The translations under genes were made by a program, and so were the position numbers. A DNA stretch of 46,126 bases from Paludibacter sp. (GTDB taxonomy: Bacteria; Bacteroidota; Bacteroidia; Bacteroidales; Paludibacteraceae), in NCBI GenBank assembly GCA_030653695.1, contig JAURYY010000279.1, positions 1 through 46,126 of the forward strand, written 5' to 3'. This document shows, one piece after another, positions 1-46,126 of this stretch. The notes under the pieces are model-generated. The model was not told the origin of the DNA. It saw only the letters and a list, made by a program, of their open reading frames with translations, and made no database searches. How positions within the stretch are numbered: position 1 is the first letter of the stretch; each line of letters starts with the position of its first letter.

Positions 1-68
1 ATAAATATATGAAAATCAAAGTTTAATACAACTATTAATTTGATATTAATCGGTGTAAATTAATTACT

Positions 69-103
69 AAAACGGTGTAAATTTGTTGATTTTTCACCGT
101 TTT
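69..103. repeat. Imperfect hairpin AAAACGGTG...CACCGTTTT downstream of the DUF4249 gene, possible terminator
   Basis: 9-bp perfect inverted repeat (69-77 / 95-103). CGGTGTAAAT also occurs twice as a direct repeat in 51-82. Confidence 0.45.
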
Positions 104-150
104 ATAGTTTAAAAGCTATAAATAAATAAATTATAGTATTATACTGTAAG

Positions 151-1212
151 TTAATAATATTTTTGTTCTACTGTAAGCGGAATGTCGATTGAATAAAGAG
201 AATTTGTGTAGCTGCCAATGATGCCAATACCTCCAATGACGTTGCTGTATATTTGTACCGGTTCCGAAAAAAATTCATTCACCGTTAAGTTTGCCACACG
301 ACTCTTGGCAAACATAAAATAGGACTTTGAAATGCTTTGGATATTGATGTGTAGTTCACTTTTGATAGGAGTATTGAAATCAAATTTAGGATTGTCAATT
401 CTGTTAACTACTTCATTAAAATAAATATACTCGTAAAAATTACTGTAGAATTTCAAACCGTACTTTTTACTTTCGAAAAGTTCGTCAGTAAAAACAAAAT
501 AATCATTGTTGCTACCCTCATTGAAAATCCCCCTTTCGGAGTTTTTGCCGAATACTAAATCTTCCGAATAGAAATAAAACGGAGCGTCCTTATTTGTTCC
601 GTCTGCAAAGTATTGACGAACGGTTACCATAAGACGATAAAAGTTCTTAACGTTAGGCAGATCCATGAAATTGACTTTGAAATTTAATTGCTTCGTATTA
701 ATTTTTCCAATAGTATCAATTTTTAAGCCTCCTGTTGGTTTACTCGAAACAATTGTAATGGGTGTAGATTCAAGCATTCTTGATGTGGTGTCCACCGATA
801 AAATATTTACGGGTCGTATTATTTCGGTAGTGCCCGATACTTGGCTAAAATCAGTGTTCTCGGCGGTAATTCTTATGCGGTTATTTACTGACGGCATATA
901 TGTTCCCAAGTAATATCCTTCACCGATGCTTTTCAATTTCTCAATTTTCACATCGTTTATCCATAAATTTACAACAGCATTGTTTACTACATCAAAACTT
1001 GAATCATCCTTTAAAAAGAATTTGCTTTTCGATACATGCACTTTAACAAGTGAGTCAGGAGTAAAGAAGCTATTCACCACTAAGAGCGGGCTGGTTTCTT
1101 CACCATTAAATTTAATTTCATTTTCGCACGAAACCGCCAAAAGACTGATGAGCATCAAAACTGCAAGATGTATATTCATTGTTTTCATTTTTATTTTAAA
1201 ATTTATAGGCAT
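151..1212 (-). CDS. DUF4249-like lipoprotein
   Basis: 353-aa ORF with lipoprotein-like N-terminus (LLAVSCENEI), directly downstream of a TonB-dependent receptor, as is usual for DUF4249 proteins. Confidence 0.75.
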   Translation of the reverse strand: MPINFKIKMKTMNIHLAVLMLISLLAVSCENEIKFNGEETSPLLVVNSFFTPDSLVKVHVSKSKFFLKDDSSFDVVNNAVVNLWINDVKIEKLKSIGEGYYLGTYMPSVNNRIRITAENTDFSQVSGTTEIIRPVNILSVDTTSRMLESTPITIVSSKPTGGLKIDTIGKINTKQLNFKVNFMDLPNVKNFYRLMVTVRQYFADGTNKDAPFYFYSEDLVFGKNSERGIFNEGSNNDYFVFTDELFESKKYGLKFYSNFYEYIYFNEVVNRIDNPKFDFNTPIKSELHINIQSISKSYFMFAKSRVANLTVNEFFSEPVQIYSNVIGGIGIIGSYTNSLYSIDIPLTVEQKYY

Positions 1213-3646
1213 AACTTATTGAAGGAATGACAGGGAAAAGTGTTAATTTATTCAACACTTTCCGACTGGTAAATGTATTTGTACTGATATTATGATCTGT
1301 TTTGGTAGAGGTGTAAATCAGAAATGGATTCATTTGATTATAAGCATTATAAACACTTATGTTCCAAGTTCGTCTGCCATGTTTTTTTTGTTTGTGAAAA
1401 TTTACGCCCACATCCAATCGGTGATAATCGGGGAAGCGGTAGTTGTTACGTTTATTAATGTACGGCAATGAACTTATATAACTATATTCATTCCCGGGAA
1501 TGGGAAAAGCATTATAGTTTTGTAATCCTAATGTGCCTGCGTTGCCGGTGCTGTACACCCAGGTTCCCGAAATATCAATCCTATCGCTGAACTTATGCGA
1601 AACAACCAAACTAAAGTCGTGCCGCCGGTCGTACTTGGCAGGGAATACTTCACCATTGTTCAGTTCCTGACCTTCGCGGTTGAATAATCTTTCGGATTTC
1701 GACCATGTGTAACCAATCCAACCGGTCGTTTTCCCTATTGATTTCTGTGCCAGGAATTCGACTCCATACGCCCAACCATCGCCCATGCTCACTTTATCTT
1801 CCCAGCCGGTACTTGTTCCTAAAAATGTTGCGCCATCTTTATATTCAATCAGATTGTGCATCGATTTATAATAACCTTCGAGCGATAAATCGACCATATT
1901 CAGTAAATTGTAAAAAACTCCTGCCGAGTATTGGTGCGACCGCATGGGTTCGATACGTTTGGTTACAGGCACCCACAAGTCGGTGGGTAAGCTGATGGTA
2001 TTGTTCGACAATAAATGAATATATTGATTCATTGCTGCATAACCAGCTTTCAACGAAAGTTGATCAGTAAGCAAAACACGAACGCCTAATCGGGGTTGAA
2101 GGGAGTGATAAAATTCCTGTTGAACATAAAATGTAGAATAGTGTAATCCTATATTAGCTTTAATAAAACTTCCGATATTGATATTATCTTCGATATAAAG
2201 TGAGGTTTCGTGCGAAAAAATACTCTGATCACCAATCGTTGTATCCATTTTCTGAATAGCACTATCGTTTTGCAATTTGTATTGAGCCACCGATACTCCG
2301 GGCCTGAAAGTATGATTGGTGTAACTGCCTCCGAATTTGATATCGTGGTTAGGGTTGGGCGCATAATCGAAATCAACTTTTGCGCCATAATCTTCAATGC
2401 CAGAACGATAGCCGAGCGTAGTGGATAAATTGATTTTGCTCGGGGGGGTTTTTATTTCTTGTTTCATGGTAGTTCCCACGTCCATGTTGAATCGGTATCG
2501 GGTGTAAGTAGCGGTTGTATTCATAAACAATTTGTTGTTGATGATATGATTCCAACGGAGTGCGGTAATAATATTTCCCCAATCCCAATTGAGTTTAAAT
2601 CGTGTTTCCTCGGTGCTGTTTTGTAAATCTTTGTAACTTTGCCGTAAGTTGGCATATACCACATCATCGCCTATGTAAGCACTTAAATAAAGTCGGTCTT
2701 TGTCCGAAAATTTATGGCTGATTTTGGCATTCATATCATAAAAATAGTATCCGGCAGTCATATTTACATCCTGATTTTCAGAATCTCTGTTTTGCTGTGC
2801 TGCAACTAACTTGATGAGTGGCTGCATTAAAACATCCAAATAAGTGCGGCGGGCAGAAATATTAAAAGTAGTATTTTCGCTGAACAGCGGACCTTCGAGG
2901 TTGAATTTCGAGGAAATAACGCCAACAGAAAAATTGCCATGAATGGCTTTGTTATTTCCATCGTTCATACGTATGTCTAATACCGACGACAACCGTCCGC
3001 CGAAGCGTGCCGGAAAAGCACCTTTATAAAGCGTTACATTTTTGATGGCATCGGGATTGAAAACTGAAAAGAATCCGCCCATGTGATTTACATTGTAAAC
3101 GGGTACTCCATCGAGCAAAAATAAATTTTCGTCCGGTCCGCCACCACGCACATAAAAACCGGCTGAGCCTTCGGTTCCGGCTTGTACTCCGGGTAATAAT
3201 TGTAAGGCTTTAATAATATCGGCTTCGCCAAAAAGTGTGGGGACTGATTTTATCATGCTTATCGGTATTTCGATGGCGCTCATTTGCGAACCTTTTACTC
3301 CAAGCTCACGTTGAGTACCGATAACTGTAACTTCTCTCAGTTCGATCGATTCGGTTAATTTTATATTGATTAATGTGTCTTTGGTGAGTTTGAAAATGCG
3401 GCGTTGGGTACCAAATCCAACGTAGGTATATTGAATGTCAACTTCGCCTTTGGGCAGCGTGAGTGAATAGAATCCATAATTATTGCTCACTGTTCCCTTG
3501 CGGGTATTAGCATCGTAAATGGAACTGCTGATAAGTGTTTCGCCGCTTTTTGCATCGGTTACATAACCGCTTATTGTGAAGTTTTGTGCCGATACAAAGT
3601 ATGAAATGAACAAGAAATAAAAAAGCAGAATAAATAATTTTTTCAT
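1196..3646 (-). CDS. TonB-dependent receptor with N-terminal carboxypeptidase-like regulatory domain
   Basis: 816 aa: signal peptide, ISGYVTDAKSGETLISSSIYD, plug domain (LLPGVQAGTEGSAGFYVRGGGPDENLFLLDGVPVYN), outer-membrane beta-barrel, terminal aromatic residue (YAYKF). Confidence 0.9.
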   Translation of the reverse strand: MKKLFILLFYFLFISYFVSAQNFTISGYVTDAKSGETLISSSIYDANTRKGTVSNNYGFYSLTLPKGEVDIQYTYVGFGTQRRIFKLTKDTLINIKLTESIELREVTVIGTQRELGVKGSQMSAIEIPISMIKSVPTLFGEADIIKALQLLPGVQAGTEGSAGFYVRGGGPDENLFLLDGVPVYNVNHMGGFFSVFNPDAIKNVTLYKGAFPARFGGRLSSVLDIRMNDGNNKAIHGNFSVGVISSKFNLEGPLFSENTTFNISARRTYLDVLMQPLIKLVAAQQNRDSENQDVNMTAGYYFYDMNAKISHKFSDKDRLYLSAYIGDDVVYANLRQSYKDLQNSTEETRFKLNWDWGNIITALRWNHIINNKLFMNTTATYTRYRFNMDVGTTMKQEIKTPPSKINLSTTLGYRSGIEDYGAKVDFDYAPNPNHDIKFGGSYTNHTFRPGVSVAQYKLQNDSAIQKMDTTIGDQSIFSHETSLYIEDNINIGSFIKANIGLHYSTFYVQQEFYHSLQPRLGVRVLLTDQLSLKAGYAAMNQYIHLLSNNTISLPTDLWVPVTKRIEPMRSHQYSAGVFYNLLNMVDLSLEGYYKSMHNLIEYKDGATFLGTSTGWEDKVSMGDGWAYGVEFLAQKSIGKTTGWIGYTWSKSERLFNREGQELNNGEVFPAKYDRRHDFSLVVSHKFSDRIDISGTWVYSTGNAGTLGLQNYNAFPIPGNEYSYISSLPYINKRNNYRFPDYHRLDVGVNFHKQKKHGRRTWNISVYNAYNQMNPFLIYTSTKTDHNISTNTFTSRKVLNKLTLFPVIPSISYAYKF

Positions 3647-3829
3647 TTATTTTTTTGTTATTAAGTGTTTCTTTTAATTTAATTATTGATGTGAAATGCC
3701 AAATGTAGAATAATTGTAATTTAAAACTTAACGCAAAATTACGACTTATTGTTTATACCAAAAATCAATTGATGGAGTAAGTTTTATTCCTGATTGTTTT
3801 CAATGTATTAAACAATTGAACATCATGGA

Positions 3830-4474
3830 TTATTTCTCAATTAATTCAAACAGTTGGTTCAATGTGTAGATTGCCGAAATATCTTTTTTGGCTATATTGA
3901 TCATAGCTTTGGCTACCTCGGCTGCATGTATCGGTTTATATTTTGTGAATATATGTAGCTTATTCAGAAAAAACATTAAATCAACAGCTATTTTTTCAAA
4001 CGGTCGGTTATTTTCGCGCTCACCATATAACTGACCAGGACGCAAAATGTTGATTTTTTCGAATGGAAGGAGTTGAACTGCAGCATCCAATTTACCTTTC
4101 ATGCGCGAATAAAAAATTGGAGAAAGTTCGTTTGCACCTGCCGACGAAATGAGCACATACCGCTTAACTCCATTTTTAGCTGCCGCTTCTGCCACATTGT
4201 ACTGATAGGTGAAATCAATTAAAAATTGAGCGGCTTTATTGCCGGCTTGAGCAAGGGTTGTTCCCATACTCGAAAATAGCACATCGCCCTGAACTAAGTG
4301 GCTCCAGTTCAACGGTAAATCGAAATTAACTACATGTTCCGACAGTTTCGGGTGATTGATATTGGTTTTGCGTCTGACTAACGAGACAACTTCAGAATAC
4401 TGATCCGACTTGATTAATAATTTTATAAGTTCAGTACCCACCATTCCGGTAGAGCCGATAACAATTGCTTTCAT
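3830..4474 (-). CDS. NAD(P)H-binding atypical SDR oxidoreductase
   Basis: 214 aa, N-terminal Rossmann motif MKAIVIGSTGMVGTELIKLL, YVLISSAGANELSPIFYSRMKGKLD. Confidence 0.8.
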   Translation of the reverse strand: MKAIVIGSTGMVGTELIKLLIKSDQYSEVVSLVRRKTNINHPKLSEHVVNFDLPLNWSHLVQGDVLFSSMGTTLAQAGNKAAQFLIDFTYQYNVAEAAAKNGVKRYVLISSAGANELSPIFYSRMKGKLDAAVQLLPFEKINILRPGQLYGERENNRPFEKIAVDLMFFLNKLHIFTKYKPIHAAEVAKAMINIAKKDISAIYTLNQLFELIEK

Positions 4475-4595
4475 TTTTTAATTTAATTTCGTCAGGTTTT
4501 ATAAACTACTGTTAGATTTTTTTTTGTGCAATCTTATTGGAAAAAAAATATGAACCAAAACTTTCAAACTTTCAAACTTTCAAAGCCTCAAAGCA

Positions 4596-4666
4596 TCAAA
4601 CTTCTTTACATCAACCGCTTTCTGGGTAAATAACTGCTGACAGGGTTGAAAATGGATTGGATTAGT
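4596..4666. repeat. Dispersed ~71-bp repeat, copy 1
   Basis: About 60 of 71 positions (hand count) match 33284-33354, same orientation. Both copies lie just downstream of a minus-strand gene. Confidence 0.75.
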
Positions 4667-4692
4667 GAACCATCAATATTCAAATATTCAAT

Positions 4693-4708
4693 CCCGATTG
4701 CTATCGGG
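4693..4708. repeat. CCCGATWGCTATCGGG palindrome (CCCGATTGCTATCGGG variant)
   Basis: One mismatch to the 16-bp palindrome found exactly at 10751, 17089, 19005 and 36799. Confidence 0.8.
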
Positions 4709-4740
4709 ACAAACCCCTCAACCCCTCAAACTCTTAGCAA

Positions 4741-6120
4741 TTAATGCTTACTCAGAAATTTGTAGTATGTTTCGAGTGTGTTGGTAACGTAAGCATAAGT
4801 TTCTTTACCACGGAAACGACCATATTTTACAACAGGATCGTTATAAAATTCAGGATCATTCTTTTTTAACAAAAACAAATCCACATTATCAAACCAGATG
4901 TATGGATTTTTACCATGTTTTTCGGCTAATGCCATGGCATCGAGAATGTGTGCGGGACCTGAATTATAGGCAGCAAGTATAAATTTTATGCGCTCTTCTT
5001 TATCGGTTACTTTTCGGAACGAAAGATTTAAACTTTTGATATACTGAACGCCGGCTTCAATATTTTTTTCGGGGTCTAAAATTGTTTTTTCGTCGAGCCC
5101 AAAAACGGCTGCTGTTCGAGGCATAAGTTGCATAACACCTGCTGCTCCAGCCCACGAAACCTGTTCGTTGTCAAATCCCGATTCGTGAAAGCAAACAGCA
5201 GCCAACATACGCCAATCCCAGTTAATATTTGAAGCATATTTTTTAAAATATTCATCGTATGGCGAAATAGCACCTTTCGGAATTTTCACTTTTTTAGCAG
5301 CAAAATAGGGACTTTTCCCCCAGTATTTAACAAAAATATTTTCTTCAAATTTTTTCGTTTCAGGTTTGCGAAGCCATGTTTCAATTTTATTTTGAAGTAC
5401 TGTATTCTTTATGTTAATTATCCATCCGATTTTTTGTTTAAAACTCAGAGCCATTCGGCAATCTAACCGTTTGAAATGATTTTTATGCAGCATTGCTGTT
5501 CGATGATTCGCCACTGTAAATTCGATTTTTTTTTCAGCAACCATTTCGAGTAAATCTTCAATACTGGCAGTATCGTGGGCTAAATTCAGAGTTATTTCTC
5601 CGCCTATCTCCTTGTTTAACGCTTCTAATCTTTTTTGATAAATAGTTTTTGGTTTTATATAAACTGTTTTTCCATTCAGTTCGGTAGCATCAGATATAGT
5701 TCTGATTCCAATGTTTTGTACCAAAACAAGATGGCTTTCGGGTTGCGGAAAAACAAAACTGAAAATGGATTTAAGTTCTTTTGTTTTGAAAAAACTGTGC
5801 GCTGCAATATCTATTTCTTTATTAATAAGCATTTTAATAAGTTCTTCCTCGCTTGCAGTTTCATGAATTTTCATTTTTAAATTTAGAAAATGAGCAAGAT
5901 GAAGAGCCATTTCATAATCGTAACCCAAAATTTCATCATCGTAATAAAAGTATGAGGTTGAGCCGTAAATAATGCCGACTTTTAATGTGTCGGTTGTCGA
6001 AATCTTAGCCGAATCGAAAGTTGGCAACATTTTTGAAATTTCATTTACAAATGTTTTTTTGCACGATAATAAAACAAATACAATGAAAATCAAAACGATA
6101 TAAGATTTCTTTTTAATCAT
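4741..6120 (-). CDS. mltF: Membrane-bound lytic murein transglycosylase F-like (solute-binding domain + SLT domain)
   Basis: 459 aa, lipoprotein signal (FVLLSCKK), SBP_bac_3-like region, SLT motif HESGFDNEQVSWAGAAGVMQLMPRTA. Confidence 0.88.
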   Translation of the reverse strand: MIKKKSYIVLIFIVFVLLSCKKTFVNEISKMLPTFDSAKISTTDTLKVGIIYGSTSYFYYDDEILGYDYEMALHLAHFLNLKMKIHETASEEELIKMLINKEIDIAAHSFFKTKELKSIFSFVFPQPESHLVLVQNIGIRTISDATELNGKTVYIKPKTIYQKRLEALNKEIGGEITLNLAHDTASIEDLLEMVAEKKIEFTVANHRTAMLHKNHFKRLDCRMALSFKQKIGWIINIKNTVLQNKIETWLRKPETKKFEENIFVKYWGKSPYFAAKKVKIPKGAISPYDEYFKKYASNINWDWRMLAAVCFHESGFDNEQVSWAGAAGVMQLMPRTAAVFGLDEKTILDPEKNIEAGVQYIKSLNLSFRKVTDKEERIKFILAAYNSGPAHILDAMALAEKHGKNPYIWFDNVDLFLLKKNDPEFYNDPVVKYGRFRGKETYAYVTNTLETYYKFLSKH

Positions 6121-6129
6121 ACGCCGATT

Positions 6130-6867
6130 TTAAATGAATTCAATATTTTCCTCTTTGATAGGATTTAACCCATTCATGCGGAGAAAAACCTGTGCTGTTG
6201 CCACCACATCTTTTTGGCAATAAAGCGCTATGCGATGTATGTTTCTTTCTTGATAATACACTTGTGCAACCTGGCTTCCATCAATGTCGTCTTTTGGCGT
6301 CGGAATTTCAAAAATAGCAGTAAGCAATTTCAATGAAATGTAATTTTTGTAATCACCGAATTTCCATAATTCAAGGGTGTCGATGAAAGTAATTTCCCAG
6401 GGTTTTTTCCCTGAAATTTGTAGAATTGAAGGTAGATGTATTCTGTTTATCAGCATCCGGCGACAAATATACGGAATGTCAAATTCTTTGATGTTGTGTC
6501 CGCAAAACGTTTGCTCGTGGGTAGTACAAAATTTAGAAATGAGCTGCGAAAAGTCGGTCAGGATTGTTTGTTCATCATCACCGACAAACGATTTGGTACG
6601 AAAGTGCATTTCTAAACCTCTGAGATGTATGAACCCAACCGAAATACATACAATCTTGCCGAATTCGGCGTAAATACCAGCGCTGTTTCCGAAAGCTTGG
6701 GCGGCAGTAGTTTCAGCACTGTATTTTTCGGGCATCCGTTTCTGAATCAATTTGAATTTTTCTTCCCACAAATGCGATAATTCATCACGAAGTTCCGAAA
6801 AATCAGATTTTTGTGGAACCGTTTCTATATCTAAAAACATGATTTTGGTTAATTCGGTTAACAGCAT
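6130..6867 (-). CDS. 3'-5' exonuclease, PolB-like / DnaQ-like fold
   Basis: 245 aa: MFLDIETVPQ, FCGHNIKEFDIPYICRRM and C-terminal YCQKDVVATAQVFLRM exonuclease motifs. Confidence 0.82.
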   Translation of the reverse strand: MLLTELTKIMFLDIETVPQKSDFSELRDELSHLWEEKFKLIQKRMPEKYSAETTAAQAFGNSAGIYAEFGKIVCISVGFIHLRGLEMHFRTKSFVGDDEQTILTDFSQLISKFCTTHEQTFCGHNIKEFDIPYICRRMLINRIHLPSILQISGKKPWEITFIDTLELWKFGDYKNYISLKLLTAIFEIPTPKDDIDGSQVAQVYYQERNIHRIALYCQKDVVATAQVFLRMNGLNPIKEENIEFI

Positions 6868-6880
6868 AATGTTGCATATA

Positions 6881-7501
6881 TTACAAATCGGTTAATTTTA
6901 GATTATTCTCTATGTATTTTGTCAGAATATCAATGGCAATATGATTGTTTCCTCCCTGCGGAATAATCAAATCGGCAAAGCGTTTGGTCGGCTCAATAAA
7001 CTGCAGATGCATGGGTTTAACCGTTTGCTCATAACGTTCCATAATTTTATTCACCGACCGTCCGCGTTCCACAATATCGCGGTTAATAACCCGAATTAAT
7101 CTGTCATCGGCATCGGCATCCACAAAAACTTTCAAATCCATCATTTTTCTCAAGTCAGGATTTGTAAGTACCAAAATTCCCTCTACAATAATAATGTGGC
7201 ATGGCTTCACGGAAATGGTCTCCGTAGCACGTGTACATGTCAAATACGAATAGATGGGTTGTTGAATGGCATGACCTTTTCTTAATTCTTTCAAATGTTT
7301 TATCAGCAATTCAAATTCAATCGAAGTGGGATGGTCGAAGTTTATTTCAAGTCGTTCTTCGAGCGGAAGGTGGCTGCTGTCGCGGTAATAAGAGTCTTGT
7401 GGAAGAATGACAACTTCGCCTTCAGGCAACTTATCGACAATTTTTTTTACTACTGTGGTTTTTCCTGATCCGGTTCCTCCGGCAATTCCAATGATGAGCA
7501 T
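6881..7501 (-). CDS. udk: Uridine kinase
   Basis: 206 aa, P-loop GIAGGTGSGKTTVV, LPQDSYY, NFDHPTSIEF, IIVEGILVL. Confidence 0.95.
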   Translation of the reverse strand: MLIIGIAGGTGSGKTTVVKKIVDKLPEGEVVILPQDSYYRDSSHLPLEERLEINFDHPTSIEFELLIKHLKELRKGHAIQQPIYSYLTCTRATETISVKPCHIIIVEGILVLTNPDLRKMMDLKVFVDADADDRLIRVINRDIVERGRSVNKIMERYEQTVKPMHLQFIEPTKRFADLIIPQGGNNHIAIDILTKYIENNLKLTDL

Positions 7502-7712
7502 AATGTTTGTTTTTCTTGGTTTTCAGAGCACTAAAATACGTATTTATTTTTTTTGATGAGGTGTTTTTTTTGTTTTTTTTTGAAATACTTATAAGCAATA
7601 TTCATAATTAACAGATAATAAGTTATATAACATTTTTTTTTGCGCTTAGTTTTATGACTCGTCAGACATTTTTTTTTGATTTGATACACACTTGCTGAAT
7701 CGTAAAATTTTG

Positions 7713-7720
7713 TATATTTG
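7713..7720 (+). promoter_or_regulatory. Bacteroidota-type -7 box TATATTTG for the GH20 gene
   Basis: TATATTTG with upstream TTG at 7692-7694. It lies inside the listed ORF extension, supporting a start at 7749. Confidence 0.6.
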
Positions 7721-7748
7721 TGCTGATAATAAATTTAATCCAAGTTTT

Positions 7749-10067
7749 ATGAAAATATTCGTGTCTTCTCCAAAATTTCTTTTTTGTTTTATGGCATGTT
7801 TGGCATTGATATTACAAGTAAAGGCTGCTGACAGATTCAATATTATTCCTTTTCCTCAAATATTAATTCCCCAGAATGGAAATTTTAAATTTGACAAAAA
7901 AACAGTTTTGTCAGTTTCTGACAACGATACAGTGGTGAAAAAACTTGCCGGACAGTTTGCTGCGCAACTCAAATTAGTTTCGGGAATAAATTTACAATCG
8001 CGCATAGCAAATAGTAAAACGCGCATCGAATTTATTAAAACTGATTCGGCTTTTACAAATAAAGAGGCATATCGTTTGATGGTTTCGCCTCGTTTTATTC
8101 GTATTGAAGCAGCTACTCCAAACGGTTTTTTTTACGCGCTGCAAACCATTTATCAATTACTTCCTGCCGACATTTACGGTAAAACCCGTTCTAAAATAAA
8201 AAAATGGGAAATTCCGGGTGTTAGAATTGAAGATGCTCCCCGCTTTTTATATCGCGGATTACATTTAGATGTTGCTCGTCATTTTTTTTCTGTCGAATTT
8301 ATTAAAAAATATATCGATGCTATGGCAATTCATAAATTGAATCGTTTTCACTGGCATCTGACCGAAGACCAGGGCTGGCGCATCGAAATAAAAAAATATC
8401 CCGAACTTACCCGTGTAGGTTCGAAACGTATCGAAACGCTTGTGGGTAATTATTACGAAAACATGCCGCAACGATATGATAGTGAGGCTTATGGTGGTTT
8501 TTATACACAGCAGGAAGCTCGCGAAATTGTGGCTTATGCTGCCGAACGTTTTATTACTGTGATTCCCGAAATTGAAATGCCCGGACATGCCATGGCGGCT
8601 ATTGCTTCATACCCTTATTTGTCGTGTACGCGTCAAAAAATTAAAGTGGCTACCTTATGGGGAATTTTCGATGATGTTTTTTGTCCACGTGATTCTACTT
8701 TCGATTTTCTCGAAAATGTACTGACCGAAGTTATGGATATTTTTCCATCCGAATACATTCATATTGGCGGCGATGAATGTCCGAAAACCCGATGGAAAAC
8801 CTGTCCCGATTGTCAGGCCAAAATAAAAGAACTTGGTTTGAAAAACGAATATGAACTGCAAAGTTATTTTATACAGCGTATCGAAAAGTTTGTGAATTCG
8901 AAAGGAAGAAAAATTATCGGCTGGGACGAAATTCTTGAAGGGGGACTGGCACCCAATGCAACGGTTATGTCGTGGAGAGGAACTGAGGGTGGAATTGCTG
9001 CTGCCAAAAGCGGGCACGAGGTCATCATGACACCCATGTCGCATTGTTATTTCGATTTTTACCAGGCTGATCCTGCCACTGAACCTACGGCAATCGGAGG
9101 ATTTATACCTTTGCAAAAAGTGTATCTTTACGAACCCGTGCCGGCTGAACTTAATGCAAAAGAAGCTCGATTTGTACTTGGTGCACAGGCAAATGTGTGG
9201 ACAGAATACATGCCTACCTCAGCTCATGTTGAGTACATGGCATTTCCGCGTGTGTCGGCAATGGCTGAAGTGCTATGGACCAATCCGATGCAAAAAAGCT
9301 GGGACAGGTTCCGCGAAAATATGCCCAAAGAATTCGACCGGCTGAAAGTGCTTGAAATTAATGCAGCCAAAGCATTTTATGATCTTCGGTACGAAACAAG
9401 TATTCCCGAAACCGGAAAACTCGGAGTTAAACTTTTTTCGGATGATCCTAAAGTTGAAATTCATTATACTACCGATGGAAGTATTCCTACCATTAATGCG
9501 CCATTATATTCCGACCCTTTTGAGTTGACAGCATCCACAAAAGTTAAAGCTCAGAATTTCAACAATGGAAAAGCAACAGGAAAAGAATTGGATATTGATT
9601 TGGTAGTGAGTAAAATAACCGGAATTCATTACAAACAGATTACTAAAAACAAAAGTATAAATGAATCCAGACTGACTGATGGAATTACCGGAAACAAACG
9701 TACGAATACGCTTTGGGTTGGATTTACAGGTAACAATGACACTGAAATCGTTTTTGATTTACTAACCGAGCAGTGGATTCAACGATTCTCAGCCGGTTTT
9801 CTGAATGCTCCTGCACTTTGCGTAGTAATTACTCCCGAAATAACTATTTTTACTTCTGTAAACGGAATTGATTATAACCCGGTTGCAAGTGATAAATACG
9901 AGCCATCGACCAAAGGAATTTGGAGCATTTCGCGTCCCGAATTGATTTTCCCAATTACTAAAGCCCGATTCGTGAAAGTATTGATGAAAAATCCCGGATT
10001 GTGTATTAATGTAAAAAATCAACAGGTAAATAGTACGGTTTATATCGACGAAATAGGAATTTGGTAA
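7749..10067 (+). CDS. Beta-N-acetylhexosaminidase, GH20 family
   Basis: Start reassigned to 7749 (MKIFVSSPKFLF signal peptide). GH20 motifs: HLDVARHFFSVEFIKKYIDAMAIHKLNRFHWHLTEDQGWRIEIKKYPELT, EYIHIGGDECPKTRW. Confidence 0.93.
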   Translation: MKIFVSSPKFLFCFMACLALILQVKAADRFNIIPFPQILIPQNGNFKFDKKTVLSVSDNDTVVKKLAGQFAAQLKLVSGINLQSRIANSKTRIEFIKTDSAFTNKEAYRLMVSPRFIRIEAATPNGFFYALQTIYQLLPADIYGKTRSKIKKWEIPGVRIEDAPRFLYRGLHLDVARHFFSVEFIKKYIDAMAIHKLNRFHWHLTEDQGWRIEIKKYPELTRVGSKRIETLVGNYYENMPQRYDSEAYGGFYTQQEAREIVAYAAERFITVIPEIEMPGHAMAAIASYPYLSCTRQKIKVATLWGIFDDVFCPRDSTFDFLENVLTEVMDIFPSEYIHIGGDECPKTRWKTCPDCQAKIKELGLKNEYELQSYFIQRIEKFVNSKGRKIIGWDEILEGGLAPNATVMSWRGTEGGIAAAKSGHEVIMTPMSHCYFDFYQADPATEPTAIGGFIPLQKVYLYEPVPAELNAKEARFVLGAQANVWTEYMPTSAHVEYMAFPRVSAMAEVLWTNPMQKSWDRFRENMPKEFDRLKVLEINAAKAFYDLRYETSIPETGKLGVKLFSDDPKVEIHYTTDGSIPTINAPLYSDPFELTASTKVKAQNFNNGKATGKELDIDLVVSKITGIHYKQITKNKSINESRLTDGITGNKRTNTLWVGFTGNNDTEIVFDLLTEQWIQRFSAGFLNAPALCVVITPEITIFTSVNGIDYNPVASDKYEPSTKGIWSISRPELIFPITKARFVKVLMKNPGLCINVKNQQVNSTVYIDEIGIW

Positions 10068-10107
10068 CAGAAATAGAAGACCTGTTTTTGTTTTAGCTCC
10101 TGTATTA

Positions 10108-10134
10108 TCTGCCGCTTTGCAAGCAAGCGGCAGA
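10108..10134. repeat. Perfect hairpin TCTGCCGCTT-7nt-AAGCGGCAGA downstream of the GH20 gene
   Basis: 10-bp perfect stem, no adjacent T-tract. Confidence 0.5.
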
Positions 10135-10685
10135 CTCGGGTGATAATCCCTTGAATGGTTAGAAGCGGATTTAGAAATACGAGTGTTCAGAAGATAGATT
10201 TTGGTATAAGATCGCTGTTTTTTTATTCTCTTATTTTTTTTCGATAAAAAAAAACGTCTCAATTATTTTTTCTATCCGAACACTAAATTTGTGTTACCCC
10301 CATTTACTGAACAACAATAGCCATAATTAATTCACTTAATTCAATTGTACACAGTTTTTTCGCTGTTTTGTATCCTAATTGACAGATTCTTTTAGATATA
10401 AAAATCAATATTGACATAATGCGAGTCTTAAACAAGAGTATTTTTATTCCATTTTCGTTTGTTGACATGAAGTTACTAATGTACTTTTATTTGTTATTCT
10501 GCTCCCTAATTATTCAATCATTTACCAATTCAATTTATGTAAACTTTGTTTTCATGCCCATAGAATATCGTTTTATTATGGCTGTAAGGTTAAATAAAGT
10601 TAAGTATCTATTTTGGTAAGGTTATTTAAATATCAGATAATTAAATAAATAAACAAATTTAAATGAAGGAAATTCAAATAAATAA

Positions 10686-10708
10686 AGTACTATGTATTGC
10701 AAGGTACT
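10686..10708. promoter_or_regulatory. Candidate PadR operator (imperfect 23-bp palindrome)
   Basis: AGTACTATGTATTGCAAGGTACT, 8 of 11 symmetric pairs match. It overlaps the TTG (10697-10699) located 20 nt upstream of TATATTTG. Confidence 0.5.
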
Positions 10709-10719
10709 ATGATCAATTA

Positions 10720-10727
10720 TATATTTG
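10720..10727 (+). promoter_or_regulatory. -7 box TATATTTG upstream of the PadR gene
   Basis: TATATTTGCAG with TTG at 10697-10699. Confidence 0.6.
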
Positions 10728-10750
10728 CAGAGAAAAACAAAAGAAACGAT

Positions 10751-10766
10751 CCCGATAGCTATCGGG
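10751..10766. repeat. CCCGATAGCTATCGGG palindrome
   Basis: Exact 16-bp palindrome, dispersed family. Confidence 0.9.
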
Positions 10767-10809
10767 AAAGTTACGAGTTACAAGGAAATAAGTAGACGGC
10801 AGCAAGCAA

Positions 10810-10823
10810 GGGGGCATGCCCCC
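10810..10823. repeat. GGGGGCATGCCCCC palindrome in the PadR leader
   Basis: Exact 14-bp palindrome. Confidence 0.8.
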
Positions 10824-10907
10824 AGGTACTCCTGAAGTAGTAAACGAGCAAACGGAAGAATTTATGAATGCCTCCTTTAACCTTCAAACTTTTCAAACTA
10901 TAAATAA

Positions 10908-11231
10908 ATGAACGCAGACAATATTAAATCGCAAATGCGCAAAGGTTACTTAGAATATTGCATACTGCTTATTCTGAGAAAAAAACCGGCGTATGCTTCC
11001 GATATAATTTCGGAACTGAAAGATGCCAAATTGATTGTGGTGGAAGGAACATTATATCCTTTGTTAACACGATTGAAAAATGGCGAATTGCTCGATTATC
11101 GCTGGGAGGAGTCGTTGCAGGGACCACCGCGTAAATACTACGAAATGACTCAACTTGGTCATGATTTTTTGGAAGAACTCGAAACTGCCTGGTACGAAAT
11201 AAATCAGGTAGTGAATAAAATTAAGGAGTGA
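10908..11231 (+). CDS. PadR family transcriptional regulator
   Basis: 107 aa: KGYLEYCILLILRKKPAYASDIISELKDAKLIVVEGTLYPLLTRLKNGELLDYRWEESLQGPPRKYYEMTQLG. Confidence 0.95.
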   Translation: MNADNIKSQMRKGYLEYCILLILRKKPAYASDIISELKDAKLIVVEGTLYPLLTRLKNGELLDYRWEESLQGPPRKYYEMTQLGHDFLEELETAWYEINQVVNKIKE

Positions 11232-11320
11232 ATATAATGAATAATTAGTAAAAAAATCTTATTGGAACAATTGCTAAACAAACAGAGAAACAAACAGAAA
11301 CAATTTTAATATTATATAAA

Positions 11321-12994
11321 ATGAAAAAGACATTAACCGCAAATTTAAACAACATCGTTTTTCACATCGATGATGATGCATTTGATAAGTTGCAAAATTA
11401 TCTTGCTGATGTTGAGCGACATTTGTCGGAAGATGAAAAACGAGAAGTAATGAACGACATTGAGGCGCGTATTGCCGAACTTTTCACTGAACGTCTCCAG
11501 AAAAATAAAAATGTTGTCAATATTGAAGATGTTGAAGTAATTATCAGCGTGCTTGGAAAACCCAGTCAGTTTGCCGGAAATGAAGATGAGGATGAAAAAA
11601 CCGAATCGCCAAAATCGGATAAAAAGAAAACACGTCATTTTTACCGTGATCCCGAAAATGCAATTCTCGGTGGAGTAGCTTCGGGCATTTCAGCTTATTT
11701 CGGGTGGGATGTTACTTGGGTGCGTATCGCATTGGTGGTGCTTACCCTGATTAGTGTCGGAAATATGGTGCTTATTTATTTATTGGTCTGGATTATTGCA
11801 CCCAGAGCTACTACTGCTTCGCAACGCTTAGAAATGCAAGGTGAAGATGTTACAGTTGAAAGTATTAAAGAAGAAATTAAAAATGTAAAGAATTTCGTTG
11901 AGAGTGAGAAATTTAAACAAAATGCTTCCAATTTTGGAGAAAAGTTTGTGGATCTTACACGGGGATTTTTCAAGATTATTTTCGGATTTCTCGGTGCTAT
12001 ATTTGGATTTATAGGGATGATAATTGTTGGCGTGTTAATTCTTGCGCTATTAGTACTCATTTTTAATCCGGGTGTGATCAATGGCTTTTCACCCGAAATA
12101 ATGGCAAACTGGGCTTTCCTAACTCCCGAAAAAGGTGTTATGTTGATTATTTCTTTGCTTTTAGTCATTGGTTGTCCTATTTTTATGCTCATTTACTGGA
12201 TTATCCAATTGGTTTCGGGACGTCGGGATATTTCGCATACTACCTCGATAGTTGCGCTTATACTTTGGATGGCCGGACTGTTTATGTTCTACAGCGTTGG
12301 TGCTAAAACCATTATCAATTGGCGCAATTCTGACTATCCTTTTTCAATCCGATTTCACGACCCCGATTCACCTAAGGTAGATGAAAACAGAATTTGTGGC
12401 AATTTTTCTGAAATAGAAATTTCGGGCAATATTGAACTTACTTTAATACAAGACTCTGTACAACAAATTGTTGTGAATGCGCCACAGGATGTATTGTCGG
12501 GAGTAATTACCAAAGTTGAAAATGGAAAGTTAAAAATTTATTCCGAAAATTTATTTTTCGATAATGCTATTAAAGTTACGGTTCACAAAGATTCGGTATT
12601 TAGCTTTGAAGCCAACGGAGCATCGAAAATTATTGCTGATACACCTTTTTATGCATCGAAACTTAATTTGAAATTAAGTGGTGCAAGTCAGGCCAAAATG
12701 GATGTGGTCATAAAAAATGCTACCGATATTGATATTAATGGTGCTTCTCATGCCGAAATCAGAGGAACCACAGTTTCAGGTAAATATAATTTGTCGGGTG
12801 CCAGCAAGTTAAATGCGGATGAGTTGAGGGCTGCGAAAGTGAAAGTTGAAGCATCGGGAGCAAGTAAAGCCAATGTGTATGCTTTCGAAAGTGTGGATGC
12901 TAATGCAAGCGGTGCCAGTTCCATTAATTGCGTTGGTAGCCCAAAAAATGTGGATAAATCGGATAGTGGAGCATCGCGTGTGAATATAAGATAA
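11321..12994 (+). CDS. PspC domain protein with C-terminal head-GIN (DUF2807) domain
   Basis: 557 aa: PspC segment (FYRDPENAILGGVASGISAYFGWDVTWVRIALVVLTLISVGNMVLIYLLVWIIAP), TM helices, then beta-helix-like SGASKxx repeats. Confidence 0.88.
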   Translation: MKKTLTANLNNIVFHIDDDAFDKLQNYLADVERHLSEDEKREVMNDIEARIAELFTERLQKNKNVVNIEDVEVIISVLGKPSQFAGNEDEDEKTESPKSDKKKTRHFYRDPENAILGGVASGISAYFGWDVTWVRIALVVLTLISVGNMVLIYLLVWIIAPRATTASQRLEMQGEDVTVESIKEEIKNVKNFVESEKFKQNASNFGEKFVDLTRGFFKIIFGFLGAIFGFIGMIIVGVLILALLVLIFNPGVINGFSPEIMANWAFLTPEKGVMLIISLLLVIGCPIFMLIYWIIQLVSGRRDISHTTSIVALILWMAGLFMFYSVGAKTIINWRNSDYPFSIRFHDPDSPKVDENRICGNFSEIEISGNIELTLIQDSVQQIVVNAPQDVLSGVITKVENGKLKIYSENLFFDNAIKVTVHKDSVFSFEANGASKIIADTPFYASKLNLKLSGASQAKMDVVIKNATDIDINGASHAEIRGTTVSGKYNLSGASKLNADELRAAKVKVEASGASKANVYAFESVDANASGASSINCVGSPKNVDKSDSGASRVNIR

Positions 12995-13017
12995 TTGTCC
13001 ATTTTAAATAAATAGTG

Positions 13018-13050
13018 AAACCCGCTTTGCTATACACAAAGTGGGTTTTT
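13018..13050. terminator. Intrinsic terminator between convergent genes
   Basis: AAACCCGCTTTG...CAAAGTGGGTTTTT stem followed by a T-tract. Confidence 0.75.
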
Positions 13051-13245
13051 CTTATTCCCCTTTAGTATCTTATCTTTCAAATTCGTGTATTTTTTGGCAC
13101 AATATTCAAATATCTATCAAAATATCAGTCATTTAAAGTGCAATAAAAATCCAAGAAATATCAGTCTTTATTTGTGTGAATTTGCGTAATTTGCGTTCTG
13201 CATCTTTGGTTCTGGCTTGTCCAGATTAGGGGTTAGGGGTTTTCA

Positions 13246-16125
13246 TTACTCCCAATCACTTGTTGGTTTGCAAGTACACATCAAATTCCTGTCGCCAAAC
13301 GCATTATCCACTCGCGCTACATTTACCCAGAATTTATTTTCGGCTACCCAACTTGTAGGATAAGCAGCTTTTGTTCGGGTGTACGGATGATTCCATTCAT
13401 CGGAAACAATTGTATATTCGGGGTGTGGCGCGTTTAGCAGTACATTATCAGTTTTGTCGGATGTTCCGTTTTCTACTTCTTTAATTTCGGTATAAATCTG
13501 CAACATGGCTTCCGCAAAACGGTCGAGTTCTGCCAGCGATTCACTTTCGGTGGGTTCTATCATCAATGTACCCGGCACCGGAAACGATAAAGTAGGAGCG
13601 TGGAAACCATAATCAATCAGCCGTTTGGCAATATCAGTTTCGGTAATTCCTGCAGTTGCTTTAAAGTTTCGACATTCTAAAATCAGTTCGTGGCCTACAC
13701 GTCCGTTTTCGCCTTTGTAAAGTACTCCGTAACTATCCATCAGGCGTGCTGCTAAATAATTAGCATTGAGTATGGCATATTTTGTTGAAGCGGTAAGTCC
13801 TTCTTCGCCCAACATGCGAATATATCCGTACGTAATGGGTAAAACGCCGGCACTACCGTAAGGAGCAGATGAAACCGTATTCAACCCATTTTCTTTACTT
13901 GGTAAAAATGGGATTAAATGTGCTGCCACACAAATAGGCCCCACTCCCGGACCTCCGCCACCATGAGGAATGGCGAAAGTTTTATGCAAATTAAGATGAC
14001 ACACATCGGCTCCGATTTTTCCCGGATTTGTTAAACCAACCTGTGCATTCATATTGGCGCCATCTAAGTAAACCTGTCCGCCATTTCGATGAATTATATC
14101 GCACATTTCTTTTATTTGTGTTTCAAAAATTCCGTGTGTCGAAGGGTATGTAATCATACAGCCCAACAAATTATTTGTGTTTGATTCTGCTTTTTCCTTC
14201 CAATCGGTCAAGTCGGTATTTCCCCCTTCATCGCATTTCACTACCACAATATTTAGTCCCGCTTGTGCTGCCGAAGCCGGATTTGTGCCATGAGCCGAAG
14301 ATGGGATTAACACAATATTGCGTTCGGTTTGTCCGAGCGAATTAAAATATTCTTTTATACACATTAACCCTGCAAATTCGCCGGCAGCTCCCGAGTTGGG
14401 TTGAAGACTACATGCATCAAAGCCTGTTATTTCTGATAAATAATTTTCCAAATCAGCAATCAATTGGTTGTAACCTTCTGTTTGATTGTTGGGAGCAAGC
14501 GGATGAATGCTGTTAAATTCGGGACGACTTAGCGGAAGCATTTCCGCTGCTGCATTCAGTTTCATGGTGCACGAGCCGAGCGAAATCATCGAATGTGTAA
14601 GTGAAATATCGCGGCGTTCAAGTCTTTTGATATAGCGCATCATTTCTGTTTCGCTGTGGTAACGGCTGAAGACTTCGTAAGTCAGGTAATCGGTTTTTCG
14701 TTCAAAACTTTCATGAAACGATTGTAGTCCTTCAATATCGAGTTCTTCGGCAAAAACAGCGTTATTTATTGCTGCCGTGGCAAAGATTTCAATCAGGGTA
14801 TTTACATCATCAATATCGGTTGTTTCGTCGAAACTGATGCTTATTTCACCTGTTTCGAAATAATGGAAATTGACTTGGTATTCTAATGCAATTTTTTTGA
14901 AATCTTCCACCGAAACTTCTTCGGGTAAACTAATTTTCAATGTATCGAAAAAGTTTTCGTTTTCCTGTGTAAATCCGTAAACCGGAAGTATTTCGTTTAT
15001 ATAGGTAGCAATGGAATGAATGCGTTGCGCTATTTTTTTTATTCCTTCTGTTCCGTGATAAACGGTGTACATGCCTGCCATCGAAGCTAATAGTGCCTGA
15101 GCCGTACAAATATTTGAAGTTGCTTTTTCGCGTTTAATGTGTTGCTCACGTGTTTGAAGCGCCATACGAAGCGCAGGTTTTCCGTTTGCATCTTTGCTGA
15201 TGCCGATAATGCGCCCCGGAACATCGCGTTTAAACTCATCGCGGGTTGCAAAATAAGCAGCCGATGGACCACCAAAGTTCATAGGAATTCCCCAGCGTTG
15301 TGTTGAGCCAAAGGCTATGTCGGCACCCCAGTCGCCCGGAGGGGTGAGCAGTGCAAGGCTGAGAATGTCGGCTGCAACAGCCACTTTGCAGTGGGCAGCA
15401 TGGGCGGCGTTTACAAAAACGGCATAGTTTTCAATATTTCCGTCCGAATTTGGATACTGAACTATTGCCCCGAAATGGTTGATTGTAAATTTGCATGTAG
15501 CGAAATTTCCTATTTCAAGTGTAATTCCCTGAACGTTGGTGCGGGTTTTTAGTACCGCTAATGTTTGTGGATAAATATTATTATCAACAAAAAGCACATT
15601 TGCTCCCGCTTTTACCTGTTCGCGGCTGCGCAGGTTAAACATCATGGTGGCGGCTTCGGCGGCAGCTGTAGCTTCATCGAGCAGCGAAGCATTGGCAAGC
15701 GGAAGTCCCGTGAAATCGGAAACTGCAGTTTGGAAATTCAACAACGCTTCGAGCCGTCCTTGCGAAATTTCAGCCTGATAAGGAGTATATGAAGTGTACC
15801 ACGAAGGATTTTCGAAAATATTGCGTTGAATAACAGCCGGGGTACAAGTGTCGTACCAGCCTTGTCCGATATACGAAGTGAAAATCTTGTTTTTTGAACC
15901 AATTTCGGCTATATGTTCTGCATACTGACGCTCTGATAGAGCTTCGGGAAGTTCTATCGGGTTTTCGATCCTGATATTGAGTGGAATGGTCTGTTCAATT
16001 AATTCATCGAGCGATTCTACGCCTATGGTTTGAAGCATAAATGCTTCATCTTTTTCCGAAATGCCAATGTGTCTGTCTTTTAACATATCCTTCATGAAGT
16101 GGAAAATTATATGATTTAAGAACAC
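13246..16125 (-). CDS. gcvP: Glycine dehydrogenase (decarboxylating), P-protein; start probably 16095
   Basis: Full-length P-protein: DRHIGISEKDEAFML near N-terminus, PLP-lysine region HLNLHKTFAIPHGGGGPGVGPI. MKDMLKDRHIG is a more plausible start than the ORF start. Confidence 0.96.
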   Translation of the reverse strand: MFLNHIIFHFMKDMLKDRHIGISEKDEAFMLQTIGVESLDELIEQTIPLNIRIENPIELPEALSERQYAEHIAEIGSKNKIFTSYIGQGWYDTCTPAVIQRNIFENPSWYTSYTPYQAEISQGRLEALLNFQTAVSDFTGLPLANASLLDEATAAAEAATMMFNLRSREQVKAGANVLFVDNNIYPQTLAVLKTRTNVQGITLEIGNFATCKFTINHFGAIVQYPNSDGNIENYAVFVNAAHAAHCKVAVAADILSLALLTPPGDWGADIAFGSTQRWGIPMNFGGPSAAYFATRDEFKRDVPGRIIGISKDANGKPALRMALQTREQHIKREKATSNICTAQALLASMAGMYTVYHGTEGIKKIAQRIHSIATYINEILPVYGFTQENENFFDTLKISLPEEVSVEDFKKIALEYQVNFHYFETGEISISFDETTDIDDVNTLIEIFATAAINNAVFAEELDIEGLQSFHESFERKTDYLTYEVFSRYHSETEMMRYIKRLERRDISLTHSMISLGSCTMKLNAAAEMLPLSRPEFNSIHPLAPNNQTEGYNQLIADLENYLSEITGFDACSLQPNSGAAGEFAGLMCIKEYFNSLGQTERNIVLIPSSAHGTNPASAAQAGLNIVVVKCDEGGNTDLTDWKEKAESNTNNLLGCMITYPSTHGIFETQIKEMCDIIHRNGGQVYLDGANMNAQVGLTNPGKIGADVCHLNLHKTFAIPHGGGGPGVGPICVAAHLIPFLPSKENGLNTVSSAPYGSAGVLPITYGYIRMLGEEGLTASTKYAILNANYLAARLMDSYGVLYKGENGRVGHELILECRNFKATAGITETDIAKRLIDYGFHAPTLSFPVPGTLMIEPTESESLAELDRFAEAMLQIYTEIKEVENGTSDKTDNVLLNAPHPEYTIVSDEWNHPYTRTKAAYPTSWVAENKFWVNVARVDNAFGDRNLMCTCKPTSDWE

Positions 16126-16347
16126 AAAAGTAGCTTTTTCATTTCAAATACAAGCAGTTTCTCAGCTAAAAGATTACAATTGTACGTGACAATGGCACTA
16201 AGGTTTCAACATGAAATTTTTTTAAAAATATTATTGCAAAATGAAATAATTTGTATTGATTTAGAAATAATTTTTGTTTTCCGAAAAATAAACACAAGAA
16301 AACAAAAAAATATTTTTCAGATATAAAACCTTTTAAACAAAAAAATT

Positions 16348-16370
16348 GTTTGTCTTGTCAATCGACAAAC
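16348..16370. repeat. GTTTGTC-9nt-GACAAAC hairpin upstream of pdxH
   Basis: 7-bp perfect stem 23 nt before the ATG. Confidence 0.4.
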
Positions 16371-16392
16371 CCTCAAACTCTTCAAATTAAAT

Positions 16393-17025
16393 ATGCTACG
16401 CGATATTCGAAAACAATATAATTTTGGAACATTAAATGAAAATGATGTTTTGCAAAATCCTTTCGAGCAGTTTAAGATATGGCTACACGAAGCCATCTTA
16501 AAAGAACAACCTGAACCAACGGTCATGGTACTTTCAACTGTTGACGAACATTTACAGCCACACTCGCGGGTTGTTTTGCTAAAAGAATTAACTGATGAGG
16601 GTTTTATTTTTTATACGAATTACGAAGGAAATAAAGTAAATCAAATGGCGAGAAATAACCATGTTTCACTATTGTTTTTTTGGCAAACGGTCGAACGACA
16701 AGTCAGAATTACCGGAGTGGCTGAAAAAAGCGATGAAAAAGCAGCTGAAGAATATTTTAAATCACGTCCGATAGAGAGTCAATTGGGAGCATGGGCTTCA
16801 CCACAAAGCAGGATAATTGAAAACCATGAAGTGTTAGAACAACGTTTTGAAGAATTTAAAAATAAATTCGGTAACAACATTCCCAAGCCACCGCATTGGG
16901 GAGGTTATTTGGTTCGTCCTCTGACTTTTGAATTTTGGCAGGGAAGACCGAATCGCTTGCACGATAGATTGTATTTTTCAAAAGACGAAAATGAAACATG
17001 GAAAATAGATAGATTGGCGCCTTAA
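16393..17025 (+). CDS. pdxH: Pyridoxamine 5'-phosphate oxidase
   Basis: 210 aa: RVVLLKELTDEGFIFYTNYEGNK, SRPIESQLGAWASPQS, FEFWQGRPNRLHDR. Confidence 0.96.
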   Translation: MLRDIRKQYNFGTLNENDVLQNPFEQFKIWLHEAILKEQPEPTVMVLSTVDEHLQPHSRVVLLKELTDEGFIFYTNYEGNKVNQMARNNHVSLLFFWQTVERQVRITGVAEKSDEKAAEEYFKSRPIESQLGAWASPQSRIIENHEVLEQRFEEFKNKFGNNIPKPPHWGGYLVRPLTFEFWQGRPNRLHDRLYFSKDENETWKIDRLAP

Positions 17026-17088
17026 GCAATTATGTTTTAGTAAGAATGTTAAATAATAGATTATAAGTGTATTGTAAATAATAAATGT

Positions 17089-17104
17089 CCCGATAGCTAT
17101 CGGG
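17089..17104. repeat. CCCGATAGCTATCGGG palindrome
   Basis: Exact 16-bp palindrome. Confidence 0.9.
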
Positions 17105-17119
17105 ATGGTAAATAATGGT

Positions 17120-17127
17120 TATCTTTG
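17120..17127 (+). promoter_or_regulatory. -7 box TATCTTTG for the DEAD-box helicase
   Basis: TATCTTTGCACTC, 25 nt before the ATG at 17152. Confidence 0.6.
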
Positions 17128-17151
17128 CACTCAAATTCAAATCATTATCCA

Positions 17152-18486
17152 ATGCAATTTTCCGATTTCAATATCAATTCGGCTTTACTTAATGCTCTCA
17201 GCGATTTAAATATTACTCAGCCCACAACCATTCAGGAAAAAGCTTTTCCGGTGATTATGTCGGGTCGCGATATGGTTGGAATTGCTCAGACCGGAACCGG
17301 CAAAACCATTTCGTATTTACTTCCCTGTTTGCGTCAGTGGAAATTTACGAAAGAGAAAACCCCTACCATTCTGGTTGTTGTACCAACGCGTGAACTTGTT
17401 TTGCAGGTGGTCGATGATGTTGAAAGTCTTGCAAAATATATGAATATTAGGGTGGCTGGAGTTTATGGTGGTGTAAATATGATTCAGCAAACCCCACTGT
17501 TAACAGCGGGTTTGGATGTGCTTGTGGCTACACCCGGACGCTTACTCGACTTTGCTTTAAACGGAACGTTGAAACTTCGTTCGGTAAAACGATTTATAAT
17601 CGACGAAGTGGACGAAATGCTGAGTTTGGGTTTCCGTCATCAGTTGGTTCGCATCATCGATTTGCTGCCTACCAAACGCCAGAACCTTATGTTTTCGGCA
17701 ACCATAACCGATGAGTTAAAAACTTTTATAGCCGATTTTTTTACCGATCCACTCGAAATTGAAGCTGCCCGTACCGGTACCCCCCTCGAAAATATTAAAC
17801 AAGCAGGCATAAAAGTGCCTAATTTCAATACGAAAATTAATTTACTCGAATTTCTATTGAAAACCCATCCCGAATTTGCCAAGGTGTTGGTTTTTGTATC
17901 GACCAAGAAATTAGCTGATGATGTGTATGAAAGAATCTCGCCCCAATTTCCTGACAGCATCGGAATTATTCACTCCAATAAATCACAAAACTTCCGATTC
18001 GAGGCATTCAGATCGTTTAATGCCAATGAATCAAGGGTGTTAATTGCAACAGATTTAGTGGCACGAGGTCTCGATTTCGATGACATAACACACGTAGTTA
18101 ATTTCGATATTCCCGAAGTTCCCGAAAATTACATGCATCGCATCGGGCGCACAGGTCGCGCCGACAAAAAAGGGGTAGCACTGACTTTTATTACCCGGAG
18201 CGATGCGGAAACAAGAAAGAGCATCGAAGAATTGATGGGATGTAAAATTCAGGCAATGAAAATGCCCGAAGAAGTTGTTGTTTCGACTGAACTGACCGAA
18301 TATGAAATTACACCGGTGGTGATGAAAAATGTACTCGTTAAAACACCGAAAGTTGTAGAAGGTGGTGCTGCTTTTCACGAAAAAAAAGACAAGAACAAGA
18401 AAGTGAATATGAAAGTGCGAAGGGCAGAGTCCATGCGAAATAAATATGGAAAAGCCAAAACCCGCGGACAAAAGAAATCAAAATAA
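17152..18486 (+). CDS. DEAD/DEAH-box RNA helicase
   Basis: AQTGTGKT, PTRELVLQV, DEVDEML (variant motif II), SAT, HRIGRTGRADKKG, basic C-terminus. Start moved to M at 17152. Confidence 0.94.
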   Translation: MQFSDFNINSALLNALSDLNITQPTTIQEKAFPVIMSGRDMVGIAQTGTGKTISYLLPCLRQWKFTKEKTPTILVVVPTRELVLQVVDDVESLAKYMNIRVAGVYGGVNMIQQTPLLTAGLDVLVATPGRLLDFALNGTLKLRSVKRFIIDEVDEMLSLGFRHQLVRIIDLLPTKRQNLMFSATITDELKTFIADFFTDPLEIEAARTGTPLENIKQAGIKVPNFNTKINLLEFLLKTHPEFAKVLVFVSTKKLADDVYERISPQFPDSIGIIHSNKSQNFRFEAFRSFNANESRVLIATDLVARGLDFDDITHVVNFDIPEVPENYMHRIGRTGRADKKGVALTFITRSDAETRKSIEELMGCKIQAMKMPEEVVVSTELTEYEITPVVMKNVLVKTPKVVEGGAAFHEKKDKNKKVNMKVRRAESMRNKYGKAKTRGQKKSK

Positions 18487-18515
18487 ATACTTTGAAAAAT
18501 ACATAGTTTGTCGAG

Positions 18516-18543
18516 TCGGATTTCTTAGCTGCAAAGAAATCCG
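18516..18543 (+). terminator. Hairpin downstream of the helicase gene
   Basis: TCGGATTTCTT...AAGAAATCCGA stem, then AT-rich tract. Confidence 0.6.
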
Positions 18544-18933
18544 ATTTATATTACAATCCTTTTTACTTCCTACCACGCTGTATAACTCCGAATTATTTTC
18601 TGCACAATGTTCAACCTAATGACAAAGTGAAAATTGTGTTCCAATTATAAAGTTCGTTCTTATAAAAAACATTCATTCTTTCATTGAAAAATTTGTATTT
18701 TTTTAAATGACTCATGCCCCTGCTTTTTCCTCCTGTTTTATTGTAATACCTCTTTATTTTCATATTGTTTTAAATAAATTTTACAGACTAATCATTGTGT
18801 GTTTGCTGGTTTATTTGTCTGCCAGTATTCTATCTAATTATTTTGTTCTTAAAATATTTTACATTATTTCTACTTTTGGACTTTAATAATTCTCACGTTG
18901 TATGTAAAATATAATAAAAGACATTAGAACCAT

Positions 18934-19020
18934 CCCGATAGACTTCGGCGTGAGCTCAGTTGAACGCTCAGTCGAACGCTATCGGGACAAGAATAATCCC
19001 GATTCCCGATAGCTATCGGG
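18934..19020. repeat. Composite palindromic repeat cluster
   Basis: CCCGATAG (18934-18941) and CTATCGGG (18979-18986) separated by a 37-nt insert with two CTCAGTYGAACG units, followed by an intact CCCGATAGCTATCGGG at 19005-19020. Confidence 0.8.
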
Positions 19021-19268
19021 ACGGGACAAAACGCAATATATCAAACATATACAAAATTCAAAGTGTATGTTATATATGACGTTTATTATAATAGTTTTTA
19101 GGAAAAGAATGTTTGAAAATATATAAATATTTTTGTTTTATTACAAAAAATAAGAAATAAATTACGAATTTACACCAGAAAGTCCTAATTTCATGTTTAT
19201 AAACCATTTACATTTCCAATCGCATAGTGCTGAACTTACTTTCATATTTTATTCATTTCAATAATAAA

Positions 19269-19310
19269 AACGGGGACTTTTCTCTTGACGAAAAAAAGTC
19301 CCCGTTATAA
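19269..19310 (-). terminator. Intrinsic terminator of ppdK
   Basis: AACGGGGACTTTT...AAAAGTCCCCGTT stem with U-tract on the minus strand, directly past the ppdK stop. Confidence 0.8.
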
Positions 19311-19324
19311 AAAAATTTAACCTA

Positions 19325-22048
19325 TTAGCCTCTCAATGCAGCCTGAGCAGCAGCCAAACGTGCAATTGGCACTCGGAATGGAGAACAACTTACATAGTTC
19401 AACCCTACGCGGTGGCAGAATTCAACAGATGAAGGTTCGCCGCCATGTTCGCCGCAAATACCTACTTTCAGACCCGGATTTACAGCACGTCCTTTTTCGG
19501 TTGCCATTTGCACCAATTGACCAACGCCTTCCTGGTCGAGAATTTGGAATGGATCGTGTGCTAAAATTTTCTTTTCGATATATATTGGAAGGAAAGTACC
19601 AATATCATCGCGCGAATAACCGAAAGTCATTTGTGTCAAATCGTTTGTTCCAAACGAGAAAAACTCTGCTGTTTCGGCAATGCTTTCGGCAGTTAAACAT
19701 GCACGTGGAATTTCGATCATTGTGCCCACTTTGAACTCAATGCTGTCACCTTTTTCGGCAAACAATTTCGCAGCTGTTGCGCGAATGATTTTATCTTGTT
19801 CGATGTATTCTAATTTAGTTCCTACCAATGGAACCATAATTTCGGGAATGGCTTTTATACCCCTTGCTTTCAATGCTAAAGCGGCACCCAGAATGGCGCG
19901 TGTCTGCATTTCGGTAATTTCAGGATAAGTATTTCCCAAACGACAACCGCGGTGACCCAACATCGGGTTTTGTTCGTGAAGAGAATCCACGCGTTGTTTG
20001 ATTACTTTCAATGAAACGCCCATGGCTGTTGCCATTTCTTGCTGACCTTTTTCATCGTGAGGAACAAATTCGTGCAACGGTGGATCGAGTAAACGAACCG
20101 TTACAGGGCAATCTTGCATGGCTTCGAAAATACCTTCGAAATCTTCTTGCTGATAAGGTAAAATTTTGGCTAATGCAATGCGACGACCTTCAGCATTTTC
20201 AGCCAGAATCATTTCGCGCATGGCTTTAATTTTTTCTCCTTCGAAGAACATGTGTTCAGTGCGGCAAAGTCCGATGCCGGTAGCACCAAACTTACGAGCC
20301 ACTTCAGCATCGTGAGGTGTATCGGCATTGGTGCGAACGTTCATTCTGGTATGTTTATCCGATAAAGCCATGATTTCGGCAAAGTTATCATCCAATTCGG
20401 CTTCAGAAGTTCCTACCTGACCTAAGAAAATATCACCGGTCGAACCATTCAGCGAAATATAATCGCCTTCGACAATGGTCATTCCATCTACTTCCATACT
20501 TTTGGTCGAATAATCGATTTTAAGAGCACCGGCTCCCGAAACACAACATTTACCCATACCGCGTGCCACAACAGCGGCATGTGAAGTCATTCCGCCGCGA
20601 GCAGTCAGAATTCCTTGTGCAGCAGCCATACCTGCCAAATCTTCGGGCGAAGTTTCAACCCGAACCATGATAACGCGTTCGCCATTGGCAGCCCATTCGG
20701 CAGCATCGTCGGCATTAAATACAACCCGACCGGACGCAGCACCCGGAGATGCAGCTAATCCTTTGGCTACTAATTTGGCTTCAGTAATTGCTTTTTTATC
20801 GAAAACTGGGTGAAGTAATTCGTCCAAGCGACTTGGGTCGATGCGTAAAATAGCCGATTTTTCGTCAATCATTCCCTGATGAAACATGTCAATGGCAATT
20901 TTTACCATTGCAGCACCGGTACGTTTTGCGTTACGGGTTTGCAGAAACCACAATTTACCTTCTTGTACGGTAAATTCCATGTCCTGCATATCTTTGTAGT
21001 GATTTTCTAATTTTGTCTGGATAGCGTCCAATTCTAAGTAAATTTCCGGCATGGCTTCTTCCATCGATGGATATTTTGCAATACGTTCTTCATCCGAAAC
21101 TTCTGCCAATACAGCCCAGCGTTGTGAACCTTCTTTGGTAATTTGTTGCGGAGTACGAATTCCGGCTACTACATCCTCGCCCTGAGCATTGATTAAGTAT
21201 TCGCCAATAAATTGATCTTCACCTGTAGCAGCATCACGACTGAAACATACTCCGGTTGCCGATGTATTGCCCATATTTCCGAAAACCATAGCCTGAACAT
21301 TCACGGCTGTTCCCCATTCGGCTGGAATTCCTTCCATTTTGCGGTACAGAATAGCACGATCGTTCATCCACGAGTCAAATACGGAGCAAATAGCACCCCA
21401 CAGTTGTTCGTAAGCAGACTCAGGAAAATGATGTCCTGTTTGGTTTAAAACAGCAGTTTTAAATCGGGCTACCATTTCCTTTAAATCGTCAACCGTTAGG
21501 TCGTTATCCAAATGTACGCCTTTTTCTTCTTTTAATTCCTCGATAATTAATTCGAAAGGATCATGATCGTTTTTGTTTTCGGGTTTCATGCCCAGAACAA
21601 CATCGCCGTACATTTGTACAAAGCGGCGGTATGAGTCCCATGCGAAACGGCCATTTCCTGTTTTGCGAATTAAACCTTCTACAACAGCATCGTTCAAACC
21701 TAAATTTAAAATGGTGTCCATCATGCCGGGCATGGAAGCACGGGCACCTGATCGAACAGAAACTAATAGCGGATTTTCAATGTCGCCGAATTTTGAATTC
21801 ATCAACACTTCAACTTCGGCTATTGCTTTTTCAACTTCCGGTTTCAATAATTCAACAACTTGATCTTTCCCAAGTTCATAATACTCACTGCAAACTTCGG
21901 TAGTAATGGTAAATCCAGGAGGAACCGGTACGCCTATCAAATTCATTTCAGCTAAATTTGCTCCTTTACCACCGAGCAAATTCTTTAGACCTGCTTTACC
22001 TTCGGCTTTTCCGTTACCGAAAGTATAGACTCTTTTTTTGTCATTCAT
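19325..22048 (-). CDS. ppdK: Pyruvate, phosphate dikinase
   Basis: 907 aa: KGANLAEM, GILTARGGMTSHAAVVARGMGKCCVSGA, GIGLCRTEHMFF, GTNDLTQMTFGYSRDD, ICGEHGGEPSSVEF. Confidence 0.97.
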   Translation of the reverse strand: MNDKKRVYTFGNGKAEGKAGLKNLLGGKGANLAEMNLIGVPVPPGFTITTEVCSEYYELGKDQVVELLKPEVEKAIAEVEVLMNSKFGDIENPLLVSVRSGARASMPGMMDTILNLGLNDAVVEGLIRKTGNGRFAWDSYRRFVQMYGDVVLGMKPENKNDHDPFELIIEELKEEKGVHLDNDLTVDDLKEMVARFKTAVLNQTGHHFPESAYEQLWGAICSVFDSWMNDRAILYRKMEGIPAEWGTAVNVQAMVFGNMGNTSATGVCFSRDAATGEDQFIGEYLINAQGEDVVAGIRTPQQITKEGSQRWAVLAEVSDEERIAKYPSMEEAMPEIYLELDAIQTKLENHYKDMQDMEFTVQEGKLWFLQTRNAKRTGAAMVKIAIDMFHQGMIDEKSAILRIDPSRLDELLHPVFDKKAITEAKLVAKGLAASPGAASGRVVFNADDAAEWAANGERVIMVRVETSPEDLAGMAAAQGILTARGGMTSHAAVVARGMGKCCVSGAGALKIDYSTKSMEVDGMTIVEGDYISLNGSTGDIFLGQVGTSEAELDDNFAEIMALSDKHTRMNVRTNADTPHDAEVARKFGATGIGLCRTEHMFFEGEKIKAMREMILAENAEGRRIALAKILPYQQEDFEGIFEAMQDCPVTVRLLDPPLHEFVPHDEKGQQEMATAMGVSLKVIKQRVDSLHEQNPMLGHRGCRLGNTYPEITEMQTRAILGAALALKARGIKAIPEIMVPLVGTKLEYIEQDKIIRATAAKLFAEKGDSIEFKVGTMIEIPRACLTAESIAETAEFFSFGTNDLTQMTFGYSRDDIGTFLPIYIEKKILAHDPFQILDQEGVGQLVQMATEKGRAVNPGLKVGICGEHGGEPSSVEFCHRVGLNYVSCSPFRVPIARLAAAQAALRG

Positions 22049-22090
22049 GTTTTTTTATTTATAGTTTAAATTTCAATTGCATTTGGAGTG

Positions 22091-22098
22091 CAAATTTA
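22091..22098 (-). promoter_or_regulatory. -7 box TAAATTTG for ppdK
   Basis: Minus strand reads TAAATTTGCACTCC, similar to the helicase promoter TATCTTTGCACTC. Confidence 0.5.
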
Positions 22099-22370
22099 AT
22101 ATTTTTTATGCAGAAAAAAAAATAATATATGAAAAAAAAATTGCTTGAGCAAAGTCAAATATTTGCGCTGGGTTCAGGTAAGTTGTAGAAATTTTTCCGG
22201 GCAAAAAAACGATGGTAAGTGTTTATGTTTCGAAGGCAATGGATACGCACACCAGTCCAATTGAGACTTTAGGGCAATCGGCTGTCGTTACTACATTTCA
22301 GTTTCTGCTTTTTTTATGACAAAGTAGTAAAGGGTTTATTAAACAATCTATTTTTTAAAAAGTTTTCTAA

Positions 22371-24071
22371 TTATTCTACTCCAATTTTTCTATTCACAAT
22401 GTCCAATATCAGTCTTTCAAGTTCTATTGTTTTTTGTTCAATTTCAGCCACCTGTTTCAATATTTCTAAAACAAAATCTTTGTCATGTAATCCTACTGCA
22501 TTGATTTTTACGTTTAATGCAGCACCCAACACAGCCGACCGAGCAGCCAAAGCACCTACTCCCGCATCCGAAACAGAATTTGGATTGCCGGTTTGCGCCA
22601 TTACCATCATTACTTCCATCGAAGCATAACTTGTTTGCATCACTCGAAATGGAATTTCCATGGCATGGCGGGTAGTTGCCTGAATGGCTTGTTTGCGCAG
22701 GGACTTTTCTTCATCATTGCGTTGTGGAAGTCCAAAAGCATCCATGATTCCGTTGAAAGCCAGCGTGTCTTCATCAATCAGTCGCAACAATTCATCGTGG
22801 TATGCTTTGCCTTGTTCAGCCCAATCGGAAAACTCTTCCCAACGGTCGTCCCAACCTTTTTTGTGTGCCGAGAGGTTGGCAACCATTGTTCCCAAAGCCG
22901 CACCCATTGCGCCCATGCAAGCCGCTACCGAACCTCCGCCCGGAGCCGCCGATTCCGAAGCGGTTTCGTGTGTAAATGTTTTGACTGATAAATCGATGAG
23001 TTTTTTTTGTGTATTCTCTTCGATCAGATATTCAATGATTTTCTTCTTTGGGTCAAAGAGTCCGAGTTCATCTAAACCCATCGATTTGACAGCAAATTTC
23101 AGAATTTCTTCGTCCGAAATACCGGTGGAGCGATGTTGTTTTCGCAAGAAATACTTTCCTGCAGCAAGCATCATCTGTAAAGGCACCACACCGACTAATT
23201 CGGATCCGGTAACCCGAATGCCACGCAAAGCCGCACGTTCGCAGGCTTTTTCGAATACTTCGTGCATCGAAACCTGTGTAGTGTCAGTTATATTGAACGA
23301 AAGTTGGGCAATTCCATATTCTTCGATAAACCAGCCAATGCCTTTTACGCCTTTCAATAATCCCGGAATGTAAACCGGTTGTCCTTTTTCGTCTTTTGCA
23401 ATTTTTCCCGTCAATGGGTCACCATCACGTTTTACACGCCCTTTTTCACGAATGTCAAAAGCAATTGCGTTTGCCCAGCGGGTAGAAGTGGTGTTGAGAT
23501 TTACATTATAAGCAATCAGAAAATTACGGGCACTCACAGCGGTGGCTCCGCTTTTCCGAACGGTTTCGGTAAATTCAGTCGGTCCAAAATCAGGTTTCCA
23601 TGTCAGATCAATCAATTTCTGGGGAAGTCCTTCGTATTCACCGGCACGACAGTTGGCAAGATTGCGGCGTTTTTCTTCGGAGGAAGCAAATTCATAGCAA
23701 TATACCGGAATTCCCAGCTCATCTCCGATTCGTTGACCAAGTTTGCGTGCAAAAACTGCAGTTTCTTCCATTGTAATGCCTTTAATCGGAATTAACGGAA
23801 GTACATCTGTAGCTCCGAAACGCGGATGTTCGCCTTTGTGTTTGCTCATATCAATGAGTTCGGATGCTTTTTTCACAGCTCTGAAAGCAGCTTCGCACAC
23901 AGGTTCAGGAGCTCCTACAAAAGTTATTACTGTGCGGTTGGTTGCTTTTCCGGGGTCAATATCTATGACTTTTACGCCGTCAACCGATTTTATTTCGTCT
24001 ACGATTCGTTCGATAATTTGCATGTTGTTTCCCTCGCTAAAGTTGGGAACGCATTCGATAAGTTGCCTCAT
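22371..24071 (-). CDS. ftcD: Bifunctional glutamate formimidoyltransferase / formimidoyl-THF cyclodeaminase
   Basis: 566 aa: RQLIECVPNFSEGNN N-terminus plus C-terminal cyclodeaminase segment (ASESAAPGGGSVAACMGAMGAALGTMVANLS). Confidence 0.94.
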   Translation of the reverse strand: MRQLIECVPNFSEGNNMQIIERIVDEIKSVDGVKVIDIDPGKATNRTVITFVGAPEPVCEAAFRAVKKASELIDMSKHKGEHPRFGATDVLPLIPIKGITMEETAVFARKLGQRIGDELGIPVYCYEFASSEEKRRNLANCRAGEYEGLPQKLIDLTWKPDFGPTEFTETVRKSGATAVSARNFLIAYNVNLNTTSTRWANAIAFDIREKGRVKRDGDPLTGKIAKDEKGQPVYIPGLLKGVKGIGWFIEEYGIAQLSFNITDTTQVSMHEVFEKACERAALRGIRVTGSELVGVVPLQMMLAAGKYFLRKQHRSTGISDEEILKFAVKSMGLDELGLFDPKKKIIEYLIEENTQKKLIDLSVKTFTHETASESAAPGGGSVAACMGAMGAALGTMVANLSAHKKGWDDRWEEFSDWAEQGKAYHDELLRLIDEDTLAFNGIMDAFGLPQRNDEEKSLRKQAIQATTRHAMEIPFRVMQTSYASMEVMMVMAQTGNPNSVSDAGVGALAARSAVLGAALNVKINAVGLHDKDFVLEILKQVAEIEQKTIELERLILDIVNRKIGVE

Positions 24072-24081
24072 AATAGAATTA

Positions 24082-24116
24082 AACCCCTAACCCGTCAGCT
24101 GACGGGGAAAAGAGAT
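24082..24116. repeat. Palindromic repeat abutting the ftcD start
   Basis: ACCCCTAACCCGTCAGCTGACGGGGAAAAGAG: ACCCCTAACCC arm plus CCCGTCAGCTGACGGG palindrome. Confidence 0.6.
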
Positions 24117-24167
24117 GTTTTATAAGTTAATATATTTTCGTTTTTAATTCATTTTTTGTTTTAGAAA

Positions 24168-25481
24168 TTAATTCTCCTGTGGGAAATTTTGGGGGCTACC
24201 TTTCCAGATTTTTTCAGGTTTCAATTGTCCTTGTCTGTATAAAATTTCACGATAATCATTGGTTTTGAAAATAATAAAATCGGCTTTCATTCCTGCTTTC
24301 AGAATTCCCCTGTCATTTTTGTTTAACGCAGTGGCAGCTCTACAAGTCAATGCAGCCCATACTTCTACCATACTGAGTTTTTCTGCCGCTCCCAGAATTG
24401 CGGCTGAAGCAAGCAAATCGCCCATGGGAGCAGATCCCGGATTCCAGTCGGAGGCAATAACAAGCGAAGTTCCGACATCCAACAATTTTCGGGCTGGAGC
24501 AAAAGGTTCGCCTAATCCCAGCGAAGCTGCCGGAAGTACAACAGGAATCACATTTCCTTTTGCTAACAAAGCGATTTCTTCATCATTCGCCGCTTCGAGA
24601 TGATCAATGCTCAACGCCTGTACTTCGTTTGCCAAAGTAACACCACCTGTACTGAATTGATCGCCATGAATTACAATTTCAAAACCCATTTCGCGGGCTT
24701 TCAGTAAATAACTTCTGGCTGCCGAAACAGAAAATGCACTTTTTTCTACAAAAATATCCACCCGGTTGGCAAGACTTTTTTCTTTTATTATTGGTAATAA
24801 TTCTTCGATAATCAATTGAAGATATTCCTTTTCACCTCCTTCAAAATCTTTTGGTAAAATATGTGCAGCCAGACAAGTGGGAATAAGTTCAGCTTTGGTT
24901 TGTTCGTTTGCTAATCGTATGGCTTCCAGCATTTTCAATTCCTGTTCGACCGATAAACCATAGCCGCTTTTCACCTCGATAGTTGTAATGCCTTGTTTGA
25001 ATAATGTGTTGGCTCTTTCTACAGTTAAAGTTACAAGTTCGTTCAAAGTAGCTTCGCGTGTTTTGGTCACGGTGTCCCATATTCCACCTCCGGCAGCAGC
25101 AATTTCAAGATAGCTTTTTCCGGCTAAGCGCATGGCATAATCCTTAAAGCGGGAACCAGCCCAACAAATATGGGTGTGTACATCAATCATTCCGGGCAGG
25201 CAAACATAGTGGTCCGAAAGAAATTCAATTTCTGCTGATGGATAATGTTGCTTCAGTAGTTCAAAATTCCCGACTTCTACTATCTTTCCATTGTGTTGCA
25301 CAATGCCTCCATTCGGAATTATTTCTAATTGTTCGTCGGATAAAGCACCTCTTAAAGGAAGTTTATCCATGGTGAGAAGTTGGGAAAACGGACCAACAAG
25401 AACCCCCAACCCCCTAAAGGGGGGTTTCTCCTCTACAAGTGAGGATTTTTCTTTTTTAAGCAATATTTTTTTTATTAGCAT
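24168..25481 (-). CDS. hutI: Imidazolonepropionase
   Basis: 437 aa: LPGMIDVHTHICWAGSRFKDYAMRLAGKSYLEIAAAGGGIWDTV, VIHGDQFS, ASDWNPGSAPMGDLL. Confidence 0.95.
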   Translation of the reverse strand: MLIKKILLKKEKSSLVEEKPPFRGLGVLVGPFSQLLTMDKLPLRGALSDEQLEIIPNGGIVQHNGKIVEVGNFELLKQHYPSAEIEFLSDHYVCLPGMIDVHTHICWAGSRFKDYAMRLAGKSYLEIAAAGGGIWDTVTKTREATLNELVTLTVERANTLFKQGITTIEVKSGYGLSVEQELKMLEAIRLANEQTKAELIPTCLAAHILPKDFEGGEKEYLQLIIEELLPIIKEKSLANRVDIFVEKSAFSVSAARSYLLKAREMGFEIVIHGDQFSTGGVTLANEVQALSIDHLEAANDEEIALLAKGNVIPVVLPAASLGLGEPFAPARKLLDVGTSLVIASDWNPGSAPMGDLLASAAILGAAEKLSMVEVWAALTCRAATALNKNDRGILKAGMKADFIIFKTNDYREILYRQGQLKPEKIWKGSPQNFPQEN

Positions 25482-25552
25482 TTTTTATTTCTGAATAAAT
25501 CAAAAACACATCGATTTGCAGTATTTAAGCCCCTTTAGGGGGTTTGGGGGTC
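25401..25552. mobile_element. MITE-like bipartite palindromic element spanning the hutU/hutI junction
   Basis: Arm 25401-25427 (AACCCCCAACCCCCTAAAGGGGGGTTT) and inverted arm 25527-25552 (reverse complement GACCCCCAAACCCCCTAAAGGGGCTT). Both arms lie in open reading frame. Confidence 0.65.
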
Positions 25553-27207
25553 AATTTCTTTCTGTTTTCAATTGCGCTTTCGTACCCTGCATCTGCATGC
25601 CTGAAAACGCCCATAGCCGGATCGTTGTAAAGCACACGCTTCAGACATTTTGCAGCACGGTCAGTTCCATCTGCAACCACCACCATGCCGGCATGTTGCG
25701 AATAACCAATGCCTACGCCACCGCCATGATGAAATGAAACCCAGGTAGCACCGCCACTTGTATTCGCCATCAGGTTCAGTAAGGGCCAGTCCGAAACAGC
25801 ATCCGAACCATCGAGCATTCCTTCCGTTTCGCGGTTGGGTGAAGCCACAGAACCACAGTCGAGATGATCGCGACCAATCACAATCGGCGCTTTTACTTTG
25901 CCGGTTCTGACCAATTCGTTGAACAATAAACCTGCTTTTTCGCGTTCGCCCATGCCCAACCAGCATATACGACTTGGCAATCCCTGAAACGCTATTTTAT
26001 TTTGCGCTTCGGTCAGCCATTTGATGAGATGTTCGTTTTCGGGAAACAACTTCATCAACTCCCTGTCGGTTGTATAAATATCTTCTGGATCGCCCGAGAG
26101 TGCTACCCAGCGAAACGGGCCTTTACCATCGCAAAACAGCGGACGGATGAATTTGGGAACAAAACCTTCAAAATCATAAGCATTGGCTTCGCCTCCTTGA
26201 AGTGCAAATTCGCGCAGGTTATTTCCGTAATCGAAAGTGATACTGCCACGTTTTTGCATTTCGAGCATAAAGCCCACATGACGCGCCATACTTTTCAATG
26301 ATTTTTCTTTGTATAGTGCCGGATTAGTTTTACGTAGCGCAATGGCTTCTTCGAGCGACAAACCATTTGGCACATAGCCGTTCAACGGGTCATGAGCCGA
26401 AGTTTGGTCGGTCAGAATGTCTGGAATAATATTATCGTTCAGCAATTTCTCAAGTACATCGCCAATATCTCCAACTAATCCTACCGAAATTGCTTCACCT
26501 TTTTCTTTGGCTTCCAATGTCCATTGTACAGCTTCTACGTAATCAGAAGTCATTTTATCGATGTAGCGCGTTTCAAGTCGTTTTTTAATGCGCTCCGGAT
26601 CTACATCCACACCCAGATAAGTGGCTCCTGCCATGGTGGCTGCCAATGGTTGAGCACCGCTCATGCCGCCAATTCCGCCCGAAACAATAAGTTTGTGTTT
26701 CAGGTTTCCATCAAAATATTTTCGCCCGCATTCGACAAATGTCTCATAAGTTCCTTGCAAAATACCTTGCGACCCGATATAAATCCAGCTTCCGGCTGTC
26801 ATTTGCCCGTACATCATCAATCCTCGAGCTTTTAGTTCTTCGAAATGTTCCCAGGTTGCCCATGCCGGAACAAGATTGCTATTGGCAATCAACACTCTTG
26901 GTGCTTGCGGATGAGATCGAATGAGTCCAATGGGTTTTCCCGATTGAATAAGCAACGAATGATTTTCGTCCATTTCGAGCAAAATGCGGATAATTTCCTT
27001 GACTGCTTCCACATTACGGGCTGCTTGTCCGGTTCCGCCATACACAATGAGGTTTGCCGGATCTTCGGCCACTTGGGCATCAAGGTTGTTGAGCAACATG
27101 CGAATAGGTGCTTCTGTTTGCCAAGAGCACGCATGCAACTCATTTCCAATCGGTGCTTTGTAATACGGATGATTGGCGTATTTTTCAATAAATTCCGAAT
27201 ATTTCAT
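25525..27207 (-). CDS. hutU: Urocanate hydratase
   Basis: Start reassigned to 27207 ([21 protein letters not shown]). Urocanase motifs: [66 protein letters not shown]. Confidence 0.95.
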
Positions 27208-28768
27208 CTGTTTCGTTTTTAAAATCCAATTGATGTTGTTTGGCTGTCTGGTTGAGTTCGTGAATAATAGTTTTCGATTGTACAAGTGAAATCGCTTTTT
27301 CAATATCGTTGGAGAAAATGCGGTCGGTATCGGCAAAACTAATTTGCTCTCGAATCAGCGTATGTGCTTTTTCAAGCAGAATGCCTGATTTCAAAGGTCT
27401 GCGAAAATCAAATCCCTGTGCAGCCGTCATCATTTCGATGGCTAATATTTTTTCTAAATTCTCTACAATGCGCAAACTTTTGCGAACGCCCACCGCACCC
27501 ATACTCACATGGTCTTCCTGACCAAGTGAAGTAGGAATACTATCGGCACTGGCAGGGAAGCAAAGCGTTTTGTTTTCGCTTGCCAATGCGGCTGTGCTGT
27601 ATTGTAAAATCATAAAACCTGAATTCAACCCCGTGTGTTCCATGAGTAATTTGGGCAAACCCGGAACACTTTCCATCATCGAAAGATAAACCCGACGATC
27701 AGATATATTTCCTAATTCAGAAGCTGCCAATCCGGCATAATCAATCGGCATGGCTATTGGCTGCCCGTGAAAATGTCCGCCGCTGATGGTTTTATCTTCT
27801 GAAAAAATGATCGGATTATCGGTTACTGAATTGATTTCGGTGAGTATGGTTTCTTTCAAATGAAGCCAGGCGTTGCGCGAAGCACCATGTACCTGCGGAA
27901 TACAGCGCAAAGAATAGGGGTCTTGTACCCGAAGACAATTTTTGTGCGAAGTAACTATTTGAGAATGATGTAATAAAGTGCGCATACGTTTTGCCACATA
28001 TATGCTGCCGGAGTAGGGGCGAAGGCTGTGTAGTTCTTCGTCGAAACATTTCACCGAACCCATCATGGCTTCGTGATTCATGGCGGCAATAATGTCGGCA
28101 TGATCAAGGCAATTCTGGAATTTTTCGAGCAATAATACAGCATGAGCACTCATAAACTGAGTTCCGTTGATCAATGCCAAGCCTTCTTTCGGACCCAGAT
28201 CTACAGGTTTCATGTTCAATACCTGCAATACTTCAGCCATTTCAATCACTCTTCCTTTATAAAAAACTTTTCCCATGCCAATGAGCGGCAGAAAAAGATG
28301 TGAAAGCGGTGCCAGGTCGCCCGAAGCACCCACCGAACCCTGCTCGGGAATACAGGGAATCACTTTATTTTCGATGTGCCAGATAATTCGTTCTACAGTT
28401 TCGATGGCAATGCCTGAATAACCTTTACACAAAGCATGAACTTTGAGTATTATCATCAAAGTTGCTATTTCGGGGTCGATAAATTTACCAACCCCAACAC
28501 TGTGACTCATCAATAGGTTGTATTGCAGTTTGCGGGTGTCTTCCTCGCCGATAAGCGTGGTGCAAAGCGGTCCGAAACCGGTGTTGATACCGTACACAAT
28601 TTTTTGTTTGCGAACTATTTTTTCAACGACCTCGCGGTTTTTGTTCACTTTTTCGCGAACTGAAGAAGTGAGAATGCCTTTTTCGAGACCACGGGCAAGG
28701 TTGAGCGCTTTTCCTATGTTCAGTATATCTTCGCCATAATGAAATTCATTAGGTGGTGTTTTTTGCAT
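27185..28768 (-). CDS. hutH: Histidine ammonia-lyase
   Basis: 527 aa: [25 protein letters not shown] (MIO Ala-Ser-Gly), [10 protein letters not shown]. Overlaps the hutU start by 23 bp. Confidence 0.95.
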
Positions 28769-28840
28769 GACTAATTATTATGATTTGAGGTAGTAATATA
28801 GGTAAAAAAGTGAAAATGGAATATTAATTATATTTATATG

Positions 28841-28848
28841 CAAATATA
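28841..28848 (-). promoter_or_regulatory. Candidate -7 box TATATTTG for the hut operon
   Basis: Plus strand CAAATATA, about 73 nt upstream of the hutH start. Confidence 0.45.
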
Positions 28849-29047
28849 GAATTTGTTTTTTAATTTAGGAAAGCAAGAAGCAATTAAAATTTAGAATTAT
28901 CAAAGAGATTGTCAAAGTACATTTCAAAAAATAAAAAGATAGGATTAAATTAAATGTTTACAAATTGGCATAAAATTGAAATTTCCTCCTTTGATAAATG
29001 TGGTGCAAATGGTTTTATTGAAAGATAATTTTCCAAAAATAGTTGCT

Positions 29048-29115
29048 AAAAAAGAATACAATCGAATTTTTTTGGTCGTTTGCGGGACAAACCCAGACCT
29101 CATTCTTTTGTATTC
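29048..29115 (-). terminator. Long interrupted-stem terminator downstream of nhaA
   Basis: GAATACAA/TTGTATTC, GAAT/ATTC, GGTC/GACC and TTTG/CAAA nested pairs over 62 nt, followed by six T on the minus strand. Confidence 0.65.
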
Positions 29116-29195
29116 CTTTGGTTGAATCTCAGCTTCTTAAGACAGAAATTCAGACATTATAATATTATTTCTTTTTCGTGCTGAAATTTTATGTT

Positions 29196-30350
29196 TTACT
29201 CCTCCGCATCTTTAGGATTTTCCGATAATGTTAATTGGAGCATAATAAGACCAATAATACCTGCAATTAGAGAAGCAATTAAAATGACTAGTTTTGAGTT
29301 GTTAATAATTGCCTTGCTGTCGAAAGCAAGCATAGTAATAAAAATTGACATGGTAAATCCAATACCTGCTAAAAATCCGGCACCTAAAATTAACTTCCAG
29401 TTCAAATCGTCCGATAGTTTGCAAAGACCAAAAGTGATTGCTAAATAACTTGCCAGAAAGATTCCCAATGGTTTACCCAAGACTAATCCCAGTGCAATAC
29501 CTAAGCTATAATTTTGTGTTAGCGATTGTCCGATGTCTGAATGAACTAAAAATGCAGTATTCGCTAATGCAAATAATGGAAGTATAAAAAAGGCAACAGG
29601 TTTGTGCAAGAAGTGTTGTAGGACATTAAAAGACGATTTTTCATCTGTACATCGGCAAGGAATTGTAAATGCCAATAAAACGCCCGATATAGTAGCATGC
29701 ACTCCCGAATTAAGCATAAAATACCAAATGATAACTCCGCCTATTAAATACGGTATCAGATTTGTTATTCTCAGCCTATTTAAAAACATAAGAATGCCAA
29801 AAGCACTTAAAGCGATAAATAGATTTCCCCAGAGAATACCTTTTGAGTAGAACAAAGCGATCACAAAAATTGCTCCTAAATCGTCAATAACAGCTAAAGC
29901 AGTTAAAAATATTTTTAGAGCCACAGGGACGCGTTTTCTCAATAACGATAAAACACCCAAAGAAAAGGCAATGTCGGTGGCCATGGGAATTCCTGCACCC
30001 GATTGTGTTGGGGTGTTATAGTTGAACATTAAAAAGATAGCCGCAGGTACTATCATTCCACCTATTGCAGCAAAAATGGGCAACATAGCGTTTTTTAAGT
30101 TCGATAATTCGCCGATGATAACTTCGCGTTTTAATTCTAAGCCGATGAGCATAAAAAAAATAGCCATCAATCCATCGTTAATCCAATGTATTAACGAATG
30201 ACCTGCTATATCCATATTCCATAAACTAATGTAATCAGTACCGAATTTTTGATTTGAAATGAATATTGAAAAAAATATACATAAAATTAATACTAATCCA
30301 CCTGATTTTTCGCTCTCAAAAAATTCTTTGTATAATTTGGTAATTCTCAT
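29196..30350 (-). CDS. nhaA: Na+/H+ antiporter NhaA
   Basis: 384 aa: MAIFFMLIGLELKREVIIGELSN, GIPMATDIAFSLGVLSLLRKRVP, FLTALAVIDDLGAI. Confidence 0.96.
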   Translation of the reverse strand: MRITKLYKEFFESEKSGGLVLILCIFFSIFISNQKFGTDYISLWNMDIAGHSLIHWINDGLMAIFFMLIGLELKREVIIGELSNLKNAMLPIFAAIGGMIVPAAIFLMFNYNTPTQSGAGIPMATDIAFSLGVLSLLRKRVPVALKIFLTALAVIDDLGAIFVIALFYSKGILWGNLFIALSAFGILMFLNRLRITNLIPYLIGGVIIWYFMLNSGVHATISGVLLAFTIPCRCTDEKSSFNVLQHFLHKPVAFFILPLFALANTAFLVHSDIGQSLTQNYSLGIALGLVLGKPLGIFLASYLAITFGLCKLSDDLNWKLILGAGFLAGIGFTMSIFITMLAFDSKAIINNSKLVILIASLIAGIIGLIMLQLTLSENPKDAEE

Positions 30351-30726
30351 TTGCTGAAATATTTAAAGTAGATAATTAATTAATGTCAAAAAAATTTTTG
30401 ACAATTTTCAAGACAATAATAAGATGTTAAACGTATAATTTTTGACAGTTTAGTTTGTAAAATTGATAATCTTTGTTGTACCAGTTTACTGTTGTTTAAT
30501 TTTTCAGAACTTAACAACACCAAAAATCCACCCTTTTTCTCTGATTTATTAGTAAGTCAAGTTAAGCATAAGGAATCGATTTATGTTAAGAGAAACACAT
30601 AAAAACATTATTTCAAGGTATCAAAAAATCCTATCTTAACTTCAATTCATAAATAGCAACAAAACAAGAATATTGCAATTTGAGTGTTAATCTTGGTCAT
30701 AAAGTTGTAAGGTCGGAAAAATTCAT

Positions 30727-30734
30727 TATTTTTG
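30727..30734 (+). promoter_or_regulatory. -7 box TATTTTTG upstream of ogt
   Basis: TATTTTTGCAAC with an upstream TTG near 30707. Confidence 0.5.
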
Positions 30735-30839
30735 CAACAAAAGTAATTTATTTTTGAGTTATTTTTTCACTGTGTACAACTTTTAAACAAATTTTTAATA
30801 AAACGGATTTTTTATTTTTAAAATTAAATTTCTAATATC

Positions 30840-31337
30840 ATGAGACAATTACCTCCCAAATTAGAACCTTCGTTCGGTTTTTCAGACAGTCCGTTTGGTG
30901 AATGTTGCATTGTGTTTTCGAAAGACGGAATTTGTGCGCTGACATTTCCTGAAAATCGTGAAAGTGCCTATTATGATATTATACAAAGATTTCCGGAAAC
31001 AGATTTTACTCAAAATGATGTCAAAGTTCAAAGATTTGTTTCGATGATATTTGAAAAAAATGAGATTCCGGCATTAAACCCGATAGGTACTGACTTTCAA
31101 CAATCAGTGTGGCGTGCGCTTAAAACTATTCCCAAGGGAGTTACTACCACTTATGCAAAAATTGCCGAAGCCATTGGTCGTCCTAAAGCCGTACGTGCTG
31201 TAGGAACTGCTATCGGCGCCAATCCTATCGCTTTTCTGATTCCCTGTCATCGCGTTATCAGAACTGATGGAAGCATAGGAGGTTTCAGATGGGGATTAGA
31301 TATTAAAATGAAAATGTTGGAATGGGAGAAAAGATGA
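30840..31337 (+). CDS. ogt: Methylated-DNA--[protein]-cysteine S-methyltransferase
   Basis: 165 aa: FQQSVWRALKTIPKGVTTTYAKIAEAIGRPKAVRAVGTAIGANPIAFLIPCHRVI (PCHRV active site). Confidence 0.95.
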   Translation: MRQLPPKLEPSFGFSDSPFGECCIVFSKDGICALTFPENRESAYYDIIQRFPETDFTQNDVKVQRFVSMIFEKNEIPALNPIGTDFQQSVWRALKTIPKGVTTTYAKIAEAIGRPKAVRAVGTAIGANPIAFLIPCHRVIRTDGSIGGFRWGLDIKMKMLEWEKR

Positions 31338-31397
31338 AAATTGATTGAATTTGTTATTGTCTTTCAAAAATATTTCAAATATATTTGACGTAAAAAA

Positions 31398-31430
31398 TAA
31401 AAGCCTGCTAAAGCAATAGCAGGCTTTTTT
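31398..31430. terminator. Bidirectional terminator between ogt and trxB
   Basis: AAGCCTGCTA-AAGCAA-TAGCAGGCTT stem flanked by A- and T-tracts. Confidence 0.85.
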
Positions 31431-31451
31431 AAATTGCACTCATCAAATTGT

Positions 31452-32393
31452 TTATAATCCTTTTTCGCTCAGATAACGTTCGGCTTCAATGGCAGCCTGA
31501 CATCCGCTTCCGGCAGCTGTAATTGCCTGACGGTAATGAGGATCCGCCACATCGCCTGCAGCAAAAACACCGGGAATATTGGTTCGTGGAGTTCCGGGAA
31601 CGTTAACAATATAACCAACTTCATCGGTTTCAATCCATGGTTTGAAAATGTCTGAATTTGGCTTGTGTCCTATAGCGAGGAAAAAACCGTCAATTTCAAT
31701 ATGAACCGTAGTTTCGTCACTTTGCCCGTGCCGTTTTACAAGTTTAGCTCCCTGAACCACCTTGTCGCCTGTCAACCCAAGAGTTTCGTGTTCAAATAAA
31801 ACTTCAATTTTAGGATTGTTCAATACGCGTTCCTGCATAATTTTCGAAGCCCGCAAGAAAGGTTTGCGTACTATCAAAAATACTTTATCGGCAAGTCCGG
31901 CAAGATAAATAGCTTCTTCGCAGGCTGTATCTCCGCCGCCAACCACAGCCACTTTACGTTTACGATAAAAGAATCCATCGCAGGTGGCGCAAGCCGAAAC
32001 GCCCGAACCGGCATATTTCTGCTCATCGGGCAAGCCAAGATATTTGGCAGTTGCTCCGGTCGAAATAATTATTGTTTCAGCTTCAATAGTTTTTTCACCA
32101 TCAATGGTTACCTTATAGGGTGCTGCCGAAAGGTCGGTTGAACTAACCATACCGAAACGAATATCGGCTCCAAAACGGGTAGCCTGTTTTTTCAGATCTT
32201 CCATCAATTCGGGACCTGTAATGCCTTCGGGATAGCCCGGAAAATTTTCTACTTCATTGGTAGTTGTCAATTGTCCACCGGGTTGCATACCTTCGTACAT
32301 TACAGGCGAAAGATTGGCGCGTGAAGCATAAATGGCGGCTGTATATCCCGCCGGACCTGAACCTATTATCAGGCAACGTACTTTTTCTGTCAT
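31452..32393 (-). CDS. trxB: Thioredoxin-disulfide reductase
   Basis: 313 aa: GSGPAGYTAAIYASRANL, CATCDGFFYR redox motif, FAAGDVADPHYRQAITAAGSGCQAA. Confidence 0.97.
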   Translation of the reverse strand: MTEKVRCLIIGSGPAGYTAAIYASRANLSPVMYEGMQPGGQLTTTNEVENFPGYPEGITGPELMEDLKKQATRFGADIRFGMVSSTDLSAAPYKVTIDGEKTIEAETIIISTGATAKYLGLPDEQKYAGSGVSACATCDGFFYRKRKVAVVGGGDTACEEAIYLAGLADKVFLIVRKPFLRASKIMQERVLNNPKIEVLFEHETLGLTGDKVVQGAKLVKRHGQSDETTVHIEIDGFFLAIGHKPNSDIFKPWIETDEVGYIVNVPGTPRTNIPGVFAAGDVADPHYRQAITAAGSGCQAAIEAERYLSEKGL

Positions 32394-32539
32394 AATTTGT
32401 TAATATAAATCTCCAACCCCTGAAGAAGTCAGAGTATGGTCGTATTTTTTTTGTTTTTTTTGAAGAAAATTATTTTTTATAAAGCGTAAAATGACTTTTA
32501 AATGACTTTTAAGTTTTTCTATTTCAAAAAAATAAAATG

Positions 32540-33175
32540 CTATCTCAAATCATTCACCATAACACCTTTAAATTTTGTTTTATAAAACACAAATATATCA
32601 TCGGTTACCTTAATTCCTTTCTGATAATTTGAGAGTGTAAGGAGCGTGGTTGTCCCGTTTTTTTGTAACACTTTTATCGAAAAAAGATTTCCGGACGTTT
32701 TATTTATCTGTACTTCAACTTTTGTAAAATCGTCATTTTTTACTTTCGGAATCATTTCCACAATATGATTTTGGGTTGATTTCAATTTGCTGAAACGAAT
32801 CAGGCATTTTGTTTTGTAAGCTGCCAATATAGCCATTGGATTTGTTTCACCTAATTCTTTTTCGGTCGGTTCTGTAATTGATACTTCATTGTTTTCAGTC
32901 AGATAAGACCATTGTGTTTTTCCATCGAACCAGGTTTTTATTTCGTCCATTTCCAAAAAGAATTTATTTCCTTTCATAATGAATGTTCCCGAACCGATAT
33001 GCGAATTTACAGCATTTTTTTCGGAAACGGTAAGCTCGAAATTGGTCTTAATGGCATTTGACTTGGCATTAGTCAGCAAGTCAGTTATAAGTTTCTCTGC
33101 ATCAGCATTTGTTTGTGCCCGAACGCACAATATCGAAAATATTAATAAAACAATAGAATATGTAAATCGGTTCAT
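32540..33175 (-). CDS. LolA-like outer-membrane lipoprotein carrier
   Basis: 211 aa with signal peptide: GSGTFIMKGNKFFLEMDEIKTWFDGKTQWSYLTENNEVSITEPT. Adjacent to ftsK as in many Bacteroidota. Confidence 0.82.
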   Translation of the reverse strand: MNRFTYSIVLLIFSILCVRAQTNADAEKLITDLLTNAKSNAIKTNFELTVSEKNAVNSHIGSGTFIMKGNKFFLEMDEIKTWFDGKTQWSYLTENNEVSITEPTEKELGETNPMAILAAYKTKCLIRFSKLKSTQNHIVEMIPKVKNDDFTKVEVQINKTSGNLFSIKVLQKNGTTTLLTLSNYQKGIKVTDDIFVFYKTKFKGVMVNDLR

Positions 33176-33283
33176 TTTTAATGAGTTTTAAATAAAATCA
33201 ATGAATATAATATAGTTTATATTGTTTTGTATAAATGAAGTTGATAACCAAACAAATAACAGTCCATTTATTTTATTTTTTTT

Positions 33284-33354
33284 TCAAACTTCTTCGCATC
33301 AACCGCTGTCAAGGTAAATAACCGCTGACAGGGTTGTAAATTGGTTGGCTTTGT
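33284..33354. repeat. Dispersed ~71-bp repeat, copy 2
   Basis: Matches 4596-4666. This copy retains CAACCgCTGTCA...TGACAGgGTTG hairpin pairing. Confidence 0.75.
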
Positions 33355-33394
33355 CAACATTCACTCAACCATTCACTCAACCTTTCAAACCCAT

Positions 33395-35857
33395 TTATAT
33401 GTGTTTCAAAATTTTCTCCAGATGATATTCGTCCATAACAAGTACCTGACGGGCTTTGCTTCCTTCGAACGGACCGATAATACCGGCAACTTCGAGTTGA
33501 TCCACAATTCGTCCGGCGCGATTATAACCAATGGAAAACTTACGTTGAATTGAAGATGTTGAACCTTGCTGGCTTGCCACTATCAGGCGGGCAGCTTCTT
33601 CGAAAAGCGGGTCTCGTTTGCTTAAATCTACATTACTCAATTCTATCGAGTCGCTATCCTTGCCAATATATTCAGGCAGATAAAAAGCTGTTGGATAGCC
33701 GCGTTGATTGCCAATATGATGAACTACATTTTCAACCTCAGGGGTATCTACAAAAGCACATTGAACGCGAATAAGATCATTTCCCTGCGAAAATAACATA
33801 TCGCCCCGTCCAACCAATTGATTTGCTCCTGAGGCATCGAGTATTGTACGTGAATCAATCATCGATGAAACTTTAAACCCGATACGTGCGGGAAAGTTGG
33901 CTTTTATAACTCCTGTTATGATATTTACCGAAGGTCGCTGCGTGGCAATAATCATGTGAATTCCCACGGCACGAGCCAGCTGAGCAATACGTGCAATGGG
34001 CATTTCCACTTCTTTGCCGGCAGTCATTATCAGGTCGCCGAACTCATCCACAATTACCACTATGTAGGGCAGAAAGCGGTGACCCTTTTCAGGATTCAAG
34101 TTGCGGTTGAAAAATTTTTCGTTGTATTCCCTTATATTTCGCACGTGTGCTTTTTTCAACAAATCGTAGCGGTCGTCCATTTCCATACAAAGCGAATTCA
34201 GTGTTTCAACCACTTTGGTTACATCGGTAATTATAGCGTCATTCCCGTCAGGCAGTTTCGCCAGAAAATGTTTTTCAATATCTGCATATATATTAAATTC
34301 CACTTTTTTAGGATCAACCAAAACAAATTTCATTTCCGAAGGATGTTTTTTATAAAGCAGCGATGTGATGATCGCATTCAACCCTACCGATTTTCCCTGT
34401 CCAGTAGCTCCGGCAACCAATAAGTGAGGCATTTTTGCCAGATCGACCATGAATATTTCGTTTGTAATGGTTCGTCCGAAAGCGATAGGCAATTCAAAGG
34501 TAGATTCTTGAAATCTTTTCGAAGCAATAACCGAATGCATCGAAACTATCTGAGGATCAGCATTTGGTACTTCGATACCAATCGTTCCCTTACCGGGTAT
34601 TGGCGCTATAATACGAATGCCGGTGGCTGCCAAACTCAACATAATATCATATTCCAGGTTGCGGATTTTCGAAATACGAACTCCTTCCTTCGGAACTATC
34701 TCGTACAAAGTAATTGTTGGTCCAACAGTTGCTTTAATGGTTTTTATTTCGATGCCGTAATTTTGTAAGGTCTGAATAATACGTTCTTTGTTGGCATTTT
34801 GTTCCACCATGTCAATTTGTGTATCATTATCGGTTCCATAGATTTTCAATAAATCGAGGGTAGGAGGGACGTAATGCGACAAATCAAGTTTAGGATCATA
34901 TTTTCCTAACTTGGAAATATTATAAAACGGATCATCGTTTTCTTCGTTTTTGTTTTCAATATTTGTTGCGTCAACTGGTTTGTTTTCTATTGAATTTGCC
35001 TGATTTTGTATTTCAAATTCAACATCATTGTCTGGTGCTGTTTTAGGCGTAACCGTAAAAGTTTCTTCATTACTGGCAGGTCGTACTATCCAGTCTTCGG
35101 GGATTATTTCGGTACCTACCGCTACCGAAGGTTCAAAAAGCTCATCATCGTAATCATCTACATCTGTCATAACAGGACTTAGTGCTGTGGTTTTTGGTTT
35201 TCGCGAAAACAGATTTTTTATAAACGGTATGGTTTGAGCAGATACTATGACTCCGTAAACAATAAATAAGCCGATTAATGATAAAATTGTACCCGGATAT
35301 CCTATGTATGAAACTATTAAATCGCTTACAGCTTCACCATGTTGCCCTCCGGGCGAAAAGAAAATCACATCATTCAAAAGTGGATTTACGGCGAAACCTA
35401 AAGTTACAGACAGACAAATAAGCCAGAATGCAGCATGAAAAAAGCTTTTCCACAAGGAGAAAGTTCTTTTGCTCATCAAACGCAAAGCAAAAATGGCAGC
35501 AAAAAACAAAATGGCAACCGATGAAATGCCAAACCACTTATGAATCATAGTGTGAGCCACTAAAGCACCGGTTACAGAGGTCCAGTTCTGAATTTGGTCA
35601 CGCTTTTGTTGTAGTTCACTCCACGATAAATCAAAATGACTCTGATCGTTAGCCCCAGTAAAAAAATAGGAGACAAATGCCAATGTAAAATAAATAACTA
35701 CGAAGAATAAAAGCAAACCAAGAATAAATAAAATTCTTTCGCCTGAAATATTTTTCGCGAAATTTTTAAAAAATCCCGGATTTTTAGCAGTTGAACTTTT
35801 CTTCTGAGGTTTTTGTTCGGGTTTTTGAACCGTTTTTACAGGTTTTCGGGGTGCCAT
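33395..35857 (-). CDS. ftsK: DNA translocase FtsK
   Basis: 820 aa: N-terminal TM helices, GATGQGKSVGLNAIITSLLYKKHPSEMKFVLVDPKKVEF, C-terminal gamma winged helix. Confidence 0.96.
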   Translation of the reverse strand: MAPRKPVKTVQKPEQKPQKKSSTAKNPGFFKNFAKNISGERILFILGLLLFFVVIYFTLAFVSYFFTGANDQSHFDLSWSELQQKRDQIQNWTSVTGALVAHTMIHKWFGISSVAILFFAAIFALRLMSKRTFSLWKSFFHAAFWLICLSVTLGFAVNPLLNDVIFFSPGGQHGEAVSDLIVSYIGYPGTILSLIGLFIVYGVIVSAQTIPFIKNLFSRKPKTTALSPVMTDVDDYDDELFEPSVAVGTEIIPEDWIVRPASNEETFTVTPKTAPDNDVEFEIQNQANSIENKPVDATNIENKNEENDDPFYNISKLGKYDPKLDLSHYVPPTLDLLKIYGTDNDTQIDMVEQNANKERIIQTLQNYGIEIKTIKATVGPTITLYEIVPKEGVRISKIRNLEYDIMLSLAATGIRIIAPIPGKGTIGIEVPNADPQIVSMHSVIASKRFQESTFELPIAFGRTITNEIFMVDLAKMPHLLVAGATGQGKSVGLNAIITSLLYKKHPSEMKFVLVDPKKVEFNIYADIEKHFLAKLPDGNDAIITDVTKVVETLNSLCMEMDDRYDLLKKAHVRNIREYNEKFFNRNLNPEKGHRFLPYIVVIVDEFGDLIMTAGKEVEMPIARIAQLARAVGIHMIIATQRPSVNIITGVIKANFPARIGFKVSSMIDSRTILDASGANQLVGRGDMLFSQGNDLIRVQCAFVDTPEVENVVHHIGNQRGYPTAFYLPEYIGKDSDSIELSNVDLSKRDPLFEEAARLIVASQQGSTSSIQRKFSIGYNRAGRIVDQLEVAGIIGPFEGSKARQVLVMDEYHLEKILKHI

Positions 35858-36144
35858 ATTTTGTTTATTTGTTTACAATCCGCTACAAGTCGGACAAGTT
35901 ATATGATTGACAATCAATGTATGAAATTAAATAATCGCATATTGAAAACTAATTAAATCGCTTTTTTGGAATTTTCAGATTTCAATTTACAAAAATAGCA
36001 AAAAACAGAGGCTTAAAATCTTTTTTTTAGTATAAATTTGCGAAAGATTTTTGTTTCACGATTTGTCGCTTCTTTACAAGTTAAATTTTCACTCGAAATA
36101 TCAGTTTCTGAGTTTTTTGTTTCAACATTTATTTTTAATAAAAA

Positions 36145-36777
36145 ATGACTTCCAAACAAAGATATAAATACATAATCGACTGGTTTACCATTAATATGCC
36201 TGTTGCCGAAACCGAATTGCAACATACAAATCCTTTCGAATTATTAGTTGCAGTAATTCTTTCGGCACAATGTACCGACAAACGAGTGAATATGGTTACG
36301 CCGCGTTTTTTTTCCGAAATTCCAACAGCGGAAGTATTAGCTGCATCAACACCCGAAGTTGTTTTTGAATTTATCCGTTCCATTTCGTACCCCAATAACA
36401 AAGCCAAACATTTAGTAGGTATGGCCAAAAAGCTTGTGAATGAATTTAACGGAACTGTGCCCGATGATGTTGACGAATTGCAGAAATTACCCGGTGTGGG
36501 ACGAAAAACAGCCAATGTTATTGCTTCGGTTATTTTCAACAAGCCTGCTATGGCTGTCGATACACATGTTTTTCGTATTTCGGAACGTTTGGGTTTGACC
36601 ACCCATTCAAAAAATCCCTTACAAACTGAACTTGAATTGATGAAGCATTTTCCTCCCGAATTAATTCCCAAAGCACATCACTGGCTAATACTCCATGCGC
36701 GATATATTTGCCAAGCTCGTAAACCCAAATGCAATGAATGCGGACTTACAGCGTGGTGCCGATACTATAATATATAA
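36145..36777 (+). CDS. nth: Endonuclease III
   Basis: 210 aa: HhH LPGVGRKTANVIASVIFNKPAMAVDTHVFRISERLGL, 4Fe-4S motif CQARKPKCNECGLTAWC. Confidence 0.97.
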   Translation: MTSKQRYKYIIDWFTINMPVAETELQHTNPFELLVAVILSAQCTDKRVNMVTPRFFSEIPTAEVLAASTPEVVFEFIRSISYPNNKAKHLVGMAKKLVNEFNGTVPDDVDELQKLPGVGRKTANVIASVIFNKPAMAVDTHVFRISERLGLTTHSKNPLQTELELMKHFPPELIPKAHHWLILHARYICQARKPKCNECGLTAWCRYYNI

Positions 36778-36798
36778 ACCGCAAGAATCAAGAACCAT

Positions 36799-36814
36799 CC
36801 CGATAGCTATCGGG
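36799..36814. repeat. CCCGATAGCTATCGGG palindrome
   Basis: Exact 16-bp palindrome preceded by AGAACCAT, as at 18926-18933. Confidence 0.9.
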
Positions 36815-37009
36815 AGCAGTAGATTAATGTGATACAAATTATTATGTCAGGTTAATTTATTCGTTGTATATAGCATAGTTCATAGATAATTATTGTCTTT
36901 ATAGTGTTGAAATATAGGTAAATAACTAATACTCATATCTATGCTAACGACTAACTAAATTTAATAAATTTTCTTTTTATGCGCAGATTTTACAAAAGAA
37001 TATGATAAA

Positions 37010-39457
37010 TCACTCAAACTCTACCACCGTAATTCCGGCTCCGCCAAACTGAACATGTTCGTCTCTGTAAGTTTTCACACCATGTACAGTTCCCAGATAT
37101 TGCCGTATCATTTGCCGCAAAGCACCGGTTCCGGTTCCGTGAAGTATGCGAACGGACGCAATTCCCACCATTACTGCATCGTCGATAAAGTAGGTAACTG
37201 CCTGTAAGGCTTCGTCAACCCGCATACCACGTACATCAATTTCCGATTTGAAAGTCAGTTTCCGCTGACGAACTTCATCGGTGGTAGAATTTCCTATGTT
37301 TTCATATTTGTGTTTTTCTTTTTTTAACTGATTATTACTCACAATTTCCAATTTTGTAAGTTTTACGGTCGATTTCATAAGTCCGAAAGCTACAACGGCA
37401 TTTTTATCCTGAATTTCGATAATGGTTCCGGTAGCGGTTTGTCCTTTCAAGCGAACGTGAGTGCCAGCCAGAAACCCCACCCCGACCCTCCCCAAAAGGG
37501 AGGGAGACTGAGTTTCATTAATGTTTTTGCGTTGAAATACAATGCGTTCTCCCTCTCCTTTGGAGAGGGTTAGGGAGAGGTCTTTCTTAAAATCCTCCAG
37601 CTCCTTCCTTACTTCTTTTGTTTTTTCTTTTTCAGCCTGCGCTTCTTTTATTTGGCGAATGGTGTTCTCAATCTTTGCGTTACTGTCGCTTAAAAGTTGT
37701 TGAGCTTCAGCCTTTGCCTTTTGAGTAATCTCCTTGCGCTGACGTTCAGTATTAGCCATTTCGGTTTCGTATTTTGCAAGCGTATCCTCTAACTTCTTTT
37801 CTTTCAGGCGAATTTCCCTGCGCTTGTTTTCCCAGTATCGTTTGTCGCGTACAATGTCCTGCAAATGTTTGTCGTAATCCATGCGGTCCGAACCTGCTTT
37901 TTCGGCTGCATCGGCTATCAAATCTTCGGGTAACCCAATTTTTCGTGCTATTTCCACTGCAAACGAACTGCCCGGGTTGCCGATACTCAGTTGAAAAAGC
38001 GGTTGCAGATGTTGCCGGTCGTAAAGCATGGCGCCATTCACAATGCCTTCGGTAGCATCGGCGTATAGTTTGAGGTTGGTGTAGTGCGTTGTAATTACAC
38101 CAAAAGCCATGTTGCGGTTAAAGCGCTCCAACGTAGCTTCGGCAATAGCACCTCCAATCATGGGTTCGGTTCCGGTTCCGAATTCATCAATCAATAACAA
38201 TGTTTTCGGATTACTGTTTTTAATGAAAAATTTCATGTTCAACAAATGTGAACTGTAAGTTGATAAATCGTTTTCGATAGATTGCTCATCGCCGATGTCG
38301 ATAAACAGTCGTTCAAATATTCCTGCCCGACTACTGTCGTGAACAGGGACTAACAATCCGCACTGCAACATATATTGCAGCAAAGCCACAGTTTTCAGAC
38401 AAACCGATTTTCCGCCTGCATTGGGACCCGAAATCAGTAGAATGCGTTGTTTCTCATTCAAAACAATATCTAATGGCACTACTTCTTTTTTTTGTTTTTT
38501 CAGCGATAAAAACAGAAGTGGATGTACCGCTTTCGTCCATTCTAATTGACAAATATCATCAATACGTGGTTTAATTGCTTTAATTTCAATCGCAAACAGA
38601 GCTTTTGAACGCAGAAAATCTATTGTTCCCAAAAAATGTTGCGAAGCAACAATTTCTTCACTAAAAGGACGAATAAAATTGGTAAATTCAACCAAAATAC
38701 GAATAATTTCGCGTCGCTCTTCGCCTTCCAACTCTCTGATTTGGTTGTTGGCTTCTACTACCTGTTGCGGTTCGATAAAAACGGTTTTCCCGGTCGCCGA
38801 TTCGTCATGTACTATACCGCTTACTTTGCGTTTAAAAGCAGGCGATACTGGAATTACCAATCGTCCATCGCGCATGGTGGGTGCAACATCTTTTTCGACA
38901 TAACCATCCGCTTGTGCCTGACGCAGAATAGCTTGCAGGGTTCGAGAAATTGAACTTTGAACTTGCTGCAGATCTTTGCGGATGCGTGATAATTGGGGCG
39001 AAGCATTGTCTTTTAATTTTCCGAATTTATTTAATAAATTATCAATACGTTTGATTATCAAAGGAAAAATTTCTGTTTCTGGCAATAATTCCGATAAATA
39101 CGGATAGGGAGTATCTTCTTTTTTAGTCAGAAACGATACAAGTTTTCGCACGGCTTCCAATGCCCGCCAAAGCCCGAAAACTTCCAACTCGTCCAAAAAC
39201 AGTCCTTCAACCCGAACTCGTGTCAAAGCCGGACGAACATCGTAAAAATCGCCAATTGGCAGTTCTTCGCCATCGGTAGTTATGATGCGAAGCATTTCAT
39301 CAGTCTGGTTCAAAAATTTAGTAATTTCCCCAAAATCGATCGAAAACGCTATGTTATCGACTTTTTCTTCGCCCAATGTGCTGATACATTTTGTTTTCAG
39401 TAACAGCCGAATAGCGGAGAAATCTGTTTTTTGTTCGAAATGTGAAGGATATAACAT
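37010..39457 (-). CDS. mutS2: Endonuclease MutS2 with an internal repeat-derived segment
   Basis: 815 aa: ISGPNAGGKSVCLKTVALLQYM, LLIDEFGTGTEPMIGGAIAEA, C-terminal Smr domain (EIDVRGMRVDEALQAV...RILHGTGTGALRQMI). Confidence 0.95.
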   Translation of the reverse strand: MLYPSHFEQKTDFSAIRLLLKTKCISTLGEEKVDNIAFSIDFGEITKFLNQTDEMLRIITTDGEELPIGDFYDVRPALTRVRVEGLFLDELEVFGLWRALEAVRKLVSFLTKKEDTPYPYLSELLPETEIFPLIIKRIDNLLNKFGKLKDNASPQLSRIRKDLQQVQSSISRTLQAILRQAQADGYVEKDVAPTMRDGRLVIPVSPAFKRKVSGIVHDESATGKTVFIEPQQVVEANNQIRELEGEERREIIRILVEFTNFIRPFSEEIVASQHFLGTIDFLRSKALFAIEIKAIKPRIDDICQLEWTKAVHPLLFLSLKKQKKEVVPLDIVLNEKQRILLISGPNAGGKSVCLKTVALLQYMLQCGLLVPVHDSSRAGIFERLFIDIGDEQSIENDLSTYSSHLLNMKFFIKNSNPKTLLLIDEFGTGTEPMIGGAIAEATLERFNRNMAFGVITTHYTNLKLYADATEGIVNGAMLYDRQHLQPLFQLSIGNPGSSFAVEIARKIGLPEDLIADAAEKAGSDRMDYDKHLQDIVRDKRYWENKRREIRLKEKKLEDTLAKYETEMANTERQRKEITQKAKAEAQQLLSDSNAKIENTIRQIKEAQAEKEKTKEVRKELEDFKKDLSLTLSKGEGERIVFQRKNINETQSPSLLGRVGVGFLAGTHVRLKGQTATGTIIEIQDKNAVVAFGLMKSTVKLTKLEIVSNNQLKKEKHKYENIGNSTTDEVRQRKLTFKSEIDVRGMRVDEALQAVTYFIDDAVMVGIASVRILHGTGTGALRQMIRQYLGTVHGVKTYRDEHVQFGGAGITVVEFE
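37471..37581. mobile_element. MITE-like palindromic element inserted in frame in mutS2
   Basis: Imperfect inverted arms ACCCCACCCCGACCCTCCCCAAAAGGGAGGGAGAC and TCTCCCTCTCCTTTGGAGAGGGTTAGGGAGAGG flank a short core. Encodes LSLTLSKGEGERIVFQRKNINETQSPSLLGRVGVG. Confidence 0.75.
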
Positions 39458-39458
39458 A

Positions 39459-39485
39459 GACCCTTAACCCCTAAAGGGGAAATTA
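39459..39485. repeat. Single arm of the ACCC-CCCCTAAAGGGG repeat between the ATPase stop and mutS2 start
   Basis: GACCCTTAACCCCTAAAGGGGAAATTA fills the intergenic gap. Confidence 0.6.
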
Positions 39486-40694
39486 CTATAAATTTGTGTT
39501 TAATAAAAATTCTCTCAAATTCAAATGTTTGATTCCTTCATATTCGCTTTCGCGATAAAAATCATCTAAACTTACAACATACTTTGGGTAATTATCCTGA
39601 ATTGAAAGCAAATTACCAAACTCTCTTTTTTGAGTTATTTCATCCGAAAGTAAATAAGCTGCCTGAATATAAAGTTTTCGTCCTTGTTTAATTCCAACAA
39701 AATCAATTTCTTTCGCATCTTTTTTGCCTACAAAAACATCATATTGCATGTTTTTTAAGTGTAAAAAAACGGCATTTTCTATTAATTTATGTATGTCGCG
39801 TTGTAAACTAAATCCTACCTGGCAATTTCGCAATCCAATATCTTCAAAATAATATTTTTCACCAATTTCAAATTTCTTTAGTCCATTTACATCCATGCGA
39901 ACAACTTTATTTATTATGTATGCATTTGACAAATAACGTAAATAACTTATTACCTGAGGAGTTGAAATGTCTGTTCTTTGCGATTTCAGATATTTACTAA
40001 TGTTATTGGCAGAAAACAAACTACCTACATTATCAGCAGTATAATGTAATAATGTTTCAAGAAAGTCAACGTTTCGAATATTTTCCCTCTGTACAACGTC
40101 TCTCAGAATAATGGTAAAGTACACATTTCTTAAATACTCGAATACGAATTCATCTTTTAGAGGGAAATTGGATAAATACGGTAATCCACCATAAGTCAGA
40201 TATAACATTAAACTTTGATGATTATTATCCAATTTATGAAAAACTAAAAATTCAGCATATGACAGACTCTGGATGTGAAACTCAATATATCTCCCAGCCA
40301 GATTCGTTGATAATTCTGACGAAAGCATTTTTGCATTACTTCCGGTTATAATTATGTCACAGGTGTTTTTAGCATGTAAACTACGCAAAACATGTTCAAA
40401 ACCTGTAATTTCCTGAATCTCGTCGATAAATAAATAGTTGGTTTTTTGAAGTATAAATTTATCTTGTAAATAAGCAAATAAATCTGAATCATTTTTTATT
40501 TGGCGAAATTCCTCGAATTCCAAATTTACGAAAACGATATTCGCATTTGAATCTGATTCATTTATTTCTTTTATTAATTGGAGTAGAATATAACTTTTGC
40601 CAACCCTTCGCTGTCCGGTAAGTACCTTGATAATTCCTTTTCCAACAAAAGGCATTATACGATCTGTATAGATTTCACGATTAATTATATTCAT
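39486..40694 (-). CDS. AAA+ ATPase with DUF4143 domain
   Basis: 402 aa: GKGIIKVLTGQRRVGKSYILLQLI, NYLFIDEIQEI, TGSNAKMLSSELSTNLAGRYIEFHIQSLSYAEF. Confidence 0.9.
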   Translation of the reverse strand: MNIINREIYTDRIMPFVGKGIIKVLTGQRRVGKSYILLQLIKEINESDSNANIVFVNLEFEEFRQIKNDSDLFAYLQDKFILQKTNYLFIDEIQEITGFEHVLRSLHAKNTCDIIITGSNAKMLSSELSTNLAGRYIEFHIQSLSYAEFLVFHKLDNNHQSLMLYLTYGGLPYLSNFPLKDEFVFEYLRNVYFTIILRDVVQRENIRNVDFLETLLHYTADNVGSLFSANNISKYLKSQRTDISTPQVISYLRYLSNAYIINKVVRMDVNGLKKFEIGEKYYFEDIGLRNCQVGFSLQRDIHKLIENAVFLHLKNMQYDVFVGKKDAKEIDFVGIKQGRKLYIQAAYLLSDEITQKREFGNLLSIQDNYPKYVVSLDDFYRESEYEGIKHLNLREFLLNTNL

Positions 40695-40733
40695 ATGCTA
40701 TAAATTGAATTTTTAAAACGATGCAAATATAAG

Positions 40734-40789
40734 CATTTTATAATATATAAATTATAAATACGTATTATTTATTCATTTTATAATATATA
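40734..40789. repeat. Direct repeat CATTTTATAATATATA x2 upstream of the ATPase gene
   Basis: Identical 16-mers at 40734-40749 and 40774-40789, 40-nt period. Confidence 0.6.
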
Positions 40790-40925
40790 TTTTACAATAA
40801 AAGATTTCCTTTGTGTATTTTTGTACAATAACTGAAATTGAAGTTTCTTATTTCTAAAATATTAAGAATACAGGTCAATGTGTTAGATTATCAAACTCGT
40901 CACAATCTTTGACCAGTTCATACTT

Positions 40926-41750
40926 CTATTTTTCCTCTTCAGGAGTTGGTGGTATTCTTTTTGCTTCGTCCCAAATTACATCCATTTCGGCTAAACTCAT
41001 TTGTTTTAAATCTATTCCTTCCGAAATTGTTTTCGATTCGAGATAATTAAATCGGCTGATAAATTTTCGGTTGGTTCGTTCCAATGCATTTTCGGGGTTG
41101 ATATCGTAAAGTCGTGCGGCATTGATGATGCTGAAAAGCAAATCCCCGAATTCGGCTTCCATTTTGTCTTTGTCCATCGCATCAATTTCAGTTTTCAGTT
41201 CGTTTATTTCTTCTTGCACTTTGCCCCAAACCTGTTCACGATGTTCCCAATCGAAACCAACGCTACGTGCTTTATCTTGTATACGGTGGGCTTTTATCAG
41301 TGCCGGAAGCGAATTCGGTACGCCTGCCAATACCGAATTGTTGCCACCTTTTTCCTTCAATTTCAAGGTTTCCCAGTTTTGCATCACAGTTTCGCTATTA
41401 TTGGCTTCTACATCGGCAAAAATATGGGGATGACGATAAATCAGTTTCTCGCACAAACCTTTGCAAACTTCGTAAATATCAAAGTCGCCGGTTTCACTGC
41501 CTATTTCGGCATAAAAAACAATATGTAATAATATATCGCCCAACTCTTTGCGGATTTCTTTTTTATCATCGCGAATTATCGCATCGGCAAGTTCGTAAGT
41601 TTCTTCAATAGTTAGTGTCCTCAAACTTTCGAACGTTTGTTCCATGTCCCACGGGCATTTGGTACGGAGTTCGGTCATTATTTCGAGCAAGTGCCCGAAT
41701 TCGTGTAGTTTTTCTTCTGTTGTATGCATTTTTCTTAATTCATAATTCAT
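40926..41750 (-). CDS. mazG: Nucleoside triphosphate pyrophosphohydrolase MazG
   Basis: 274 aa: CPWDMEQTFESLRTLTIEETYELADAI, EIRKELGDILLHIVFYAEI, duplicated MazG domain. Alternative start M8 at 41729. Confidence 0.94.
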   Translation of the reverse strand: MNYELRKMHTTEEKLHEFGHLLEIMTELRTKCPWDMEQTFESLRTLTIEETYELADAIIRDDKKEIRKELGDILLHIVFYAEIGSETGDFDIYEVCKGLCEKLIYRHPHIFADVEANNSETVMQNWETLKLKEKGGNNSVLAGVPNSLPALIKAHRIQDKARSVGFDWEHREQVWGKVQEEINELKTEIDAMDKDKMEAEFGDLLFSIINAARLYDINPENALERTNRKFISRFNYLESKTISEGIDLKQMSLAEMDVIWDEAKRIPPTPEEEK

Positions 41751-41907
41751 ACAAAGATAAGCATTTTGGTGTTGAAATGATAATTAATGAAATTGAGTAC
41801 TTTAATATGTAATTATATAAGTAGATGTAAATCAGCATTATGAAATTATTTTCTTTGTATTAACATTATTTAACTACAAAATACTTGACAAATGATTTGA
41901 ATTGATA

Positions 41908-41915
41908 TACTTTTG
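41908..41915 (+). promoter_or_regulatory. -7 box TACTTTTG for the ABC/GntR operon
   Basis: TTG at 41885-41887, 20 nt upstream. Confidence 0.6.
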
Positions 41916-41941
41916 TAGTGTGCTAATATACTAATACACTA
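41916..41941. promoter_or_regulatory. Candidate GntR operator (26-bp palindrome)
   Basis: TAGTGTGCTAATATACTAATACACTA, 10 of 13 symmetric pairs, immediately after the -7 box. Confidence 0.6.
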
Positions 41942-41972
41942 AATCAAAAAATACAATAAATTATCAACTAAA

Positions 41973-42806
41973 ATGGTAAATGTTCAAAACGTAACATTCA
42001 GTTACACAAAAAAGACCGAATTGTTAAACAATCTGAGTCTCAACCTCAAAGCCGGGCACATACATGGCTTGCTCGGAAAGAACGGCGAAGGTAAAAGTAC
42101 TTTGCTTAAACTCATTTCGGGACTTGTTTTCCCGAAAGCCGGAACTATCGACACACTGGGATTTAATCCGGTGAATCGCTACCCCGAAATGATGCGTGAA
42201 ATTTTCTTTTTACCCGAAGAACTTCCGCAACTGAATTTAAGTATCGGAAATTACGAAAAAGTCTATTCGCCGTTTTATCCCAATTTTAACGCAGAGCAAT
42301 TTGATAATTATCTGAAAGAATTTGATGTTGACAATAAAAAATCGATGTTGAACAAACTTTCGCACGGACAAAAAAAGAAGGTTTTTGTGGCGTTTGGTTT
42401 GGCTGCCAATACAAAACTGCTATTGATGGACGAACCGACTAATGGGCTCGATATTCCTTCGAAAGGACAATTTAGGCGTATGGTAGCTTCTGCCATCGAC
42501 GAAAACCGTTGTATGGTAATTTCCACGCATCAGGTTCACGATATGGACAGTTTGATTGACAGCATTATTGTCATGGAACATCACGAAATTGCATTCAATC
42601 AATCCATTGAAGAAATTACTAAAAAACTGTTTTTCCGTGTTGCCGAACGAAATGAGAAACACGAAAATGTGCTGTACAGCGACGATTCGCTGCGTGGTTT
42701 ATACCAGGTTTGTGTTAATACTACGGGCGAGGAAAGCAAACTCGACATCGAGTTGTTGTTCAATGCCATAATTATAAACAAAGAAAAAATCTTAAAACTT
42801 TTTTAA
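41973..42806 (+). CDS. ABC transporter ATP-binding protein
   Basis: 277 aa: GLLGKNGEGKSTLLKLISGLVFP, LSHGQKKKVFVAFGLAANTKLLLMDEPTNGLDI. Confidence 0.95.
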   Translation: MVNVQNVTFSYTKKTELLNNLSLNLKAGHIHGLLGKNGEGKSTLLKLISGLVFPKAGTIDTLGFNPVNRYPEMMREIFFLPEELPQLNLSIGNYEKVYSPFYPNFNAEQFDNYLKEFDVDNKKSMLNKLSHGQKKKVFVAFGLAANTKLLLMDEPTNGLDIPSKGQFRRMVASAIDENRCMVISTHQVHDMDSLIDSIIVMEHHEIAFNQSIEEITKKLFFRVAERNEKHENVLYSDDSLRGLYQVCVNTTGEESKLDIELLFNAIIINKEKILKLF

Positions 42807-42817
42807 TCACTGAAACA

Positions 42818-43570
42818 ATGAATACATCATTTAATATCAATCGTTTAGGACTTCTTATAAAACGTTTTTTTGTCGAAAACAAACAAAAGGAACTCACGTT
42901 TTGGGGAATAACCATAGTGGTGTTTATGCTTATGCACGAAATATCATCAGTTACAATGTATCTTTTTATTACCGGATTTATCTTTGCAGCCCGTATGTAT
43001 AAAATATTCGGCTACACACCCGGAGGTATGCACTATTTATTGATTCCGGCTACACATACCGAAAAACTCGCAAGTTCCGTTTTGCTCAGCATTTTTTATT
43101 ATTTCATTATGTTTCTGATTACTTACACCATTGGCACATTTTTGGGCATTACATTCAGTAACTTGATTTTCGGAACCGACCGCATGTTATATTTCGATTT
43201 GTTTGGTGCCGGTAATCTTGAAGGTTTACAAGTTTCAAGAACTAATCCGGAAAATCTGTGGAATATTTTTATTGGTTTTAGTATTATCCAATCGGTATTC
43301 CTGTTAGGCTCATTGTACTTTAAGCGTAATGCGGTGGGACGAACCATGATATCAGTTTTTGCTTTGTTTTTTGTGCTGGGAATTATTGAATACTTCTTTC
43401 TGAAAAACATGACCGGTGGTTTTCCACATTCAACCACAGTTAACCTTTCATTGATGAAATTTGAAGGTGATTTCACCGCTTTCGAAACTATTTTGAATAT
43501 TTTGAAATACCTTATAACGCCATTCTTATTGGTTGTCTGTTATTTCCGGTTAACCGAAAAACAAGTTTAA
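42818..43570 (+). CDS. ABC transporter permease-like membrane protein
   Basis: 250 aa multi-TM protein in operon with the ATPase. Confidence 0.8.
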   Translation: MNTSFNINRLGLLIKRFFVENKQKELTFWGITIVVFMLMHEISSVTMYLFITGFIFAARMYKIFGYTPGGMHYLLIPATHTEKLASSVLLSIFYYFIMFLITYTIGTFLGITFSNLIFGTDRMLYFDLFGAGNLEGLQVSRTNPENLWNIFIGFSIIQSVFLLGSLYFKRNAVGRTMISVFALFFVLGIIEYFFLKNMTGGFPHSTTVNLSLMKFEGDFTAFETILNILKYLITPFLLVVCYFRLTEKQV

Positions 43571-43574
43571 TGTT

Positions 43575-43937
43575 ATGGAATTCAGAGAAACACAAGCCAT
43601 TTACCTGCAGATAGGCGATTATGTGTGTGAGCAGATTTTGCTCGACCGCTGGAACGAAGGCGACCGAATTCCATCGGTGAGGGAATTGGGAGTGGATTTG
43701 CAGGTAAATCCCAACACCGTGATGCGAACGTATGATTTTTTGCAGTCGAATGAAATTATCTACAACAAACGCGGTGTAGGTTATTTTGTGTCCGAAGATG
43801 CTAAAACTAAAATAATAAGTTACCGTAAAAAACAATTCCTGGATCAGGAATTGCCCTTGTTCTTTAAAAATCTCCGTATACTTGGGATGGATTTTAAGGA
43901 AATTGCCAAGCTATATGAATTATTTATTGCAAAATAA
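43575..43937 (+). CDS. GntR family transcriptional regulator (YtrA-like)
   Basis: 120 aa: AIYLQIGDYVCEQILLDRWNEGDRIPSVRELGVDLQVNPNTVMRTYDFLQSNEIIYNKRGVGYFV. Confidence 0.94.
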   Translation: MEFRETQAIYLQIGDYVCEQILLDRWNEGDRIPSVRELGVDLQVNPNTVMRTYDFLQSNEIIYNKRGVGYFVSEDAKTKIISYRKKQFLDQELPLFFKNLRILGMDFKEIAKLYELFIAK

Positions 43938-43946
43938 GATATTGGT

Positions 43947-44171
43947 ATGAAAACTGAAAAAAAATGGCAAAAAGCTGCTGCAGTGATCATTCTGCTTGCT
44001 GCCGGATTATTTTACAATTATGAAAGTCCTTTGTTGAAACTCAATACATTTCACAATACCGAGTTTAGTGAAAACGATCGCTTTAATTCAGAAATTAAGC
44101 AAAACAGTTTCATAACCTATACAGTTAGTTTAATCAAATCGGGATTCAATAATTTTTTTAATAACAAGTAA
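43947..44171 (+). CDS. Small single-TM protein of unknown function
   Basis: 74 aa, 9 nt after the GntR ORF, N-terminal TM segment AAAVIILLAAGLFYNY. Confidence 0.6.
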   Translation: MKTEKKWQKAAAVIILLAAGLFYNYESPLLKLNTFHNTEFSENDRFNSEIKQNSFITYTVSLIKSGFNNFFNNK

Positions 44172-44187
44172 TAAAAAATATAACACA

Positions 44188-44376
44188 ATGAAAACCAGTA
44201 ATAAACTTCTTATCGGAGCTTTTGTATTGATATTGGCAGGAATGATAATTTCGAATTTCTATATAAAATCCGAAATTGGAAAAATTAAAAACGACAACAA
44301 AACTGAGCAAATAATTCAGGATACCGACTCTGCGAAACAAGATTCAACATACCAGGTGCATATAAATATTAACTGA
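44188..44376 (+). CDS. Small single-TM protein of unknown function
   Basis: 62 aa: MKTSNKLLIGAFVLILAGMIISNFYIKSEI, followed by an operon terminator. Confidence 0.6.
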   Translation: MKTSNKLLIGAFVLILAGMIISNFYIKSEIGKIKNDNKTEQIIQDTDSAKQDSTYQVHININ

Positions 44377-44404
44377 TTGTAAAGTGCATGTAATCAGTTG
44401 TATA

Positions 44405-44438
44405 AAAGCCGGGGCATTAATTTGTCCGGCTTTTTTTT
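44405..44438 (+). terminator. Intrinsic terminator of the ABC/GntR operon
   Basis: AAAGCCGG-13nt-CCGGCTTTTTTTT. Confidence 0.85.
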
Positions 44439-44457
44439 GATGTGTGTATAAAAATAA

Positions 44458-44595
44458 AATGAGTATCGGGTATTGTACCTAAGGAAAAGATAACTATCTA
44501 AAATTCAACAAGATACCAATCAAACGATAGAATTGATTAATTGTTTGATTATCAGCACTTAAGAGTGTTTTTAGGTACAATACCCGATACTCATT
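44458..44595. mobile_element. 138-bp MITE-like element with perfect 25-bp terminal inverted repeats
   Basis: AATGAGTATCGGGTATTGTACCTAA (44458-44482) and its exact reverse complement (44571-44595). Internal nested AATCAAAC/GTTTGATT pair. Possible TAAA target duplication. Confidence 0.75.
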
Positions 44596-44632
44596 AAAAA
44601 TAATTATTTTTACATTTAAATATCTAAACTGC

Positions 44633-44896
44633 ATGGAAAAAAAACCGCGATTATTATTTTGTTTAGTAATGGATTTGGTTGGATATGCTTCTTACGCTTG
44701 GCCCTTGTTCGGTGAATGGAGTGATCTGATTTGGGCGCCATTGTCGGCAACTATTTTCTATCGGGCATTCGGAGGCAGAACCGGTGCTATTGGCAGTTTT
44801 ATCAATTTAGCCGAAGAAATTATGCCATTTACCGATTTTATTCCCACTTTCACTTTGGGTTATTTTTATACCCATCTCAAAAAAATAAAAATATAA
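44633..44896 (+). CDS. Small conserved-looking membrane protein
   Basis: 87 aa: MEKKPRLLFCLVMDLVGYASYAWPLFGEWSDLIWAPLSATIFYRAFGGRTGAIGSFINLAEEIMPFTDFIPTFTLGYFY. Confidence 0.7.
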   Translation: MEKKPRLLFCLVMDLVGYASYAWPLFGEWSDLIWAPLSATIFYRAFGGRTGAIGSFINLAEEIMPFTDFIPTFTLGYFYTHLKKIKI

Positions 44897-44966
44897 AAAA
44901 CTGCAAACACAACTTATGGAAGTATTTGGTGCTAACGAAAAGCGAATAATCAATACTTTATTAACT

Positions 44967-45542
44967 TTATAGTAAATATCCGATGTTCGCCGTAAATAGT
45001 TTAACTGAAATTGCCAGAAGTATTATGCCGAAAACTTTACGTAAAATATAAATTCCACCTTCACCCATTATTTTTTCAATTTTGGAAGTTGATTTTAAAA
45101 CGAAAAATACAAATATCAGGTTTAATACCAATGCGATAAGTATGTTTTCGATTGCAAATTCGGCGCGTAGTGAAAGTAAAGTGGTGAACGATCCCGGACC
45201 TGCTATAAGCGGAAATGCAAGTGGAACAATCGATGAACTTCCTTCGGGTCCTTTGTGACGGAAAATTTCGATGTCTAATATCATTTCGATCGCAAAGATA
45301 AAAATAACCAATGCACCGGCAACTGCAAACGATTGAATATCGACACCGAATAATTTCAGAATCACTTCGCCGGCAAACAAAAAAGCCACCAAAATAAGAA
45401 ACGCAATGGCACTCGCCCGAAATGGATGAAATATAGTTGCTTTCTTTTTTACATTTAAAATAATGGGAATTGAACCCAAAATGTCGATGATGGCAAAAAG
45501 TACCATAAAGGCACTGGTGATTTGTATTAGGCTGAAATTCAT
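44967..45542 (-). CDS. MarC family membrane protein
   Basis: 191 aa: FMVLFAIIDILGSIPIIL, IVPLAFPLIAGPGSFTTLLSL. Confidence 0.92.
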   Translation of the reverse strand: MNFSLIQITSAFMVLFAIIDILGSIPIILNVKKKATIFHPFRASAIAFLILVAFLFAGEVILKLFGVDIQSFAVAGALVIFIFAIEMILDIEIFRHKGPEGSSSIVPLAFPLIAGPGSFTTLLSLRAEFAIENILIALVLNLIFVFFVLKSTSKIEKIMGEGGIYILRKVFGIILLAISVKLFTANIGYLL

Positions 45543-45550
45543 TTTTCTGT

Positions 45551-45691
45551 TTAATTTTCGTGGTTAATAAATCCAATAGATTTCCGTTGCTTTTCCGTTG
45601 GCTTGTTTTCTGCAAGTTCAGTTAATGCAATGTAAATGGAGTCAATCTCATTACGCAAGTCTTCGCTTACATCATTGATTGATCCCAGCAT
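45551..45691 (-). CDS. 46-codon ORF, likely the separated C-terminus of the ORF6N gene
   Basis: MLGSINDVSEDLRNEIDSIYIALTELAENKPTEKQRKSIGFINHEN; same frame as, and immediately after, the ORF6N TAA. Absent from the supplied track. Confidence 0.5.
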   Translation of the reverse strand: MLGSINDVSEDLRNEIDSIYIALTELAENKPTEKQRKSIGFINHEN

Positions 45692-46126
45692 TTATTCACC
45701 TAAATTAGCAATGATTTTAAATGTGTTTTCGCTTTGAAATTCTAATTCTTTAATTCGATGACGTAGCTCATCAATTTCTTTAGATTGAACATTACTTGTT
45801 AAAATATATTGACGCACGGCAACAAAAGCCCGCATAATTGAGATATTGACTTTTACAGCTATTTCATTTCTTAAAACAGACGATAACATAGCAACTCCCT
45901 GTTCTGTAAAAGCAAATGGCATAAATGCACTAAAATTATATAGGGGTGTGCCAATTTGGGATACCCCGATGGTTGTCAGATTGTTAGCTTCACTTTGTGT
46001 GAGCTGAAACATGAAATCATCTGGGAAACGATCCATATTTCGTCTTACCGCACGTTTCAGCAGTCTTGTTTCAGTACAATATAATTGTGCCAAATCTACA
46101 TCGAGCATTACTTTGAAGCCCCGTAT
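45692..46126 (-). CDS. ORF6N domain-containing protein, 5' end beyond window edge
   Basis: VMLDVDLAQLYCTETRLLKRAVRRNMDRFPDDFMFQLTQSE...FTEQGVAMLSSVLRNEIAVKVNISIMRAF. Frame remains open to 46126 (reads IRGFKVMLDVDLAQLY). Confidence 0.85.
   Translation of the reverse strand: MRGFKVMLDVDLAQLYCTETRLLKRAVRRNMDRFPDDFMFQLTQSEANNLTTIGVSQIGTPLYNFSAFMPFAFTEQGVAMLSSVLRNEIAVKVNISIMRAFVAVRQYILTSNVQSKEIDELRHRIKELEFQSENTFKIIANLGE

What the first reader, a model, noticed from the sequence alone, without database searches (positions are those of the whole stretch)
37471..37581. Palindromic repeat element inserted in frame inside mutS2, adding about 35 codons
MutS2 reads continuously through LSLTLSKGEGERIVFQRKNINETQSPSLLGRVGVG, between the coiled-coil (KEVRKELEDFKKD) and the following domain (LAGTHVRLKGQTATGTIIEI). 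The DNA is a bipartite element: imperfect inverted arms (ACCCCACCCCGACCCTCCCCAAAAGGGAGGGAGAC / TCTCCCTCTCCTTTGGAGAGGGTTAGGGAGAGG) around an AT-rich core. Such arms are normally expected between genes. This looks analogous to Rickettsia palindromic elements that persist inside ORFs. Its position in a linker may explain tolerance.
Basis: partly seen in the sequence, partly recalled or inferred. Interest (0 to 1): 0.78.

Follow-up and report, generated by a model that had tools for sequence, protein, structure and literature searches.

The report
Mobile palindrome translated inside MutS2
The extra stretch in this bacterium's MutS2 protein is a 108-base repeated DNA element read as protein, and it belongs to a family that also carries its own DNA-cutting enzyme and sits, in frame and without any splicing signal, inside essential enzymes across the Bacteroidota.

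Summary
Window 37474-37581 is an exact 108-bp (36-codon) element: two inverted C-rich hairpin arms around an AT-rich core, read in frame in the linker between the coiled coil and the SH3/Smr part of MutS2. The host is a Paludibacter-like MAG. It does not simply add codons: in same-genus orthologs this linker is hypervariable at similar length and was filled repeatedly by at least four unrelated dispersed repeats; no empty site was seen.

Clean empty and filled sites exist elsewhere. The same 108-bp unit, alignable without gaps, sits in frame at four sites of leucyl-tRNA synthetase (LeuRS). At one LeuRS site, and in MetH, PurL, IleRS, HsdM and others, similar arms enclose an in-frame DUF559 nuclease resembling Vsr and I-Bth0305I. 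DUF559 genes have arms on both sides in 25 of 47 loci (random positions at most 0.0005). Embedded nucleases are under purifying selection, and one copy is far less diverged than its host gene, so it moved.

Best reading: the MutS2 insert is a nuclease-less, MITE-like derivative of a DUF559 element. That the nuclease moves it is inferred. In-frame palindromes are known (Rickettsia RPEs, intragenic REPs); the nuclease partner appears new.

The parts
37474..37581 (-). 108-bp (36-codon) arms-only element, in frame in mutS2
   Evidence: gap-free alignment with LeuRS inserts of the same length; dispersed copies
37551..37581 (-). arm that comes first in the coding direction: foot ACCTCTCCCTAA plus hairpin CCCTCTCC-AAA-GGAGAGGG
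   Evidence: copies up to 97% identical in the genome
37505..37550 (-). AT-rich core between the hairpins
   Evidence: core resembles the cores of LeuRS inserts, shuffle P about 0.001
37474..37504 (-). inverted second arm: hairpin CCCTCCC-TTTTG-GGGAGGG plus foot TCGGGGTGGGGT
37010..39457 (-). mutS2, 815 aa, host gene
37349..37465 (-). MSSS (SH3-like) domain, aa 665-703, just after the insert
37016..37240 (-). Smr domain, aa 740-814

Best explanation
The MutS2 insert is a nuclease-less (arms plus core, MITE-like) copy of a mobile element whose full form carries a DUF559 endonuclease between two inverted REP-like arms. The full form integrates at conserved positions of housekeeping and restriction genes, stays in frame, and is translated as part of the host protein with no recognisable intein or intron. 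SHOWN: the MutS2 unit is 108 bp, in frame, repeated, and alignable without gaps with arms-only inserts in LeuRS; arms of the same design flank DUF559 genes far above chance; embedded DUF559 is under purifying selection; at least one DUF559 copy spread between lineages after their host genes diverged. INFERRED: the nuclease cuts or nicks the target or the arm hairpins, repair copies the element in, and arms-only copies are moved in trans. In MutS2 the insert persists because the linker tolerates turnover.
For: Dispersed arms. Same 108-bp unit without gaps in MutS2 (G000, G028) and LeuRS sites 1a, 2, 3, 4, with similar core for G000 MutS2 (P about 0.001). Left arm of the G028 LeuRS DUF559 insert, ACCTCTCCCCAGCCCTCTCCAAAGGAGAGGGAGAAT, nearly equals the MutS2 arm ACCTCTCCCTAACCCTCTCCAAAGGAGAGGGAGAAC. 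Clean empty and filled LeuRS sites. DUF559 in frame between arms in LeuRS, MetH, PurL, IleRS, HsdM, type ISP genes. Arms on both sides of 25/47 and 16/22 DUF559 loci against at most 0.0005 of random positions. dN/dS 0.07-0.19. Insert less diverged than host in G017/G022, P = 2e-8. Fold like NGO0050, I-Bth0305I and Vsr.
Against: No direct evidence that DUF559 moves the arms. No DUF559 was seen in any MutS2. About a fifth of DUF559 loci show no arm by my definition. The G028 MutS2 core does not resemble the LeuRS cores. Arm sequences differ between DUF559 copies, so the cognate nuclease of the MutS2 copy is not identified.
Confidence: 0.68

Rival explanations
1. The arms are ordinary REPs moved by a Y1/HUH transposase (RAYT or IS200-like), and DUF559 genes are merely passengers in repeat-rich places.
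For: REPs elsewhere have RAYT partners, and Bacteroidetes have their own TnpA-REP subclasses (PMC6006769). The genome holds 7 Y1 matches.
Against: None of the 7 Y1 loci in this genome has arms of this family; three have their own CCCCCAGAT..ATCTGGGGG hairpins. DUF559 loci have arms on both sides far above chance.
Confidence: 0.17
2. The MutS2 linker just drifts by recombination with repeats elsewhere in the genome; the insert is not a unit that transposes.
For: The linker is hypervariable and hosts several repeat types, some of them simple tandem repeats.
Against: The unit is exactly 108 bp and alignable without gaps with inserts in LeuRS, where sister genomes have empty sites.
Confidence: 0.1
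3. The inserted RNA or protein is removed or bypassed (intron, intein, ribosome bypassing), so the host protein is normal.
For: The paired arms form a very stable stem in RNA; the inserts sit in essential genes.
Against: No intein domain, no Rfam intron. Inserts keep an open frame, and the embedded DUF559 has low dN/dS, which skipping would not require.
Confidence: 0.04
4. Assembly or binning artefact of metagenome data.
For: The window genome is a 383-contig assembly, and most relatives are MAGs.
Against: In-frame inserts of the same kind occur in single-contig genomes (G288 LeuRS, L260; G421 MetH, L264) and at the same sites in independently assembled genomes.
Confidence: 0.01

Closest known systems
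Rickettsia palindromic elements (RPEs)
   Same: Palindromic repeats of about 100-150 bp that sit in frame inside unrelated protein genes and are translated (PMC10969869).
   Different: Different sequence and phylum; here the arms are also the ends of a nuclease-coding element.
REPs / BIMEs with RAYT transposases
   Same: C/G-rich hairpin with a foot, in inverted pairs, dispersed; intragenic in-frame REPs are already reported, including in tRNA synthetase genes (PMC3733652).
   Different: About half of the best copies inside conserved ORFs; no Y1 transposase with these arms in the genome; DUF559 instead.
Homing endonucleases of the Vsr-like / EDxHD type (I-Bth0305I)
   Same: Fold of the catalytic domain; same conserved gene site filled in distant genomes; empty alleles; horizontal spread.
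   Different: Not inside an intron or intein; translated as a permanent domain of the host; bounded by palindromic arms.
MITEs
   Same: Small non-autonomous inverted-repeat copies alongside a longer coding form with similar ends.
   Different: No target-site duplication seen; the presumed partner is a nuclease, not a DDE transposase.

Membership tests
Rickettsia palindromic element | palindromic repeat translated in frame inside unrelated genes | tested here: met
   MutS2, LeuRS, AlaS, HsdM and others
Rickettsia palindromic element | sequence family of the Rickettsia RPEs | not tested
   No RPE sequence was compared; the phylum is different
REP with RAYT partner | short GC-rich hairpin with foot, dispersed, in inverted pairs | tested here: met
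REP with RAYT partner | same arms flank a Y1 transposase gene | tested here: not met
   7 Y1 matches in this genome, none with these arms; genome 98% complete
MITE | non-autonomous copies share ends with a longer coding element | tested here: met
   arms-only and DUF559 forms in the same LeuRS gene
MITE | target-site duplication at the ends | tested here: inconclusive
   LeuRS sites 2 and 3: about 9 nt of host sequence replaced, no duplication seen; ACC or GGT at the target may be microhomology
Homing endonuclease | nuclease fold of a homing family with conserved active-site residues | tested here: met
   AF2 model matches I-Bth0305I and Vsr; E, D, G, H invariant in 26 copies
Homing endonuclease | cuts the empty allele at its insertion site | not testable with these tools
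   needs purified protein
Intein / intron | self-splicing domain or ribozyme | tested here: not met
   no Hint-type domain, no Rfam intron
DUF559 (PF04480) | nuclease domain above curated cut-off in the LeuRS insert | tested here: met
   E 2.9e-29, 101.6 bits against cut-off 20.6; the MutS2 insert itself holds no such domain

The most novel reading that the evidence does not exclude
A phylum-wide class of mobile elements in Bacteroidota: a Vsr/EDxHD-like nuclease (DUF559) between inverted palindromic ends that homes into conserved sites of essential enzymes (LeuRS, MetH, PurL, IleRS) and is carried as a translated, never-spliced domain, while its 108-bp nuclease-less copies, such as the one in MutS2, are mobilised in trans and remodel protein linkers.
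Probability: 0.55. Interest if true: 0.87.

Novelty: new variant of a known kind. Interest (0 to 1): 0.74.

Why it matters
Translated palindromic inserts have been known in Rickettsia since 2000, with no mobiliser named in the passages read here. This system offers a candidate nuclease, empty and filled sites in related genomes, and complete genomes with the insert, so the question of how such elements move becomes testable. It would also mean that essential enzymes can carry a foreign nuclease domain without splicing, and that mobile DNA keeps rewriting protein linkers such as that of MutS2. It would give DUF559, a common family of unknown function, a role.

Tried and rejected
RAYT/IS200 as source: the 7 Y1 loci lack these arms. 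Clean insertion into MutS2: no empty ortholog found; the linker is hypervariable. Intein or intron: not found. A reading-frame preference of the arms was considered and dropped: two of three forward frames are open and both are used (the MutS2/LeuRS frame, and the other in some MetH copies). AF2 of the whole G000 LeuRS with inserts failed (mean pLDDT 33.8) and is not used. A script for an HMM test of the core failed and was replaced by a position-weight profile with shuffles. Rfam near-hits over the element (MIR6224, whalefall-1) are far below threshold.

Full report
WHAT WAS CLAIMED. A palindromic repeat element lies in frame inside mutS2 at 37471-37581 and adds about 35 codons, analogous to Rickettsia palindromic elements.

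THE OBSERVATION. mutS2 is 37010-39457 on the minus strand, 815 aa, with no stop through the insert. Pfam finds MutS_V, MSSS (aa 665-703) and Smr (aa 740-814); the element ends about three codons before MSSS. The two arms are hairpins with outer feet, inverted to each other; in the window they match only inside this element and are not expected by chance. The linker of the gene folds at -64.6 kcal/mol. Genome-wide there are about 25 arm-length matches at E<0.1, some 97% identical, and one further full-length copy at 74% identity. The exact hairpin pattern occurs 18 times in this genome against 0 for the reversed control, 49 times in relative G028, and once in G016. The host is a Paludibacter-like member of the Bacteroidales, judged by the titles of the nearest named records.

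ORTHOLOGS: NOT A SIMPLE ADDITION. Aligning 30 and then more than 50 MutS2 orthologs shows that this linker is hypervariable in the genus, at roughly constant length. Distant relatives have a lysine/glutamate-rich linker. Within the genus the linker carries at least four unrelated repeat types: (A) the present one, LSLTLSKGEG...; (B) PKSPKGDLKS from CCCCTAAATCCCCTAAAGGGGACTT; (C) GRDRSRPV from GGTAGGGACAGGTCGCGACCTGTCC in inverted pairs; (D) ETRNTEHE from short CGAAACACGAAAC repeats; and further palindromes such as GTAGCGACGTTGCTTGCAACGTCGCTAC. A search of twelve joined linkers against the twelve genomes found dispersed copies of linker pieces in eleven of them. On a MutS2 tree built without the linker, family A needs 4 changes and family C 3; the close sisters L040/L074 carry C and B, and L042/L043 carry B and C. 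MutS2 is therefore a recurrent landing site, and no empty site was seen.

OTHER COPIES ARE OFTEN INSIDE GENES. About half of the best arm matches in the window's genome lie inside conserved ORFs: LeuRS, AlaS, HsdM, two MmeI-type restriction-modification genes and MutS2. AlaS carries one arm in a loop (HLPSIPSKGGD) that twelve relatives lack. PurL carries a second, arms-only insert.

LEURS GIVES CLEAN SITES. LeuRS in same-genus genomes shows four insertion sites. Site 3 is FILE^YICGW: about 9 nt (GATGGTAAA in empty relatives) is replaced by the element in G000, G028 and G011. Site 2 is GRAKNW^YPLEL: filled in five genomes, and empty in G025, the close sister of filled G013. Site 4 is filled in G027. 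Site 1 carries a much longer in-frame insert in five genomes, and single-arm remnants in G025, G013 and G011 (possibly G019). The arms-only inserts, ends taken at ACC...GGT, are exactly 108 bp at sites 1a, 2, 3 and 4 and in MutS2 of G000 and G028 (11 of 13 measured; the others are 109 and 141 bp), and align without gaps. The G000 MutS2 core resembles the LeuRS cores (shuffle P about 0.001); the G028 MutS2 core does not (P = 0.45). In the window the element is thus 37474-37581.

THE FULL FORM CARRIES A NUCLEASE. The long LeuRS insert encodes a DUF559 domain (PF04480). DUF559 is likewise embedded in frame in MetH, IleRS, PurL, HsdM, type ISP and WxcM-like genes, mostly between recognisable arms. 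The window's own genome has it in LeuRS, MetH and PurL; the PurL copy has lost a catalytic Asp (EVYG for EVDG). LeuRS site 1 is filled in several other families of the order and phylum, and MetH has a second site. DUF559 occurs in 57 of 148 genomes of the order and 140 of 249 of the phylum sampled. Free-standing DUF559 genes also have arms: both sides in 25 of 47 loci overall against at most 0.0005 of random positions, and in 16 of 22 additional loci. The embedded nucleases largely form one clade with host switches (LeuRS, MetH, IleRS, HsdM, WxcM). Active-site type residues (E77, D79, G80, H83, D66) are invariant in 26 aligned copies. The AF2 model (pLDDT 87) matches NGO0050, the homing endonuclease I-Bth0305I catalytic domain and Vsr.

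MOBILITY AND TRANSLATION. On the LeuRS tree, occupancy of site 1 needs at least 8 changes. Embedded DUF559 has dN/dS 0.07-0.19 where it could be computed, so it is maintained as protein. Between G017 and G022, 18.7% of amino-acid-conserved codons differ in the insert against 43.5% in the host (Fisher P = 2e-8; one of ten pairs tested): this insert spread after the hosts diverged. No intein domain or intron was found, and LeuRS and MutS2 each gave a single match in G000, so the inserted proteins are presumably functional as they are. Single-contig genomes carry such inserts, which argues against assembly artefacts.

HOW IT MOST LIKELY WORKS. Shown: repeat family, in-frame coding, fixed unit, same arm design as the DUF559 elements, purifying selection on the nuclease, horizontal spread of at least one copy. 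Inferred: the nuclease cuts target or arms, repair copies the element in, and arms-only copies like that in MutS2 are moved in trans. LeuRS targets contain GGT or ACC at the junction, matching the element ends, which may act as microhomology; this is a lead from four sites only. The MutS2 copy is probably a passenger tolerated by a flexible linker; no function is claimed for it.

COMPARISON. It works like Rickettsia palindromic elements (PMC10969869) and intragenic REPs, which are already documented in several bacteria including tRNA synthetase genes (PMC3733652). It is not shown to be a RAYT-type REP: no Y1 transposase in the genome has these arms. It resembles homing endonucleases in fold and site recurrence but lacks splicing. 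Searches of the open paper library for DUF559 with palindromes, REP with endonucleases, and in-frame homing insertions found no report of this association; subscription literature was not searched.

LIMITS. No experiment; relatives are mostly MAGs; flank tests use one hairpin definition; the LeuRS whole-protein model failed; the tree of short DUF559 domains has moderate support at the embedded clade (83/84).

Noticed in passing
window 25400-25552: A second bipartite palindromic element of another family (CCCCCAACCCCCTAAAGGGG / CCCCTTTAGGGGGTTTGGGGG) at the hutU-hutI junction; it supplies the C-terminus of the urocanase-like ORF ([11 protein letters not shown]) and the N-terminal extension of the imidazolonepropionase-like ORF.
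   Followed up: partly
window 4687, 10745, 17083, 18999, 36793: Perfect palindrome TCCCGATAGCTATCGGGA (and a close variant) dispersed in the window. A longer form lies about 1.1 kb from a RAYT-like Y1 gene in L066, which may be its partner.
   Followed up: no
L061 (G000 contig C308): A Y1 (IS200-like) transposase gene sits between a Cas12a-type nuclease gene and cas4-cas1.
   Followed up: partly
L067 (G000 contig C320): Palindrome ACAAGGGGGCATGCCCCCTTGT occurs twice in frame inside a long methylase-like ORF (RGHAPLSAAGRHAPLS): another coding palindrome family.
   Followed up: no
L062, L063, L064 (G000): Three related Y1 transposase genes with CAACCTC-type hairpins; CCCCCAGAT..ATCTGGGGG hairpins lie on both sides in L063 and on one side in the others. 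In L064 one such hairpin is interrupted by TCCCGATTGCTATCGGGA.
   Followed up: no
window 44458-44482 and 44571-44595: A perfect 25-nt inverted repeat with 88 nt between the arms, not examined.
   Followed up: no
LeuRS site 1 in L202, L210 (and L199, L204): Single-arm remnants where relatives carry the DUF559 insert, as if the element was lost and left a scar.
   Followed up: partly
G000 contig C153 (L191): The DUF559 embedded in PurL has EVYG in place of the catalytic EVDG, so a probably dead nuclease is still carried in frame.
   Followed up: partly
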